The notes under the pieces were generated by a model. That model saw only the letters and a list, made by a program, of their open reading frames with translations. It did no database searches and was not told where the DNA came from. From the NCBI RefSeq assembly GCF_000316645.1, contig NC_019684.1, positions 5,244,001 to 5,308,000 on the forward strand: 64,000 bases of DNA, given 5' to 3'. Positions within the stretch are counted from its first letter, which is position 1. Every line of letters begins with the position of its first letter. Below are positions 1-64,000 of this stretch, piece by piece. Source of the stretch: Nostoc sp. PCC 7524. Its GTDB lineage: Bacteria; Cyanobacteriota; Cyanobacteriia; Cyanobacteriales; Nostocaceae. Position numbers and translations under genes: made by a program.

Positions 1-2079
1 GTGGACATTTGCTATTTGATGGGGCGATCGCGGTTTGCCTGTGGTGATAGCGTAATTAATGGCTAATAGTCTTAACCACAAGGCTGGGTACCGACTTTCT
101 AGCCAAGGTTTACTCCCCATTAACCAGCGTGAAAACCATGTACTCAGTAAGGTGCTGACTAGGGCATGACGACCAAAATTAAGATAATTCCCTAACCATC
201 GCAGTAAATCTTTAGAACCAGCCATTTCCCAAATCCACCACAACAAAGCCGGATTTTTGCGAGCTGCTTTGAGTGCTAGGCGGTTAAAAGTAAACCAATC
301 ACACCTATCTTTGATGAAGTTATCGGCCACATCCAAGGGTTCATCTGCCAATAAGCCAAAGAAGGTATTCAGCATGGAGTTGATGCGCTGGGGAGGTAAA
401 AATTTCCCGGTAGGAACCATCATCCCTTTAGAAAATAGCCAAGTGACAGACACATTGCTTTGATAAGCGCGGATGCGGTTCAAGTGGCGAAAACTTAATA
501 AGTCATGTTTGAGAGCTACATCTAACAAGGTAGTTAAACGCTCTAAGTTGCGAACCAGAGAACCAAAACCAGTGAAGACTAGGGGAGACTGCAAAGATGC
601 AGCATCACCAATAGCAATTAATCGATCAAAAGCCACCTGGCGATCGCTCTCACTCATACTAAAATGTCCTGGTATGTAGCCAAATGTCGGCTTTTTCCAC
701 ACCAACTGTTCCAGATCACAACGCCGATACTCTGGCAAAATTGTGAAGAAGTCTTCATACATCTCCAACAAAGAACCAGGATTTTCGGGATTGACTTGAT
801 GGTAATGAAATAAATAAATCGTCAGTTCTTTACCTGCACCGGGAAATAATTCCCAAATCAACTGTCTACCCCGTGAAATATCGCCGTGGCTGTAAAGTAC
901 GTCCCCATACTGGGAATCCCACACTTCCGGCGCAAATCCTCCATCAACAACAGCTCCCACTGTGGGACAAACACTATCAAAAGCCCGCCCACCGTTTAAT
1001 TGCCAAGCAATCGGGGAGGCTGTTCCCATCGCGTCTACCAAAAGTCGCCCACTCACTTGTTGTTCTGTTTGAGTGGGTAAATGCTTCAGGGTGACAACAA
1101 CTTGAGACTCATCAATATCTGCACGCAAAAATTCCGTCTCATCCCAAATTTCCCCACCTGCTGCTTTGAGCTTTTCGCCGCACATTTGCAGCCATTTATC
1201 GGAGTCTAAGGCTAAATTTAGCACTGTCGGTGTGTGCAGAATAGGCGATCGCAATTTGGCTGGGTTATTGCCATCAAAAAACTTATTAAATCCGTCTTTG
1301 TACTCCCTAGCAATAATCGTTTCTAACTCGGCTGGTGTCACTAAACCCAAGTTAACTAAACTTTGAATTTCATCACGGGAAATATTCCACTCACGGTTCA
1401 TCCTCCCAAAAGGCAGACGTTCCACCAGTAGCACCTTGTACCCCAACTTCGCCATCACCGCCGCATGAATTGCCCCCAGTGCGCCACCGATATATATCAA
1501 GTCATACTGATGACTAGACTGTGCTTTTTCCCAGTCTCCAGTCCCCAGTTCCCCATCCCTATTACGTGAAAACACCACCTGACGCGGCTGCTGTGGATTC
1601 TTCACTCCTTCGCGCCATCTTTGTTCCCACCAATAAGCACGCTTGAGATCATATTCTCCATTAGGCATTTTTTGGAAATATTTGACCGTCAGAGGATAGT
1701 AGGGAGCTAAGGCTGCAAAAATTGATTGCCGCGATAAATCAATTGCTGGTGGTTCTGGGTATTGATGGGGGAACCGCTTTCTAATTTCCGTTTTTAAGCG
1801 TTGTAGGAGTTCTTTCTCTTGGGGAAGTGTTTCGTCTGCCCACCGAAAAACCTTAAGATAAGTAGTTCTCTGGACAGACCAAACAAATACAGAAATTTCT
1901 TTCGGTAATTTTTCGGAAAAATTTGCCCCACCTGTTGTATATTTACTAGATAATTTCAGGCGGAATCCATCTGGAGTCAGTATTTTCTCCCAATTTTCTG
2001 GGTTAAAGTCTGCTTGCAGCCAACTGCGTACAGTTGCCGTGTCCGGAATCGGAACTTCGAGATAAAGGATTTCTTTCAT
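1..2079 (-). CDS. CruA-type lycopene cyclase-like flavoprotein (3' end beyond window)
   Basis: The reading frame is open for 693 codons from the ATG at 2079 to the window edge with no stop, so the C-terminus is missing. Residues 1-190 form a distinctive N-terminal region. A Rossmann FAD motif, YDLIYIGGALGAIHAA, starts near residue 192, followed by VERLPFGRMNREWNISRDE and, further on, the FAD-contacting segment AIGDAASLQSPLVFTGFGS. The long N-terminal region and the PFGRMNREWNISR signature look like the cyanobacterial CruA/CruP lycopene cyclase family, which cyclises lycopene ends in carotenoid synthesis. That assignment is from memory of the family, and a general FAD dehydrogenase annotation is the alternative. 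Residues about 174-188 (DGELGTGDWEK) are encoded by heptamer-repeat DNA and look like an in-frame insertion just before the FAD domain. Confidence 0.75.
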   Translation of the reverse strand, partial: MKEILYLEVPIPDTATVRSWLQADFNPENWEKILTPDGFRLKLSSKYTTGGANFSEKLPKEISVFVWSVQRTTYLKVFRWADETLPQEKELLQRLKTEIRKRFPHQYPEPPAIDLSRQSIFAALAPYYPLTVKYFQKMPNGEYDLKRAYWWEQRWREGVKNPQQPRQVVFSRNRDGELGTGDWEKAQSSHQYDLIYIGGALGAIHAAVMAKLGYKVLLVERLPFGRMNREWNISRDEIQSLVNLGLVTPAELETIIAREYKDGFNKFFDGNNPAKLRSPILHTPTVLNLALDSDKWLQMCGEKLKAAGGEIWDETEFLRADIDESQVVVTLKHLPTQTEQQVSGRLLVDAMGTASPIAWQLNGGRAFDSVCPTVGAVVDGGFAPEVWDSQYGDVLYSHGDISRGRQLIWELFPGAGKELTIYLFHYHQVNPENPGSLLEMYEDFFTILPEYRRCDLEQLVWKKPTFGYIPGHFSMSESDRQVAFDRLIAIGDAASLQSPLVFTGFGSLVRNLERLTTLLDVALKHDLLSFRHLNRIRAYQSNVSVTWLFSKGMMVPTGKFLPPQRINSMLNTFFGLLADEPLDVADNFIKDRCDWFTFNRLALKAARKNPALLWWIWEMAGSKDLLRWLGNYLNFGRHALVSTLLSTWFSRWLMGSKPWLESRYPALWLRLLAINYAITTGKPRSPHQIANVH
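1516..1560. repeat. Heptamer (GGGGACT-type) repeat tract inside the CruA-like gene
   Basis: The + strand reads CCCAGTCTCCAGTCCCCAGT and continues with a CCCCAT unit. This is the same degenerate 7-nt unit that forms intergenic tracts elsewhere in the window. It is in frame with the flavoprotein and lies between its N-terminal region and its FAD-binding domain. Confidence 0.65.
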
Positions 2080-2241
2080 GTTTTTCTAACATCTCCGCTC
2101 AATCTACTCTTTCAGGCAGATATGTGAAAGGCATCAAGTACGCTAAACTCCGCCCTATCGCTTTCAATAAAGATTCGGTAAAGAAATTTTAATAATTTGT
2201 CAAATTTTGTTACCCATTTTGTAAATTTATAAACCCACGCC

Positions 2242-2475
2242 ATGAATTATCCCATTCCAGACAGTCCTCAAGACATTTTTGCTTTAAAACAACAGCGAGT
2301 AGATGAAGAATTAGTTGCCTCCGCGATCGCTGGAGTAATTAAAATCGTGCGTTCCCAAGGGCAATCATTAGAAGATTTAACCGCGCAAGTGCTAGCTGAT
2401 GATCCAGTGCTGGATCAGCAACAACGACGCTGGCTGAGTCAATTGGTGAGCCAAGCTTGGGAAATTGTTACTTAG
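2242..2475 (+). CDS. Conserved small cyanobacterial protein, unknown function
   Basis: A 77-residue, mostly helical, soluble and mildly acidic protein. I do not recognise a named domain. The sequence looks like real coding DNA: it contains a HIP1 site (gcgatcgc), uses cyanobacterial-type codons and has helix-heptad patterning (ELVASAIAGVIKIVRSQGQS and later QRRWLSQLVSQAWEIV). It is transcribed divergently from the CruA-like gene, with a 162-nt gap between the starts that must hold both promoters. It converges with citramalate synthase. No signal peptide or membrane segment is present. Confidence 0.65.
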   Translation: MNYPIPDSPQDIFALKQQRVDEELVASAIAGVIKIVRSQGQSLEDLTAQVLADDPVLDQQQRRWLSQLVSQAWEIVT

Positions 2476-2530
2476 AAGGTTCGGTGACAGGAGGTTAGTG
2501 TTTGTAACTGAGTAATCTTGTCACCTGTCA

Positions 2531-2650
2531 CCCCTAAAGGGGTTCACCACTTGCTATATGCCAGGGAACCATGCACGGCAGTTGCTCACCTGTCACCTGT
2601 CACCTGTCACCTCTAACCTCCTGCCCCCTGCCCCCTGCCTCCTGACTTCC
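2531..2650. repeat. Heptamer tract (TGTCACC and CCCCTGC units) plus palindromic repeat
   Basis: Positions 2531-2585 hold a GC-rich element ending in CCATGCACGGCAGTTGC that recurs at 34462-34516. From about 2588 to 2645, TGTCACC units pass into CCCCTGC and CCTCCTG units. The tract runs across the citramalate synthase stop codon and encodes that protein's last residues. Confidence 0.8.
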
Positions 2651-4290
2651 TGAAAGTGCAATAACAACCCATACTCCAAACCCTCTACAACTGCCTGATA
2701 GGAAGCTGCCAAGATATTTGTTGAAACTCCTACAGTTGTCCAGCGTTGAAAACCATTACCTGATTCCACCAGTGCGCGAGTTTTGGAAGCTGTACCGCGA
2801 TGTCCGTTGAGAATTCGCACTTTGTAATCAGTCAACTCAAAATTAGCCAGTTGAGGATAAAAATTGAGCAGAGCTTTGCGTAAAGCGGCATCCAAGGCAG
2901 CCACAGGGCCATTACCTTCAGCAGCTTCTAGTTTATTTTCACCATTAACAGCTACTTTCACTGTGGCTAAGGCATTACTAGATTCTCTCCCTTCCACTAA
3001 GTCACAGTGAACTTGAAACCCTTTGATTTCAAAAAACTTTTGGCGTTCCCCCAAAGCTTCATACATCAACAGGGCAAAACTCGCCTCAGCCGCCTCAAAT
3101 TGATACCCTTCACTTTCCAATTCTTTGAGACGCTGGAGAATTTCCTTAGCCTTGGGATTGTGCTTATCGAGTTCAATCCCCAAAGTACGGGCTTTAGCTA
3201 AAACATTACTCATGCCAGATTGTTCTGAAATCACAATGCGGCGGCGGTTTCCCACTTGTTCAGGTTGAATATGTTCATAGGTGAGAGGATTACGTTCCAC
3301 CGCCGAGACATGAATACCGCCTTTGTGGGCAAAAGCCGAACTACCCACAAAAGGAGCGTGTTCATCAGGGGCTAAGTTCACCACCTCACTGACAAAACGA
3401 CTAGCTTCTGTGACTTGACTGAGCTGGTGTTGTGTGATACAGCTATAACCTAGTTTTAGTTGTAAATTAGGAATTAGTGAACATAGGTTAGCATTACCGC
3501 AACGTTCACCATAACCATTAATTGTGCCTTGCACCATTCTTGCCCCTGCCATAACTGCTGCCAGGGCATTGGCTACAGCTGTATCTGAATCATTATGAGT
3601 ATGAATACCGATTTGGGGAATTGGGAATTGGGAATTGGGCATGGTATTTTTCTCCCCTGCTCCCCTACTTACCCAGTCCCCAGTCGCCTGAACCACATCT
3701 TGAACTATTTGACTAACTTCGTGAGGTAAAGTACCCCCATTAGTGTCACAGAGAACTAGCCACTCAGCACCAGCTGTCATTGCTGTCTCTAACGTTTTGA
3801 GAGCATAATCACGATTTTGTTTGTAGCCATCAAACCAGTGTTCAGCATCGTAAATGACGCGCCGCCCTTGAGAGCGAAAAAACTCGATAGTATCGCGGAT
3901 CATCGCCAAATTTTCATCTAAAGTTGTCTTTAAACCTGATGTGACGTGTAAATCCCACGATTTGCCAAAGATTGTTACCCAAAGAGTACCCGCAGTCAAA
4001 ATTGCTTGCAACATTGGTTCATTGGCAGCAGTAGTATGAGGACGACGCGTGGAACAAAATGCAACAATTTCTGCTTGTTTGAGCGGATTTTCTTTGAGTT
4101 GCCAGAAAAACTGAACATCCTTCGGATTGGCTCCAGGCCATCCACCCTCAATGAAAGGAATCCCTAATTGATCGAGTCTGTGGGCAATGCGTAGCTTGTC
4201 TTCTATGGAAACTGATAATCCTTCTCGCTGAGTGCCATCCCTGAGTGTGGTGTCATAAAGCCAAATATGGGGTGAGGGATTTGTGGTCAT
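2593..4290 (-). CDS. cimA: (R)-citramalate synthase
   Basis: Member of the DRE-TIM metallolyase (2-isopropylmalate/citramalate synthase) family. It condenses pyruvate with acetyl-CoA to (R)-citramalate, feeding 2-oxobutyrate and isoleucine synthesis independently of threonine. The signature LYDTTLRDGTQREGLS spans residues 11-26, the metal-binding HTHND starts at H230, and a LeuA-type allosteric domain occupies about residues 410-545. The length (565 aa) and the short N-terminus fit CimA rather than LeuA. Two oddities are visible. Residues about 205-226 are encoded by heptamer-repeat DNA inserted just before HTHND. The last ~16 residues (RRQGAGGRRLEVTGDR) are encoded by a repeat tract that supplies the stop, so the original C-terminus has probably been extended. 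The downstream neighbour converges. Confidence 0.93.
   Translation of the reverse strand: MTTNPSPHIWLYDTTLRDGTQREGLSVSIEDKLRIAHRLDQLGIPFIEGGWPGANPKDVQFFWQLKENPLKQAEIVAFCSTRRPHTTAANEPMLQAILTAGTLWVTIFGKSWDLHVTSGLKTTLDENLAMIRDTIEFFRSQGRRVIYDAEHWFDGYKQNRDYALKTLETAMTAGAEWLVLCDTNGGTLPHEVSQIVQDVVQATGDWVSRGAGEKNTMPNSQFPIPQIGIHTHNDSDTAVANALAAVMAGARMVQGTINGYGERCGNANLCSLIPNLQLKLGYSCITQHQLSQVTEASRFVSEVVNLAPDEHAPFVGSSAFAHKGGIHVSAVERNPLTYEHIQPEQVGNRRRIVISEQSGMSNVLAKARTLGIELDKHNPKAKEILQRLKELESEGYQFEAAEASFALLMYEALGERQKFFEIKGFQVHCDLVEGRESSNALATVKVAVNGENKLEAAEGNGPVAALDAALRKALLNFYPQLANFELTDYKVRILNGHRGTASKTRALVESGNGFQRWTTVGVSTNILAASYQAVVEGLEYGLLLHFQEVRRQGAGGRRLEVTGDR
3613..3678. repeat. In-frame heptamer repeat insertion in cimA
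   Basis: Three GAATTGG-type units followed by CCCCTGCTCCCC and CCCAGTCCCCAGT encode the segment around MPNSQFPIPQ. It breaks the otherwise conserved spacing upstream of the HTHND metal ligands. Confidence 0.7.
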
Positions 4291-4363
4291 AAGTAAAACT
4301 TTGGATACAACTTTAAATGCAATGTGCCAAGATACAACAAAAAGACTATGTGGTAATTAAAAT

Positions 4364-4702
4364 ATGCCTAAAGTAATAGCTCAGGGTAGAACAATTGAGT
4401 GCGATCGCGGTACAAATTTACGCAAAATTCTGCTAAAAAGCAGTATTGACCTCTACAATGACGGTGCTAAGGTAATAAACTGTCGTGGAATTGGTAGTTG
4501 TGGTACCTGTGCAGTCAAAGTAGAAGGTGAGGTGTCGGCAGCGAATTGGCGTGATCAGGCGCGGCGATCGCTTCCTCCCCATTCTCCTACAAAAGACCTG
4601 CGTTTAGCCTGTCAAACTCAAGTATTAGGGGATGTGCGAGTAACTAAATTTGACGGATTTTGGGGTCAAGGTTCTCAAATTGTGTGGCAACCAGAAGGTT
4701 AG
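4364..4702 (+). CDS. 2Fe-2S ferredoxin-like protein
   Basis: A 112-residue protein with the plant-type 2Fe-2S fold. The four likely cluster ligands are C40, C46 and C49 (NCRGIGSCGTCAVKVEG) and C83 (LRLACQTQV). The CX5CX2C spacing differs from photosynthetic PetF (CX4CX2C), so this is one of the divergent cyanobacterial ferredoxins and its redox partner is unknown. The start is divergent from cimA with a 73-nt gap. The next gene follows 21 nt after the stop and is preceded by an AAGGAG ribosome site, so the two are probably co-transcribed. Cytosolic; no signal peptide. Confidence 0.85.
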   Translation: MPKVIAQGRTIECDRGTNLRKILLKSSIDLYNDGAKVINCRGIGSCGTCAVKVEGEVSAANWRDQARRSLPPHSPTKDLRLACQTQVLGDVRVTKFDGFWGQGSQIVWQPEG

Positions 4703-4723
4703 GTTAAAAAGGAGAAAATCAAG

Positions 4724-5197
4724 ATGGGTAGATGGACACCGCTAATTTTGATGGCTGGAGGCTTGGCCATTTTAATGGGTACGATGATAGGCATTAATTT
4801 TCCTATGGGTGGTCAACAAACCGCCAATAACAATGCTCCAGGTAATGCTACAGGCACCAAAACATCAAAGGTACTGCCAGCTAACATTAATGTTAATAGC
4901 TCCTCTCCTGGTCGAAATAGGAGTAATGCTAATACGTCTGAAGCTAATACCTCGGAAAACAATACATCTGAAACCAGAGGTAATGTTGCTCAAGAGGACT
5001 TCAACAGCACTGAAGAAAGAGGCAACGTCACCCAAGAAGATCGCAGATCAACTAATAGGACTAGCGTTGCTCAAAATAACGCTCCCAACGATTCATTTCC
5101 TGAGAGTTCGTCAGATAACACCATAGAAGAGCAATCAACCGATACATCATCTCGTGAGTCCAATCAAAATAGACAACCGATTCGGGCTTTGTGGTAG
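4724..5197 (+). CDS. Single-pass membrane protein with Asn/Ser/Thr/Glu-rich tail, unknown
   Basis: A 157-residue protein. Residues about 4-26 (WTPLILMAGGLAILMGTMIG) form one hydrophobic helix, acting as anchor or uncleaved signal. The remainder is low-complexity, polar and probably disordered, with a short duplicated stretch around residues 70-110 (NTSE and GNV.QED units). The start is supported by AAGGAG about 8 nt upstream. It sits directly behind the ferredoxin-like gene, suggesting co-transcription. No enzymatic domain is visible. The tail composition suggests an extracytoplasmic or lumenal linker. Confidence 0.6.
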   Translation: MGRWTPLILMAGGLAILMGTMIGINFPMGGQQTANNNAPGNATGTKTSKVLPANINVNSSSPGRNRSNANTSEANTSENNTSETRGNVAQEDFNSTEERGNVTQEDRRSTNRTSVAQNNAPNDSFPESSSDNTIEEQSTDTSSRESNQNRQPIRALW

Positions 5198-5204
5198 GAG
5201 TTAG

Positions 5205-5345
5205 AGAGGAGATTGGGAATTGGGGAATAGGGACTAAGAACTAGGGACTGGTAAAATACTAGCCTCTAACCTCTAGTCTCTAGCTTCTCCCTGCTTGTAT
5301 TAGTCATGAGTTATGAGTTATGAGTTATTAGTTGTACTAATGATA
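5205..5345. repeat. Heptamer tracts (GGGACTA, CTCTAAC and ATGAGTT types)
   Basis: Degenerate GATTGGGAATTGGGG, then CTAGCCTCTAACCTCTAGTCT, then GAGTTATGAGTTATGAGTTA. This fills the gap before thiOG. No TPP riboswitch core (CTGAGA box) is visible here. Confidence 0.75.
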
Positions 5346-5374
5346 AATAGCTAACAATAAATGACTATTGACTA

Positions 5375-7309
5375 ATGACTAGAGACATTTTAATTATTGG
5401 TGGCGGCGTGATGGGCTTGGCGATCGCCGTTGAACTGAAATTGCGCGGGGCAGAAGTCACCGTGCTTTGTCGTGACTACCAAGCTGCTGCTTCCCATGCC
5501 GCCGCCGGGATGTTGGCTCCAGATGCAGAAAAAATTACCGATGGAGCCATGAAATCTTTGTGTTGGCGATCGCGCTTATTATATCCAGACTGGACACGCA
5601 AACTAGAAGATTTAACAGGTTTAAATACTGGTTACTGGGCTTGTGGTATTTTAGCCCCAGTCTATGAACAGCAGGCAAGTAAGGAAGATTCACCTGCTTA
5701 CTGGTTAGATCAAACAGCTATTCATCAATATCAGCCAGGGTTAGGAGCAGATGTAATTGGTGGTTGGTGGTATCCAGAGGATGCTCAAGTTGATAATCGT
5801 GCTTTAGTGCGTGTGCTGTGGACGGCGGCTGAGTCCCTTGGTGTGGAACTCAAAGATGGAATTACAGTAGAAGCATTTTTACAGCAACAGGGGCAGGTAG
5901 TAGGTGTCCAAACTAACACAGGAATAATTCGTGCTAATCACTATGTTTTAGCCACAGGTGCGTGGGCTAATGATTTATTGCCTTTACCAGTGCGGCCTCG
6001 CAAGGGGCAAATGTTGAGTGTCCGAGTTCCGGAATCTGTGCCAGAGTTACCTTTAAAACGAGTTTTGTTTGGTGAAAATACTTATATTGTACCAAGACGA
6101 AACCGTTCTATTATTATTGGGGCAACCAGCGAAGATGTCGGTTTTACTCCCCAAAACACTCCGGCTGGGATGCAAACCTTACTGCAAGGAGCCATCCGTC
6201 TCTATCCTCAACTACAAAACTATCCCATCCAGGATTTGTGGTGGGGTTATCGTCCAGCCACTCCTGATGAATTACCCATCTTAGGGGCTAGCTATTGTCC
6301 AAATCTGACCTTGGCTACTGGTCATTACCGCAATGGTATATTGCTTGCACCCATAACTGCCGCACTGATAGCCGATTACATCTGGGAACAAAAATCAGAC
6401 CCCCTACTGTCTCACTTCCACTATTCACGTTTTCAAAAACAGTCATCTACCACCCCCATGCTCATCCACTCTCTATTCCCCACTCCTCCACTCCCCACTT
6501 CCCACTCCCCACTTCCTTCAGACTCCCCCCTCATCATTGCTGGCAAAACCTTCCATTCTCGCTTAATGACTGGGACAGGCAAATACCGCAGCATTGAAGA
6601 AATGCAGCAAAGTGTTGAGGCTAGCGGTTGTCAGATAGTGACAGTAGCAGTCAGACGGGTACAAACTAAAGCGCCTGGACATGAAGGTTTAGCAGAGGCG
6701 TTGGATTGGTCAAAAATCTGGATGTTACCTAACACAGCAGGTTGTCAAACCGCAGAAGAGGCGATTCGGGTGGCGCGTTTGGGACGAGAAATGGCGAAGC
6801 TATTGGGACAAGAAGATAATAACTTTATCAAGTTAGAAGTTATACCAGATCAAAAATATTTATTACCTGATCCCATAGGTACAGTGCAAGCCGCCGAACA
6901 ATTGGTAAAAGAAGGTTTTGCTGTTTTACCCTACATCAATGCTGATCCCATGTTAGCCAAGCGTTTAGAAGAAGCCGGTTGTGCGACAGTCATGCCTTTA
7001 GCTGCACCCATTGGTTCGGGACAGGGTTTAAAAACAACTGCCAATATTCAAATCATCATTGAAAATGCCAATGTGCCGGTAGTAGTCGATGCTGGGATTG
7101 GCGCACCTTCAGAAGCATCTCAGGCGATGGAATTGGGAGCAGATGCCTTATTAATTAATAGTGCGATCGCACTCGCTCAAAATCCAACCGCAATGGCTCA
7201 CGCTATGAATTTAGCAACAGTCGCCGGACGTTTAGCATATCTTGCAGGGCGAATGCCCATCAAAACCTACGCCAGTGCTAGTTCACCGCTTACGGGTACG
7301 ATTAATTAG
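5375..7309 (+). CDS. thiO/thiG: Bifunctional glycine oxidase / thiazole synthase (ThiO-ThiG fusion)
   Basis: One 644-residue chain fuses two thiamine enzymes. Residues 1-350 are ThiO, an FAD glycine oxidase giving the dehydroglycine imine: Rossmann motif IIGGGVMG at 7-14 and substrate-binding Arg in GHYRNG (R319). Residues 385-644 are ThiG, which builds the thiazole phosphate from DXP, imine and ThiS thiocarboxylate: K486 in FIKLEVIPD is the Schiff-base lysine, and the phosphate-binding GIGAPSEA is at about 574-581. This fusion is known in cyanobacteria. The linker (about 352-384, Pro/Ser/His-rich) is written in heptamer-repeat DNA. An ATG at 5361 in the same tract stops at once, so 5375 is the start. 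No thiS or thiC is adjacent. A TenA-like gene lies at 50.3 kb. Confidence 0.95.
6452..6523. repeat. Heptamer repeat tract encoding the ThiO-ThiG linker
   Basis: CCCCACTCCTCCACTCCCCA and similar CCCCACT/CCCACTT units fill the inter-domain linker and keep the reading frame. The unit is the complement of the GGGGA(C/T)T unit seen intergenically. Confidence 0.75.
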
Positions 7310-7314
7310 GGACT

Positions 7315-7545
7315 GGGGACTCGGAAGAAGCAGAGAGAAGTCTGAGCGGAGGCTTCCTCCGATCAGAACTTCCCTGCGGGACGCTACGCGAACGGAGGAG
7401 GCAGTACCTCTTTGCGGAATCCGCAGTGTGGGGCAGAGGAAATTTTATAGCTGTAGACAAGGCGATTAGGACATGACTAAAAGCTCAAACTGATTCATGG
7501 TATGGATTTTACTATTGCCTATTGCCTATTGCCTTCTGCTATAAA
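7315..7545. repeat. Palindromic GC-rich repeats and a ~93 bp dispersed repeat copy
   Basis: Positions 7320-7445 hold palindromic units such as CCCTGCGGGACGCTACGCG. Positions 7446-7538 (from tatagctgtagacaa to the TATTGCC run) recur with few changes at 52472-52570. No gene is seen in 7310-7637, and the psb34 promoter presumably lies in its right end. Confidence 0.85.
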
Positions 7546-7637
7546 TGCCCAATGTAACGATTTGTCTCTGGTGTTGTGAGTAATATATATCTGTCTTTAT
7601 AAGATTAGATAAAAGATTCAGAGCAAGGAATTAATTC

Positions 7638-7817
7638 ATGCCCTATACCAATGAAGAAGGCGGACGTTTAAATAATTTTGCCCAAGAACCTAAAATTTAT
7701 CAAGCAGAACCTCCCACGGATGTACAAAAGCGTAATTACATCATTCTAGGAGTCGCCGCTACAATTTTGGTTGGCGGTCTGATTTTCGTCGCCTTCTCTG
7801 TTTCAAATCTCAGTTAA
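7638..7817 (+). CDS. psb34: Photosystem II assembly protein Psb34
   Basis: A 59-residue protein with a hydrophilic N-terminus beginning MPYTNEEGGRLNNFA, a short EPKIYQAEPP segment, and one transmembrane helix at about residues 33-55. This matches the small ssl1498/Psb34 family. Psb34 is related to high-light-inducible proteins and binds the CP47 side of photosystem II assembly intermediates in the thylakoid membrane. The start is preceded by AAGGAA. A strong intrinsic terminator at 7861 follows, so it is a single-gene unit. Confidence 0.9.
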   Translation: MPYTNEEGGRLNNFAQEPKIYQAEPPTDVQKRNYIILGVAATILVGGLIFVAFSVSNLS

Positions 7818-7860
7818 ACGTAATACATTTTAATAAAAATTAATCTTTTTTTGGCATTTC

Positions 7861-7894
7861 AGGTTCCACTTTTATGGGAACCTTGTTTTTTATT
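7861..7894 (+). terminator. Rho-independent terminator of psb34
   Basis: AGGTTCC and GGAACCT form a stem around an ACTTTTATG loop, followed by TTGTTTTTTATTTT. It lies 44 nt after the psb34 stop. Confidence 0.85.
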
Positions 7895-8098
7895 TTGTTA
7901 AAATAGCATTAGGTGTTTAAAGTATAATTATATACATATGGATTAAAATATCAAAAACATAAATTTTAAGGTATAGATTTATCCTGAGCAGAGTAGCATT
8001 TACCGAATTATAGTCATAGTTGAAATTTTGGCATCGCTAGGATGCACTCTGTAAAGCGTTTACACTAATTTTTACTAGAATTTGGCTATTTAGCCCTC

Positions 8099-10306
8099 AT
8101 GAGCGTGAATGATACTGCACACTCCGATAATTCTGCTTGGAACAGGCAAGTATATCACCGTCTAAAACTTGCTCTCAGTCTTGGTTTACGGCGACAACTA
8201 TTTTTAGCCGTGTGTGATGATTTACAGTTAAGAAATCAGGTAGCTGCCCGACTGCATTCTACTTTGGCTTATCCTGTAGGGCAGGTGTTATATCAGCCAG
8301 GGGATGGTCAGGATAGTACACCCGCCTACCCCCGATTAGTGACTTTGCGTTTGAATTTAAATGAGCCAAACCCCATAGAACAAATCAATCAGTGGTTGAC
8401 TAATTACCCTCCGCCAATTGTCGGTGTATCTAAAGACAGTCCAGGAAGGCCTTTACCAATACCAACATTTCAGATTGTTGGTGTAGAGCAGCTCACGAAA
8501 CAACCAGTAGCCTGTCAGCGTTTATTTTTACATTATCTGCACTTATGCGAACAGTATTTTTCTGCTCCAGAATCTAGCCGATTTCTCGAATCTAGCGTGT
8601 TATTGTGGGTATCGCGTCCTTGGTTGTCTGCTATTCAGCAGTCAGCGCCGCAGTTTTGGCGTTGGCGTACTGGTGTATTTGTATTTGCTGGAGAACCTAC
8701 ACCAGCAACACAAAATCAAAGTCATCCAGAGCGTTTTTCTAGATCCAGAAGTGTAAACTTAGGGAATTTTGAACAATCCACGCTAGATGATTCAGGTATG
8801 GAAACAGAAGTCAGAGTTGCGGATACCACAGCACTAGAATTTGGAGATGATCTGGACTTGCTAAAAGAAATACCAGGCAATCCAGCGCAATTCCCAGATG
8901 AAGTTTCAGTATCAATTTCAGAATTATTAATTACTAAGCAAAAACAACAGGAACTCTCTGCTAAATCTAATATAGTTAAAACCCCATCACTGTTGTCTTT
9001 GTCTCATGTCAGCCAAGAATTAAAAGAGCTAGTATTAGCAACAAGTCACCAAAACGTAACCCAACAGGGAGATGACTGGCAACCACGGGAACTACTCTTA
9101 GGAATTGAGCAATTACACTCACAAAAAGCTTCCGGAGAGGTATTGGCGGCAGCTTATCATCAGTTGGGTAACTTATATCGGCTTCACATAGAGCAGGGAC
9201 AATCAACGTTAGAAAATTTGATGGTAGCAATTATTGCCTATCAGGAAGCTATTACTTACGATGATAACTCTCCCGAATTGCCCAACATTCTTAATGATTT
9301 GGGTACACTTTATTGGATGCTCTATCGTACACCGCCCAATTCGGAAGACGGACAAACTTATATAGAGCAAGGCATAGAGTTCTATCATTTGGCTCTAAAA
9401 ATGTCTCCCCCAGAAACCCACCCGGAAACTTATGCACGGGTGCAAAATAATTTGGGGACAGCCTACGGTGATTTAGCACGCTTTGCTAGTCCGGCAGAGA
9501 ATTGGCAGAAGGCGGTTTCAGCATATAGTGAAGCTTTGCGCTACCGCACGGTGGAATTAGATCCATTGAAGTATGCAGCTTGTCAGAATAATTTAGGTAC
9601 TGCCTACTGGCACTTAGCACAATATAATCAACCAGTTGTACATTTAAAGAAAGCGATCGCTTCTTACAAACAAGCATTAGCTCACTACAATCCCCAAAAT
9701 GAACCCCTAAAATATGGGATGATTCAAAACAATATTGGTACTGCCTATTGGAATGTGGCACAGTACGAACAGCCTGGGGAAAATCTGCAACTAGCTATTA
9801 ATGTCTACCGCGAAGCCTTAAAATATCGCACTCCCGCTAATGTTCCCAGTGCTTGCGCGGCGACACAAAATAATTTAGGTACTGCTTACTGGCATTTAGC
9901 TAACTTTGCCCAAACACCTAAAGAGGCGCGGCAAAAGTTACTGCAATTGTGTATTGATGCTTATGAAGAAGCTATCGCTTTGGCTAATTCACTCGGCAGT
10001 GCTGCGTTAAGCTTTGATTTGTTTGCTACTCATAATAATTTGGGACTGGCGCATTATCAGTTAGTTACAGATAATACTTTTGATGGAGATAAAGCTAGGC
10101 GATCGCAACACCTAGAAGCCGCATTAGACAACCATTTGCAAGCTTTACATGGTTTGAGTAAACAACCAGAGGCTTATCAAACAACTTTCACCTATATAGT
10201 GAAAACTATTCGTGCTTTCCACAATGAATTAGGCATCCAAGGACAAAATTTAGCTTTATCTAAAGTTCCTGGACATTTGTTACCGGAAATTTTACCTAAG
10301 TTGTAA
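8099..10306 (+). CDS. TPR-repeat protein with cyanobacterial N-terminal domain
   Basis: A 735-residue soluble protein. Residues 1-200 form an alpha/beta domain (LRRQLFLAVCDDLQLRNQVA; later SSVLLWVSRPWLSAIQQSAP) that resembles an NTPase fold without a clear Walker A, and I cannot name it. Residues 205-320 are low-complexity. Residues about 345-690 hold at least six tetratricopeptide-like units of ~50 residues, several beginning QNNLGTAYW and followed by a YREALKYRTP-type helix. TPR arrays mediate protein-protein contacts, so a scaffold or signalling role is inferred only. The gene is preceded by a 281-nt AT-rich gap after psb34 and has its own promoter region. No signal peptide is present. Confidence 0.8.
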   Translation: MSVNDTAHSDNSAWNRQVYHRLKLALSLGLRRQLFLAVCDDLQLRNQVAARLHSTLAYPVGQVLYQPGDGQDSTPAYPRLVTLRLNLNEPNPIEQINQWLTNYPPPIVGVSKDSPGRPLPIPTFQIVGVEQLTKQPVACQRLFLHYLHLCEQYFSAPESSRFLESSVLLWVSRPWLSAIQQSAPQFWRWRTGVFVFAGEPTPATQNQSHPERFSRSRSVNLGNFEQSTLDDSGMETEVRVADTTALEFGDDLDLLKEIPGNPAQFPDEVSVSISELLITKQKQQELSAKSNIVKTPSLLSLSHVSQELKELVLATSHQNVTQQGDDWQPRELLLGIEQLHSQKASGEVLAAAYHQLGNLYRLHIEQGQSTLENLMVAIIAYQEAITYDDNSPELPNILNDLGTLYWMLYRTPPNSEDGQTYIEQGIEFYHLALKMSPPETHPETYARVQNNLGTAYGDLARFASPAENWQKAVSAYSEALRYRTVELDPLKYAACQNNLGTAYWHLAQYNQPVVHLKKAIASYKQALAHYNPQNEPLKYGMIQNNIGTAYWNVAQYEQPGENLQLAINVYREALKYRTPANVPSACAATQNNLGTAYWHLANFAQTPKEARQKLLQLCIDAYEEAIALANSLGSAALSFDLFATHNNLGLAHYQLVTDNTFDGDKARRSQHLEAALDNHLQALHGLSKQPEAYQTTFTYIVKTIRAFHNELGIQGQNLALSKVPGHLLPEILPKL

Positions 10307-10389
10307 TAGTATTGATTGTTACAAAAAAAGTTAGTACGATCACATGGCAATAAGGTTAAGAGCGATCGCTGGGTAAGTTTTTCAGGTAA

Positions 10390-11880
10390 TTAAATTGATG
10401 TTAGTAAATTTTTACCTCTTTGGTAAATTTCACGAGCGTAGTCTGTCCAACTGCCTTGTCCCCAATAGCGAAAACAACTTGTTTGCAGTAGAAGATTATG
10501 TAATAAAACTTGACGGTAATCAGATTGTTTAGTAACTGAAGAGGCTGTATCACTGAGCAAAAATTTATCGAACTTTTGATGAAACAAACTACTTAATTCA
10601 TACATAGGAGATAAGACATTTTCATATCCTTTTACCCAACTGATATGATTTGTCCAAGATCCTCCATCCATGTGAAAATGTGGGTTAGTTTGTTTTAATT
10701 TTTGAATAGCATTTTCGACATCTTCAGGTTGATAATTGTCTAGGTTCACTTGTTGCCAGATTTGATATTGTCCAACAGGCTGACACATAGGGAAGTCTTC
10801 TAATTTACAACCAGCAGCCTCGATTAATTCTAAATACTCAGTGCCACTCATCCCCACAACCCCAGATTTCCCATCGCCGTTATTTACCATATCCCACCAA
10901 GCTTGTTTGAAGGCGTTAGGAAATTCATTCATCATCACACCACCATTTTCACCATCACCAATTTGACTGACTATTGGTGGAATTAAGACATTGCCTAATT
11001 TTTGTTTTGATAGGGTTTTGGCTTCATAATATGGCTGCATTTGTCCGACTAATTTAGTATCTGAACCTTGGGTTTTAATTAAAGCAGTAATACTAATTAT
11101 TTCACCTTGAGAATTACGGGCAATCAGTTGATGTGGTAAATGTTTATTAATCAGAGATTGACCATCAATTGTTTCTACTGAATGTTCTTGTATCAGTAGC
11201 CAGCGATAGCCACATTCTTTTAAAGCTTTGACAAATGCAAATAATGTATCGGGGTGATTTGGTAGGTGCATTTCTGGCGGAGAAAAACCCTTAACTCGCG
11301 CTAAGGCTTCCCAGCCAAAAATGGCGGCAAAATGCTGTTGCCATGCCAAAATATGCAATTTAATATCTGGTATGGGCGTAGATGGTACAACAGCGTGACC
11401 CCACATTGTCCCTAACCATTCTACATAAGGTTGATAGGTAGGGTCACAAGTAATTCGCTTGAGGTTGTCTAGGATATCGTTGCGTTCCATTTGTCTGAGT
11501 CCCCACAACAGATTACCGGAGTAATCCAACATCACGCGGGGATTGCAACCTTGATTAACCAGTTCGGGAATGAAATCACCCATGCGGCTGTAACAATAGG
11601 CAAAAGGTGCGGCGTTGTGGTTGTCACCTACCTGGGGATGTTCAAACATATATTGCAGATTGCTGATCAGTTCGCCATGATGCCCAGCCGGGATAGTTGG
11701 TTGGTGCATATGTAAGGCGATCGCAAATACTGCATTCACATTTTCTAACTGTATATTTGTTGTGGGTAAGAATACAGGTGCATCATGATTGACTACGGAA
11801 AGCACCTCAGCCTCCCAGCCAGAGATATTCGGTAAACCATCAATAATTTCTGGCAGGGTAGTATTTTGTAAGGACAGCAT
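10390..11880 (-). CDS. Glycoside hydrolase family 57 protein
   Basis: A 496-residue cytosolic GH57 enzyme. GH57 members are retaining alpha-glucan-active enzymes (amylase, 4-alpha-glucanotransferase or branching type). Visible motifs are LHMHQP (57-61), WLGTMWGHAV (155-164), PPEMHLP with likely nucleophile E203, and IGDGENGG with likely acid D309. The C-terminal part is helical. At under 500 residues it lacks the long C-terminal domain of GH57 branching enzymes, so its exact substrate cannot be assigned. A glycogen-related role is inferred. The start ATG is 1-2 nt from a possible upstream overlap-free promoter region. It converges with the TPR gene over an 83-nt gap. Confidence 0.88.
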   Translation of the reverse strand: MLSLQNTTLPEIIDGLPNISGWEAEVLSVVNHDAPVFLPTTNIQLENVNAVFAIALHMHQPTIPAGHHGELISNLQYMFEHPQVGDNHNAAPFAYCYSRMGDFIPELVNQGCNPRVMLDYSGNLLWGLRQMERNDILDNLKRITCDPTYQPYVEWLGTMWGHAVVPSTPIPDIKLHILAWQQHFAAIFGWEALARVKGFSPPEMHLPNHPDTLFAFVKALKECGYRWLLIQEHSVETIDGQSLINKHLPHQLIARNSQGEIISITALIKTQGSDTKLVGQMQPYYEAKTLSKQKLGNVLIPPIVSQIGDGENGGVMMNEFPNAFKQAWWDMVNNGDGKSGVVGMSGTEYLELIEAAGCKLEDFPMCQPVGQYQIWQQVNLDNYQPEDVENAIQKLKQTNPHFHMDGGSWTNHISWVKGYENVLSPMYELSSLFHQKFDKFLLSDTASSVTKQSDYRQVLLHNLLLQTSCFRYWGQGSWTDYAREIYQRGKNLLTSI

Positions 11881-12036
11881 TTTGGTTGCTCCGTAACAAA
11901 GAATATCTGATTATACTAATTTGTGTAATTTTTAATTCTGAATAGGCTATGGCAGAGATACAATATCACCGACTTCTTGGAGAAGCCGATGATCTAAAAA
12001 TTTCGGGAATTTCAGCCTTAATTACAGATTTTATCG

Positions 12037-12909
12037 TCAGGACTTGCGGGCAAAGACAAAGGGCAACCTTTGTGCAGAGAACAAGAAATCACCAAAACGC
12101 TGGATTTTAGTGAATAAACTTGGTTGTTCTAGTGTTTTTGGTGCTGTGGGTGCTGCTATTTTTAATAGCAACTCCAGCAATCCCGGTGCTAAACGTTGAC
12201 ACCAAACTGCTAAATGACTTTGCCAACCCACTAAAATTTCTGGTGCATCTTTTTCTAATCCTATGACAAGGGCTTTGGCTACTTGCTGCGGAGTCATAGG
12301 GATCACCCAGCGAAATAGTTTGAAGTCCCTTACCATATCTGTGTCGGTGAGGGAAGGTAATAAAGCTTTTACCTGGATATTGTACTCCGCTAGTTCTCGC
12401 CGCAAGGCTTGGGTAAATCCTAAAATGGCAAACTTAGTAGCTGAATATGTAGCCATTGTGGGTGCGGCTACTTTCCCCATTAAACTGGAAACATTGATAA
12501 TTGTCCCCTGTCGTTGGCTAGCCATGCGTTTGGCTATCAGACTGGTGAGGGTGTACATTCCCAATAAATTTACAGACAGTTCTTCTTGCAGTTGCGGGAG
12601 TTTGGAACGCAAAAATGAGTTTTGGTAAGCTACCCCCGCACAGTTAATCAGTAGGTGAATCGGGCCGTAACTGCGCCAAAGTTGAGCGATCGCAATATTA
12701 ACTTCTGTTGCTTGTGTTAAATCAATGGCCAAGGTTGTAGCTTGCACACCCATCGCCTCAATTTCTTCGGCTACTTCCCTTAATTTTTGCCGATCGCGTG
12801 CTACTAAGATCAGCCGTTGTACACCTTGTTGTGCTAATTCTATGGCGATCGCTCGCCCAATTCCACGAGAAGCCCCTGTAATCAGGGCAACTTTGCCTTG
12901 AAGATTCAT
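12037..12909 (-). CDS. Short-chain dehydrogenase/reductase
   Basis: A 290-residue classical SDR. The NAD(P)-binding TGASRGIG is at residues 11-18, NCAG at 89-92, catalytic Ser in NVSSLMG (about 141-142) and YSATK (Y155, K159). R39 near the end of beta-2 (VARDRQKL) suggests NADP preference. The C-terminal ~60 residues contain a hydrophobic stretch (LLELLLKIAAPTAP) that could associate with membrane, as in ketosphinganine/acylglycerone-reductase-like SDRs. The substrate is unknown. The start is supported by GGAGGTG about 9 nt upstream. It is in the same direction as GH57, with a 156-nt gap. Confidence 0.88.
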   Translation of the reverse strand: MNLQGKVALITGASRGIGRAIAIELAQQGVQRLILVARDRQKLREVAEEIEAMGVQATTLAIDLTQATEVNIAIAQLWRSYGPIHLLINCAGVAYQNSFLRSKLPQLQEELSVNLLGMYTLTSLIAKRMASQRQGTIINVSSLMGKVAAPTMATYSATKFAILGFTQALRRELAEYNIQVKALLPSLTDTDMVRDFKLFRWVIPMTPQQVAKALVIGLEKDAPEILVGWQSHLAVWCQRLAPGLLELLLKIAAPTAPKTLEQPSLFTKIQRFGDFLFSAQRLPFVFARKS

Positions 12910-13335
12910 ATTTGTTCACCTCCAGAGTCCAAGTCTTCACCCAGTGCATCATTCCTCAATCACCACTACACCCTGCACAGGGTAAGACAAATCGTCGGTT
13001 GTCTTGAAAATCCGAACAGCAATTAGTCCTGGCAACGATATATTTTTGGACTAATCTGCATTGCTGATAGTTTCAGTTTTTAACACAATTGGCTGAATAG
13101 ATATAGCTCATAGGTTTTACCTCTCCTGAATCAGAGCGTTCATCAGCATCGTTGCCAATACACACGTTAGCAATTAAATCAATGACTTGCAATCTTTTTT
13201 AATAAGTATTTCTTAATACTTGTTTACAACGGTATATATAAACAATGCAATGTGCAATAAGTTTTTATAAATACTACGCGCTCAATATGGTGATCTCCTG
13301 ACAAATTAGTCAATAGGCAATGGTTATTCTCCCAC
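12910..13335. other. Gene-free interval upstream of the SDR gene
   Basis: No convincing gene. It holds the SDR promoter, a small CCCTGCACAGGG palindrome near 12971 and an AT-rich block around 13195-13280. A 12-codon frame (MSYIYSANCVKN) with a good GAGAGG ribosome site exists on the minus strand near 13110-13072 but cannot be defended as a gene. Confidence 0.5.
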
Positions 13336-13381
13336 CCAATCCCCAATCCCCAATCCCCAATCCCCAATCCCCAATCCCCTA
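13336..13381. repeat. CCAATCC heptamer tract abutting a stop codon
   Basis: Six CCCCAAT units; the last one merges into the TAG stop (minus strand) of the adjacent hydrolase gene. Confidence 0.9.
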
Positions 13382-15013
13382 TTTCCTCATTGCTTGATTC
13401 AACTGCTCTGTACTCAAAAAATCTAACAGACTGAGATTCAGGGGAGATGTACTAATATATTGTGCGTAGGATGGTTGTAAATAAACGCGGTATTCAGTGC
13501 GATCGCGAAGATTAGTTTCTAAAAAAGCTACGCTTAAGGCTTTGAGATAGGAATAAGCAACAGCACGATCAGGGCCTAGTAAACCATCAGGTACAGGTAA
13601 TACATTACTTTCAGCAGGCGATTCTCCGATAAAAGTAAAGTGAGTGCTATTTTCGATTAAGGCTAAGTATTTATTGGGGTTAGTCAGCCAAGTAAAGGGG
13701 CGAATTTGTTCAGGTACTGGTGGAGCGAAAATATCTTGACTACCTGCTACCAACATCACAGGAACTTGAATTTGACTGATCCCACGTTCACCAAAAATCG
13801 CACTATTAACAGGATTAATGGCAATGATTGCCTTAATACGCTCATCCTGTAACACATAGTTGTCTAAAACTAACTGAGTTGCTTGACACTGCAAAATCAG
13901 CGATACATTTAAATTGGAATTATCGGGTTGACACTCTTGGCGGAGTTCTTCAAAGTTAAACTTTGCACCTGCTGAAGCTAAAACAGTATAACCACCAAAA
14001 GATTGACCAATTGCCCCTACCTGCTCGAAATTGAGTTTTCCCTTTAGCTTGGGATCAAAAGATTCCCTCCGTTGCAGTTCATCTAGTAGAAACTTGATAT
14101 CTAAAGGTCGGTCGATAAATTCCTTTGGTTCAGGTGGTTCTGCCAAACCAGCAAAGTATTGCTGAAAGCGTTTAGCATTACTACCAGGATGTTCTAATAC
14201 AGCTACAGCAAAACCATAGGATGCTAGATGTTCAGCTAAATAAGCAAATGTGTAGCGGTCTGAAGCAACACCATGAGAAATGACAACTAAAGGGAATGGC
14301 TGTTTTATAGCACTTTCGGCGGTTGTGGTGGGTAGGTACAAATCCACAGGGAGGCGGCGATCGCGAGACAGATCATTTAATGTCCAGCTGATTTTTTGCC
14401 AACGGAACTCTCCAGGCGATCGCAAGTCTGGCAATACAGAGAAATCAAAATTAGATTGGAGAGTTTGGATCAACGCTTGTTGTTGCAAGGCAGTAACAAC
14501 TCTATCCCTAGTTTTGAGCAATTGCGACAAGTCATCAACTATCTTGACCGCTTCTGTAAAATTTAGTCGTACCCTATTACTAGGAAACTTCCGCAGGACA
14601 TTGATAACTGATAAACCTTCTGGAGAAGCAGCCGACAAAATTAAAGCAGCACGCAAAGCATAGAAACCATTGCGGCGAGAATCAGTTAACAGTAATTCTC
14701 CTAGTCGTTGTAATAATTGTTCACCGACTGGTGAATAAGTCACTTGAGATACTAACGTAGGCGTGACATTGAAGCGAATCTGAAGTAGTTCCCGCAGTTG
14801 AGTCAGTTGTTCAGGAGTGGCGCGTTGGGAATAAAATCTCAAATCACTATCTATCTTCCCTTCTTTGGCAAAAGTTTCTAATGAATCAACAGGTAAGGAA
14901 AACTCCCCAAAAGGAGGGTAAAAAAAACTGATACGTTCTGCGCTTAAGCCGGGATTAGCAGATAAAAATGTAGATAGTAAACCTAAACTTAGGTATTTTA
15001 GAATTTTTTTCAT
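13379..15013 (-). CDS. Secreted alpha/beta hydrolase with DUF1400 (dienelactone-hydrolase-like)
   Basis: The start at 15013 gives a clear signal peptide (MKKILKYLSLGLLSTFLSAN, cleavage probably near GLSA-ER); an ATG further upstream would bury it. Next comes a DUF1400-type domain (about residues 20-150), and then an alpha/beta hydrolase domain with VVISHGVASDR (oxyanion region) and the nucleophile elbow GAIGQSFGGYT. A late Asp (AGSQDIFAPP) and His (ENSTHFTF) complete a plausible Ser-Asp-His triad. This arrangement is common in cyanobacterial periplasmic or outer-membrane-associated esterases, sometimes called predicted dienelactone hydrolases; the substrate is unknown. The final codons join directly onto a heptamer tract. 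Confidence 0.87.
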   Translation of the reverse strand: MKKILKYLSLGLLSTFLSANPGLSAERISFFYPPFGEFSLPVDSLETFAKEGKIDSDLRFYSQRATPEQLTQLRELLQIRFNVTPTLVSQVTYSPVGEQLLQRLGELLLTDSRRNGFYALRAALILSAASPEGLSVINVLRKFPSNRVRLNFTEAVKIVDDLSQLLKTRDRVVTALQQQALIQTLQSNFDFSVLPDLRSPGEFRWQKISWTLNDLSRDRRLPVDLYLPTTTAESAIKQPFPLVVISHGVASDRYTFAYLAEHLASYGFAVAVLEHPGSNAKRFQQYFAGLAEPPEPKEFIDRPLDIKFLLDELQRRESFDPKLKGKLNFEQVGAIGQSFGGYTVLASAGAKFNFEELRQECQPDNSNLNVSLILQCQATQLVLDNYVLQDERIKAIIAINPVNSAIFGERGISQIQVPVMLVAGSQDIFAPPVPEQIRPFTWLTNPNKYLALIENSTHFTFIGESPAESNVLPVPDGLLGPDRAVAYSYLKALSVAFLETNLRDRTEYRVYLQPSYAQYISTSPLNLSLLDFLSTEQLNQAMRK

Positions 15014-15275
15014 GAAAATAGCCCGCTTTTCTACCATCACAGCCTGGAAGCAGAGGAAAGCGGGGCGGGATCTATGCCGCTTCCCTATTTACTAGGTTTA
15101 GATAACTAAAATGGGCTATAAACATCATAAAGCAAGCACTTACATTCACATCCAGGCATTTACCCCAGACATCGTATTTCATGCTTCCGGAATAGTCATT
15201 TTGACTGGAGATGACACTTACAAGCAGACTGAAGGCATATAAATAAAATTAGTGGTTTGATAGTAGATATAGATA

Positions 15276-15491
15276 GTGAAGTATCCCAATATGTCTTTCC
15301 CATCTTGCGCCAGTTGTGTTGTTGTTCTCAATCAACAACATGAGCAACAGATATCTCATCAAAACCAAGATGAGGATGAAACTATTCACCACAGACAAAA
15401 TGCTAGTCAAGGTAAGACTGTGGTAGAAAATGGACGAGTTGTCGTGAAACAAGCAGAATCACCAAATAAGGCAAATGTTTGTGATATTTGA
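15276..15491 (+). CDS. Possible small Cys-containing protein, doubtful
   Basis: A 71-codon frame, or 66 codons from an internal ATG at 15291 (MSFPSCASCVVVLNQQ). The product is very hydrophilic, rich in Gln/His/Asp/Glu, with a CxxC near the N-terminus and a C-terminal NVCDI. I do not recognise a family and no good ribosome site precedes either ATG. An antisense frame covers much of the same DNA. The surrounding 15041-15606 interval also holds a 43-codon frame at 15111-15242 with equally weak support. It could be noncoding. Confidence 0.25.
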   Translation: MKYPNMSFPSCASCVVVLNQQHEQQISHQNQDEDETIHHRQNASQGKTVVENGRVVVKQAESPNKANVCDI

Positions 15492-15606
15492 GTTCAGCGC
15501 ATGACAACGAATCATCAAGGGTTTATGCAAGGGGTCTAGATGTCCAAACCCCCTGCACCCTTACACCCTCACAAAGCAAATAATCTTTTTGCGTCGGTTC
15601 TAGAGT

Positions 15607-16224
15607 TTATCTATTACCTGGACTTGCAGGAATTGGTTGAGTCTCAAAAGTAGGGCTGAATCCTGCGGGTGGTTGACTCGGTGAAGTCAAAGCAGGTACA
15701 CCACCAATGCGATCGCTACCATCAATACAAATATCAAGCGCCTGAATAGGAGCAATGTTGATCTGGCTACGTAAATCTACTACACAATAAGCAAAACGCT
15801 CCGGTAGTAGACTGCGACTACAGTAATTTAAAACAGCTGGGTTAACTGCTTCCTGAGTATTCCTGCTAATGGAAACTACACAAGTAGCTAATTCCTTTGG
15901 CCGTCTTGCTTGTTCACAAACAGAAAGGGCATCGGTAGCACTAATCTCCGTGCGATTGTCAATAAAAACCACACATGAAGCTAACTCTGTTGGACGCAAC
16001 GCCCTAGCACAAGCCCGTGCTGCCGCTTGTTCACTTATACCTACACCTAAGAGTCTACCTGCACAGGCGCGATAGTTATTATCATAAGATCCATCGGCAG
16101 CCATACTGGGAACACTGATTCCCACACAGCCAACCACAGCCAAAATCGGTGCTGTCAGCCGCATCAGATGACTTTTAAATGTTCCTGGTTGGTTTTTCCA
16201 CCCACTAACCGCTTTTTTGCTCAT
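15607..16224 (-). CDS. Secreted Cys-repeat protein, unknown function
   Basis: The start at 16224 gives MSKKAVSGWKNQPGTFKSHL followed by a hydrophobic signal helix (LTAPILAVVGCVGISV) and a likely AxA cleavage site (SMAADG). The mature part contains three tandem units of ~32 residues, each built as A(S/T/Y)CVV-x(16-17)-C, namely ASCVVFIDNRTEI, ATCVVSISRNTQE and AYCVVDLRSQINI. A fourth, degenerate Cys pair precedes them. The even spacing suggests disulphides in the periplasm. The tail is Pro-rich. I do not recognise a named family. A single-gene unit between repeat-bearing gaps. Confidence 0.75.
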   Translation of the reverse strand: MSKKAVSGWKNQPGTFKSHLMRLTAPILAVVGCVGISVPSMAADGSYDNNYRACAGRLLGVGISEQAAARACARALRPTELASCVVFIDNRTEISATDALSVCEQARRPKELATCVVSISRNTQEAVNPAVLNYCSRSLLPERFAYCVVDLRSQINIAPIQALDICIDGSDRIGGVPALTSPSQPPAGFSPTFETQPIPASPGNR

Positions 16225-16324
16225 TGCCGTTCTCCAAACACCCAAAGTTATGCTAACTCAAATGTGCAGCAAATCTTCTACAAATCAGGCAAAACCACAG
16301 AACAGCCAGAAAAATCTTTGAAAA

Positions 16325-16402
16325 GGACGACGAGGGAGCAGGGGAGATGAGGGAGCAGGGGGAGTAGGGGGAGCAGGGGGAGATGAGGAAGTGGGGGGAG
16401 TA
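16325..16402. repeat. Purine-rich GGGGAGCA/GGGGGAGT tract upstream of rpsD
   Basis: An ~75-nt run of almost pure purine on the + strand (GGAGCAGGGGAGATGAGGG and continuing), part of the heptamer repeat family. It lies 130-200 nt before rpsD. Confidence 0.8.
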
Positions 16403-16454
16403 TGGGCTATTGACTATTGACCTATAAATTTTTGGTAATTGAATGAAATGATTT

Positions 16455-16484
16455 TTGCAATTATGAATTGCAGGTATTTATAAT
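16455..16484 (+). promoter_or_regulatory. Likely sigma-70-type promoter of rpsD
   Basis: TTGCAA at 16455 and TATAAT at 16479 with an 18-nt spacer, 46 nt before the rpsD start. Sequence match only. Confidence 0.5.
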
Positions 16485-16529
16485 AGTATGTCTGGATAAA
16501 GTTTAAACAGGATTAGATTAAGGAAACTC

Positions 16530-17138
16530 ATGTCCCGATATAGAGGGCCACGGCTTAGAATTGTACGTCGCTTAGGCGAATTGCCAGGATTAACTCGTAA
16601 GAGCGCAAGACGCGCCTATCCCCCAGGACAGCACGGTCAGAACCGCAAGAAGCGTTCTGAATATGCTATTCGTCTAGAAGAAAAGCAAAAGCTGCGTTGT
16701 AACTATGGTTTGACTGAAAAGCAGCTGTTACGCTATGTGCGTAAAGCTAGACGTGTAACTGGTTCTACTGGACAAGTGCTATTGCAATTGCTAGAAATGC
16801 GCTTGGATAATACCGTTTTCCGCATGGGTATGGCTCCCACTATCCCAGCAGCTAGACAGTTGGTCAATCATGGTCACGTTACGGTTAATGGTCGTGTGGT
16901 AGATATCGCCAGCTACCAAACCCGTCCCGGAGAGGTGATTGCTGTTAGAGATAGAACGCAATCACGGAAGTTGGTAGAAAACAACTTACAATATCCCGGT
17001 TTGGCTAACCTTCCCAATCACTTAGAGTTTGATAAAAACAAGTTGGAAGGTAAGGTGAACAGTGTCATTGAGCGAGAATGGGTGGCACTACAAGTTAACG
17101 AACTGCTAGTTGTGGAATACTACTCACGACAAGCTTAA
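16530..17138 (+). CDS. rpsD: 30S ribosomal protein S4
   Basis: Full-length 202-residue S4. It begins [20 protein letters not shown], carries the bacterial S4 N-domain (residues 1-90) and the S4 RNA-binding domain (about 91-155, [20 protein letters not shown] followed by HVTVNGRVV). S4 nucleates assembly of the 30S 5' domain. It stands alone, away from the alpha operon, as is usual in cyanobacteria. A GGAAACTC segment lies 8-12 nt before the ATG. No C4 zinc motif is present in the N-domain, so it is the zinc-independent form. Confidence 0.98.
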
Positions 17139-17168
17139 GAGAGTGCTGAGTGCTGAGTGCTGAGTGTT
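17138..17168. repeat. GTGCTGA heptamer tract after rpsD
   Basis: Four GAGTGCT units begin one nucleotide after the rpsD stop, as at several other genes here. Confidence 0.85.
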
Positions 17169-17220
17169 GACTAATGAAAGTCCTATTACTCACAACTCAG
17201 GACTCATTGCTCAAAAGTGA

Positions 17221-18207
17221 CTAACCCCCAATTTGGGACATGGTGCGGCTGTAAGTTCCTTGAGTCCCAGAGTCTCGCTGTTTAAAGTTAATTTCTGGCT
17301 TAATTGCTAATAAATGTCTAACCTGCTTTTGTAACTGGTGGATGCTCACACCAGAACGCAGAGCAGTTTTTAAGTTGATTTGACCAGTTTCATTTAATAA
17401 ACATGGTCTAAGCCAACCGTCTGCACTCAGACGCATCCGGTTACAGCGATCGCAAAAACATTCTGACATTTGACTGATAAATCCTAGTGTCCCCTTCGCA
17501 CCAGGAATTTGAAATACATCGGCTGGGCCTGCGCCACAAACTTGAGATTCTGTCAAGCCCCAGCGATCGCGGATTTGTTGGCGTAATTCGGCAGATGAAA
17601 TCCAACCGCGATCGCTAAATAATTCCCCATTACCAATTGGCATAAACTCAATAAATCGGACGTGCCATTGTTTATCAATGGTTAAAGCCGCTAAATCCAA
17701 AATTTCATGGTCGTTAACCCCTGGAATTACCACTACATTGAGTTTCAAGGGGTCAAATCCGACACGATAAGCTGCTTGAATTCCATCCCACACTTGTTGC
17801 CAACGAGAACGCCCCCGACTACCAATAATTTGGTCAAAAATATCAGGATCAAGGGAATCCAGGCTAATATTAATCCGCCTCAAACCTGCATCATAGAGAC
17901 TCTGCGCTAGGGGAGCTAATAAAAACCCGTTGGTAGTCATAGCGAGGTCTTGAGTTTGCTCTAAAGATGCGATCGCTCCTACTAAATCCACCACACGGGG
18001 ACGCAGTAATGGTTCTCCCCCCGTTAACCGGAAGCGCCGAAAACCAACCGGAATAAATACCTCTTGAATTAACGTTAGTAATTCCTCATCAGTTAATAAC
18101 TGTTGCTTGAGGATATAATCTAGCTCTGCCCCCTCTGGCATACAATACTGGCAGCGAAAATTACAGCGATCTATAAGACTGATGCGGAGGTAATCTACCT
18201 GATTCAT
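17221..18207 (-). CDS. moaA: GTP 3',8-cyclase
   Basis: A 328-residue radical-SAM enzyme for the first step of molybdenum cofactor synthesis, converting GTP to 3',8-cH2GTP. The N-terminal cluster motif [14 protein letters not shown] gives C15, C19 and C22; SAM-binding GGEP follows ([12 protein letters not shown]). The C-terminal cluster is [20 protein letters not shown], which binds GTP. The essential C-terminal Gly-Gly is present (SQIGG-stop). Other moa genes are not in the window. It is divergent from the ABC ATPase gene. Confidence 0.97.
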
Positions 18208-18363
18208 TGTAAGTTTTATTTTTATTGTGTGCGATCGTTGTTGTTTGCTGCTAATGACTCGAAGTAATTACTATCTTAGAAGAAGGTAAAGAGACAAGAG
18301 GAAGAAGGGAGAGAAAAACGAACGACTATTGATTATTGACTATGGACTATTGACTATCCAATT

Positions 18364-19125
18364 ATGCCAAACACTATTTCCATTACCGATTCTCTGGTTC
18401 CTAATCCTGCGCCTAAATCAGCAATTATTCGACTAGAAAATATTTTTAAAATCTACGGCAGTGGTGAAACTGAAGTCAAAGCCCTCAATGATGTGAATTT
18501 GGTGATTAACGAGGGTGAATACTGTTCCATTATGGGGCCTTCTGGTTCAGGTAAATCCACAGCGATGAATATCATCGGTTGTTTAGATCGCCCTACTACG
18601 GGACATTATTACTTAGATAATGTCGATGTGGCACAAATGCAAGATGCTCAATTGGCCAGTATCCGTAATACTAAACTGGGGTTTGTATTCCAACAATTCC
18701 ACCTTTTAGCCCAATTGACTGCTTTAGAAAATGTGATGTTGCCAATGGTGTATGCTGGTGTCAACCCGACAGAAAGACGCGATCGCGCTGCCGAAGCACT
18801 CACAAAAGTCGGTCTAGCAAATCGGATCAACAACAAACCCACTCAATTATCTGGGGGGCAGCAACAACGGGTAGCGATCGCGCGTGCTATTGTTAATCGT
18901 CCTGTTGTCCTCTTAGCTGATGAACCTACTGGCGCACTCGATTCACGCACAACCCAAGAAGTTTTAGATATTTTTACCGAATTAAATTCTAGTGGGATCA
19001 CTGTAGTTATGGTCACGCACGAACCAGAAGTTGCTCGTCAAACCCACCGCATAGTCTGGTTCCGCGATGGTCAAGTAGTGCATTCCCACCTCACCCCAGA
19101 AGATCTAACCCACCTAACTACATAA
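18364..19125 (+). CDS. ABC transporter ATP-binding protein (MacB/LolD/DevA type), orphan
   Basis: A 253-residue ATPase. Walker [10 protein letters not shown] is at about 58-66, the Q-loop is FVFQQFHLL, the signature is LSGGQQQR, Walker B is [13 protein letters not shown] and the switch His is VMVTHEPE. The family energises MacB-like permeases, which pump lipids, peptides or glycolipids across the envelope (DevBCA exports heterocyst glycolipids). No permease or membrane-fusion partner is adjacent, so the partner is unknown. An extra ~20-residue N-terminal extension precedes the domain. A palindromic element that may act as terminator follows at 19149. Confidence 0.9.
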
Positions 19126-19148
19126 TCATCCCACACATAAAAAATGTA

Positions 19149-19171
19149 GAGACGTTGCATTACAACGTCTC
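19149..19171. terminator. Perfect 9-bp palindrome between convergent genes
   Basis: GAGACGTTG-CATTA-CAACGTCTC, a perfect inverted repeat. It is a common cyanobacterial dispersed palindrome (GAGACGTTGC type) and may work as a bidirectional terminator for the convergent ABC ATPase and HCP genes. No long T-tract follows. Confidence 0.55.
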
Positions 19172-19198
19172 AAAACATCTCATCTATATTTAAATAAA

Positions 19199-19729
19199 TT
19201 AAAGACTAGGTGTTTTGCCAGTTTCAGCTTGCGTGGCAATTGGCTTGACATCAGTGTAGCCCATTGCGCCCGCGATCGTTCGCAACACTGAAATTTGACC
19301 TTCAAAATCTAATCCTTCAATTTGAGCCAGTAAATCATTTATTTTTTCCGTGGGCTTGTAAGTATCTGGCATTCCTACCACTACATCGCCCATAGCTACA
19401 GCCCAAGCATACCAAACAAATAGCTGATTATTTTCTTTGATAGCACCATAAGCACGACTATATTCTGTATCTTCACAGTTAACAATTGCACGCATGATGT
19501 TCAATTGTTGTTCATCTGATAATTCAAAAAAGTCACCCAATAAAAGTGGTGCTAACTCTGGTTCTGCGGCTGTAGGATCTGCTGGAGTTACGGAATCACC
19601 CATTTTTTCATAAACAAAATATAGCCAAGCTAATTTGGCATCAGTATCTAAAGTATTAAAAACTTCTACTATCTTTTGAGTTTCGTTGCTGAGAGCTTGC
19701 GGTGTTTTTTGCTCGTAACTAGCAGTCAT
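19199..19729 (-). CDS. Helical carotenoid protein (OCP N-terminal-domain homologue)
   Basis: A 176-residue all-helical protein matching the N-terminal domain of orange carotenoid protein. Family features are the LAWLYFVYEKMGDSVTPADP helix pair, QQLNIMRAIVNCEDTEYSR, the aromatic WYAWAVAMGD segment and the closing FEGQISVLRTIAGAMG repeat half. HCPs bind a keto-carotenoid and quench singlet oxygen, and some quench phycobilisomes. The ATG at 19729 is preferred; a TTG lies 12 nt upstream. It is 2.5 kb from a second HCP with an adjacent CTDH. The C-terminal ~15 residues are a polar tail. Which of the HCP1-HCP4 clades it belongs to cannot be fixed by eye. Confidence 0.92.
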   Translation of the reverse strand: MTASYEQKTPQALSNETQKIVEVFNTLDTDAKLAWLYFVYEKMGDSVTPADPTAAEPELAPLLLGDFFELSDEQQLNIMRAIVNCEDTEYSRAYGAIKENNQLFVWYAWAVAMGDVVVGMPDTYKPTEKINDLLAQIEGLDFEGQISVLRTIAGAMGYTDVKPIATQAETGKTPSL

Positions 19730-19939
19730 GGTTTTTTCCAAGTTATTATATTCAACTTAGAATTATCAAATTTCACGGATTAACATCTACCCTCTAGAGA
19801 AAGAATTAGATTAATTAAATATTGATAAATTTATCTAACTTTTAATAGAGGTAACAATATTTCTCATGGGCGCTGCAAAATAAATAATCACTTTGTTATG
19901 CTCACCACAGCAATTGAAAAATTACTTAAGGTGTTAATT

Positions 19940-20314
19940 ATGTCTGATAAAGTGAAGCCAAATTCTATGGAATCTCCTACCCATGACGCACAATTAGCTG
20001 CTGAAAGAATGGCTAGTGGTGAAGAAAAAACACCAGTGGTTGATTATGAAGCTGATTATGCGGCTGCACAAGAATTTAGCGTTAGTGAAATTGATCGTAA
20101 AGAAGAAGGTGCTAATGCTGCTGAAGCAGCTACTAAATCTAAATATGAAATTCCTGAGCCTGAAGAAACAAAAACTGAAGCTCAACCAACTGGTAATCCT
20201 GATGATTATTTAGAGTTAGCAAAAGAAGTTGGCGCTTCAAAGGATGAAGCTGTAACTACCGTGAGTGATGATTTAGTACAAAAAGCTTTAGAAAAAGGTC
20301 AAGCTAAGAAATAG
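19940..20314 (+). CDS. Acidic hydrophilic protein, unknown (stress-protein-like)
   Basis: A 124-residue protein from the ATG at 19940, chosen because AAGG lies 10-12 nt upstream; an earlier in-frame ATG at 19898 would add 14 residues. It is highly acidic and Ala/Glu-rich, without membrane segments, and probably disordered (EEGANAAEAATKSKYEIPEP). It resembles in composition the protein at 58043-58447. It is divergent from the HCP gene, with 210 nt between the starts, so co-regulation with HCP is possible. No named domain recognised. Confidence 0.65.
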   Translation: MSDKVKPNSMESPTHDAQLAAERMASGEEKTPVVDYEADYAAAQEFSVSEIDRKEEGANAAEAATKSKYEIPEPEETKTEAQPTGNPDDYLELAKEVGASKDEAVTTVSDDLVQKALEKGQAKK

Positions 20315-20327
20315 TCAATAGTTAGTA

Positions 20328-20357
20328 GTAACGCACCATCATTATGCGGTGCGTTAC
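20328..20357. terminator. Perfect 10-bp inverted repeat between convergent genes
   Basis: GTAACGCACC-ATCATTATGC-GGTGCGTTAC. It sits between the acidic-protein gene and the converging HAD gene and probably terminates both, although it lacks a long T-run. Its GGTGCGT core resembles the tips of the MITE-like elements in this window. Confidence 0.6.
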
Positions 20358-20382
20358 GCGTTGCTTTAACTCAGTCTAAAAT

Positions 20383-21024
20383 TTATTGCTGACAATCTTG
20401 AATTACTTGCAATAACTGACTAGGCTGATTAATTAAGAAATCAGGATTTTGCTTGGCTAATACTTCAGGAGAATTAAATCCCCAAGTAACAGCAATGACT
20501 TTGATATTAGCTTTTTTTGATGCCTCGATATCTCTGGTTTCATCTCCTACATAAACAACACATTTATGTTTTATCTGCTTCTGCTTGAGAACATTATTAA
20601 TGATAGTAGTTTTGCCAAAAATAGTCACTCCTGAGTAGATAAATTCAAATAAATTATCCAACTCATTAATCCTTAAAAAATCTGTGACGTTTTCTTTGGA
20701 ATTAGATGTAATAATTCCCAGCTTATAGCCATGATGCTGTAAATCTTCTAATGCTTCTTTCATTCCAGGTATGGGTTTCAGTTCCTGGATTTTATTTTTT
20801 AATTCAGTTTTAACTTTTTTGACGAGAAACGGTATTTTGAATAGAGAAACCCCTGAATATTTAATAATTTCTCTAGATGATAAATTTCTGAGGAGAGTCA
20901 ACTGTTCTGGTGTAATTTGTACATAACCAAAATCTGCGGCTAAACGATTGGCAATACTTACAAGCGCATCTACCGTATCCGCAATCGTGCCATCAAAATC
21001 AAAGATAATTACTTTCTGTGTCAT
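20383..21024 (-). CDS. HAD-superfamily phosphatase (phosphoglycolate-phosphatase-like)
   Basis: A 213-residue HAD subfamily IA hydrolase. Motif I is FDFDGTIAD (nucleophile D9, acid D11), motif II is IITSNS, motif III is the Lys near GKTTII and motif IV is VYVGDETRDIEA. The cap domain is small and helical. Substrates in this group are small phosphates such as phosphoglycolate or pyrophosphate and cannot be assigned here. The start at 21024 overlaps the 3' end of queG by 26 nt, so translation is probably coupled. Confidence 0.88.
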   Translation of the reverse strand: MTQKVIIFDFDGTIADTVDALVSIANRLAADFGYVQITPEQLTLLRNLSSREIIKYSGVSLFKIPFLVKKVKTELKNKIQELKPIPGMKEALEDLQHHGYKLGIITSNSKENVTDFLRINELDNLFEFIYSGVTIFGKTTIINNVLKQKQIKHKCVVYVGDETRDIEASKKANIKVIAVTWGFNSPEVLAKQNPDFLINQPSQLLQVIQDCQQ

Positions 21025-22039
21025 TACATTGCCTGGATGCGTCAAGATTAGCACGGGCATTCCGTCTTAACATTTCTGGTTTAATCCGCCGCAACGCCGA
21101 TGCTGGAAATTTTCTCTCCCACTCCTCATATGAGATTTGCGCTAATTCTAGCAGTTTAGGGGCAATATTTTCTGGATAGGGTTCAAAATCTCTCACATCT
21201 GTTGTTTGAGCAAAACGCTGATTCCAAGGACAAACATCTTGGCAAATATCACAACCAGCTACCCAACCTTGCATATGGGGTGTAATTTCTGCTGGTAATT
21301 TTTCTGCTCGATTCTCAATGGTATGATATGCGATGCAGCGATTAGCATCCACTACAAAGGGCTGAGTGATTGCACCTGTAGGACAAGCTTCTAGACAACG
21401 TGTACAGCTACCACAATGTTCTGTATGGGGGCGATCGCTCTCTAGTTCCAAATTTGTCACCACCTCACCCAAAAATACCCAAGAGCCATACTCTCTAGTA
21501 ATCACATTACCATTTTTAGCAATCCAACCAATTCCAGCTCGTTGCGCCCATACTTTATCTTGGATGGGGCCAGTATCTGCATAGTAACGAGCCTGAATAC
21601 TGGGGTCTAGTGATTGTAACCAGGTAGTCAGTGCTTTGAGTTTCTTATGCATGACTTTGTGATAATCCCTACCCCAGCCATAACGGGAGATTTTGGCGTA
21701 TTCTTTGCCTGGGGGACGTTGATGAGGAGTGTAGTAATTGAGCGCCACACACACAAGCGATCGCGCCTCTGGCATTACTAAACTGATATCCTGACGCTTC
21801 GGGTTTGCCATCCACTCCATATCGGCGTGATAACCCAGTCTTATCCATGCTTGCAGCCGCTCGACTTCTGTATGATTACCCCCATCTACAGCAGCAATGC
21901 CAACTTTGTGAAAACCCAACTCTTTGGTCTTTTCTTTTACCACACTGCTGTTTACTATGGAACCGTGCTGTATTTGTATCACAAAAATTTGCCAAAATTG
22001 TGGCTTCACTATTATACATAAGGTATTCAATACTGACAT
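20999..22039 (-). CDS. queG: Epoxyqueuosine reductase
   Basis: QueG performs the last step of queuosine synthesis, reducing epoxyqueuosine in tRNA using cobalamin and two 4Fe-4S clusters. The ferredoxin-like cluster motif HCGSCTRCLEACPTGAI and the second set GCDICQDVCPWN are complete; the DUF1730 domain is upstream (RYGWGRDYHKVMHKKLKAL). The start is uncertain. The full frame from the ATG at 22039 adds ~32 residues before the family's usual beginning (VKEKTKELGFHKVGIA); GTG codons at 21982 and 21943 give more typical lengths, the latter 314 residues. A CDS beginning near 21943 is most consistent with homologues. It is operonic with the HAD gene. Confidence 0.95.
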   Translation of the reverse strand: MSVLNTLCIIVKPQFWQIFVIQIQHGSIVNSSVVKEKTKELGFHKVGIAAVDGGNHTEVERLQAWIRLGYHADMEWMANPKRQDISLVMPEARSLVCVALNYYTPHQRPPGKEYAKISRYGWGRDYHKVMHKKLKALTTWLQSLDPSIQARYYADTGPIQDKVWAQRAGIGWIAKNGNVITREYGSWVFLGEVVTNLELESDRPHTEHCGSCTRCLEACPTGAITQPFVVDANRCIAYHTIENRAEKLPAEITPHMQGWVAGCDICQDVCPWNQRFAQTTDVRDFEPYPENIAPKLLELAQISYEEWERKFPASALRRIKPEMLRRNARANLDASRQCNDTESNYL

Positions 22040-22190
22040 TTAATCTTTGTTACCCATACCATTTGTAAATTTTATTTGCCATTTGTAAAGAAATAATGCA
22101 ACATAGAGGCAAGAGGTAAAGCCGCCTTAAGTGATGCCAACCTCCGACCGAACACACAGCACACTTATAAACATCGACTGTGGTGCAATC

Positions 22191-22709
22191 ATGACATTCA
22201 CTTCTGATTCCTCTTCAATTCGTTTTTCACAAACTTTTAACGGTATCCAAGCTGGTGATGCTGTAGCTTCCACCACTGCTGTATTTCAAAGCCTCAGCGT
22301 AGATGACCAGTTAGCAGTGCTATGGTACGCCTACACAGAAATGGGTCGTTCAATCACACCTGCTGCTACAGGTGCTGCGCGTTTACAGTTAGCAGAAGGT
22401 TTATTAAATCAGATTAAGCAAATGTCTCACGCAGAACAACTAGAAGTAATGCGTGACCTAGCTGCCAAGAAAAATACTCAATTTACTCGCTCCTACGGTA
22501 TTCTGAGCGCCAATACCAAGTTAGCTTTCTGGTACGAATTATCCGAATTGATGGTTAAAGGTTTTGTTGTACCTGTCCCCACAAACTACAAAATCTCCCG
22601 TGATGGTTCTCAGGTACTAGAAGCACTCAAGCAACTAGACTTTGGTCAACAAATCACAGTTCTACGTCGAGTAGTATCTGATATGGGTGTTGATCCCTTA
22701 GCTGATTAA
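22191..22709 (+). CDS. Helical carotenoid protein, HCP4-like, paired with CTDH
   Basis: A 172-residue OCP N-terminal-domain homologue. Shared features are DQLAVLWYAYTEMGRSITPA, EQLEVMRDLAAKKNTQFTRS, the WYELSELM aromatic helix and FGQQITVLRRVVSDMG. The start at 22191 aligns with the family; an upstream ATG at 22131 would add 20 residues. It is followed after 184 nt by a CTDH gene on the same strand. In Anabaena the HCP located next to CTDH is HCP4, which can accept carotenoid from CTDH and quench phycobilisomes, so assignment to HCP4 is inferred from context. Confidence 0.93.
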   Translation: MTFTSDSSSIRFSQTFNGIQAGDAVASTTAVFQSLSVDDQLAVLWYAYTEMGRSITPAATGAARLQLAEGLLNQIKQMSHAEQLEVMRDLAAKKNTQFTRSYGILSANTKLAFWYELSELMVKGFVVPVPTNYKISRDGSQVLEALKQLDFGQQITVLRRVVSDMGVDPLAD

Positions 22710-22752
22710 TTATCTATCGATATCTTCCCAACCTCAATGTCACACCAGTTTT

Positions 22753-22779
22753 AGTTTCCAGAGATATATTCTGGGAACT
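22753..22779 (+). promoter_or_regulatory. Stem-loop in the HCP-CTDH intergenic region
   Basis: AGTTTCCAGA pairs with TTCTGGGAACT (one G-U) across a short loop. No T-run follows. It could protect or attenuate the transcript between the two halves of the OCP-like pair. Confidence 0.4.
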
Positions 22780-22893
22780 AACTCTTACCTAAGTGAGACT
22801 GTCTGTTATGGGTAATACATCCCAATAGCAGCTTTTTTTATATCTAAATTTCGATTTAATTGATATTCAGCTAGCGTTATTGAGGTGATTTTT

Positions 22894-23319
22894 ATGAAGG
22901 CAGCTGAATATTTATCCAGTGCAGCTAAAAGTGTAAATGAAATTCCAGGCATTACCGAAGCTACCATTCTGGAGTATTTCGCCACTTTAAACGCTGGGGA
23001 ATTTCTAGCAACTGCTGCTTTATTTGCAGAAGATGGGGTGATGTATCCACCATTTGAATCTGGTATTGTAGGGCCAGATGCGATCGCTAATTATTTACAA
23101 CAAGAAGCCCAAGACATCAAAGCTGATACCCATCAAGGAATTGTTGAACCATTGGACAATCAGCACATCCAAGTCCAAGTTACGGGCAAAGCACAGACTT
23201 CTTGGTGTAGTGTTAACGTCTTATGGATATTTATCCTCAACCAACACAAGGAAATTATTGACGCTAAAATCAAACTTCTAGCATCTCCCCAAGAATTATT
23301 AGCTCTGCGCCGCGAATAA
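22894..23319 (+). CDS. OCP C-terminal-domain homologue (CTDH carotenoid carrier)
   Basis: A 141-residue NTF2-fold protein matching the OCP C-terminal domain: LEYFATLNAGEFLATAALFA, GVMYPPFESGIVGPDAIANY, VQVTGKAQTSW, NVLWIFILN and the closing KLLASPQELLALRR. The Tyr (Y28) and Trp (W111) positions fit the two residues that hydrogen-bond the carotenoid keto group in OCP. C105 falls where Anabaena CTDH has the Cys that controls disulphide dimer formation. CTDH takes canthaxanthin from membrane and hands it to apo-HCP. The start is supported by GAGGTG 8 nt upstream. Confidence 0.94.
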   Translation: MKAAEYLSSAAKSVNEIPGITEATILEYFATLNAGEFLATAALFAEDGVMYPPFESGIVGPDAIANYLQQEAQDIKADTHQGIVEPLDNQHIQVQVTGKAQTSWCSVNVLWIFILNQHKEIIDAKIKLLASPQELLALRRE

Positions 23320-23369
23320 TTCACGAAGGGAACACGAAAAAATTATCCCAAATCAATTGTTAGTAGGGT

Positions 23370-23520
23370 TTGACACTCCCCCGACTGTTTAAATTTCGCT
23401 TCGCTCATTTAAACAAAAAGTCGGGGGATTCTTAAGAGTCCACAAATGAACTCGTAATGGCGTAGTCAATGCGCCTCTACTGACTCCACTGAGGTTAATC
23501 CCCAATGTTGCCGCTACTTT
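23370..23520 (-). ncRNA. Candidate omega RNA (reRNA) at the tnpB 3' end
   Basis: TnpB guide RNAs in this family derive from the 3' end of tnpB plus the RE and end at the RE boundary, with the adjacent ~16-20 nt acting as guide. Here the scaffold would run through the hairpin at 23372-23432 and end at GTGTCAA (23370), with the guide from 23369 down to about 23350. The 5' limit is a guess. Confidence 0.4.
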
Positions 23521-24681
23521 GGAAATTATATTTGCTGCTCCATTGGCATCAGCATTTATATACCAATTGCTTGCAGTACGGAACAATCCGCGCTTTACTC
23601 GCTTGCCTGATGACTTCCAATCTTCGGGTTTTTCACCATATTTAGGGAGACTATCACTATCAACAAATGAGGCAGCAGAAGTATTCGCTTCTTCGGTTTC
23701 TACAAAATCAATTCCATATTGCTGACTAAGTTGAAAAATGCGTTCTTTAAGTTTAGCTGTGGGGATTTGAACAAACTTCTGATTAGCTTTACGCCCCATA
23801 TTGGCACTGTCTTTTTGTCTTTGATTCCATCCAAAAACAATTCGACCAATGCTATTCTCCAGGCAGTGATTAATCACTAATCTTGCTGCTTTGTTCACAG
23901 CATCTCGCATCTGTCGATTGCGTTTTTCTGTGATTGTAGCTAATTGCTTAGACCAAAAACCTTGCTCTTTGTTCTCTTTTAGAGTGGCAACTCGCTTGTT
24001 GTACCATTGATTTAAAGATTTGAGATGCTTCCCATCAATGATAAAACTTGTGCCTACATTACTAACGCAAGTCAACCAATTGTCAATACCGTGGTCAATC
24101 CCTAAGACCCTACTTTTATTTAATTGAGACTTAACATCTTCAGTCGGATAAACAAATTCAGCATAAAAGCATCTATTTCTAGGTAGTATTCTAAGTTCTT
24201 TAATATCCTCCCACTTTAAGTTTGATGGCATTGGTAAATAAATTGCGTCAACACCAAACCAAGTTTTAACCTGATTACCTAGTGGGATTCTAATACCATC
24301 ATCTGTTAGTTTCAGCCAACGCTTAGGATAAGTGACTGTAAATAATCCAGTTTTACGGTATTTGGGTAATGATGGCTTATCTGGAAGCTCTCCACGTTTC
24401 CACAGTTTTGTTAATTCTTGAAATGACTTGAAAGCTTCTGCAACATTATTGCAAGTTTGTTGTGCAGAGGATACATACATTGCTCCAAAATGTTTGTTTT
24501 TGGAGCGAAACATCTCAGCACATATTTCTGCACGTTTAATTACCTTGCCAGTCTTAAAATAGATTTGTCTAGCATAATAGACAGAGCAGTTCCAAACTTT
24601 GTTTGATTCTGTGCATAGGTACTCAATAATAGCCTGAACATCAGGTGGAGCATGAATTAGCGTCTGTTGACATCCATACAT
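23389..24681 (-). CDS. tnpB: TnpB-type RNA-guided nuclease, zinc-ribbon-less
   Basis: A 430-residue OrfB/TnpB protein. The RuvC-like triad is present: D196 in GIDHGIDNW, E330 in FVETEEANTS and D378 in YINADANGAANI. The region between E330 and D378 normally holds a CxxC...CxxC zinc ribbon. Here it reads SAASFVDSDSLPKYGEK then SGKRVKRGLFRTASN, without any cysteine between C273 and C423. I recall a TnpB subgroup with this replacement, so it may still be active. TnpB is an omega-RNA-guided DNA nuclease that helps retain the element. The stop codon lies inside the RE hairpin. Confidence 0.93.
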   Translation of the reverse strand: MYGCQQTLIHAPPDVQAIIEYLCTESNKVWNCSVYYARQIYFKTGKVIKRAEICAEMFRSKNKHFGAMYVSSAQQTCNNVAEAFKSFQELTKLWKRGELPDKPSLPKYRKTGLFTVTYPKRWLKLTDDGIRIPLGNQVKTWFGVDAIYLPMPSNLKWEDIKELRILPRNRCFYAEFVYPTEDVKSQLNKSRVLGIDHGIDNWLTCVSNVGTSFIIDGKHLKSLNQWYNKRVATLKENKEQGFWSKQLATITEKRNRQMRDAVNKAARLVINHCLENSIGRIVFGWNQRQKDSANMGRKANQKFVQIPTAKLKERIFQLSQQYGIDFVETEEANTSAASFVDSDSLPKYGEKPEDWKSSGKRVKRGLFRTASNWYINADANGAANIISKVAATLGINLSGVSRGALTTPLRVHLWTLKNPPTFCLNERSEI

Positions 24682-24727
24682 AATTTTGTCGATATCTTTA
24701 TACTAAACGACAGTATATCACAAGATA

Positions 24728-25171
24728 ATGGGGTTAAACATGATGATTGAAAAATGGCGAGACTTCATGCGTAAACAGACTTTTGAGTATCAGCACTATA
24801 ACCACTCTGTAGGCTTGGCTATTGTTCATTTTGTCTTCATACCAAAGCGACGCAAGCCCGTTTTAAAGGGTGAAATCAGGAATCGCCTTTATCAAATATG
24901 GCAAGAATTAGCTACAGAGAAAAAGTGGAACATTCGTGCTTTGGAGATTGCGCCAGATCACATTCATTTATTTGTTGAAATCAACCCAACAGACCCAATT
25001 CATTTAGTTGTTAAAGCTTTTAAAGGAAGGTCTTCAAATTATTTACGCAAGGAGTTTCCAGAACTTAAAAAACTTCCAAGTCTATGGAGCAAAAGCTATT
25101 TTTTTAGTACCGCAGGTAATGTTAGTGCTGCCACAATTCAAAAGTACATTGAAGACCCGCATCATTATTAG
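24728..25171 (+). CDS. tnpA: IS200/IS605 Y1 transposase TnpA
   Basis: A 147-residue HUH single-strand transposase. The HUH motif is PDHIHLFVE (H78, H80) and the nucleophilic tyrosine is Y140 in TIQKYIED, both at usual positions. The core (HFVFIPKRRKPVLKG; KAFKGRSSNYLRKEFP) is intact, so the element could still move. An alternative ATG at 24740 or 24767 would shorten a nonconserved N-terminus. It is divergent from tnpB, with 46 nt between their starts. Confidence 0.92.
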   Translation: MGLNMMIEKWRDFMRKQTFEYQHYNHSVGLAIVHFVFIPKRRKPVLKGEIRNRLYQIWQELATEKKWNIRALEIAPDHIHLFVEINPTDPIHLVVKAFKGRSSNYLRKEFPELKKLPSLWSKSYFFSTAGNVSAATIQKYIEDPHHY

Positions 25172-25553
25172 TATGCTTAAAAATTTTATATCAACATCAC
25201 CGGACGGAAGGTTTGTTTTCTTTAGGTTTCAAACTAAAGATTATATCCAGGGTGAGGGATGGAAAGTTTCATTGGGATTACACAAGAAGTTTTTCTACTG
25301 GTGCAGGCAATGGCGAGAGTTTAGGTTAACAATACTTACTTTGAATATTCACTTCAGGAAGAACTAGGTGACTAGGCGACTAAAGTCGCATGGGTCACTT
25401 TTCCGCCTCGCTCTAAAGAGGCGAGGCTACCAAGTTTCCCAAGTTTATCGGGTGTCAGTACAAATAATTTGCTCGTACTTCAAGTGCTTATCTCAGATGA
25501 CGCACCCTGCAAACTGTATAATTTTTATTGAAAAATCCCTAAACAACTGATGT
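25172..25553. other. IS left-end region and flanking DNA, no gene
   Basis: After tnpA the DNA holds hairpins (25377-25390, 25410-25432) likely belonging to the IS left end, then a MITE-like element at 25451-25509. No protein-coding signal is convincing. Confidence 0.6.
25451..25509. repeat. MITE-like element, copy 1 (degenerate left tip)
   Basis: GGGTG(--)TCAGTAC at the left and GATGACGCACCCT at the right; ~59 bp. The left tip lacks two bases compared with the copies at 51090 and 58501. Confidence 0.65.
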
Positions 25554-25991
25554 CTATTTGGGAGTAACAGTTACTGCTTGCAGAGAACGCATGAGTAATT
25601 TTCTACCCAACTCAATATCTGATGGCGCACATTGCCAGTCTGGATGTGCTGTCATCAACAAACTATCTAAAGTTTCTTGGTCAAACAAATGCCAAACCAA
25701 AGCACCATTGATTTCAGTTTCTAAGGCATAACAGTTAGCAGCAACACAGTGAATAGTGCAAACACTGGCTACCCTAGCCAAAGTCATACTTTCCCCAGCT
25801 TGAAGATTGCGGAACTGACGGATAAACTGCTTCAGTTCACTCATGGAAGAAACCACCAACCCAGGCAGACCTACGATTGACTTCTTATCTCCATTCACTG
25901 CTATCCAGTAATGACGGCTGGGATCAATTCCCTCTAACCAGTTGGAATCATCAAGGCGATAGCGTGGTGATAAGCAGAATAAGGCTTTCAT
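25554..25991 (-). CDS. Conserved cyanobacterial protein, unknown function
   Basis: A 145-residue soluble protein from the ATG at 25991 (MKALFCLSPRYRLDDSNWLE); an in-frame ATG 12 nt upstream is an alternative. It is alpha/beta in pattern, with YWIAVNGDKKSIVGLPGLVV and a Cys-rich patch (ASVCTIHCVAANCYALE). I do not recognise the domain. It is transcribed in the same direction as the RsbW/RsbU pair upstream, but 267 nt and a repeat tract separate them. No signal peptide. Confidence 0.65.
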   Translation of the reverse strand: MKALFCLSPRYRLDDSNWLEGIDPSRHYWIAVNGDKKSIVGLPGLVVSSMSELKQFIRQFRNLQAGESMTLARVASVCTIHCVAANCYALETEINGALVWHLFDQETLDSLLMTAHPDWQCAPSDIELGRKLLMRSLQAVTVTPK

Positions 25992-26219
25992 AGGCGCAAT
26001 CATGAATTTGACTTGGGTTTAGGCACAATTTTCACTGCCTCGCGTATAAATGCGACAACGTGAATGCCAGCTTACTATTTCAGTATTGGATAATTCTCCC
26101 CTATAGATCAAATAAAGTTAGCAAAAGTTATAAATATCATTAAGATTTGTTAATTGATTGCTGAGTTCTGTTAGCGGTAGCGAGGCTTTGAGCAACTTGC
26201 TGAAGCAAAATGACTACCC

Positions 26220-26270
26220 TGTCACCTGTCACCTGTCACCTGTCACCTGTCACCTGTCACCTGTCACCTC
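26220..26270. repeat. GTCACCT heptamer tract abutting a stop codon
   Basis: Seven nearly perfect GTCACCT units directly precede (on the + strand) the stop codon of the anti-sigma-factor-like gene at 26271. Confidence 0.95.
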
Positions 26271-26708
26271 CTAAACTGTTACTTCTTGAGCTAGTTCTGG
26301 GATTCTGGCTTCCAACTTGAGACAGTTCGCACCATCAACTTGTAAGTGGTATTCCACCTTATCCATCAAACGATTCATAATTAACCATCCATAACCACCT
26401 TCTTGTTTATCTAAAGGATTAGGTGGGAAATAAGTAGACATATCAAAACCAGTACCGTAGTCCCAAACCTCCAAGGCAATATCTCGCTCTTTGAGTTCCA
26501 ATCGCAGCAAAATCGGGATGTTGGACTGCTCTTTGTGGGCATGACGGACTACGTTTGAATATGCTTCTACCAATGCTAAACGCAACCGGCTTGATTGTCT
26601 CGACCAATCAACAGATTCTCCTAGCTGGACTTTCAAGCATCCGAGCAACCAGTTTTCAACAATATTTAAATAATTTAAATCGCTTGGTACATGAAGCTCA
26701 CTTTTCAT
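26271..26708 (-). CDS. RsbW-like anti-sigma-factor kinase (HATPase)
   Basis: A 145-residue GHKL ATPase of the RsbW/SpoIIAB type. The N box is LALVEAYSNVVRHAH, the G1 box is VWDYGTGFD and the G2 box is EGGYGWLIM. Such proteins phosphorylate an anti-anti-sigma partner or bind a target regulator. It starts 3 nt after the RsbU-like phosphatase stop, so the two form one translational unit. That pairing is the classical partner-switching arrangement; the antagonist (STAS) protein is not in the window. Confidence 0.9.
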   Translation of the reverse strand: MKSELHVPSDLNYLNIVENWLLGCLKVQLGESVDWSRQSSRLRLALVEAYSNVVRHAHKEQSNIPILLRLELKERDIALEVWDYGTGFDMSTYFPPNPLDKQEGGYGWLIMNRLMDKVEYHLQVDGANCLKLEARIPELAQEVTV

Positions 26709-26711
26709 GTC

Positions 26712-28385
26712 TTATAAAACCTCTAGTGAAAGTATAGTTTGATCATCTTCTTGAACGGGGTTATGTGCCTGGATGAGAGCTAGTAAATGATTGAGAGACA
26801 GTGGTTGGGCTTGTGCTTGTAATATTTGCCACAGACCATCTTGTTTCAGCATAGAACGGCTCACTGACGAATCGCCACCCACGGTTTTTACGGATTCTAA
26901 GCAGTTATTTGATACCATTGCCTCTGTAATGCCATCACTGGCTAGCAGCAATGTATCTCCAGGCGCGAGAAATAAACAACCTGATGTTGCTTGCCAATTC
27001 GGTAAGATTCCTAACGGAATACCCCGGACTTTGAGATAGTTTGGTTGTTCTGCTGCTGTGGCTTGGTGTGACCACACCAGGGGATAAATATGTCCAGCAT
27101 TGGCATATTTTAGTCCTCTGGTACTAGGGGTATAACAAGCCAAGACAAGAGTAATGAAGCAATTGTTGCCCATCAAGTCACTACACAAAGCATGGTTGAG
27201 ATTATGTATAACTACATTGGGAGCAGCTGGTGTTTCCTGAGATAATTCCCGCCGCAATACGGAAATAGCACTAGCCATAAATAAAGCAGCTGGCACACCC
27301 TTACCAGAAACATCGCCAACTGCTAACCATAAATCACCTTTGGGATGGACAAAAACTTCAAAAAAATCTCCTCCTACTTCTCGTGCTGGGTAGCAGCAGG
27401 CTTGTAACTTTGCACCTGGGATATCTGGTAAATTTTGGCGTAGCAGGTTGTGTTGAATTTGGCGGGCAACTTCTAACTCAGCTTTGATTTGCTCTTGTTT
27501 TTCCTGGAGGTCCTGGTAAAGTTTGGCTTGGGAAAGAGCTAAAGCTGCTTGTTCTGCTACACCGGCAATGAGTTGGACTTCTTCATCATGCCAAGGGTAA
27601 TCTTGTCCCCACTGGCATAGAGCTAACACAGCTAGCAGATGTTGCTGGTAAGTGAGGGGTACAACTAAATAGTTACAACATTTACCTTCTTGTGTATCTT
27701 GAGCAATTTGATATTGACGGGTTTCTAAGACTTTTTCAATTAAAGAATGAGGATCAAAGGTCTGATTTGGTGCAGGAATTACAGAATTTTGATAGGAAAA
27801 CTGGTTTTCTGTCAGACTGTTACATTCTACGGGTTTGAGTAGGCAGGAAGTAGCATCAAAGGTTTCGCCAATGGTAGCTACAATTTTTTGCAACATACTT
27901 TCATAATCCAACGACTCTCGAATTGCCGTTGTCACCGCATTAAATAAAGATTCTCGCCGCAAAGCCCGGCGTAATTCTTGGGTACGCTTTTTGACTAAGC
28001 GATATGTATCAGTGGCTTGTTCGACTAAAACTTTTAGCCGTTCAGGATTCCAAGGTTTGGTAATGTACTTGAATACTTGACCGGAGTTAATGGCATCTAC
28101 CAAATCTTCAACATCTGTAAAGCCAGTTAGTAAAATCCGAATTGTGTCGGGAAACTGTTCTACTGTATGACTTAGCAGTTCTGTACCATTCATTCCTGGC
28201 ATTCTTTGGTCTGAGATAATGACAGCCATCTCACCCTCTTGCTCTAGAATTGCCAAGGCTTTCCGAGGATCGTTAGCTCTGTATACTTGGAAGTCTCGCC
28301 TGAAAGTACGGTAGAGTAAATCTAAGTTATCCGGCTCATCGTCTACTACCATGAGCTTAAGTTTTTCTACCTCAGTTTCCGTCAT
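26712..28385 (-). CDS. Response regulator with GAF and PP2C (RsbU/SpoIIE) phosphatase domains
   Basis: A 557-residue fusion. Residues 5-125 are a receiver domain (phospho-acceptor D59 in IISDQRMPGMNG, K109 in YITKPW). Residues about 150-300 are a GAF domain, followed by a coiled-coil linker (KLYQDLQEKQEQIKAELEVA). Residues about 320-557 are a PP2C phosphatase with GGDFFEVF, VGDVSGKGVPAALFM and LLLASDGITEA metal sites. Phosphorylation of D59 by an unknown histidine kinase probably switches the phosphatase. It is operonic with the RsbW-like kinase. The C-terminus includes a ~35-residue insertion before LWQILQAQA. Confidence 0.93.
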   Translation of the reverse strand: MTETEVEKLKLMVVDDEPDNLDLLYRTFRRDFQVYRANDPRKALAILEQEGEMAVIISDQRMPGMNGTELLSHTVEQFPDTIRILLTGFTDVEDLVDAINSGQVFKYITKPWNPERLKVLVEQATDTYRLVKKRTQELRRALRRESLFNAVTTAIRESLDYESMLQKIVATIGETFDATSCLLKPVECNSLTENQFSYQNSVIPAPNQTFDPHSLIEKVLETRQYQIAQDTQEGKCCNYLVVPLTYQQHLLAVLALCQWGQDYPWHDEEVQLIAGVAEQAALALSQAKLYQDLQEKQEQIKAELEVARQIQHNLLRQNLPDIPGAKLQACCYPAREVGGDFFEVFVHPKGDLWLAVGDVSGKGVPAALFMASAISVLRRELSQETPAAPNVVIHNLNHALCSDLMGNNCFITLVLACYTPSTRGLKYANAGHIYPLVWSHQATAAEQPNYLKVRGIPLGILPNWQATSGCLFLAPGDTLLLASDGITEAMVSNNCLESVKTVGGDSSVSRSMLKQDGLWQILQAQAQPLSLNHLLALIQAHNPVQEDDQTILSLEVL

Positions 28386-28564
28386 ATTTGATTTTTATTT
28401 ACGGATAGTAATTGATCGGCGAGATAGTACAATTTTTATCCCACCAAATAGCCAAAATTTGCTGAAAAAGTGTTTCTTTCCAGCAAAAATCATATATTCA
28501 CGAGTATAACTTTACTCTTAGATTTTTTACCTGTATTTAACTCTAGGTTAGTAAAATTTGAGTG

Positions 28565-29308
28565 TCAACCTACTAAGCCAGAACGTAAAGCACGGACGGC
28601 TGCTTGAGTGCGGTCATCGGCGCATAGCTTATTCAAAATATTACGGACATGGGTTTTCACTGTCCCCACTGTGATGTAGAGGCGTTCTGCAATTACTGCG
28701 TTGCTGCAACCTTCGACAATTAACTGTAAAACTTCTAATTCTCTTTCTGTGAGAGCGTAAGGATCAATACTATTCTGGTTTTCTCCTGCATCCAGGTTGG
28801 GGGAAGCATTTTTTTGATCGGCGATCGCTAAAGGCGGGGCGTAGCCCATCGCAGTTTCCGTTTTGGTAGGATTTTGTTGCGCCTGTTGTAAGACAATTCT
28901 AGCGATCGCTGGATCTATCCAAGCGTTGCCATTGTAAGTTACTTTTACAGCTTCCAGCAAGTTGTCAAACTTAATATCTTTCATGCAGTAAGAGTCAGCC
29001 CCAGCCGCAAAGGCCGCTAACACCGCTTCTTTATTATCCTGAAGTGTGAGAATTAATACTTTGGTTTCTGACTCATCGCCATTAGTAGTGGATTTTAACT
29101 CCCGTGTGAGTTCAATCCCATCTTTATCTGGTAAACCAATATCGACAATTGCAATATCTGGCTGTACCATTCTTAACAAATTCAGTCCTTCATTAGCATT
29201 AGCAGCTTCGCCTACAACTTCGATTCCTTCCCTTTGTTGTAAAGCTGTACGAATACCCACACGGGTCAGATCATGATCTTCAATCAGCGCAATCCGAATT
29301 TTACTCAT
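28565..29308 (-). CDS. NarL/LuxR-type response regulator
   Basis: A 247-residue transcription regulator from the ATG at 29308 (MSKIRIALIEDHDLTRVGIR). The receiver domain has D58-equivalent in IVDIGLPDKDG and a Lys in YCMKDIKFD. The C-terminal LuxR HTH (about 185-247) reads LTERELEVLQLIVEGCSNAV and VGTVKTHVRNILNKL. The inter-domain linker contains a stretch (ETAMGYAPPLAIADQK) encoded by palindromic-repeat DNA, an in-frame insertion. The cognate kinase is not adjacent. It is in the same direction as the RsbU-like gene, 179 nt away. Confidence 0.93.
   Translation of the reverse strand: MSKIRIALIEDHDLTRVGIRTALQQREGIEVVGEAANANEGLNLLRMVQPDIAIVDIGLPDKDGIELTRELKSTTNGDESETKVLILTLQDNKEAVLAAFAAGADSYCMKDIKFDNLLEAVKVTYNGNAWIDPAIARIVLQQAQQNPTKTETAMGYAPPLAIADQKNASPNLDAGENQNSIDPYALTERELEVLQLIVEGCSNAVIAERLYITVGTVKTHVRNILNKLCADDRTQAAVRALRSGLVG
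28817..28855. repeat. Palindromic-repeat insertion in the response-regulator linker
   Basis: GCGGGGCGTAGCCCATCGCA with a flanking HIP1 site matches the intergenic copy at 29519-29578 (GTCGGGGCATAGCCCATCGCAG). Confidence 0.7.
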
Positions 29309-29873
29309 AGTCAATTTCTACCCGTTACGCTACCTTAACTGTAAAACTGAGTTCATGCAAAAGACTTAATAGATGCAGTGTAAATAATTATGTCCACAGA
29401 TAAATATAGAATTTATACTTATTAGTCAATGTAAAATCGTATTCTTGCTGAGATTACGCCAAATATTGCTAAATCCCAGCTATACTACAGAAATTTCCTG
29501 TTGTACATGATTGCTATTGCGATCGCCATACCCGTAGGGAACCGCAGGAAAGTCGGGGCATAGCCCATCGCAGTCTGCCATGTCTAGGTTTGCGCTTCTA
29601 CTCAGCTATGATGGTAGCTGCCTAAAATATCAAAAAAAAGTTGATTTTTTAGGTATTTGTCAAAAATCGATGATAAAACCCCGTTGATAAATTATAAGCT
29701 ATTTTTATTACTGAAATGAATTCGTATAAAGCTGCTATCTAGTCCGTTGATTTTCCTGAGAGAGCTAGTTGACCTATTTTTACTCTCACCAAAGATTAAA
29801 GGACACCCGATTAAAAAATTTGATAAACTATCGTTCTAGATCATCTGGTGTGAGGCTAATCAGAAGTAGGGCT
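29309..29873. other. Gene-free interval with palindromic repeat
   Basis: Divergent promoter region between the response regulator and the glycosyltransferase. Positions 29519-29580 hold a HIP1 site plus a CCCGTAGGG/GGGGCATAGCCC palindromic repeat. The rest is AT-rich. No gene supported; a frame from 29769 could extend the next gene by 35 codons but lacks family similarity. Confidence 0.6.
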
Positions 29874-30626
29874 ATGTTTCAACCGACTAGAGTGTTTTCG
29901 GTTTTGGGGATACCAGTTCATGTGATGAATGACTATCCAGGCTGGTTGCTGGAGTGCTTGCAACACAGTCAAGGAACTCATGTCATCACACTCAATGCAG
30001 AAATGACTATGCAGGCGCAGCAGAATCCTGTCCTAGCCAATGTTATTCAAAGTGCTGAGTTAGTGATTCCAGATGGTGCAGGGGTAGTGCTGTATTTGCA
30101 GTGGTTGCTCTGGCAAAAAGTTCAACGTTGTCCCGGTATTGAATTAGCAGAAAAGCTGTTACGCGCAATTGGACAGCAGCATACAGACAAAAAAGTATTT
30201 TTCTATGGTGGCGCGCCAGGAGTAGCCGCACAAGCAGCAGAGTTTTGGCAGCAGCAAGCCCCTGGTTTGAACATAGTAGGTACTCACTCCGGCTACCATG
30301 CTGCCGAGGAAGAACAAAAATTACACCAAACTTTAGCTCAATTACAACCACAAGTCATTTTGGTAGGTTTGGGAGTACCACGTCAAGAATTATGGATTGC
30401 CCAAAACCGTCATTTGTGTCCCCAAGCGATTTGGATTGGTGTTGGTGGCAGTTTTGATATTTGGTCAGGGACGAAATCTCGCGCACCGGCTTGGTTGGGT
30501 AATAATAATTTGGAATGGTTATATCGACTTTATCAAGAACCTTGGCGTTGGCGGCGGATGCTGGCTTTACCCAAGTTCGCTGTCAAAGCCTTTGTATATC
30601 GATTGACAGCTAGAAGTGCTACTTGA
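29874..30626 (+). CDS. WecG/TagA/CpsF-family glycosyltransferase
   Basis: A 250-residue GT26 enzyme. Family features are HVITLNAEMTMQAQQNP, the acceptor/catalytic segment AELVIPDGAGVVLYL, FFYGGAPGV, LVGLGVPRQELWIAQN and IWIGVGGSFDIWSGTKSRAP. Members transfer ManNAc(A) or other hexoses to lipid-linked carriers in capsule, exopolysaccharide or teichoic-type polymers. A C-terminal amphipathic helix (EPWRWRRMLALPKFAVKAF) likely mediates membrane contact. The ATG at 29874 is preferred over upstream codons because it begins at the conserved N-terminus (VFSVLGIPVHV). Single gene; no polymer cluster nearby. Confidence 0.9.
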   Translation: MFQPTRVFSVLGIPVHVMNDYPGWLLECLQHSQGTHVITLNAEMTMQAQQNPVLANVIQSAELVIPDGAGVVLYLQWLLWQKVQRCPGIELAEKLLRAIGQQHTDKKVFFYGGAPGVAAQAAEFWQQQAPGLNIVGTHSGYHAAEEEQKLHQTLAQLQPQVILVGLGVPRQELWIAQNRHLCPQAIWIGVGGSFDIWSGTKSRAPAWLGNNNLEWLYRLYQEPWRWRRMLALPKFAVKAFVYRLTARSAT

Positions 30627-30795
30627 ATTGAGGAAGCAGGAAGCAGGGGAGCAGGGGAGCAGGGAAAAAATCCCATCCTCAATGCCCATTGCCCATTATT
30701 TTTGACCTCAGTATTAATACTGTTTAGTTGGCATTAATACTTAATCTAAAACGTTAGAGTGCAAAAAAATTTTAAATTTTGCTTTTTAGAAACTG

Positions 30796-30830
30796 GGATT
30801 CCTAGGTGTTACCTGGGAATCCTTATTTTT
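30796..30830 (+). terminator. Strong intrinsic terminator
   Basis: GGATTCCTAGGT-GTT-ACCTGGGAATCC, a 12-bp stem with one wobble, then TTATTTTT. It is 170 nt after the glycosyltransferase stop and 97 nt before ftsE. Confidence 0.85.
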
Positions 30831-30926
30831 AAGTGATTTTCACTTTCAGCCGCTTCGCGGAATGATTAGTCCCTCATCATTAATTTTTAGTTAACCACTT
30901 GATTGAGGATTTAAGGACAATTAGCA

Positions 30927-31661
30927 ATGCCAGTATTAACAAATCCAGTAATTACCAATCCTCAAAATGAGAGTGCAAGTGAGCAGCACAATTTTAGTGT
31001 TAGTAACATGGTGCAATTACGCTCTGTGACAAAAACCTACAGTAATGGTTGTGATGCTTTATTAGATGTCAACTTAGAGGTTAAACACAAAGAATTCTTG
31101 TTTATTACGGGGCCTAGTGGTTCTGGTAAGTCAACACTATTAAAACTGCTGTATGGTGAGGAGTTACCTACACAGGGTGAAGTGATCGTTAATGAATGTA
31201 ATGTATCAACTTTGCGGGGCGATCGCTTGTCTTTATTACGGCGACGTATCGGTATTATCTTTCAAGACTATAAGCTAATTTACCAGCGTACAGTGGCGGA
31301 AAATATCACTTTTGTTTTGCAAGCTCAAGGTTATACGCGCAAAGAAATTCAAAGACGCTTAGAACCTACTTTAAAGCTGGTGGGTTTGCTTTCTAAAGCC
31401 GATTGTTTTCCTGAACAACTTTCTGGGGGAGAACAACAACGAGTTAGTATTGCACGGGCGATTGTGGCAACACCTCCTTTAATTTTGGCTGATGAACCCA
31501 CAGGAAATCTTGATCCTGATAATTCCTGGCAAGTGATGAAAATTCTCCAAAAATTAAATTCTTTTGGTGCGACGGTAATTGTCACTACCCACGATGAACA
31601 ATTAGTACGTCGTTGTAACAAGCCAGTAGTGCAAGTTTGTAATGGCAGACTTTATCGGTAA
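30927..31661 (+). CDS. ftsE: FtsE-like cell division ATP-binding protein
   Basis: A 244-residue ABC ATPase of the FtsE type. Walker A is GPSGSGKST (about 66-74), the Q-loop is IIFQDYKLI, the signature is [14 protein letters not shown], Walker B is [12 protein letters not shown] and the switch His is VTTHDEQLV. With FtsX, FtsE controls septal peptidoglycan hydrolases. No ftsX is adjacent. The N-terminal ~27 residues (to MVQLRSV) are extra and polar; an internal ATG at 31008 gives the usual family start, but AAGGA lies before the first ATG. A long G-rich repeat tract begins 5 nt after the stop. Confidence 0.88.
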
Positions 31662-31666
31662 AGGGA

Positions 31667-31785
31667 TTGGGGACTGGGGACTGGGGACTGGGGACTGGGG
31701 ACTGGGGACTGGGGATTGGGGATTGGGGATTGGGGACTGGGGATTGGGGATTGGGGATTGGGGACTGGGGATTGGGGATTAGGAA
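31667..31785. repeat. Long GGGGA(C/T)T heptamer array, G-quadruplex-prone
   Basis: About sixteen consecutive GGGGACT or GGGGATT units on the + strand, beginning right after ftsE. Runs of four G separated by three bases meet the usual G-quadruplex pattern. The opposite strand reads as an 86-codon Pro/Ser/Asn frame that is only the repeat translated. Confidence 0.95.
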
Positions 31786-31882
31786 GAAGTAGAGGTGTAG
31801 GGGTGTAGGGGTGCAGAGGAGAAAAATCCAATGCCCTATACCCACGCCCTACTCCCTACTCCCTACTCCTCACTCAACACTC

Positions 31883-32689
31883 CTAAGAAACTCGCGCCTT
31901 GACTTTAGTTGCTAGCGGCTTGAGATTTGGTAAGGGGGTTGATGATAACTGCGATGGGTTACGTTCTATCTTTCCTCCGGTTCCCTGCGGGTATGGCGAT
32001 CGCTCCAATGATTGTAAACTGGCAAAAGCTGCCTCTCGAATCGCTGTTTCTTCTTCTCGACTGAGGAGGAAGTGCAAGCATTGCACAATATCTTGCTGTA
32101 ATGCAGCATCAATTGATTTACTATTGATAATCTTGGTTAATCGACGTACAGCCATCAAACGCTTGATGGGATCTGCTTCTGTGAGATTCAGTAACAATTG
32201 TTCAAAACTGCCTTCTTCTCGCTGGCTGTAAAAGTTGATAATTTGCCAGACTAACAAAATTAAAGTGAATAATGTTGCCAACCCTTGGACAATAGCACCT
32301 GCCGCTATCCAATGACTGTTGGAGTTAGCCCAAATGTCTGCCGCCATGTAAGTGCTGATGGTGGCAATTCCTCCACTACTAACTGCTAAAACTAATTGCC
32401 GATTTGGGCTATGGAGAAACTTTTTAATTTCTACCCAATGTAGTTGCCAATCCCACTTTTGCATGGAGTAGACAAGTAACATTACCCCAATGCCAACTAG
32501 CAAAGCCAAGAGTAATTTCCAGTTCCACAGCAACATAGCAACGATAATTGTCAAGCCGCCCAGAATAGCCCCTGGTTCAGAGAAACGCTGCACAAATCGT
32601 TGCTTGGTGGCTTTGGTTTTAAACTCTGGAAGCAGCCAGTTGGGTATCTGGTTGAGCAATTGCTGCCAAGAAGATAAAGCCTTTGCCAC
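31883..32689 (-). CDS. Membrane protein with C-terminal helical-repeat domain, unknown
   Basis: A 268-residue protein. Two or more hydrophobic helices lie at about residues 41-75 (ILGGLTIIVAMLLWNWKLLL and following) and another pair at about 97-150 (LVLAVSSGGIATIST; GLATLFTLILLVWQII). Residues about 155-225 form a soluble helical domain (TEADPIKRLMAVRRLTKIIN; LSREEETAIREAAFASLQSL) resembling HEAT/ARM-like repeats. The C-terminal tail is basic. The arrangement of membrane anchor plus helical protein-interaction repeat is common among uncharacterised cyanobacterial proteins. It converges with ftsE. Function unknown. Confidence 0.75.
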   Translation of the reverse strand: MAKALSSWQQLLNQIPNWLLPEFKTKATKQRFVQRFSEPGAILGGLTIIVAMLLWNWKLLLALLVGIGVMLLVYSMQKWDWQLHWVEIKKFLHSPNRQLVLAVSSGGIATISTYMAADIWANSNSHWIAAGAIVQGLATLFTLILLVWQIINFYSQREEGSFEQLLLNLTEADPIKRLMAVRRLTKIINSKSIDAALQQDIVQCLHFLLSREEETAIREAAFASLQSLERSPYPQGTGGKIERNPSQLSSTPLPNLKPLATKVKARVS

Positions 32690-32882
32690 AGTTTCTACCT
32701 ACCTAATTACAAAATGTCTATATTTTATGGGTTTCACTAGGTATTGGGAAAGCTTACAGCACAAAGCCTATTTAGCTCCCATAAAGTAGCTATTCTTGCA
32801 CAGTATTTGCAGATCATCTGAAATTTTCAGCTTATTTCACATTTAGTCAATAGTTTTCTTCCCTATACCGTTACACTGCTAG

Positions 32883-33485
32883 CTAAATACAGAACCGAAA
32901 GTCATCGATGGTGAATTGGCCATCAAAGGCACAGAAGGTGACAGAGTGGATATTTTTAGCACTCACAGATAATAAAATATTGGGGGATAAGGCTGAATCA
33001 GAATTAGCTAAATTTGCGCTTGGTAGTATTGCTTGGGATATTAACTGGCGATCGCGATCATATGCAGACAGGACTAATCGTTGTGAACTGGTAACACAGG
33101 CGCTTACCGAGTTAGCAGGATACAAGAAAGTAGCTTCTAAAAATCCGCTTTTGGGTGAACCCATCAATACTGTCAACCCTGATTTGGTGGGAAAAGCTGG
33201 ATTTGATGGTTGTATAGCTAGAGAATTCTGAAAAACTACACCCCATTGCTCATACTGGCGTTCCACTACTTCAAAACATTTTAAGTCTTCTAAATTTAAA
33301 TATATGCAAGTAGGTGTGTCTATCGTGGTTTTGTCAGTCACTTCCTTTAACTGACAGCGCCTAGTCGAAGCTACAATGTAGTCCTGCACATCAATATTTT
33401 CAAATGCAAATGTAGCGTCTTCAAATCTTGGAACTTTATTTGATTGAAGAGTAGCCTGGTTGACCACAATACCCCGCCTTACCAT
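32883..33485 (-). CDS. Hypothetical protein with beta-sandwich-like C-terminus
   Basis: A 200-residue protein without a signal peptide. The C-terminal half alternates beta-strand-like segments (GLTVLMGSPKSGFLEATFLY; RLVLSAYDRDRQLI; SVTFCAFDGQFTIDDFRFC), a pattern seen in carbohydrate-binding-like or lectin-like sandwich domains, but I cannot name the family. The N-terminus starts MVRRGIVVNQATLQSNKVPR; the region LKEVTDKTTIDTPTCIYLNL follows. Single gene beside a gene desert. Codon use is like its neighbours. Confidence 0.6.
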   Translation of the reverse strand: MVRRGIVVNQATLQSNKVPRFEDATFAFENIDVQDYIVASTRRCQLKEVTDKTTIDTPTCIYLNLEDLKCFEVVERQYEQWGVVFQNSLAIQPSNPAFPTKSGLTVLMGSPKSGFLEATFLYPANSVSACVTSSQRLVLSAYDRDRQLISQAILPSANLANSDSALSPNILLSVSAKNIHSVTFCAFDGQFTIDDFRFCI

Positions 33486-34022
33486 TATCTAGAGAAACAC
33501 TAAATTAGTAGATACACCAACAGCTATTCTTCTGGTATTGACGCTGATGATGTGTAATCTTTGTTAACGAGCTTTTGAAAACTATTAGATATTCAAAATT
33601 ATCCGTAAGTATCCTGTAGACTATCACAAAAAACTTATCTTCAAATATTGTCTAAGTAATACTAGCTACTTAAATATAATCTATCTAAACCTTGCTATAT
33701 AGTAATTTCAGGCAAAGTGTGCTGTTGAGTATGAAAAAAAAATCACCGAATCTTCACAAGGAATCCAGTGTTTTTACATCTACTTAATCTGATGCTAGAG
33801 AAAGTTTTCCAAATAAAAATAATCATCTACACTTGACAAAGCACTCAGCAATTGTATTGAACTTGTCTAAAACCCCATCCCCTGATGGGTGTGGCGGTTG
33901 ACGACTTTAAATTCTTCAGTAATCTTTGCAAATCCTCATAGTTGTTAAGGTCAGCGATTCATGCAACCTTCTTAGCATCTTTGCGCCTGAGTTACCTGAT
34001 CAGTAGGTATGCAAAAATAGCG
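33486..34022. other. Gene-free AT-rich interval
   Basis: No intact gene. Near 33870-33955 the minus strand reads IADLNNYEDLQRLLKNLKSS, followed by TATPIRGWGF, which looks like another decayed coding fragment downstream of the pseudogene at 34023. Confidence in that fragment is low. Confidence 0.45.
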
Positions 34023-34335
34023 ACATCAAGCCAACCTATTGACTCATATTCTCGCTGAATTTTCATCATCCAATGACCTTGAGGAATTCTCATCGCCTGA
34101 TGTTCTTCATAAGTTAGGAAAGCCGTCTCGGAAATCACACGCAAGTAGTGAGTACCATCTTGCGCTCATCAATTGCGCCTCACCTTCAGTGTTACGATGC
34201 TTATGTCCCCTAAATATCGCCCTCTGCCAAAGTTAAGTGAGGTATTATTTTTTCGGTGACTTGCTGCATAAGTAGTAAAATAACATCGCCTTGACGAATT
34301 GCCAGCATAGTTTTGTCTTTGGGGATAAGTACAAA
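34023..34335 (-). pseudogene. Frameshifted remnant of a small conserved protein
   Basis: Three minus-strand segments in different frames join into one plausible protein: MLAIRQGDVILLLMQQ with TEKIIPHLTLAEGDI, then GHKHRNTEGEAQL, then DGTHYLRVISETAFLTYEEH and RIPQGHWMMKIQREYESIGW. At least two frameshifts and in-frame stops separate them. I recall intact proteins with the same block order (RQGD...HLTLAEGE...GHKHR...EGEA...LYLRV...REYE) in cyanobacteria, but cannot name their function. Confidence 0.75.
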
Positions 34336-34394
34336 CCCCACTACGCTTTTTCTTGTAAATTTGATTTAATTCTGGCACAGGCTGTTGGAAAAGG

Positions 34395-34740
34395 AGACTG
34401 GGATTGGGGAATAATTCTACCTTGTCTCACCTGCACAAGCCACTTGCTACAACGGGGGGAACCCCCCTTCGGGTTCGCCACTTTGCTTATGCCGGGAAAC
34501 CATGCACGGCAGTTGCACCCTGCGGGAAGGCTAACGTCAACATGGGGGAAACCTCCTTCCCTGCGGAACGCTCCGCGAAGGCGCAGCCTCTGTCTACGAC
34601 ACGCTACGCGTACCCTGCGGGGAAGCAAGCTATGCGTAAGCGTCCCGCAGGCAACGTAGAGAAGCTCGGACTGCCTCTCCTAACAAAGACGCTATGCGAA
34701 CACCACGCCAGTGGCTCCCCTACACTTACTCCTTCACGCA
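34395..34740. repeat. Dense cluster of GC-rich palindromic repeats
   Basis: Units such as CCCTGCGGGAAGG, CGGAACGCTCCGCGAAGGCG, ACACGCTACGCGT and AAGCGTCCCGCAGG are strung together, with a copy of the 2531-2585 element at 34462-34516. Open frames across this block on both strands are repeat artefacts. Confidence 0.85.
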
Positions 34741-35028
34741 TTACAAAACTTATCCCTCTATTCTACTCGTGGGGGATTTTGAAAACAGTAGTCGCCAATT
34801 ATGCCTTTGATAAGTTAAAGATTAGAAATAGCTGAAAAATTCACATCAAGCGATGTTCTACCTTATTCTCTATAAAGGACTGCACCCAACGTTTGAAGGA
34901 TTTTTGCCTCATTAGTCAAGTTTTTATGAGGCTTAAACTAAAGAAAGTACAATTTTCATCTTGACATTTCGCCAAATTTACCTCAACTTGACTGTTTAGC
35001 TTCGCAGCTACTTTTTTTTGAAACTTCC

Positions 35029-37674
35029 ATGTCAACTCTCGTCATTGTCGAATCTCCAACCAAAGCTCGTACCATTCGCAACTACCTGCCAAGAGACTAT
35101 CGGGTAGAAGCGTCGATGGGTCATGTACGTGACCTCCCCCAGTCGGCTAGTGAAATTCCTCCTGCTGTGAAAGGGGAAGCATGGGCGCAGCTTGGGGTAA
35201 ATGTGGAAGCAGACTTTGAACCTGTATACGTAGTCCCCAAAGACAAAAAGAAAGTTGTCACCCAGCTCAAAGAAGCTTTAAAGGAAGCAACTGAACTGAT
35301 CCTGGCAACTGACGAAGACCGGGAAGGTGAAAGTATTAGTTGGCATTTATACCAGCTGCTCAAGCCAAAGGTGCCGACTAAGCGGATGGTGTTTCATGAA
35401 ATCACCCAAGAGGCGATCGCCAAGGCTTTGAAAAACTGCCGCCATATCGATGAGCAGCTAGTACGCGCCCAGGAAACCCGCCGGATTTTAGACCGCTTAG
35501 TGGGTTATACCCTGTCTCCCCTGTTGTGGAAAAAAATCGCTTGGGGATTGTCGGCGGGACGAGTGCAGTCTGTGGCTGTGCGCCTGTTAGTCAACAAAGA
35601 ACGCCAGCGCCGCGCTTTCCGGGAAGGAACATATTGGGATTTAAAAGCCTACCTGGAACAGAGTAAAAGCCCCTTTACAGCCCAGTTAGTGACCCTAGCA
35701 GGCACTAAAGTCGCCACAGGGAGCGATTTCGACCCTTCCACAGGGAAAATCGTTGCTGGACGCAATGTGGTGCTGCTGTCGGAAGAGGAGGCGATCGCCC
35801 TCCAGGAACGGCTGACTGGTAAACCTTGGACAGTCGCCGAGGTGGAAGAACGCCCCGTGACGCGCAAACCCGCACCACCGTTTACCACCTCCACATTGCA
35901 GCAAGAATCCAACCGCAAACTGCGCCTTTCCGCACGGGACACCATGCGAATTGCCCAGAATTTGTATGAGCAAGGGTATATCACCTATATGCGTACAGAC
36001 TCGGTGCATTTGTCAGAACAGGCGATCGCAGCTGCCCGTGATTGTGTAGAAAAACTCTACGGTAAGTCATACCTCAGCCCCCAACCAAGGCAATACACCA
36101 CCAAATCCAAAGGCGCACAAGAAGCCCACGAAGCCATTCGTCCGGCTGGTAGCAGTTTCCGCACCCCCCAAGAAACAGGATTAAGTGGTCGGGAATTAGC
36201 CCTCTATGACCTGATTTGGAAGCGCACCGTCGCCTGTCAAATGGCTGACTCGCGCCAAACCCAAATCACTATCCAGCTAAAAGTGGAAGACGCTGGTTTC
36301 CGTGCTGCCGGTAAACGCATTGACTTTCCTGGCTACTTACGCGCCTACGTTGAAGGTTCCGATGATCCCGAAGCTGCATTAGAAGACCAAGAGGTGATTC
36401 TGCCCAGCCTGAAAGTTGGGGATCATCCAGATTGTAAAGATTTAGAAGCCGTAGGTCACGAAACCCAACCCCCAGCTAGGTACACTGAAGCTACCCTAGT
36501 CAAAACCCTAGAAAGTGAAGGTATTGGTCGTCCTAGTACCTATGCCAGCATCATCGGCACCATCATTGATAAGGGTTACGCCCAATTAGTGAATAATGCC
36601 CTGATTCCTACCTTTACCGCCTTCGCCGTCACCGACCTTTTGGAAAAACATTTCCCAGATATTGTTGATCCCAGTTTTACCTCCAAAATGGAGCAAACCT
36701 TGGATGACATTGCTGATGGGGAAGTGAACTGGCTACCTTACCTACGGCAGTTTTATCTAGGGGAGCAAGGTTTAGAAACCTTGGTCAAAGAACAAGAAAA
36801 TCAAATAGATGCTACTAAAGCTAGAACTGTAGAACTAGCAAATTTAGAGGCAAAAATCCGCATTGGTAAATATGGCCCTTATATAGAAGTTGAAAATGGT
36901 GATGGAGTCGTCACGGCTTCAATTCCTAAAGACTTGACACCAGCTGATCTAGATCCCAAACAAGTTGAAGTTCTTCTGAGACAGAAAACAGTAGGCCCAG
37001 ATCAACTAGGTCGCCATCCCGAAACCGGAGAACCAATTTACGTAAAAATTGGTGCTTACGGGCCTTATGTCCAGTTGGGCGATAAATCCGATGACAACCC
37101 CAAACCCAAACAAGCGTCTCTACCTAAAGGTGTTACCCCAGAAACCATCACCTTAGAAACGGCTATTGGTTTGTTGTCTCTACCCCGTAACTTGGGCGTA
37201 CATCCTGCCACCAATGGCAAAATCCAAGCCAGTTTGGGACGGTTTGGCCCCTATGTTGTCCATGATCAAGGGAAAGAAGGCAAAGATTACCGTTCATTAA
37301 AAGCTGGTGATGATGTCCTGACAATTTCCCTAGAAAGAGCCTTAGAGTTATTATCGGAACCGAAAAAGACCCGTGGCTCTACTAGCAGTAAGTCCAAAGC
37401 GGCTCTACGGGAATTAGGCCCACATCCCGAAGATGATGCACCCGTGAATATTTATGACGGTCCCTATGGCCCATACATCAAACACGGCAAAACTAACGTA
37501 GGGATACCAGAAGGTGTATCAGTAGAAGATGTCACCCTCTCTCAAGCCCTGGAATTACTAGCCGCCAAAGCATCAACCAGCAAATCCACCCGCAAGACAA
37601 CAAAATCTACTGCGTCTAAATCAAAGTCAACGGCTAAATCAACAACAACCAAGAAAAAAGAGGCAAAGGCTTAG
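35029..37674 (+). CDS. topA: DNA topoisomerase I (type IA)
   Basis: An 881-residue enzyme relaxing negative supercoils. The Toprim domain begins [15 protein letters not shown] and carries the acidic triad TDEDREGE (D95, D97). The catalytic tyrosine is Y320 in YITYMRTDS. The C-terminal third has four GPY-type repeats ([56 protein letters not shown]) in place of the Zn-ribbons of E. coli TopA, which is typical of cyanobacteria. A Lys/Ser/Thr tail (~45 residues) probably binds DNA. It is preceded by a 1.5-kb gene desert that includes its promoter. Confidence 0.97.
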
Positions 37675-37934
37675 TGGTTAGTCATTAGTCATTAGTCAAG
37701 GCTTTGAACTATTGGCTAATGCTCCATACCCATTGAATATTACCTTCCGATAAGTGGCGAATGTGATACTCTAAAAAGTAAGGGAGATAACAACACTAAA
37801 ATTTTAAAAGCGGTTCATGCCCGGAGTACAAAAGTGTGTATCAGCCCAGTTGCAGGCCAGAGGTGCAAAAGTACGCCAGTTTCTGCGTAGCTGTTAATCA
37901 AAATTGAGGTAGTATCTCAGGAGCAGTCAGTTTA

Positions 37935-38072
37935 ATGGACTATATAGAAAAGGTACTAGAAAAGCTGAAAGAATTGGCACGTAAGCTGATTGAAGCCCTA
38001 CTAGGGCCAGAAGCAGAGCCGGAACCAGAGTTGATTCCGATACCTGTAAATGAGCGATCGCGCCGTCGTTAG
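37935..38072 (+). CDS. Small acidic/basic protein translationally coupled to aroQ
   Basis: A 45-residue frame: [37 protein letters not shown], then VNERSRRR. An amphipathic helix with heptad pattern is followed by a Pro/Glu segment and a basic tail. It overlaps the aroQ start by 23 nt and is preceded by AGGAGCAGTC about 9 nt upstream, so it looks like a real co-translated small gene. I have a vague memory of similar small ORFs in front of aroQ in related cyanobacteria. Function unknown. Confidence 0.55.
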
Positions 38073-38541
38073 TAGCCCAAAGGTACCAAACTTGACAGTA
38101 CAACCTCTAAATATTTTGGTGCTGCACGGCCCAAATCTGAATCTGCTGGGACAAAGAGAACCAGGGGTTTATGGTTCTACTACCTTGGCTGAAATTAACC
38201 GCCTGTTATCAGAAGCAGCACTAAAATCACAGGCAACTGTTTTTCCTGTGCAGTCAAATCATGAAGGTATGTTAGTGGATGCAATTCATGACGCATTAGG
38301 GAAACACCAAGGGATTCTGATTAATGCCGGGGCTTATACTCATACGAGTGTAGCGTTAAGAGATGCGATCGCGGCTGTCAATATCCCTACAGTCGAAGTT
38401 CATCTGAGTAACATTTATCGCCGAGAAGAGTTTCGCCATCATTCTTATATAGCCCCGGTAGTAATTGGCCAAATCAGTGGTTTTGGTGTACAAAGTTACC
38501 TCTTAGGTTTACAAGCTTTGGTGCATCATTTAAGTCAGTAA
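38050..38541 (+). CDS. aroQ: 3-dehydroquinate dehydratase, type II
   Basis: A 163-residue type II dehydroquinase for the third step of the shikimate pathway. Motifs are [18 protein letters not shown] (catalytic Arg and Tyr), [15 protein letters not shown], and [17 protein letters not shown] with the catalytic His. The N-terminal ~17 residues before [12 protein letters not shown] are not conserved in the family; the ATG at 38050 falls within the preceding small ORF, indicating coupling. Next gene follows after 59 nt. Confidence 0.96.
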
Positions 38542-38600
38542 AAAGTTAAAAGTAAAGATGTAGAATAACTTACTTTATAACTTTTTACTGTTTAAGACAT

Positions 38601-39539
38601 ATGCGTTATTTAGTTGTGAGTCGGTTGAGAGGGGCTTTAGTAGGTGGGTTAATAGGGGAAACCTTAACTCAGATTCGTGAGCCAAACAAACAGATTTACT
38701 CTCACTTTGCTCAATCAGTAGTTCCCGGTGCTACGAGTTTAATTAAATTAGGCAAATTAGATATAGATGATTGGTTAGAGCTTTATCAACAAAAATTTAC
38801 TGATTTAGATCAAACTACAGTAATTTTCGCCACAATCCCTATCTCTCTGTTTTTTCATGACAATCCGGTAAAACTGCACCAAAATTTACTACGGATGTCA
38901 AAATGGCACAATGACTTAGTTATTAGGGATAGTATCCTAGCAATAGGATATGCGATCGCTCAATCACTGACAGAAACACTGCAACCCCGAACGCTGATCC
39001 CACAAATAGTTGCCTTTATTGGTGAGACTTCTAATTCACTTCCACAAAAATTAATCAAATTACATAATTTGTTAGAAGCAAAAGCTGGGTTAGAAAGAGT
39101 ACAAGCCGAGTTGAGTAGAGCAGACAAACTGACTTATGAGATTTCTCTGGCAATTTACTACTTTCTGAGTACCTTAGAAGACTTTCGTTTAGCCGTTTCA
39201 CGGGCTAATCACCATTATGATAGCTGGCAACAAAAACAGGGAATTTTATATTCTCAAACTATAAGTATAATCACTGGAATTTTATCTGGAACTTATAACA
39301 GTAGTGTCGGTATTCCTATCAATTGGAGAGTGTCACTGTCATCAGCCGATACAGCCCCCGGAGAATTAAGCCAAATTTCGCAAATGCTAAAATTGGCGGA
39401 TGCACTGGCGGCAGTTTGGTCAGGAGTATATGACCCTACTCTCAATTCTCAGGAGTTTATACCAGATGAATTTGTTATGTCTGATCAACAGGCTTCACCT
39501 TGCGTTTATGCAGCTCCTCGCGTCATCCGGGCGCGTTAA
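38601..39539 (+). CDS. ADP-ribosylglycohydrolase-fold protein, probably degenerate
   Basis: A 312-residue helical protein. The opening RLRGALVGGLIGETLTQ and the segment LSTLEDFRLAVSRANHHYDS with SQTISIITGILSGTYNSSVG, then IPINWR, follow the order of the ADP-ribosylglycohydrolase (DraG/ARH) family. However, the metal-binding GD.(T/S)D pattern after the first motif and the (D/N)xD...DT triad before the GAI.G segment are absent here (HHYDSWQQKQ replaces it). A non-enzymatic relative is therefore likely. It follows aroQ closely and may be in the same transcript. Confidence 0.7.
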   Translation: MRYLVVSRLRGALVGGLIGETLTQIREPNKQIYSHFAQSVVPGATSLIKLGKLDIDDWLELYQQKFTDLDQTTVIFATIPISLFFHDNPVKLHQNLLRMSKWHNDLVIRDSILAIGYAIAQSLTETLQPRTLIPQIVAFIGETSNSLPQKLIKLHNLLEAKAGLERVQAELSRADKLTYEISLAIYYFLSTLEDFRLAVSRANHHYDSWQQKQGILYSQTISIITGILSGTYNSSVGIPINWRVSLSSADTAPGELSQISQMLKLADALAAVWSGVYDPTLNSQEFIPDEFVMSDQQASPCVYAAPRVIRAR

Positions 39540-39830
39540 ATCAAATGTTTTTTTTAACAGGTTTTAAAAAATAGGCTAGGGAATAGAAAACAGAGATATT
39601 CATGTCCTCGTTGTGGGCTTAAAAGCCTGTGGGACTCTAGTTACCAAATACCAAACAGCACCTATCTACCTAGACACCAAATTATTGAGTAATTGTTTAC
39701 ACTCATAATTAATTCATCAACCCTCAACCAAATTCTGTAACTATTTAGTTAATATTTAGGTTCTGCCACTACTGAGGAATGTGATTAAGATTATCTTGTT
39801 TTGAGATATCAAAGTAAACAGCCAGAGGTA

Positions 39831-42470
39831 ATGAAAACACAGCGTTTTTTCCACTCCTTAAATCAGCAATTAAACCACTGGCGGCGAAGGTATAAACTAC
39901 TAAGCCGTAAGGGAAAATCAACTGTGGCTGTGAGTCGAAAAAGTAAACCCTCTAGCAAGGAAGCGACAAGAGTTATCCTCAACAACATACTCTTAAATGT
40001 ATTAAAAAACAGTTACAAAAACGAACACCAAAAACGCAAAATAGACCTCAGAGCGATGGCAAAATTGGTCAAAAATCGGAGTAGGCTTAATGCAGTAGGC
40101 CTAGGCTGGGTACACGAAAAACGTTCCTCTTTGATTTTAGCGATCGCAGTTGCATCTCTGACAGGTGTTATGGGTCATCGTTTGTATAATCAGCCAAAAC
40201 TAAAAGTAGGAACTATTGCACCGCAGACTATTAAAGCCCCTTACACTGACAAAATTGAAGATCAGAAAAAAACGGACGCTCAACGCAAAAATGCTAGTAA
40301 AAGTTCCACACCTATATTGATGGTTGATGCCGAAATTACGGAACAAGTCAACCAAAATTTACAAAAGTTGCTAGATGAAGGTAATGAAATTCGCGCCATT
40401 TCTGGTTCTTTTCCGTTTTTTGATGCTTCTGTTTTATCTATACCTACCCAGCATTATCTGCGCTCTTGCTCTGATGCAGAATGGCAGACGTTATTGAAAT
40501 CTATAGAAAATGTCAGTAACCAAAAGCAAAATTATCTCTTCCGAGCGCGTACTATACACCCGATCAATAACACAAATCAAAATAGCCAAATCCAAAATAA
40601 TCAAACTGCTAATTTGGTTAATAAAAGCGAGTTTACGCAAGCATTAGCTGAATTAGTAGCTTATCGGATTTCCACTGCCGAGCAGAACTTATCCGCTCTT
40701 ATTACCCAAATTTCCCAAGCTCGTCAAGCATACGCTCAAGCCACTGTACAACTACAGAGATTAAATGCCATTACTTCAGAGACAATCTACAGCGAAACCG
40801 TACTTCTAGAATTATCTGATGATGAGTGGACAAAAACCCAATCAGGAATTGCTCAGAGTGCAGAGCGAATGCTCACCCAAGGTATTCCCCATGGATTGCC
40901 CAAAAGTATTTTACAAAATGCCGTCAGCTTACAACTGCAAGCCTTCGTCCCCAGAAATGCAGAAACATTGGCAACCAAAGTGTTGTTAGCCGTATTAGAA
41001 CCTAATCTCAAACAAGACGAAGAAAAAACCAAACAGCAAGCTCAAAAAGCAGCAAATGATGTATTACCGGTGATTATCGAAGTTAAACAAGGTCAGGTAA
41101 TTATTAACCGGGGAGATCAGATTACTGAATGGCATTTCGATATTTTAGAGCATTATCAACTGATTCGGCGTGAAAATAACTGGCTGGGCTTGCTGAAGTT
41201 GGCAACTTTGCTGACGGGAGCTATTGCTGTGTTTGTTGTGGTAGAAAGACGAAGTAAATACCACTTGCGACAACGCGATCGCCTGTTAGTTTTACTGCTA
41301 ACCTTAAGTACACCGGGATTATTAGCGATGGGTGTACCTTACACCACCTGGGGGGGTGTAGGATTGCTGTTGGGTAGCTTCTATGGCCCCAGTTTGGGTA
41401 TAACCGTGATGGTGTTAATGTTGCTATTATTACCCATCACCCTAGAGGTAAGTATAATTACTGTATTGGCTGGGGCGGTGGGTGGAATTTTGGGTAGTGG
41501 TGTGGCTCAAAGATTGCGATCACGGGAAGAATTGGCACTTTTAGGTGTGGCGATCGCAGTCACTCAAGGTGGTGTTTACTTATTGATTAAACTCCTGATT
41601 GGTGCAGCCTTTGGTTCAGCTTGGTATATTGTGTTGCAAGAAGCCGGATTATTGACTGTATCTGGTTTAGCCTGGAGTATTGTAGCTTTAGGTTTAAGTC
41701 CCTACCTAGAAAAGTTATTTGATTTAGTTACCCCGATCCGGTTAGCAGAATTAGCCAATCCCAATCGCCCCTTACTCAAGCGACTCGCCACAGAAACCCC
41801 AGGAACGTTTCAACACACCTTGTCAGTAGCAACCTTAGCCGAAGCGGCGGCGAAAAAATTGGGATGCAATGTGGAATTAGTCAGGGCTGGGACTTTGTAC
41901 CATGATATTGGTAAAATGCACGACCCTTTAGGATTTATTGAAAATCAAATGGGCGGGCCGAACAAACATGAAACAGAGATTAAAGATCCTTGGAAGAGTG
42001 CAGAAATTATCAAAAAGCACGTTAGCGAAGGGTTAGTCATGGCGCGGAAACACCTTCTGCCAACAGCGATTCAAGCTTTTATCCCCGAACATCAAGGTAC
42101 AATGCTGATTGCCTATTTTTATCATCAGGCAGAGCAGATGGCACAAGCAGATCCTAGTATTGTGGTGGATGAAGCCGATTTTCGCTATGCTGGCCCCATT
42201 CCCCAATCACGGGAAACCGGAATAGTCATGTTAGCAGATGCTTGTGAAGCTGCACTGCGATCGCTCAAAGATGTGAATCCTGAACAAGCTTTAACCATGC
42301 TCAATAATATTCTCCGTGCCAGATGGCAAGATAATCAACTAATTGATTCAGGATTGACACGGGAAGAAATGACACAAATCGCGGAAATCTTTGTAGAAGT
42401 TTGGCAGCAGTTTCATCACAAACGCATTGCTTACCCTAAGTTAAAGGCGAAGAATGTACTGAATGGATAG
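39831..42470 (+). CDS. 7TM-HD family phosphohydrolase (PgpH-like)
   Basis: An 879-residue membrane protein from the ATG at 39831 with AGAGG just upstream; a TTG at 39801 is the alternative. Order: cytosolic N-terminus, a first TM near residues 100-117, an extracytoplasmic 7TMR-HDED domain (about 130-450), seven TM helices (about 450-640), then an HD domain with LVRAGTLYHDIGKMHDP (H691, D692) and PEHQGT. PgpH-type proteins hydrolyse cyclic di-AMP in Firmicutes, so signalling nucleotide turnover is inferred. The extracytoplasmic domain contains an Asn/Gln-rich insertion near NNTNQNSQIQNNQT. The stop overlaps the next start by 8 nt. Confidence 0.93.
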   Translation: MKTQRFFHSLNQQLNHWRRRYKLLSRKGKSTVAVSRKSKPSSKEATRVILNNILLNVLKNSYKNEHQKRKIDLRAMAKLVKNRSRLNAVGLGWVHEKRSSLILAIAVASLTGVMGHRLYNQPKLKVGTIAPQTIKAPYTDKIEDQKKTDAQRKNASKSSTPILMVDAEITEQVNQNLQKLLDEGNEIRAISGSFPFFDASVLSIPTQHYLRSCSDAEWQTLLKSIENVSNQKQNYLFRARTIHPINNTNQNSQIQNNQTANLVNKSEFTQALAELVAYRISTAEQNLSALITQISQARQAYAQATVQLQRLNAITSETIYSETVLLELSDDEWTKTQSGIAQSAERMLTQGIPHGLPKSILQNAVSLQLQAFVPRNAETLATKVLLAVLEPNLKQDEEKTKQQAQKAANDVLPVIIEVKQGQVIINRGDQITEWHFDILEHYQLIRRENNWLGLLKLATLLTGAIAVFVVVERRSKYHLRQRDRLLVLLLTLSTPGLLAMGVPYTTWGGVGLLLGSFYGPSLGITVMVLMLLLLPITLEVSIITVLAGAVGGILGSGVAQRLRSREELALLGVAIAVTQGGVYLLIKLLIGAAFGSAWYIVLQEAGLLTVSGLAWSIVALGLSPYLEKLFDLVTPIRLAELANPNRPLLKRLATETPGTFQHTLSVATLAEAAAKKLGCNVELVRAGTLYHDIGKMHDPLGFIENQMGGPNKHETEIKDPWKSAEIIKKHVSEGLVMARKHLLPTAIQAFIPEHQGTMLIAYFYHQAEQMAQADPSIVVDEADFRYAGPIPQSRETGIVMLADACEAALRSLKDVNPEQALTMLNNILRARWQDNQLIDSGLTREEMTQIAEIFVEVWQQFHHKRIAYPKLKAKNVLNG

Positions 42471-43626
42471 GGAAGAAACCGTGATCAAAACCTATGACTG
42501 GATTGTGATTGGCGGTGGAATTACGGGTGCAGCACTTGCCTATGAATTAGTCAAAACAGGCTGTAGCGTCTTGTTATTAGAAAAAGATGCAATCCCACAA
42601 AATGCTACCCGTTATAGTTATGGTGGACTAGCCTATTGGTCTGGGACTACACCCCTCACTCGTCAATTATGCCAAGAAGCGATCACGCGTTACCAAATTT
42701 TGCCTCAAGAGTTAGATGCTGACATTGAGTTACGGGAATTAGATTTATTACTCACTATCGGCAATGATAGTGATCCGCAAGCAACGGCTGCATTGTATGC
42801 TCAGTGTGCAGTACCTCCGCGTTTACTGAGTGTACTAGAAGCTTGTGAGTTAGAACCACTGTTAAATAGAGAGGCGATCGCAGGTGCTTTAACTGTCAAA
42901 CACGGCCATATTCATCCCGACAAGACAGCACAAGCCTACATCCAAGCTTTTATACGTGCTGGGGGTGAATTGCAGATAGTTGAAGTAGCGCACATCTTTG
43001 CAGGTGGTGTGAACACAACTCAGCGAACTTATCACAGCGCAAATGTGGTTGTCTGTGCTGGGGGACTCAGCCGACAGTTACTAAAAACCGCAGGGATTTC
43101 CATCAAGCTGTATTTTACCCACGCAGAAATTATTGCAACTCCACCAGTTAGTTTGCGGTTAAATACTTTAGTTATGCCCGCTAATCTGCAACGATTTAAA
43201 TTAGAATCGGCATCAACTTCAGTTGATGAATTTTGGAATGAACCCCATCATCAAGCATTACCACCAATATTAGATGCAGGTGCGATTCAATTTCTCGATG
43301 GCAGCCTACGCTTAGGTCAAATTAGTCGTGTTTTTACAGATCCTTATGCTCAGTTTAACTCTGAAGCAAGTGAACATTGGTTAAGACAAAGTATTGCTCA
43401 AATTGTACCAGCCTTGGGTAACTTGCCCGGAACTCGGCATCATTGTTTAGTAGCATTTAGTAGTAATAGTCTGCCTTTAATTGGTCGCCTCCCAGGATTT
43501 TCAGGTATTTATATTTTCTCTGGATTCAGCAACCCTTTAGTTTTTGTGCCACCTTTAGCACAGCGATTTGCTCAATTTTTAGCTGGTTATCAAGATGATA
43601 TTATTATTCAATTATCACCTCAGTAA
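42463..43626 (+). CDS. FAD-dependent oxidoreductase (D-amino-acid/glycine oxidase family)
   Basis: A 387-residue DAO-family flavoprotein. The Rossmann motif is WIVIGGGITGAALAYELVKT with acidic end of beta-2 (LLEKD). Other features are the conserved GGLAYW after the NATRYSYG segment and a C-terminal GRLPGFSGIYIFSGFSNP FAD segment. The start overlaps the HD-protein gene by 8 nt, indicating one operon. The substrate is unknown and the usual glycine-oxidase Arg before the final glycines is not obvious, so it may act on another secondary amine. Confidence 0.88.
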   Translation: MDREETVIKTYDWIVIGGGITGAALAYELVKTGCSVLLLEKDAIPQNATRYSYGGLAYWSGTTPLTRQLCQEAITRYQILPQELDADIELRELDLLLTIGNDSDPQATAALYAQCAVPPRLLSVLEACELEPLLNREAIAGALTVKHGHIHPDKTAQAYIQAFIRAGGELQIVEVAHIFAGGVNTTQRTYHSANVVVCAGGLSRQLLKTAGISIKLYFTHAEIIATPPVSLRLNTLVMPANLQRFKLESASTSVDEFWNEPHHQALPPILDAGAIQFLDGSLRLGQISRVFTDPYAQFNSEASEHWLRQSIAQIVPALGNLPGTRHHCLVAFSSNSLPLIGRLPGFSGIYIFSGFSNPLVFVPPLAQRFAQFLAGYQDDIIIQLSPQ

Positions 43627-43649
43627 ATAGATCACTTTACTATTTTTAC

Positions 43650-44348
43650 CTAAGTTTGACTACTGGTTAATTTTACTTCTGGAATTTTAATATCAATAGT
43701 TTCATCAGCAATTAAGTCTGCGGCTTCTTGTAAAAGCTCTTTTTGTTCTTGCTGAATTGCTTCTAATCGACGAGATATTTCTGCTAGTCTTTGCTGTTTA
43801 TCTTGAGCAATTTTTGACTCATTCAGATAATTAGTAGATAGTAAGGCTACTTTGGTATCGATTATCTCATTATGAGTGATTTTTCTAATAGCAAAACTGC
43901 TAACTTTGATAAAAGATAGAAAACTAACTTTAATTAAAGCTTGAATTAGTTTTAATGGTACTTGTAGTATTGACCAACTAGCTGTCTCAATCAAGCGCAT
44001 AATTGCTTTAATTATGCTCCAGATAAGTGTCAGCCCAAACAACAGAATTATTACACTAATAATTGGGTGATTAGTTCCCCAATCTAGAATCTGCACTAAC
44101 CGTAAAAATATCGGGTGTTGTACTAGCCAATCATGAATAGAAGCAGATATTACTGTTTGAATAGCTGTTGATGTTGTGGCTTTAAATTGATCAGCCGCTT
44201 GCAAATTTTGGTCTAAATAACCTTTAGCATAATCAATTGTTTGAGTTGTAGCTTCTTGTAAAGATTGCCCAACTTGCTGTGCTGAGTTGACAACAGAGTT
44301 AACGCTTTGGTTAACAACATCTTGTGCTGTGTGTAAACTTCTGATCAT
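43650..44348 (-). CDS. Membrane protein with coiled-coil ends, unknown
   Basis: A 232-residue protein. The N-terminal ~75 residues are an amphipathic, Gln/Ala-rich helix (VNSVVNSAQQVGQSLQEATT) reminiscent of LEA/apolipoprotein-like helices. Residues about 88-165 contain two to three hydrophobic segments (HPIISVIILLFGLTLIWSII; VSFLSFIKVSSFA). The C-terminal region is a coiled coil (QDKQQRLAEISRRLEAIQQE). It is convergent with the flavoprotein gene, 23 nt apart. No named domain recognised; a membrane-associated structural role is only a guess. Confidence 0.65.
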   Translation of the reverse strand: MIRSLHTAQDVVNQSVNSVVNSAQQVGQSLQEATTQTIDYAKGYLDQNLQAADQFKATTSTAIQTVISASIHDWLVQHPIFLRLVQILDWGTNHPIISVIILLFGLTLIWSIIKAIMRLIETASWSILQVPLKLIQALIKVSFLSFIKVSSFAIRKITHNEIIDTKVALLSTNYLNESKIAQDKQQRLAEISRRLEAIQQEQKELLQEAADLIADETIDIKIPEVKLTSSQT

Positions 44349-44351
44349 AGT

Positions 44352-44503
44352 TCATAGTTGCCGAAATCTAACCCGCAACCCATCTTGGGGACGATTGGTG
44401 GGAATCTGCACTGTATTTAAACTTTGATGAGGCAAGATTACCCAATCATAGCTACCTAAAACATGGGCTGCAAGAATCTTCAATTCCATTTTGACAAAAC
44501 CTA
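44352..44503 (-). pseudogene. Fragment of a cytochrome P450 C-terminus
   Basis: The minus strand reads VKMELKILAAHVLGSYDW, VILPHQSLNTVQIPTNRPQD, GLRVRFRQL then stop. This parallels the last ~48 residues of the intact P450 at 48874 (AKMEMKIVAAHLLRKYHWEI and following). No heme-Cys segment or upstream P450 sequence precedes it, so it is a truncated remnant of a duplicated or related P450 gene. Confidence 0.9.
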
Positions 44504-44528
44504 TGACTTCTCAAGGCACAGAAACTAA

Positions 44529-44557
44529 AACCCCAGTTTTTTCAATAAACTGGGGTT
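44529..44557 (-). terminator. Intrinsic terminator of the RTX nuclease gene
   Basis: On the minus strand, AACCCCAGTTT and AAACTGGGGTT form an 11-bp stem followed by a TTAGTTT tract. It is 17 nt after the gene's stop. Confidence 0.85.
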
Positions 44558-44573
44558 GTTTGCTCTGAAAAGT

Positions 44574-47500
44574 TTATGCAATCACAGTAATGCTGCTCCT
44601 GGTGAGTGCGGCTTGATTCGATAAGAAACCTATCTGAACTTGGGCTGTACTGCCGATGCCATCTTCATCAAAGAACAGTTGACCTGTAGTCTTATCGTAG
44701 ATAAAGCGATCGCTCGCTGTGACAGCACTACTACCAAGGCGGAATAGACCAGGATCAAGTTTACCCAAGGCTTGAATCAGTCCAAATTCTAGCTTGGAGA
44801 TCAAGATCAAATCTTGCCCAACTTTAAAGTCAGTAATAGTATCAAACTCTCCAGTACGAGTATCACTCAGATAGAAGCGATCGCGTCCATTACCACCAGT
44901 TAATAAGTCATATCCCTGACCACCAACTAACAGATCATCGCCATTACCACCGATTAAAGTATCATTGCCGTCACCACCATACAGGGTATCATTACCGTTA
45001 CCACTATACAGGATGTCATTACCGTTACCACCATATAGGGTGTCATTACCGTTACCACTTAGTAAGGTATCGTTGCCATTGTCACCGTAGAGAGTATCTT
45101 TACCTTGACCGCCAACCAGCAGATCATTATCATCACCACCATATAGGGTGTCATGACCATTACCACCTAGTAAGGTATCATTGCCACCCAGACCCCAGAT
45201 TAAATCATTCCTGTTAGTACCAATCAGGATATTGTTACCGGGAGTACCAATAATGCCGCCAGTGGGTTTGATAGTCACGCTTACAGATGCTGTTGCTGTG
45301 CCACCCTTACCATCACTGATAGCATAAGTGAAACTGTCACTACCAACGTATCCACTATTCGGAGTGTAGGTAATCAAGTCATCATTAAAGTCGGTCGGTG
45401 TACCATTGTCATTGATCAGGGCAACACCATTAACAGGAGTAGATACCAAACTCAGTTGCAGAGGATCACCATTGAAATCACTGTCATTAGCTAGGACATT
45501 AATGTTGATGCTAGTGTTTTGATTAGTAATGGCTGTATCATTTCCGGCTACAGGTGCAGTGTTCAAGTTCAGCCCCACAACTACTGGGTCATGGTCTGAA
45601 GAACGGAAAGCATCGGGATGATATAAGTTGTTGATCTGTGCTGCTGACTTGAAGTTGGTGTTGTAGTCTAGAACATTGGGTTCATCAGCATTAATATGCC
45701 ACTTGGCTGCACCTGTTACCTGTGCTGCTAAAGAACCATTAGCTAAAGCATGGTCTAAAGAACCCCACTGACCATTGAAAACATAGGAGTAGGAACTATT
45801 TGGAACAAGGTTGGTATATCCTACATTTTCCAACACCTTGATCGGATCTTCCTGAGCGTAGGCGTTAATGTCGCCCATAATCAAGTAATCGGTGTCAGTA
45901 GTCCCAGTGGGATTTGTCGCTAACCATGCTGCCAAATCTTCAGATGCACGAGTCCGTGTCCCATTGGATAAACCTTGCCCATCGCCAGCATCAGCATCAC
46001 CTATACCCCCAGAACTTGAACCCTTGGATTTGAAGTGATTGATGACAGCTGTGAATTGTTCACCAGTCGAGTTTTGTAGGAAGGTTTGGGCTAGGGGTTT
46101 ACGATTATTGTTATCAAAAGCACCTTGACCAAAGCCATCAGGGACTGTGGCGGCTGCACCAACGGGGGTAACACTATTAGGTTTATAGATGAAACCAACA
46201 GCGATCGCATCCGTACCTAGTCTAGGCAGTCCTGGATCAATAAAAGCATAAGTACCAGCACCTGCAACCGCATTTAGTCCGTTGACTAAATCTTGAATTG
46301 CACTGGTAGCACCATAACCATCATTTTCAATTTCAATCAGACCAACAACATCAGCATTTAATCCCAAAATCGCCGCAATTGTTTTATCGCGCTGACGATT
46401 GAACTCAGTCAGGTTTTCTGCTCCCCGTTGTTCAGGACTGGTAAAACCACCACCAATTCCATCACCGTTGAAGTAATTAAGAACATTAAAGCTAGCAACC
46501 TTGAGCGTACCACCTACATCTGGTGTGGTTTCTGGACGAGGATTGGCTGGTGTAAAGTTTACACCCGTTGAGGTTTGAACGCGATACCCTTCAAAACGTT
46601 GGTCTAAAACGCCAGTGATACTAACAACGGTATCACCACCCCGCAGGGTATTAGTAGCACTAAGCGGTTCACCACCACGACCAAAGATAATGGTTGCCGG
46701 GTTTTGGACATTGCTACCGTCATCTAAGATAATCCGCCGCTTGGCAATTTCTTCTAAATAAGCAGCATAGCCAGCAACGCTGGGGTCATTAAATTGGGTA
46801 TACTGTTCCAACCTGGCATCTGTGCCGGGTTGGTTACTAGCACCAGTGGCCGAGAGTACAACCTGACCAAAGCGACCAAGTTGAAAATGTTCGGTGACGG
46901 TTAAATCTCCACTAGCCGCACTGATATTTACTAGCATCCCTTCATAGCTTTCCCAGTCTACAACGCTAGCTACTGGTAACTGGATGGTAGTAACAGTAGG
47001 TAGAACATCTGCACCCAAGTTAATCACACTGCTAACTTGAGATAGTTGGGTGAGGCTGCTAGTATTACCACCACTGGTAAATTCGCTCACAGTACCAGTC
47101 ACTCGGACTTTATCACCAACATTCCCAGAAAAGCGTCCTGTGGGGTCGAAAACAAAGATACCTTCGGAAGTTGTGGAGTTATCATCGGCATCAGCATCTT
47201 CTTCTTGAACAAAGAAACCACTCAACCCAGTACCACCGGGGAAAGCTGCAACTACAATACCCTCAATTGTGCGAATCCCACCAAAGGCCGAATTAAAGGC
47301 GGAACCACTGCCTTGAATTTGGTGAATTTTAGTAATGGTGAGGGCAACATCATTGTCAGTAATGGTGGCAGTGACTGAGCCAATGTTAATTCCGTTGTAG
47401 TTGGTATCATTACTAACTACACTGTGGTTGATAATACTGGTGTGTGTACCTTCTACTAAGGCATCATCTACTGCTGTCACTGTCACCGTTTGTGCTGTAT

Positions 47501-48362
47501 TCCAGTTATCAGGGGTGAAAGTGAGGGCAGTAATGCTAGTTGTGGTTTGAGAATCGGGGGTGATTGTCACTATGACATCTGCTGTAGGCTGAGTATTCAG
47601 CACAATGGTGTAGGTATCTGTTGCCCCATCTTCGGTGACGTTGGTACTACCACCAGACTCAACTAAGGTGACACCAGGTAAGGCGGCGGTGGCAACCTGT
47701 AAGTGATCGATTCCTAAGCCATGATCAGCACCAGCATTGTCTACATCACTCCAGCGCAACCAAATTTCTTCACCAGGTGCGAGGGAGAACCCAGTCATAG
47801 TCCCGGAGAGACTAACACGGTTGCTGCTGTCATTACCATTCACAGCGCCTGCTGTGCTGGTAGCAACGGGGCCAATGAAGTCTAGGGAATCAACATCAAT
47901 CCAAGTTCCAGTGTTGATGCTAGTAGCCCCAATTTGGTAAGCAAAGTCGAGTTTGTGTTGTGTTGTATTGCCACCGTTGCGCCATTGTTCACCAACATAG
48001 CTAATGGATAGAGATGTCACGGTAGTGCCAGTATCATTAAAGAACCGCGCACCATAGAAAATCGTTCCAGTACCACCAGAAGCCACTGATCCTAAAGCTC
48101 TATCTGAGTTACCAGATGCACCAAAACTGTACAGACTACCAGTGTTACTAGAACCCGTACCGGCATTAATTGTAGTTCGGCTGGTGTACCAACCCGTCAA
48201 AGTTTGGTTATCTGTCCAAGCTGTGTTACTGGTGCTGAGGCTATCGAAGTCTTGGAAGTAAGGCGTACTCAGAGAAATTACCCCTGTTGGTAGAGTGAAG
48301 ACTGTTTCTAGTCCGTTGGTGGCGATCGCAATATCCTCAGATTTCAGAATTATAGCTGTCAT
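44574..48362 (-). CDS. Secreted ExeM/NucH-type nuclease with RTX repeats
   Basis: A 1262-residue extracellular protein from the ATG at 48362 (MTAIILKSEDIAIATNGLET); no Sec signal, as expected for type I secretion. Domains in order: an adhesion-like N-terminal region (about 20-210), a Calx-beta-like or fibronectin-like module (about 225-345), an ExeM-type OB region (about 350-600) and an endonuclease/exonuclease/phosphatase domain (about 625-935; VASFNVLNYFNGDG, VGLIEIENDG, FRSSDHDPVVVG). Then come one cadherin-like module (VLANDSDFNGDPLQL) and about ten RTX nonapeptides (GGNGNDTLY type, about 1055-1165) with a C-terminal secretion region. It probably degrades extracellular DNA for phosphate or in biofilm. 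No type I secretion genes are nearby. Confidence 0.93.
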   Translation of the reverse strand: MTAIILKSEDIAIATNGLETVFTLPTGVISLSTPYFQDFDSLSTSNTAWTDNQTLTGWYTSRTTINAGTGSSNTGSLYSFGASGNSDRALGSVASGGTGTIFYGARFFNDTGTTVTSLSISYVGEQWRNGGNTTQHKLDFAYQIGATSINTGTWIDVDSLDFIGPVATSTAGAVNGNDSSNRVSLSGTMTGFSLAPGEEIWLRWSDVDNAGADHGLGIDHLQVATAALPGVTLVESGGSTNVTEDGATDTYTIVLNTQPTADVIVTITPDSQTTTSITALTFTPDNWNTAQTVTVTAVDDALVEGTHTSIINHSVVSNDTNYNGINIGSVTATITDNDVALTITKIHQIQGSGSAFNSAFGGIRTIEGIVVAAFPGGTGLSGFFVQEEDADADDNSTTSEGIFVFDPTGRFSGNVGDKVRVTGTVSEFTSGGNTSSLTQLSQVSSVINLGADVLPTVTTIQLPVASVVDWESYEGMLVNISAASGDLTVTEHFQLGRFGQVVLSATGASNQPGTDARLEQYTQFNDPSVAGYAAYLEEIAKRRIILDDGSNVQNPATIIFGRGGEPLSATNTLRGGDTVVSITGVLDQRFEGYRVQTSTGVNFTPANPRPETTPDVGGTLKVASFNVLNYFNGDGIGGGFTSPEQRGAENLTEFNRQRDKTIAAILGLNADVVGLIEIENDGYGATSAIQDLVNGLNAVAGAGTYAFIDPGLPRLGTDAIAVGFIYKPNSVTPVGAAATVPDGFGQGAFDNNNRKPLAQTFLQNSTGEQFTAVINHFKSKGSSSGGIGDADAGDGQGLSNGTRTRASEDLAAWLATNPTGTTDTDYLIMGDINAYAQEDPIKVLENVGYTNLVPNSSYSYVFNGQWGSLDHALANGSLAAQVTGAAKWHINADEPNVLDYNTNFKSAAQINNLYHPDAFRSSDHDPVVVGLNLNTAPVAGNDTAITNQNTSININVLANDSDFNGDPLQLSLVSTPVNGVALINDNGTPTDFNDDLITYTPNSGYVGSDSFTYAISDGKGGTATASVSVTIKPTGGIIGTPGNNILIGTNRNDLIWGLGGNDTLLGGNGHDTLYGGDDNDLLVGGQGKDTLYGDNGNDTLLSGNGNDTLYGGNGNDILYSGNGNDTLYGGDGNDTLIGGNGDDLLVGGQGYDLLTGGNGRDRFYLSDTRTGEFDTITDFKVGQDLILISKLEFGLIQALGKLDPGLFRLGSSAVTASDRFIYDKTTGQLFFDEDGIGSTAQVQIGFLSNQAALTRSSITVIA

Positions 48363-48873
48363 GATTATTAATATGTAAGCAAAATGGTAAAAAATCTGAA
48401 AAAGCAACACAAAGCATTAGCCTATGCTTGAATAGGTCGTACTGGCTTTTTATGTTTTTGTTAGCTACAAAAAATCAACGCACAGTAATTTTATTCCTGT
48501 AAATAGGCGATAAAAATCTACTGATTTAAGGTTAAGAAAATACTAGGAAAAGGTAAAATTACTAATTATTTATAAATAATATTTTCAGATAAAAATTCAG
48601 GCGTTGCTGAATAGAAGGATAAAAATCAAAAATTCAAGCTCTCAAACTCTTATTCTCCACACCTCTGCGTGAAGCAAAAATCACCTCACCAATCAGCAAC
48701 GCCCAAATTCATATAGGAATCCGGTTTGATTACTGTTCGTCTAACGTGGCGTAGCCAAATGATTTGCGTAGGTAGGCAATAGGCACTCTTGCAATAGGAA
48801 AGAAGGGGGGTAGGGGTATACTGAGTTTTTATGCGCTAGCGCAGGCTACGCCAACAAAAATCAAATATGATTC
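48363..48873. other. Gene-free interval with dispersed repeats
   Basis: The promoter of the nuclease gene lies at the left. Positions 48711-48833 hold a ~120-bp repeat whose inverted copy is at 56175-56290, followed by a GCGCTAGCGCAGGC palindrome near 48833-48850. No gene seen. Confidence 0.65.
48711..48833 (+). repeat. ~120 bp dispersed repeat, copy A
   Basis: From ATATAGGAATCCGGTTTGAT through CGTGGCGTAGCCAAATGATT to GGGGGGTAGGGG and GAGTTTTTATG. Copy B at 56175-56290 is inverted and nearly identical; copy A has ~10 extra bases (ACTCTTGCA) in the TAGGCAA run. Confidence 0.9.
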
Positions 48874-50187
48874 CTATAGCGGCTGAAATCGAACCCGTAA
48901 ACCATCTTTAGGACGATTTGTAGGAATCCGCACTGTATCTAAACTTTGATTAGGCAAGATTTCCCAATGATACTTGCGTAAAAGATGGGCAGCTACAATC
49001 TTCATTTCCATTTTGGCAAAGGCTATGCCAATACAAATGCGTGGCCCACCACCAAAACCAATTAAACTAAAGGGGTACTTTTTATTTTCTTGACGCTGGG
49101 GACTAAAACGCTCTGGATCAAAACGCTCTGGTTCAGGGTAAATTTCCTCTAGACGGTGAGTTGTCAAAATTGAATATAAGAGTTGCCAACCAGCAGGTAC
49201 ATGAAAATCATTAAATTCAAAGTCTTTAATTACTCCACGAAAACCGCCACCAACAGGTTGATGTAATCGCTCAATCTCTAACAAAATTTGTTCCAAATAG
49301 GGCATTTTCCCTAATTGTTCTAAACTTAATTCACCTTGACTAGCAAACTGTAATTGCTCATCTCTAGCACGCTGCATGACTTCTGGATGACGGGCTAATT
49401 CTACACATAGCCAAGTCAACATAGAAGTTGTAGTTTCATGTCCAGCAAACAGTAACAAAACTGCTTGGGCAATTAATTCTTTCTCACTTAAACTGTTACC
49501 ATCCTCATCTTGAGCTTGCACTAACAAACTCAGAGCATCTTTTGTGGGTTGTTGCTGACGTTCCCTGACTACTTGAGTTAAATGCTCTAAAATTTGGTTA
49601 CGTGCTGCTACAGCTTTGTTAAACTTGGTAAATGGTAAGGGCAAGGGGTTAATGGCAAATAGTCCATTAGTTAGTGTGGTAAATAACTGGCTCAGACGGA
49701 TACATTCCTCACCAGGATTAGTCCCCAATAATAATTGACTAGCAATATCAAATGTTAATTGTTTAAACTCTTCAAACCAAGTAAATTCTTGTTTATTCTC
49801 CCATTTTTGCAAATATGTTTGTGTGATATCTGCCATTGTAGATACATAATTTGCTAAGGCTGGCCCATGCAAAGCTGGCATCATCAAGCGGCGATTTTTA
49901 CGGTGTTCTTCACCATCTTGTAAAAATAATGATTCACCTAGCAATATTTTGAAATTTTCTGGCCATCCTTCACGCCAAGAAAAATTTTCCATGTGGCTGG
50001 ATAGAACAAACTCTACAGCCTTTGGCCCTACCATTACTACAGTTGGTCTGCCCAAAATATGAGTTTTAAAAATCTCTCCATAATGATGATATCGCTTTTC
50101 AATAAATTTCGGATCGAAAATAAATTCTAGGGATTCACCTAATATCGGTAAACCAAACTTTCCGGGAGGAATTTGATTACTTTTCAT
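48874..50187 (-). CDS. Cytochrome P450, CYP120-like
   Basis: A 437-residue soluble P450 without a membrane anchor. The I-helix is LLLFAGHETTTS, the K-helix ExxR is LEIERLHQPVGGGFR, the PERF segment is FDPERFSPQR and the heme-thiolate loop is FGGGPRICIG with C385. The start IPPGKFGLPILGESLEF and the GGGFR element resemble Synechocystis CYP120A1, a retinoid hydroxylase; retinoid or carotenoid-cleavage-product oxidation is inferred. Redox partners are not adjacent. A fragment of a similar gene lies at 44352, on the other side of the nuclease gene. Confidence 0.93.
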   Translation of the reverse strand: MKSNQIPPGKFGLPILGESLEFIFDPKFIEKRYHHYGEIFKTHILGRPTVVMVGPKAVEFVLSSHMENFSWREGWPENFKILLGESLFLQDGEEHRKNRRLMMPALHGPALANYVSTMADITQTYLQKWENKQEFTWFEEFKQLTFDIASQLLLGTNPGEECIRLSQLFTTLTNGLFAINPLPLPFTKFNKAVAARNQILEHLTQVVRERQQQPTKDALSLLVQAQDEDGNSLSEKELIAQAVLLLFAGHETTTSMLTWLCVELARHPEVMQRARDEQLQFASQGELSLEQLGKMPYLEQILLEIERLHQPVGGGFRGVIKDFEFNDFHVPAGWQLLYSILTTHRLEEIYPEPERFDPERFSPQRQENKKYPFSLIGFGGGPRICIGIAFAKMEMKIVAAHLLRKYHWEILPNQSLDTVRIPTNRPKDGLRVRFQPL

Positions 50188-50282
50188 CTATGAATAAATT
50201 TTAAATTACACACTCGAAGATGAGTCGGAGACTCGGAAAACCGCTTGTGTTGCGATTGTATTCACTAATTTTCTCACGCTTA

Positions 50283-50312
50283 GGAGGGATTGGGGATTGG
50301 GGATTGGGGAAA
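50283..50312. repeat. GGGGATT heptamer tract
   Basis: Four GGGGATT units between the P450 and TenA-like genes. Confidence 0.85.
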
Positions 50313-50336
50313 TCTCTACCTTGTTTCTTTTTCAAA

Positions 50337-50957
50337 CTAAACCATCCATGCGGCTTGGAAAAATTCAAGTTCGCATGACATTGCATAGCGATAGGTTGAG
50401 TGAGTTGAGGGATTGGCAGCAGCGTAATTGTTGACAAGATTTTCTAATTGTTGTGTAAGTGGCAAGAAATCTGCGCTGCTGTAAGTACGAATCCAGTCAC
50501 CATACTGATGATTGGGGATGCCATGACTAGCTAACTGTTCTCCTAAAAAAGCATACAGACGCATACAAGGAGACATCGCCGCCGCAGTTAAACCTACATC
50601 CCCACTCCAAGCAGTGGCTAACAAAAAGTCAGTGTAACGACGGGTAGCCATTCCTGGTTCTACGGTAGTTAAATCAACTCTCCACTTAGCAGCATAGCTT
50701 TCATGCAGTCGCAGTTCCTCTAAAACTCCCCCAGCTAAAGTGTGAAATGTCCTAAAACTTTCCCAATCAGGGGCTTTAGCTGCCGCAATACTATAAGCAC
50801 GGGCAAAGGATTCTAAGAAAAAGGCATCTTGTCCTACATAGTAGGCAAATTTCTTCTGTGCCAAAGCACCATTACCAATGCCTTGCACAAAAGGATGCTG
50901 TAAGCAAGATTGGGCTAAATCTTGATTTGCTGTCCACAAGTTATTAGATAGAGTCAT
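50337..50957 (-). CDS. tenA: TenA-family protein (thiaminase II-like)
   Basis: A 206-residue all-helical protein of the TenA/thiaminase II (PqqC-like) fold. Expected catalytic residues are present: C131 in AAAMSPCMRLYAFLG, E196 in SCELEFFQAAW, D44 in YVGQDAFFL and Tyr near 108. TenA hydrolyses aminomethyl-HMP in thiamine salvage. That fits the thiOG gene elsewhere in the window, although they are 43 kb apart. It follows the P450 in the same direction after 149 nt of repeat. A TATTAGTCATTAG-type repeat precedes the start. Confidence 0.9.
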   Translation of the reverse strand: MTLSNNLWTANQDLAQSCLQHPFVQGIGNGALAQKKFAYYVGQDAFFLESFARAYSIAAAKAPDWESFRTFHTLAGGVLEELRLHESYAAKWRVDLTTVEPGMATRRYTDFLLATAWSGDVGLTAAAMSPCMRLYAFLGEQLASHGIPNHQYGDWIRTYSSADFLPLTQQLENLVNNYAAANPSTHSTYRYAMSCELEFFQAAWMV

Positions 50958-51089
50958 TAGTCATTAGTTAATAGTCATTAGCAATTTTCCCATGCACCTC
51001 TGTTTTCTAATGACTCTCAACACGGGCTACGGGAACAGCACAAAATAAATTATTTCAAATAAACGGTCTACTACTTCCCTCAATATACA

Positions 51090-51150
51090 AGGGTGCGTCA
51101 GTATGAATAGTTTCTTGGTACAGCTAAAGTTTCTCACACTGACGCACCCT
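51090..51150. repeat. MITE-like element, copy 2
   Basis: AGGGTGCGTCAG and CTGACGCACCCT form perfect 12-bp terminal inverted repeats around a ~37-bp AT-rich core; total 61 bp. Confidence 0.85.
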
Positions 51151-51209
51151 ACGTTTTGGATATTGTTTTATCTAGAAATTCCTAAAAGCACCTTTACCGC
51201 TAACAGCAT

Positions 51210-51980
51210 TCAAAATGGTAAAAATTGCAGTAATACTGATCCGAGACTGCCTACAAAGTCAAAGAAACTGGGTTTACCAGCACTGACTTTTTCAGTGTAG
51301 GGGGTTTGGAGTTCTTTGATAAAGGCTTGGGCTGTTTGTGTTCCGGTGGTGTTTTGCTGGGTGGTAAATAGTTTCTGTGCAGCTTGAGCATCTTCAACTG
51401 CGCCTTGGCGGTCAAAAACTTGGTAGCGGGCAATACCACGAGCCAAGTATGCACCTGCGTATTCTGGTTGAGCGGCGATCGCTTGATTAAAATAGTCAAT
51501 AGCTTGCTTTTGATTGCCTTTTTGTGCTTCGGCTACGCCCCAAGCATAAAATTGTTCGGCGGTAGCAATTTGCAATGGGATACCTACCGCACCTTGGAAG
51601 TTAGCGCCTTGTAAATAAGCACCGGTAAATTCTGTGTTTGCTAGATAAGTATTTCTCAAGTCTGCACTGGCGAGATTTGCACCGCCCAGTTTCGCTTCGC
51701 TCAGATTCACGCCAAATAAACCAGCACCAGCCAAGTTAGCCCCCCGCAAATCAGCACCGCTTAAGTTGGCACGGCTCAGATTAGCGCCTGCGAGATTAGC
51801 ACCGCTTAAGTTGGCTCTTGATAAGTCTGCCATCACTAAACCTGCTCCCGTTAAGTCACAATTTTGACATTGTTTTGTTGACAATAATTGTCTTAGATGT
51901 TCGGGATTTGCGGCTTGGGCAGTACCTGTCAGACTCAGAATGGATAGCAATACGGAGGTGGTAAAAATTAAGTTTTTCAT
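51210..51980 (-). CDS. Secreted pentapeptide-repeat/TPR protein
   Basis: A 256-residue protein from the ATG at 51980, which gives a clean signal peptide (MKNLIFTTSVLLSILSLTGT then AQA-AN). A short Cys pair follows (TKQCQNCDLTGA, typical of the start of secreted cyanobacterial pentapeptide proteins). About fifteen A(N/D)LxX pentapeptides (ANLSRANLSGANLAGANL and onward) form a beta-helix. Residues about 140-210 contain two TPR-like helical pairs (KGNQKQAIDYFNQAIAAQP). Probably periplasmic or lumenal; exact function unknown. Confidence 0.85.
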   Translation of the reverse strand: MKNLIFTTSVLLSILSLTGTAQAANPEHLRQLLSTKQCQNCDLTGAGLVMADLSRANLSGANLAGANLSRANLSGADLRGANLAGAGLFGVNLSEAKLGGANLASADLRNTYLANTEFTGAYLQGANFQGAVGIPLQIATAEQFYAWGVAEAQKGNQKQAIDYFNQAIAAQPEYAGAYLARGIARYQVFDRQGAVEDAQAAQKLFTTQQNTTGTQTAQAFIKELQTPYTEKVSAGKPSFFDFVGSLGSVLLQFLPF

Positions 51981-52087
51981 AATCTGTGAGGAAATTTTGT
52001 ACTCAGTATTCAAATAAGTCCAGACACATTTATACCCAGCTTATGATATGAGTAACCTGAACCAATTGCCCTCCGTAAAGACCTAAG

Positions 52088-52234
52088 TTATTGATGAGTT
52101 TTACTCAGAGTCAGAACCTCTTTGTAGTATGAGTTTATTTGTTGGGTCATTTCCGCAGAAGACAACCCATGCCCTTGTGTAAATAAACTGAAAGTAAATG
52201 TTAATATTGCTGCTAAAAAAAGTTTCTCTAGCAT
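52088..52234 (-). CDS. Possible small secreted peptide
   Basis: A 48-codon frame: MLEKLFLAAILTFTFSLFTQ, then GHGLSSAEMTQQINSYYKEV and LTLSKTHQ. The first ~20 residues look like a signal peptide with a plausible cleavage near GLSSA. The start lies 250 nt upstream of the pentapeptide gene on the same strand. No strong ribosome site, so it remains tentative. Confidence 0.35.
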   Translation of the reverse strand: MLEKLFLAAILTFTFSLFTQGHGLSSAEMTQQINSYYKEVLTLSKTHQ

Positions 52235-52410
52235 AATTCGTACTCCCCAGCACAATTAAATCATAACTTGAAATTATGAAAAGCCTAAGTATAATTTATG
52301 TTTAGTTAAATAATGCGATCGCTGATGCTGTGGCAGTAATATCCATCAGATGTTTGCATCATATCTGTCATATATATCGCTAGTGAAAGCAGGAATTATG
52401 CAAGTGGCAA
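52235..52410. other. AT-rich interval without a clear gene
   Basis: Contains a HIP1-type site near 52316 and no open frame of note. Confidence 0.5.
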
Positions 52411-52442
52411 TAAAAAACCCCGATCGCTTTAAGCAATGGGGT
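52411..52442 (-). terminator. Intrinsic terminator for the large repeat-protein gene
   Basis: On the minus strand ACCCCATTGCTT and AAGCGATCGGGGT pair with a small bulge, followed by TTTTTTATT. It is ~130 nt after the stop at 52572. Confidence 0.7.
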
Positions 52443-52471
52443 GATCGTATTTATTCAACTGACACAAAATA

Positions 52472-52570
52472 TATAGCTGTAGACAAAGCGATTAGGGCAT
52501 GACTAAAAGCTCAAACTCATTCATGGCATAGATTTTACTATTGCCTATTGCCTATTGCCTATTGCCTTCT
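52472..52570. repeat. ~95 bp dispersed repeat, second copy
   Basis: TATAGCTGTAGACAAAGCGA and following, ending in four TATTGCC units. Near-identical to 7446-7538 in the same orientation. It abuts the stop codon of the adjacent gene. Confidence 0.9.
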
Positions 52571-52571
52571 C

Positions 52572-55500
52572 CTACCCAGGTAAAGGTAAGCCAGTGACGG
52601 CTACTATACCAGCGATCGCACTGGCTACAAGGGAAGACAACGCTGTACCAAATAGCCACCAAGCCGCACTAGCAACGGTGCTTCTGGTTTCTTCGGCTTG
52701 CTTTCTCACTTGTGCTTGCATTGCTTGGATGCGTTTTTGGGTTTCTTGTTGGATGCGTTCGGCGCGTTGCAATACGCTATCCCGTGTGGCTTCGATTTGG
52801 TTGATAATCCGGTTAGCGTCTTCTTGGGAAATATCTTCGCGAGAACTCAAGATGGCAACTAGGGTATCACGGTCAAATTGGCTGAGGCGATCGCGCAGGG
52901 CTGCAAATCCCACTTGCGGATCATCAAACAATTTTGCAAAGTCTTGTCTAATGCCTTCATAGCTGAGTTCTGGACGTTCTAGGGAATCTAGATAGTTGCG
53001 AATCCTAGCAAAAATTTGATCAATCGCTGACTGGAATCTTTGCTGAACTTGTTGAATTTGCTGGGCAATCGAGTTACGTACTGACTCGATTTGTTCCACA
53101 ATGCGGTTAGCTTCCTCTTCTGAGATATCTTCTCGTTGGGACAATAACGCCACCATCGTTGAACGGTCGAATTTTGAAAGGCGATCGCCTAAATTCTCTA
53201 CTCCCAAACGAGGGTCTTGTAAGAGTAGTCTTAAATCCCGTTTGATACCTTCAGGGTTAAGTTCTTGTTTGTTGGTGTGACGCAGATAGTTTTCCAGACT
53301 AGCTGCAAAATCTCCCACTCTTTGAGTAGTCCGGTTTGCCAAGCGACGTGGCGCTCTGATAATATTCCCAATTGCCTCTTGTACCTGGTCAATTGTCCGA
53401 TTAATTTGCTCTTTACTCAAATTTCTCTGTTGGCTGAGGAGTTCCACCAAGGTTTCGCGATCTACTTGCGCTAATCTATCGCGTAACGCTTCCACACCCT
53501 CCTGTGGTTGAGTTAGTAAGGTTTCTAAATCCCGTCTAATACCTTCGGGGTTGAGTTCCTCCAAGTTGGTACTACGGAGATAGTCGCCAATGGCTGTGAT
53601 GGTGCGATTGTACTGTTCTTGTACTGCTTGTGGTGCTTGTAAAACACTATTCCTGACATATTCCAACTGATCAATAATGCGATTGATTTGCTCCTCACTC
53701 AAATCTTGACGCTGACTGAGTAATTGCACAAATGTATCACGGTCAAACTGCGATAAACGCGATCGCAGTAGTCTAACTCCCAATTCCGGTTCTTCTAGCA
53801 AGGCGCGAAAATCCCGTCTGATACCTTCAGGATTTAACTCATCTTTATTGGTATTGCGGAGATAATTTTCTACTCTTTGCCAAAGTTGATTAACTCTAGC
53901 TGTAGCTTGTTCTTGTCTCTCTCTGGCTTGATTGGAGAAATCATCACAGATACCTTCGAGTTGACTAACAATATCACTCGCTTCCTCTTGGCTAAAATCT
54001 TGCCGTTGCAAGAGTATCTGTACAAAAGCTTCCCGATCAAATCCCTGCAATAGCGTGCTGAAATCAGCGAATTCACCGTCTAATTCTGCTAATAAATTGG
54101 CAAAATCTTGCTGAATTGTCTCTGGTTTCAGTTGTTCTTTACCAGTTGCACGCAGATAATTTTCAATACGCAGACGGATTGTTTGACCTTTTTCCACTTT
54201 TTCCGATTGGCGCACAGTTTCTAGAACTTCATGGCGGATGCTATCCATCTGTTGAGCAATTTCTGTCACCCTTAATTCACTGAGATCACCTCGTTGTGTC
54301 AGCCAGTTGCTAAAGTCTTCTTGTTGGAGTTGTTCTAGTTGCTGACGGACATTTGTCGGATCTGCTTGGGGATCATAGATGACTTCTGGGAATTCATCTC
54401 TAATGGTGATGCGATTGAAATGCCAAGGAAAAGAATTCAAGATATAGTCTTTGATGTCTGATTTGATGGTGTGTTCCCTAAACGGAGTCAATCTTGCAGC
54501 GATTTGCTCAGTAGTTTGCTCTCTGAGGTGTTGTATTTCGTGGGTAATTTTCTCGACATCGATATCTTGAACTTTGGTTTTTAACTGTTGAAGTTGATTA
54601 GTAATTCTATCCACATCGATATCAGACAGATCCACCCGATCTAAAACAGCCGGAATAGCAGCAGTTACACCATACTGCACAGCTTGCTTCAACACTCCAT
54701 TTCTACCATTACCGTTTCTTCTGACGGTGGTGACTACTTGCTGTAATCGTTCACCCAAATTTTCCGATTTTAATTCTTCGGGAGTGGCAGATTGCAGTAA
54801 ATTGATCACTTGTTCTGTGGGATTTTGACGAGCAAAAGTTTGTTGCCACGCTGCGTTTAATTGGTCAGCAATTTGGTTGATATCCGCCTTTGATAAATTG
54901 GTGCGGTCACTAATTAAATCCACAAAAGTTTGACGATTAATATTTTTGAGTAAGTCGCCGTCAGCTAAGGAGCGCCAATCTACATCACCCAGGATTTTAT
55001 CAAACTGATTGCGAATTTCTGCTAAATCTGGTTTTGGCACTGGTAGAGATGCCAAAGAATTCTTCAGAGTTTCAGTAATACTTTCAGCATCCAAACCAGC
55101 AGTTAATTCTCGTCGGACTGCGGCTGTAATTTCTTCCGTTGTAGAAACTGCTTGTCGTTGTGCAGCACCAGCACCAATGGCTGTAGTGGCTGTTCCCATC
55201 AGCGACTGTAAACCAGAATTGATAGTGCTGATGATAGAACCGAGTAAAGAACCAACTGCGGCAGAACCCAACCATGCTACCAATAAGAAATAGGTAGACC
55301 AAATGACAACGCCAACAATAGCTCCTAGTAGCGCACTTTGAATGAAGCTCAGTTTAACTGCTAAAAAGCAAGCAGTAAATAAGGCAATACTGGCGGTGAT
55401 GATTCCCCAAGCCCCAACTTTAGCCTCAACTTGGCGAATTTTACTGCCAACACTTTCTGATTCTCCGCCATCATCTATATCAGTACCTAAAGTTGAGATT

Positions 55501-55703
55501 CTGGCGGCAACTGAAAGGTTGGTTAATAATAATTGAAAAGCAACCGCCATTAAAGTACCAGCTAACAAAGCTACTAGAAACTGAGAACCAGAAAAACCCA
55601 ACAATGGTTCTACTGGCACAATAATATCTGGCAATCTTGTTGTAGGTGCGACACCAAAAGATAGCCAAGGCTGTATCAAAATACTTTCCAAACTTTGAAA
55701 CAT
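52572..55703 (-). CDS. Large membrane protein with seven tandem ~85-residue repeats, unknown
   Basis: A 1043-residue protein from the ATG at 55703. The N-terminus has TM helices (about residues 33-60, 88-135 and 138-165), and a glycine-rich segment precedes the soluble region. Residues about 200-985 comprise seven divergent units of 80-100 residues. The consensus is YLR.T...ELNPEGIRRD, then DRLSQFDRDT.V.LLSQR and DLSEEQ.NRI..Q.E, joined by coiled-coil linkers. The first two units (LKNSLASLP and VKSDIKDYILN) are most diverged. The last ~30 residues are a C-terminal TM helix (WWLFGTALSSLVASAIAGIV). I do not recognise the repeat by name. Both ends in the membrane with a long helical array between suggests a tether or scaffold. 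Confidence 0.8.
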   Translation of the reverse strand: MFQSLESILIQPWLSFGVAPTTRLPDIIVPVEPLLGFSGSQFLVALLAGTLMAVAFQLLLTNLSVAARISTLGTDIDDGGESESVGSKIRQVEAKVGAWGIITASIALFTACFLAVKLSFIQSALLGAIVGVVIWSTYFLLVAWLGSAAVGSLLGSIISTINSGLQSLMGTATTAIGAGAAQRQAVSTTEEITAAVRRELTAGLDAESITETLKNSLASLPVPKPDLAEIRNQFDKILGDVDWRSLADGDLLKNINRQTFVDLISDRTNLSKADINQIADQLNAAWQQTFARQNPTEQVINLLQSATPEELKSENLGERLQQVVTTVRRNGNGRNGVLKQAVQYGVTAAIPAVLDRVDLSDIDVDRITNQLQQLKTKVQDIDVEKITHEIQHLREQTTEQIAARLTPFREHTIKSDIKDYILNSFPWHFNRITIRDEFPEVIYDPQADPTNVRQQLEQLQQEDFSNWLTQRGDLSELRVTEIAQQMDSIRHEVLETVRQSEKVEKGQTIRLRIENYLRATGKEQLKPETIQQDFANLLAELDGEFADFSTLLQGFDREAFVQILLQRQDFSQEEASDIVSQLEGICDDFSNQARERQEQATARVNQLWQRVENYLRNTNKDELNPEGIRRDFRALLEEPELGVRLLRSRLSQFDRDTFVQLLSQRQDLSEEQINRIIDQLEYVRNSVLQAPQAVQEQYNRTITAIGDYLRSTNLEELNPEGIRRDLETLLTQPQEGVEALRDRLAQVDRETLVELLSQQRNLSKEQINRTIDQVQEAIGNIIRAPRRLANRTTQRVGDFAASLENYLRHTNKQELNPEGIKRDLRLLLQDPRLGVENLGDRLSKFDRSTMVALLSQREDISEEEANRIVEQIESVRNSIAQQIQQVQQRFQSAIDQIFARIRNYLDSLERPELSYEGIRQDFAKLFDDPQVGFAALRDRLSQFDRDTLVAILSSREDISQEDANRIINQIEATRDSVLQRAERIQQETQKRIQAMQAQVRKQAEETRSTVASAAWWLFGTALSSLVASAIAGIVAVTGLPLPG

Positions 55704-56442
55704 AGTATTTTTTCTCTTATACCCACAACATTCAATATCCACTTCCTGGAGAATGGCTTATTTATCAGTCTATTTATTACTTGTAGTTGAGTTACACCTT
55801 CTTAGGTAAGAATTGTGATTACCAAAAGTTATATATTCTGCATAAATATTAAAATAAAAAATAAAATTCAATCACTTTTATAGACAATATAAATCCATTA
55901 ATTTTAGGAAAAAATCATATTTAATAGTTATCTGTTTTTTAGAATTTTATTAAATTTATATATTTATTAAAGATTTATTAAGACTAAATAAAAGATTGAA
56001 TATGCCATACATAAATAAATTTTGCGTTCTTACTTGTGCCTCTGGAATACCCTTCTATTTCTGCTTTTGGTATGCACTTAAATAATATTTTTAGCAACAT
56101 CAAAGTATTCATACAAGAGGAATATTTTCTATAAGAATTAGATTTTATTTTTGTTGGTGTAGCCTGTGCTGGCACATAAAAACTCATTACACCTCTACCC
56201 CCCTTCTTTCCTATTGCCTATTGCCTACCTCCGCAAATCATTTGGCTACGCCACGTTAGACGAACAGTAATCAAACCGTATTCCTATATATCCCTTGGTA
56301 GAGCAAGAAATTACTCCAACAGATTGATGAAAAAATACTATAAAAAAAGTCGTAATTAAAGGTAATGACATCAATGTTTTTATTTATGAATGTGAATTTT
56401 TTAAATCAGTAATTATTGTGTTGATTCTCGGAGAAAAAAGAC
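55704..56442. other. AT-rich gene-free interval with repeat copy
   Basis: Very AT-rich from 55750 to 56160. Positions 56175-56290 hold the inverted copy B of the 48711 repeat. Short frames here are not convincing. The right end holds the promoter of the next gene. Confidence 0.6.
56175..56290 (-). repeat. ~120 bp dispersed repeat, copy B (inverted)
   Basis: Reverse complement matches 48711-48833 (see CTACGCCACGTTAGACGAAC near 56254), with TATTGCC units at 56211-56227. Confidence 0.9.
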
Positions 56443-57123
56443 ATGGTTGTAGGTATACATAGACGTGCTGTAGGTGTGTTCTCTAATCGTCGGGATGCTG
56501 AACAGGCGCTACATGAATTGAAACATTCCGGCTTTCCTATGGATCGAGTCTCGGCGATCGCACAAAATGTAGATCGGGATGATGATCTTGCTGGCACTCC
56601 TGTACAGGAGGAAGTAGGTAATAAAGCTGATGAAGGTGCAGCAGCCGGAGTAGTTTCGGGTGGAGTTTTAGGTGGTTTAGGTGGCTTGTTAGTAGGACTT
56701 GGCACTCTAGCAATTCCTGGCATTGGCCCCATCATGCTAGCAGGAGCAACAGCAACAACTCTGGCCACTACCCTAGCTGGAGCAAGTATTGGTGCTGTTG
56801 CTGGTGGCTTTTTAGGCGCACTGATTGGTTTGGGTATCCCCGAAGAACGAGCCAGAGTATACGAAGATCGGGTGCGAAGAGGACACTATTTAGTAATTAT
56901 CGATGGCACAGATGCAGAAATTGCTCAGGCAGAGGCAATTTTACATCGTCGCGGTATTGAAGAATTCGCCGTCTTTGATGCCACTGATGTAGATAGAGAA
57001 CACCAGCGCCAAGGGGTAGAACGACTCAAACAGGAAGATATTATTCGCACGGAAACCCCAGTTAAAGGCAATGGGCATGATCCTGCGGTAGTGATTATTG
57101 ATCACCGGAAAGAACGTATTTAA
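56443..57123 (+). CDS. General-stress-protein-17M-like, glycine-zipper membrane protein
   Basis: A 226-residue protein. Residues 5-60 form a GSP17M-type alpha/beta domain (VGVFSNRRDAEQALHELKHS, then GFPMDRVSAIAQ). Residues about 68-130 are a glycine-zipper hydrophobic region (GVVSGGVLGGLGGLLVGLGT; GASIGAVAGGFLGALIGLGI) and residues 131-190 repeat the alpha/beta pattern (EERARVYEDRVRRGHYLVII). The tail is acidic/basic. GGAG lies ~12 nt before the ATG. Proteins of this type are induced by salt or osmotic stress in bacteria. It is followed by the CAAD gene after 122 nt, same strand. Confidence 0.85.
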   Translation: MVVGIHRRAVGVFSNRRDAEQALHELKHSGFPMDRVSAIAQNVDRDDDLAGTPVQEEVGNKADEGAAAGVVSGGVLGGLGGLLVGLGTLAIPGIGPIMLAGATATTLATTLAGASIGAVAGGFLGALIGLGIPEERARVYEDRVRRGHYLVIIDGTDAEIAQAEAILHRRGIEEFAVFDATDVDREHQRQGVERLKQEDIIRTETPVKGNGHDPAVVIIDHRKERI

Positions 57124-57245
57124 AATACTCAGTAGATAGTGTAACTACTGACTTTTCTTGATTGACAATTGACAACGCAAATGATTATGTTTATTTACAT
57201 CTGACTCACTTAGAAAAACTGTTGTGATTACCCGATAGAAAAACT

Positions 57246-57677
57246 ATGGAAACCGAACAAAAGCAAGCGGAATCCTTAAATGCCAATTTACCACAAGGTA
57301 CAATAGCACTACCCAAGGCAGAAAATGGTAACTTACCCAAGCTACCACCAGCAAATGACACTAATACTCAATGGCAACAAGTTGCTAAACAAGTATCTGA
57401 TTTCTTGGCGCAACTACCAGAATATGTAGGTAGTTTTTATCAGAAATATAACCGTCCCATTGTCACAGTTTTATTAATCCTATCAGTCCTAGTAACGCTG
57501 AGGGTATTACTGGCTTTATTAGATGCAATCAACGATCTCCCTTTATTAGAGCCAATTTTTGAAGTGATTGGACTTAGTTACTCAACTTGGTTTATTTTCC
57601 GTTATCTCATCAAATCTTCAACTCGCAAAGAATTAGTGACAGAAATTAACTCACTGAAAAGCCAATTCTTTGGTTAA
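57246..57677 (+). CDS. CAAD/CURT1-domain membrane protein
   Basis: A 143-residue protein. The N-terminal ~60 residues are polar. The CAAD domain (about 55-143) has two TM helices (IVTVLLILSVLVTLRVLLAL and LLEPIFEVIGLSYSTWFIFR) and a C-terminal amphipathic helix (SSTRKELVTEINSLKSQFFG). CAAD occurs fused to some cyanobacterial aminoacyl-tRNA synthetases and alone in CurT, the thylakoid curvature protein homologous to plant CURT1. This stand-alone form is therefore CurT-like. A terminator at 57851 follows. Confidence 0.9.
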   Translation: METEQKQAESLNANLPQGTIALPKAENGNLPKLPPANDTNTQWQQVAKQVSDFLAQLPEYVGSFYQKYNRPIVTVLLILSVLVTLRVLLALLDAINDLPLLEPIFEVIGLSYSTWFIFRYLIKSSTRKELVTEINSLKSQFFG

Positions 57678-57850
57678 TTACATTCAGTTAGTTTATTTTC
57701 AGACAATAGTACAGAAGTACAGAAAACTATAGATAAAAAGATAAGATGTTTATCATCATTGGTTAGTTCTGTACTGACTTAAACACTTATCTTGATAAAA
57801 TCTGTACTATCTAAAACTACTTGTAATTTTTGATTGGTGAGCTTTTCCAA

Positions 57851-57892
57851 AGATACCCAATTTATTAGAGAGTTTGGGTATCTATTTTTTTT
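57851..57892 (+). terminator. Intrinsic terminator
   Basis: AGATACCCAA and TTGGGTATCT form a perfect 10-bp stem, followed by ATTTTTTTT. It is 174 nt after the CAAD gene stop. Confidence 0.9.
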
Positions 57893-58042
57893 GGATTAAA
57901 ACGAGAAAGCGTTATATATCCAAAGATAGAGAAAATTATTAATTTTATTTTTATAACATTCCTCAAGATAGTAGATTCAACAATGTGAAAAGTCTAATCT
58001 AGTTCTCGAAGTTTTAACATTTTTTTTAACGAGGACAAATTT

Positions 58043-58447
58043 ATGACTAATGAAAAACATCAAGGCATAGACTCACATGAACGCGTAGAAGTAGATACAT
58101 ACGATAGAGGTATTATCCCTGCTGAAACTGCTGCCCGTCATGAAAGAGAGGGAGAATTATATAAAACACTCCCTACAGAAGAAAGAGAAGCAGATGCACC
58201 GACAGATGATCAAACAAAAACCCAAAGTATTCGCACTACAGACGGCTATACAGTAGACAAAGAAGGTTTATTAAATAACTACGCAGTTGAACCAGAAATG
58301 TACTACGACGTTCCTGGTGATGCCACAGCCGCAGCAGAACAAGACACTTCAACACGAGTTGAAGAATTAAGCGAAGTAAATGAAGATAAAGCAGGTGAAT
58401 TAACAGAAGAAAGAGATGTCAGAGGTAGGGGACCAGGTTTAATCTAG
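58043..58447 (+). CDS. Acidic hydrophilic protein, unknown (stress-protein-like)
   Basis: A 134-residue, highly charged, Glu/Asp/Thr-rich protein without membrane segments (HERVEVDTYDRGIIPAETAA; ending RDVRGRGPGLI). Low-complexity and probably disordered, similar in style to the protein at 19940. The start is supported by GAGGAC 10 nt upstream. It lies after the stress-like and CAAD genes but has its own leader of ~150 nt after a terminator. No named domain. Confidence 0.7.
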   Translation: MTNEKHQGIDSHERVEVDTYDRGIIPAETAARHEREGELYKTLPTEEREADAPTDDQTKTQSIRTTDGYTVDKEGLLNNYAVEPEMYYDVPGDATAAAEQDTSTRVEELSEVNEDKAGELTEERDVRGRGPGLI

Positions 58448-58500
58448 TAATTGCTCAATTTGATTTTAGGGACTGCCAAATCACAAAATATCAAATAAGT

Positions 58501-58560
58501 AGGGTGCGTCAGGCAGAAGAACTCTGGAATTATCTGTAATTGATTTGTACTGACGCACCT
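58501..58560. repeat. MITE-like element, copy 3
   Basis: AGGGTGCGTCAG and CTGACGCACCT form the terminal inverted repeats around a ~37-bp core; total 60 bp. Confidence 0.85.
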
Positions 58561-58653
58561 TTCTAGAAACTGATATTGACCAGTTTTGACAGATAAAAAT
58601 TCTTGTTAATTGGCGTTGCAAATCTGCATTGGAAATTTGATATTTTAAATCAA

Positions 58654-59448
58654 TTACCGCCACTTTTCACTCCACGCACCTGTAACATCAAATCCACTAG
58701 GAACAGGTGTTAATTTCAATGAACCCCAATTAAAGGTGTTACAAATTGTGCCGAAAGTAGTGCCGCAAATATCACCAGCACCATAACCATTTAAAGAACG
58801 AGTTCCTAGATGAGAATAGGTAGAACCGCCCCAATTACCATTGCCAAACCAAGTAGTGTTTTTCGGTCCAACCCGTAGAACACAACGTAAGCCATCACCT
58901 CTACGTCTACCTGCCAGATCAGATACTTGATATTCATCAAAATATCCGCCACAGGTGGTTGGTCTGGATAAAGGTCTGTAATTAGTTGTTTTGACTAATT
59001 GCCATTGTTCATTCCATGCACCAGTCACGCGAATTGTCGATCCACCACCCAAAACTTTTACATTCAAATTTCCGGGGAAATTGTTGTTAATATCTTCGCC
59101 GTTACCGTGAATATCAGAGGCAAAACCAACCAGATTGCGACCTCTATATATAGCTTGTCCTACGTGACGATAGGTTGCACCACTCCAGTTACCTTCGCCG
59201 TACCATGCCAATCTGGGGATAGCTGTTCCTGGTTTGCCTTCGCTAAATTTGACGCAACGGATACCAGCGCCTCGACGGTTATCTAGAGGTTTGACGATAT
59301 AGGTACTGAGATGGGGACCGCAACTAAAATTTGAAGCGGGAAGTAATCGCAAGTCTTGTACTATGGGAACTTGGGCAAAAACAGTAGTTGCAGTAGTTAA
59401 GGCAACCATGCTACCAAGTGTTAAAGATTTCAGTCCTAAGCGAAGCAT
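58654..59448 (-). CDS. Secreted protein with duplicated domain, unknown
   Basis: A 264-residue protein with a signal peptide (MLRLGLKSLTLGSMVALTTA then TVFAQ). The mature part consists of two ~110-residue copies of one domain: CGPHLSTYIVKPLDNRRGAG...WYGEGNWSGATYRHVG...VTGAWNEQW and CGGYFDEYQVSDLAGRRRGD...WFGNGNWGGSTYSHLG...VTGAWSEKW. Each has a Cys pair and a conserved (G/N)NW(S/G)G(A/S)TY core, suggesting an all-beta, possibly carbohydrate-binding fold. I do not recognise a named domain. It is divergent from the sigma factor gene over an 81-nt gap. Confidence 0.8.
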   Translation of the reverse strand: MLRLGLKSLTLGSMVALTTATTVFAQVPIVQDLRLLPASNFSCGPHLSTYIVKPLDNRRGAGIRCVKFSEGKPGTAIPRLAWYGEGNWSGATYRHVGQAIYRGRNLVGFASDIHGNGEDINNNFPGNLNVKVLGGGSTIRVTGAWNEQWQLVKTTNYRPLSRPTTCGGYFDEYQVSDLAGRRRGDGLRCVLRVGPKNTTWFGNGNWGGSTYSHLGTRSLNGYGAGDICGTTFGTICNTFNWGSLKLTPVPSGFDVTGAWSEKWR

Positions 59449-59529
59449 AATACTTCTTCCTTGTAGTAAAGTTTGTGCAGGTGTTTTTGAACACCTTCTG
59501 TTGTCCTATAGATCGGCTTCTAGTTTTTT

Positions 59530-60705
59530 ATGCAACCTCGGCAAAGCATTATTGAAATGTTTTCAACTTTTGTGCAGTTTGATGCCGATCGCTTCAGTCG
59601 GTGGGCGACGGAATCACGCTTGCGTCGCAGCATTCAAAGTTGTCTGAACCATACCCCCAAGGAAACTTCGGAAGGTTTTTGGACTTTGTATTGGTATAAG
59701 TTTTGGCAACTTCCCGAAACCAAAGCCTTAGCCAAGCAGCATCTCACCGCTTATTTGCAAGAACCTTGTTATTGGACATCCCAAAAAACAGCCGCTAGTT
59801 TGATTAGTACGCAGTACAAGCTCTCAGACTGCTTTCAAGTGGCGATCGCCCAAGTTGATCGAGTCCTCAAAGGGTTTAATCCCAGTCATAGCAGTAGCCT
59901 GAAAGGTTACGCCAGTATTCTTTTTGGTAGTGCTATCCGCGAAACCCTACGCCAACGCCAGGAAGTAGATATCTGCACTGATTGGGGTTTGTTACGCAAA
60001 ATTAGCCAGAAGCGTTTGGATGAATCTTTGCAAAATGCTGGTTTATCCGCAGCCGAAACTCAGGCATACATCCAGGCATGGAATTGCTTCAAAACCCTGT
60101 ATGTGCCAACCAAAGCGGCTAATTCGCGGCAATTGTCTCCCCCAGATGCTGACACCTGGGAGGCGATCGCTAAAGCTTACAACTCCCCAAGCACCCCATC
60201 AGCCAACCCCCAAACCTTAGAAAAGTGGCTATTGAATGCTGCTAAAGCTGTACGCAAGTATCTTTATCCCAACCCAGATTCTCTAAATATTTCTCAGGGT
60301 GGGGATGATTCATTTGAGATGTTAGATAATCTCCCTGGCACAGAACAGCCATCTTTAATTCAAGAAATCATTGCCCAGGAGGAAGAACAAGCCAGAAATA
60401 TCCAAAAAAGAGAAATTAATCAAATATTAGTTAAGGCAATTTCTCAACTCGATTCTCAATTACAACAGATTTTACTTTTATACTACAACCAAAAGCTGAA
60501 TCAGGATGCCATTGCTCAACAATTAGACACAAAGCAATACACTGTTTCTCGAAGACTGGGTAAAGCTAAGGAGATTTTATTGCGATCTTTAGCAAGCTGG
60601 AGTCAAGATACACTGCATATTTCCCTCACTCCAGACATACTCAAGGGTATGGGTACACTAATAGAAGACTGGCTACAGAATTACTACAATGTCTCCCACC
60701 CCTAA
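59530..60705 (+). CDS. RNA polymerase sigma factor, cyanobacterial group 3 type
   Basis: A 391-residue protein. The N-terminal third (RWATESRLRRSIQSCLNHTP) and a central region-2-like part (SSSLKGYASILFGSAIRETL; DWGLLRKISQKRLDESLQNA) lead to a clear C-terminal sigma-4-type HTH (INQILVKAISQLDSQLQQIL; QDAIAQQLDTKQYTVSRRLG KAKEILL). This matches the atypical sigma-70-like proteins of cyanobacteria, annotated among group 3 sigma factors. A DUF1822 gene follows 95 nt downstream, a pairing that appears repeatedly in cyanobacteria. Which named sigma (SigF, G, I or J) cannot be decided by eye. Confidence 0.8.
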   Translation: MQPRQSIIEMFSTFVQFDADRFSRWATESRLRRSIQSCLNHTPKETSEGFWTLYWYKFWQLPETKALAKQHLTAYLQEPCYWTSQKTAASLISTQYKLSDCFQVAIAQVDRVLKGFNPSHSSSLKGYASILFGSAIRETLRQRQEVDICTDWGLLRKISQKRLDESLQNAGLSAAETQAYIQAWNCFKTLYVPTKAANSRQLSPPDADTWEAIAKAYNSPSTPSANPQTLEKWLLNAAKAVRKYLYPNPDSLNISQGGDDSFEMLDNLPGTEQPSLIQEIIAQEEEQARNIQKREINQILVKAISQLDSQLQQILLLYYNQKLNQDAIAQQLDTKQYTVSRRLGKAKEILLRSLASWSQDTLHISLTPDILKGMGTLIEDWLQNYYNVSHP

Positions 60706-60724
60706 CTTTGAATTTTGAATTTTG

Positions 60725-60772
60725 TAGGCGCAAGCCTTCTCTAGGAAGGCGTTAGCCCAGCCGTAGGCTATT
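60725..60772. repeat. Palindromic GC-rich repeat between sigma and DUF1822 genes
   Basis: GGCGCAAGCCTTCTCTAGGA and AGGCGTTAGCCCAGCCGTAG type units, as in the other palindromic clusters. Confidence 0.7.
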
Positions 60773-60800
60773 TTGAATTGATTCCCCCGGAGTATCCGCC

Positions 60801-61976
60801 ATGACTGCTAACCCTACCGTCTTCACATTTGCTGACTCAACAGACTTGATTTTAGAAATCCCTGATCATCCCCAAAATCAAATCAATCTTCCTAGTGAGT
60901 CTTTTTCTCATCCTAGTATAGGGTATCAAGCTTATTTAAACGAAATTTGCTTGAGTGCAGTCTTGCCGTGGTTACAAGAAGATTTTACACGCCAAGCAAA
61001 GGTTTGGCCTAATACCAATTCTCTAGCCAGCATTTGGGAACTGGTAAATGGAACTGCCATCACCCTAGACGTAACCAAATTTATCCTAGTTCCCAGTGAG
61101 ACTATTGATTTAAGTGAATTGCGTGTACCCCAAGAATGGGTAGATTTACCAAATTGGGTGGGAGATTATTATTTGGCGGTACAAGTAGATCCAGATGCAG
61201 GCTATGTTAAGGTTTGGGGTTACTGTACCCATGCACAATTAAAGAATCAAGGTCAATATGATCCAGGCGATCGCACTTATACTTTAGATGCGAGTGCTAT
61301 CACGACTGACATGAGTGTGTTACCTGTGGAATTACAATTCTGTATGCAGATAGCCACACGTAGCCAGCTAGCAGCGTTACCCACCATATCCCAAACCCAA
61401 GCACAAAACTTAATTACCCGTTTAGGTAATCCCGAAGTCATCACCCCCAGGCTAGCCATCCCGTTTGAATTGTGGGGGGGACTGGTAGAACATGGTGGCT
61501 GGCGCAAAAGCCTCTATGAACGCCGCTTAGGCTTACCAGAACAGCGTTCAGTGGTGCAATGGCTACAAAGTGGTGTTTCCCAAGGGGCTGAGGCTATAGG
61601 TTGGGGTAAGTTGAATTTACAATTAAGTGCAGCTGGAGCTAAGAGTGCAGAAGGAGTGCAGCCAGGAGTAACATTATCCCGTAGATTAGCGATCGCTGGA
61701 CAAACCTACGAACTTTTAATTACTCCCCAAGGCGAAACAGATACATCCTATTGGCGGTTTGAGTTACGGAATACCAGCGTAGGTGCATCGATTCCCGGCG
61801 GTTTTAAACTCCGACTCCTCACCGAAGACTTACAACCGTTCCCCAACAATGAAGACGTAGCCACAACAGCCGTAGAACAACTCTACGTTGAAGTTGCCCT
61901 AGATGCTGGTGAAGGTATAGTTTGGGAAATAGAACCACTACCGGAAAATTATGACCAAGAAATTTTACGATTCTAA
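60801..61976 (+). CDS. DUF1822 protein
   Basis: A 391-residue protein matching DUF1822, a cyanobacterium-restricted family. Typical elements are an ordered N-terminus (YQAYLNEICLSAVLPWLQE), WVDLPNWVGDYYLAVQVDPD, VKVWGYCTHAQLK and a C-terminal beta-rich portion (RLAIAGQTYELLITPQGETD). The protein is soluble. Its position directly after the sigma factor suggests that the two work together, for example as a regulator and target, but this is inference. The first ATG fits the family and is preceded by CCCGGAG. Confidence 0.88.
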   Translation: MTANPTVFTFADSTDLILEIPDHPQNQINLPSESFSHPSIGYQAYLNEICLSAVLPWLQEDFTRQAKVWPNTNSLASIWELVNGTAITLDVTKFILVPSETIDLSELRVPQEWVDLPNWVGDYYLAVQVDPDAGYVKVWGYCTHAQLKNQGQYDPGDRTYTLDASAITTDMSVLPVELQFCMQIATRSQLAALPTISQTQAQNLITRLGNPEVITPRLAIPFELWGGLVEHGGWRKSLYERRLGLPEQRSVVQWLQSGVSQGAEAIGWGKLNLQLSAAGAKSAEGVQPGVTLSRRLAIAGQTYELLITPQGETDTSYWRFELRNTSVGASIPGGFKLRLLTEDLQPFPNNEDVATTAVEQLYVEVALDAGEGIVWEIEPLPENYDQEILRF

Positions 61977-62047
61977 GCTGTTAGAGGTCTTTTTTTATTG
62001 ATAATGTGGATAAGTATTCTTTCTCTATTCACATCAGATAAACAGCC

Positions 62048-62515
62048 ATGAGAGAAACACAAAACCAACAAATGCGTATCTGGGCTATGTTGTGTCATCT
62101 CTCAGCGTTATTAGCATGGATACTTTTATTTACCTTAGTCTACTTAGGTATTCCTTTATTCTTGCCCCTAAATATTTTAGTACCGTTAATCATTTGGCAG
62201 TTACGAAAAGTCAAATATTCCTGGGTTGATTTTCAAGGTAAAGAATCTCTGAATTTTCAGATTTCACTAACCTTTTATACTGTAGTTGTCATAATTATAT
62301 CGTTATTATTAGTGCTAGCGAGTTGTGGTATTGCAGTCACTACTAACGGTGAAATTAATGAAGTCAACACAGTTTTAGACAGCCTGATATTTATTTGGGT
62401 GTATTTTATGGCTGCCTTATTATTATTACAATTATTTTTAGTAACTTTTGCCGCCAGGAAAGCATATAGTGGTGAACATTATCGCTATCCCTTTACAATG
62501 CGATTCTTAAGGTAA
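62048..62515 (+). CDS. DUF4870 membrane protein (Tic20-like)
   Basis: A 155-residue membrane protein with four hydrophobic segments (LLAWILLFTLVYLGIPLFL; NILVPLIIWQLRK; LTFYTVVVIIISLLLVLA; FIWVYFMAALLLLQLFLVTF). The pattern with HLSALLAW near the N-terminus, VDFQGKESLNFQISL in the middle and AARKAYSGEHYRYPFTMRF at the end defines DUF4870, distantly similar to Tic20 translocon proteins. No enzymatic role is known. Same direction as DUF1822, 71 nt away. Confidence 0.88.
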   Translation: MRETQNQQMRIWAMLCHLSALLAWILLFTLVYLGIPLFLPLNILVPLIIWQLRKVKYSWVDFQGKESLNFQISLTFYTVVVIIISLLLVLASCGIAVTTNGEINEVNTVLDSLIFIWVYFMAALLLLQLFLVTFAARKAYSGEHYRYPFTMRFLR

Positions 62516-62700
62516 GAGTGCAAGAGGTGTAAGGGTACGGAGCCGAGACGCTCCGCCTCCGGTAAGGTAACAGTAGCGCAAATGAGAATAAACCATTGCC
62601 TATTGCAAGAGTGCCTATTGCCTTCTAACTAATGACTATTTCCCCTTTTTTCTGTATGCTGACTTATGAAATACAGAGTAATTTTTAAGCAGTAGGATAT

Positions 62701-63816
62701 ATGGTTTCAGGCTTACAAACAAGTCAGGGTAACATTGGTGTAGCAATTGTTGGTACTGGATTCGGTCAAAAAGTTCACATACCTGCATTCAATGCCCACC
62801 ATCGTACAGAAATAGTTGCTGTTTATCATCGCGATATTAATAAAGCTAAAACCATTGCCGCAGCTAATAATATTCCCCATGCTTGTGACAATCTTACTGA
62901 TGTTCTAGCTTTACCAGCCGTGCAAGCAGTCAGCATCTCTACACCGCCTTTTCTCCACTACGAAATGGCAAAACAAGTTTTACAAGCAGGTAAACATTTA
63001 TTACTAGAAAAACCCGTAACTTTAAATGTAGCTGAAGCGCAAGAATTGTATCAATTAGCCCAAGCAAAAGGGGTGATTGCTACTGTAGATTTTGAGTTTC
63101 GCTTTGTTCCAGCGTGGCAATTTTTTGCTGAATTATTAACATCAGGCTATGTCGGCAACCAACGCTTAATTAGAATTGATTGGTTAGGTTCTTCTCGTGC
63201 CGATACTTCCCGCCCTTGGAATTGGTATTCTTCCCAAGAGAAAGGCGGCGGTGCATTGGGTTCTTTGGGTTCTCACGCCTTTGATTATATTTACTGGCTG
63301 TTTGGGGCAGTTAAGAGATTAAATGCCCATTTGACTACTGCTATTCCGGCACGGCTTGAACCTGCTAGTGGGGAATTAAAGCCAGTAGAGACAGACGACA
63401 CCTGTCTGTTGTCTTTGGAATTAGCCAATGGTACACCTTGCCAAGTTGCTATCAGTGCAGTGGTTCATGCTTGCCGTACACATTGGTTAGAAGTGTATGG
63501 CGATCGCGGTACTCTAGTTTTAGGCAGCGATAACCAAAAAGATTATATCCACGGATTTAAGGTTTGGGGTTCTCAAGCAACCCAACCCCTCCAAGAAATC
63601 GAAATTCCCCAAAGATTCCTATTTCCTCAACATTACCCTGATGGACGCATTTGTGCATTTCTCCGGGTAGTTAACCAATGGGTACAAGGAATTGATACCC
63701 AAACCCCAACAGTACCATCTCTGCGCGAAGGGGTTTATTCCCAGCTATTAATGGATTTATCTCATCACTCTCACACCACTTCAACCTGGGTAGATGTGCC
63801 AAATTTAGAAATATAG
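62701..63816 (+). CDS. Gfo/Idh/MocA-family oxidoreductase
   Basis: A 371-residue NAD(P)-dependent dehydrogenase. The Rossmann motif GVAIVGTGFGQKVHIPAFN opens at residue 13, and the family EKP motif is LLLEKPVTLNVAEA. The C-terminal alpha/beta domain has GGGALGSLGSHAFDYIYWLF with a likely catalytic His. Members oxidise sugars, inositols or biliverdin-like substrates, and the substrate here is unknown. The start is the first ATG, with AGTAGG upstream. A TTACAGG heptamer array begins right after the stop. Confidence 0.92.
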   Translation: MVSGLQTSQGNIGVAIVGTGFGQKVHIPAFNAHHRTEIVAVYHRDINKAKTIAAANNIPHACDNLTDVLALPAVQAVSISTPPFLHYEMAKQVLQAGKHLLLEKPVTLNVAEAQELYQLAQAKGVIATVDFEFRFVPAWQFFAELLTSGYVGNQRLIRIDWLGSSRADTSRPWNWYSSQEKGGGALGSLGSHAFDYIYWLFGAVKRLNAHLTTAIPARLEPASGELKPVETDDTCLLSLELANGTPCQVAISAVVHACRTHWLEVYGDRGTLVLGSDNQKDYIHGFKVWGSQATQPLQEIEIPQRFLFPQHYPDGRICAFLRVVNQWVQGIDTQTPTVPSLREGVYSQLLMDLSHHSHTTSTWVDVPNLEI

Positions 63817-63819
63817 GTA

Positions 63820-63905
63820 GGTGACAGGTTACAGGTTACAGGTTACAGGTTACAGGTTACAGGTTACAGGTTAAAGGTTACAGGTTACAGGTGACAGGTT
63901 ACAGG
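63820..63905. repeat. TTACAGG heptamer array at the window's right end
   Basis: About eleven TTACAGG or TGACAGG units start a few bases after the oxidoreductase stop. No gene follows to 64000. Confidence 0.95.
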
Positions 63906-64000
63906 GAACAAAGGTAATGAGTAGAGGGTGGCTGAAAAATAAAGTTTTCTATAGGAATTATCAAGTTGATTGGCGGTTAATCAGCAGCAAGTAGTGATAA

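Follow-up and report, generated by a model that had tools for sequence, protein, structure and literature searches.

The window, i.e. the whole stretch of 64,000 nucleotides from Nostoc sp. PCC 7524 that was analyzed in this work, encodes a protein of 1043 amino acids in which an array of helical repeats is flanked on either side by hydrophobic segments. This protein belongs to a real, conserved and so far uncharacterized protein family. The gene for this protein is linked with a gene for a CAAD (CurT-type) protein, a linkage that is reported here for the first time. Because genes for membrane-bending and stress proteins are located nearby, it is put forward that the repeat protein may help to arrange photosynthetic membranes under stress. 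Tentatively, we favor a stress-related membrane organizer that most likely tethers or spaces two membranes facing the cytosol, together with a putative CurT-type partner.

An array of helical repeats between hydrophobic ends

Reading frame, self-comparison, profile search and hydropathy agree on what an earlier note, made from the letters of the window, had described as a seven-fold repeat in a 1043-residue protein with membrane segments at both ends; one degenerate unit has to be added (Table 1). An in-frame GTG codon 39 bases 5' of the start offers an alternative product of 1056 amino acids, and several relatives start near the same residue as the 1043-residue version. A second copy of the protein, 1036 amino acids long and 48% identical, is encoded in the same genome.

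When the protein is compared with itself, the top diagonal of 45 residues scores 162, as against a maximum of 45 for shuffled sequences (n=20, residues 181-1010). A unit profile seeded with the four C-terminal units (residues 604-990) retrieves eight copies of about 97 residues each from the window protein, seven of them clear (28-157 bits) and one degenerate, and with this seed the first four matches alone count as independent finds. Across 121 relatives, seven units are detected at E≤1e-3 in 103 proteins, eight in 16 and six in two, so that the count of seven given in the earlier note fits the family well. The lengths of the three relatives examined in this respect (949, 1236 and 1239 amino acids) lie near steps of one or two units.

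The description of each unit as two short helical hairpins and a long helix is in broad agreement with predicted secondary structure, and the structure models obtained are all-helical; these models are, however, of low to moderate confidence (mean pLDDT 54.9 and 65.5), and the halves of the unit are without detectable homology. An internal duplication of the unit is not supported: comparison of one half with the other yields a score of 8.5, with a mean of 8.6 and a maximum of 13.8 for 30 column shuffles. The prolines P691 and P785 reside in linker helices, which suggests that these positions serve as hinges.

Table 1. Features of the repeat protein gene and its divergent neighbors in the window
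Feature	Position in window	Strand	Evidence
Gene for the double-anchored repeat protein, 1043 aa	52572..55703	-	Frame and relatives
N-terminal hydrophobic segment 1, residues 33-69	55497..55607	-	Hydropathy; model helix 41-71 (pLDDT <50)
N-terminal hydrophobic stretch, residues 94-161, taken as segments 2 and 3	55221..55424	-	Hydropathy; model helices 85-119 and 124-149 (pLDDT <50)
Repeat unit 1, residues 206-301	54801..55088	-	32.3 bits
HU-like helical hairpin within unit 1, residues 256-293	54825..54938	-	PF00216, 29 bits (cut-off 22.4), profile positions 2-39 of 90
Repeat unit 2 (degenerate), residues 293-398	54510..54827	-	4.8 bits, weak
Repeat unit 3, residues 411-508	54180..54473	-	28.1 bits
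Repeat unit 4, residues 506-602	53898..54188	-	64.1 bits
Repeat unit 5, residues 604-700	53604..53894	-	143-157 bits (units 5-8), profile seed; P691 invariant in 35 aligned proteins
Repeat unit 6, residues 698-794	53322..53612	-	143-157 bits (units 5-8), profile seed; P785 invariant in 35 aligned proteins
Repeat unit 7, residues 796-892	53028..53318	-	143-157 bits (units 5-8), profile seed
Repeat unit 8, residues 894-990	52734..53024	-	143-157 bits (units 5-8), profile seed
C-terminal hydrophobic segment, residues 1013-1043, basic stretch just before	52575..52667	-	Hydropathy and charge counts
YflT-domain stress protein, divergent neighbor	56443..57123	+	PF11181, 36.1 bits (cut-off 26.2)
Stand-alone CAAD (CurT-type) protein, 143 aa, divergent neighbor	57246..57677	+	PF14159, 109.6 bits (cut-off 30.7)
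Small conserved neighbor with Psb34/ssl1498-like motif	58043..58447	+	NF033486, 30.9 bits (below cut-off 45); no Pfam match

Predicted topology

Averaged over 35 proteins, the number of lysine plus arginine residues amounts to 1.0 at the N-terminal end, 3.3 in the first loop and 0.0 between segments 2 and 3, followed by 3.1 in the 60 residues past segment 3, 6.7 ahead of the C-terminal segment and 0.2 in the tail. Read with the positive-inside rule, this distribution would place the repeats in the cytosol and suggests that the N-terminus and the tail are located on the outer side. The first loop is net acidic in the same 35 proteins, with a mean of 5.7 aspartate plus glutamate residues versus 3.3 lysine plus arginine residues. 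As thylakoid and plasma membrane turn their cytosolic sides toward each other, the repeat protein could bridge both membranes or lie along one of them.

A protein family of cyanobacteria

The author of the earlier note could think of no family for this protein, and databases bear this out. No Pfam or NCBIfam model spans the protein (the window protein was scanned with both and 35 members with Pfam), sequence and profile searches of the PDB returned no significant match (two weak ones, best E 0.26, and ten weak ones, best E 0.051), and comparison of the models with known folds gave nothing convincing. In the samples of class and phylum, the unit was found in Cyanobacteriia, with one borderline match outside. 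Within this class, a search with the whole protein yielded matches in 124 of 291 genomes, the smallest of which has 3.1 Mb, and a profile of two units matched in 118 of 282 sampled genomes. At phylum level, the widest reached by the profile search, 43 of 292 genomes match, a single one of them (G408) outside the class and with a borderline E value of 6.6e-4. In a genome of 3.3 Mb the best match to the family resides in a frame of 303 amino acids (G157:C1:178138-178812), perhaps a decaying copy.

Among 7994 scored candidates, 2733 related proteins were found. Many of the best 120, from which names were taken, are labeled 'MFS transporter', and the rest are 'hypothetical' or bear various names. 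No publication on the repeat protein was found among the titles and opening lines of abstracts in a literature search with limited coverage of subscription journals, and no data on its location, phenotype or interactions were found. Passages of PMC12462475 and PMC9950537 contain nothing on the protein, and the apolipoprotein of PMC8875764 refers to photosystem I chlorophyll proteins.

Gene neighborhood

Conservation of the neighborhood was assessed by BLAST in 80 named loci, which hold the top ranks among 536 relatives and which, judging from their titles, we take to be mostly Nostocales. A CAAD gene is present in 54 of these loci, a YflT gene in 48 and a relative of the small gene at 58043-58447 in 38, while each of the other nine window neighbors tried occurs in at most 18. 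The CAAD gene, where present, is located upstream of the repeat gene and is transcribed divergently; the 26 loci without a CAAD match include some that are incomplete. The counts for YflT and CAAD are taken from BLAST because clustering of neighbors lumped YflT and PRC/DUF2382 proteins together in a single cluster of 59 loci and failed to detect the CAAD gene of one locus (L113). By the same clustering, a gene for a BON-domain lipoprotein is found within 5 kb of the repeat gene in 47 of 121 loci.

A second arrangement became apparent in 40 distant loci, chosen among the matches listed in genomes of other orders. Four of them contain CAAD or YflT: in L113, L114 and L123 the repeat gene is followed immediately by a CAAD gene in the same orientation, and in L128 YflT and BON genes are located downstream. 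A relative of the small gene is present in a fifth locus (L150), and CAAD, YflT and the small gene are all absent from the remaining 35. YflT and BON genes recur with both arrangements of CAAD. The locus of the paralog in the window's own genome (L031) shows none of these neighbors. Close relatives that share the linkage do not count as independent evidence; more telling is that the same partners recur in a second arrangement, which is seen in few loci.

In a tree of the repeat family (122 rows, quick method), the four distant loci with CAAD or YflT fall within one group of 9, which adjoins the group of 81 that contains the upstream-CAAD cases, and the deeper groups are without a CAAD neighbor. 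CAAD itself is present in 123 of 145 genomes, and the genome of the window contains three CAAD-bearing genes, one of the widespread kind, the window's own and one in a frame of 1023 amino acids. A CAAD tree of 88 rows, in which 30 of the best-scoring other CAADs served as the comparison set, unites the 55 upstream neighbors (window included) in one clade beside Nostocaceae CAADs and separates the three downstream CAADs from them with starred support, long branches being involved. Two independent recruitments of CAAD are not demanded by these data, as a single grouping of all 58 is not rejected (p-AU 0.338).

Several further genes were noted. Upstream of the repeat gene in L123, manganese catalase and PRC-barrel/DUF2382 proteins are encoded. 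Genes for a 173-aa protein (e.g. L092, L108, L121, L122, L123, L128) and for a 146-aa lipoprotein-like protein (e.g. L100, L121, L122, L123, L128) recur in 11 loci each, on the same strand upstream in 10 of the 11 in either case, and one representative of each has no Pfam match over cut-off. At 44574-48410 (-), the window encodes a likely secreted protein of 1278 amino acids that combines RTX calcium-binding repeats with bacterial Ig/cadherin-like domains. A functionally unassigned DUF1822 protein (405.5 bits) is encoded at 60801-61976 (+), directly after a gene at 59530-60705 with a sigma-70 region 4 match over cut-off. A scan of the window with Rfam at gathering scores gave no match.

Discussion

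Little is understood of how cyanobacteria space their thylakoids from one another and from the plasma membrane, and structural candidates for this task are few. A common, conserved and often mislabeled family that is linked with a CurT-type gene in two arrangements provides a concrete candidate for thylakoid spacing. We infer a mode of action in which the repeat array, about 785 residues in length (206-990), would reside in the cytosol, held by three hydrophobic segments at the N-terminal and one at the C-terminal end. Under membrane stress, the protein would tether or space thylakoid and plasma membrane, or two thylakoids, across the cytosol, with the membrane-curving CurT-type (CAAD) protein and the stress proteins encoded nearby as putative partners, and it would do so mainly in cyanobacteria with larger genomes.

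This reading is supported by the units and hydrophobic ends, the charge pattern, the CAAD linkage and the recurrence of YflT and BON in both arrangements. Counted against it are the sparse occurrence of CAAD in distant loci, the 26 named loci without a CAAD match, the paralog that shows none of these neighbors, the acidic first loop and the weak models. The idea of the earlier note that the protein could bridge or space membranes is partly supported: charge pattern and CurT-type linkage fit, but both ends may share one and the same membrane.

CAAD is homologous to CurT/CURT1 and directs ValRS to thylakoids in Anabaena (PMC4893482). A connection to stress is suggested by an alkane-overproducing strain of N. 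punctiforme, in which Npun_F3786, described as a histidine kinase homolog with four membrane helices, is up 2.5-fold, the BON protein Npun_F3787 4.4-fold and the high light inducible Npun_F3789 8.1-fold; according to the same paper, butachlor likewise raises the levels of F3786 and F3789 relatives in three strains of Anabaena (PMC7660261). By number and description, Npun_F3786-F3789 would correspond to YflT, BON, CAAD (F3788) and the small gene as they are found in N. punctiforme NIES-2108 (L055), with a mismatch in order, as F3786 is placed 'downstream' of F3787 in that paper and the YflT gene comes first in L055. Npun_F3788 and genes of the type Npun_R378x go unmentioned in the main text of PMC7660261, so that no induction of the repeat gene or of the CAAD gene is reported there. 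These data suggest that the neighbors of the repeat gene act in membrane stress and contain nothing direct on the repeat gene itself. A more elaborate version of the proposal, in which a stress-responsive spacer sets the cytosolic gap (thylakoid-plasma membrane or thylakoid-thylakoid), the gap is tuned by the number of units and a second CurT is dedicated to it, appears unlikely to us.

While a tether or spacer is favored, a scaffold along one membrane follows closely in probability. In that case, a single membrane would hold both ends, and the repeats would coat its cytosolic face as a spectrin-like or lipid-binding layer, making it stiffer during osmotic or hydrophobic stress. The charge-based topology fits such an arrangement equally well, the neighbors are stress proteins, and the suggested hinges at the two invariant prolines agree with it. 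Furthermore, at E≤0.01 the profile of apolipoprotein A1/A4/E (PF01442) finds a match in 27 of 35 members; its score in the window protein (33.1 bits) is, however, far below the cut-off of 90, and long amphipathic helices may well score without kinship. The averaged hydrophobic moment of the linker helices, at about 96 degrees, is that of ordinary helices or coiled coils and singles out no lipid-binding class.

It is improbable that the protein serves as a membrane anchor for DNA or a protein partner via its HU-like hairpins. Of all models, PF00216 alone exceeds its curated cut-off in the window protein; at E≤0.01 it is found in all but one of 35 aligned members (best 3.4e-13), and a solved HU ranks tenth of the ten weak matches of the two-unit profile (E 0.7). 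On the other hand, the match in the window protein comprises the N-terminal hairpin only, 38 of 90 positions, and leaves the DNA-binding beta arm of HU unmatched. Similarity to the HU of the same genome is not significant: the unit profile yields scores of 11.1 and 10.7 in the right register where 60 shuffles each reach 14.1, and the alignment of two units gives E 0.37 in a different register. A partial match of this kind, as read from the profiles, does not make the repeat protein an HU.

AncM is an integral membrane protein, and the genome of Synechococcus elongatus 7942 comprises about 2.7 Mb. A relationship of the repeat protein to AncM (anchor of convergence membranes) from Synechocystis, judged by published descriptions, is even harder to credit. 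AncM is required for attachment of thylakoids to the plasma membrane (PMC10708155), its level is down by 36% without CurT, yet also by 37% upon CurT overexpression (PMC13353191), and the repeat gene has a CurT-type gene as a linked neighbor; however, an AncM homolog occurs in S. elongatus 7942 (PMC10708155), whereas no genome below 3.1 Mb is found among the 124 of 291 sampled genomes with a match to the repeat protein.

A function as MFS transporter, the source-given name of many of the best 120 relatives, can practically be dismissed, since an MFS domain is absent from the matches of the window protein (E≤1) and from the 25 families listed, of 37 that matched, for 35 members, and the protein has about four hydrophobic segments, not twelve, so that the name is a mislabel worth correcting.

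In comparison with known systems, the repeat protein resembles HU (PF00216, Bac_DNA_binding) in the pattern of the N-terminal helical hairpin but is without a matched DNA-binding arm. With apolipoproteins A1/A4/E it shares long amphipathic helices, as indicated by a weak profile match, but it is membrane-anchored at both ends and its score is sub-threshold. The likeness to AncM from Synechocystis 6803, drawn from published descriptions, consists in ties with both CurT and the attachment of thylakoids to the plasma membrane, while the distribution of the two proteins seems different. CurT/CURT1 proteins (CAAD), finally, are gene neighbors in two arrangements and presumed thylakoid-shaping partners of the repeat protein, which itself does not contain a CAAD domain; the CAAD protein encoded next to it is short (143 aa in the window).
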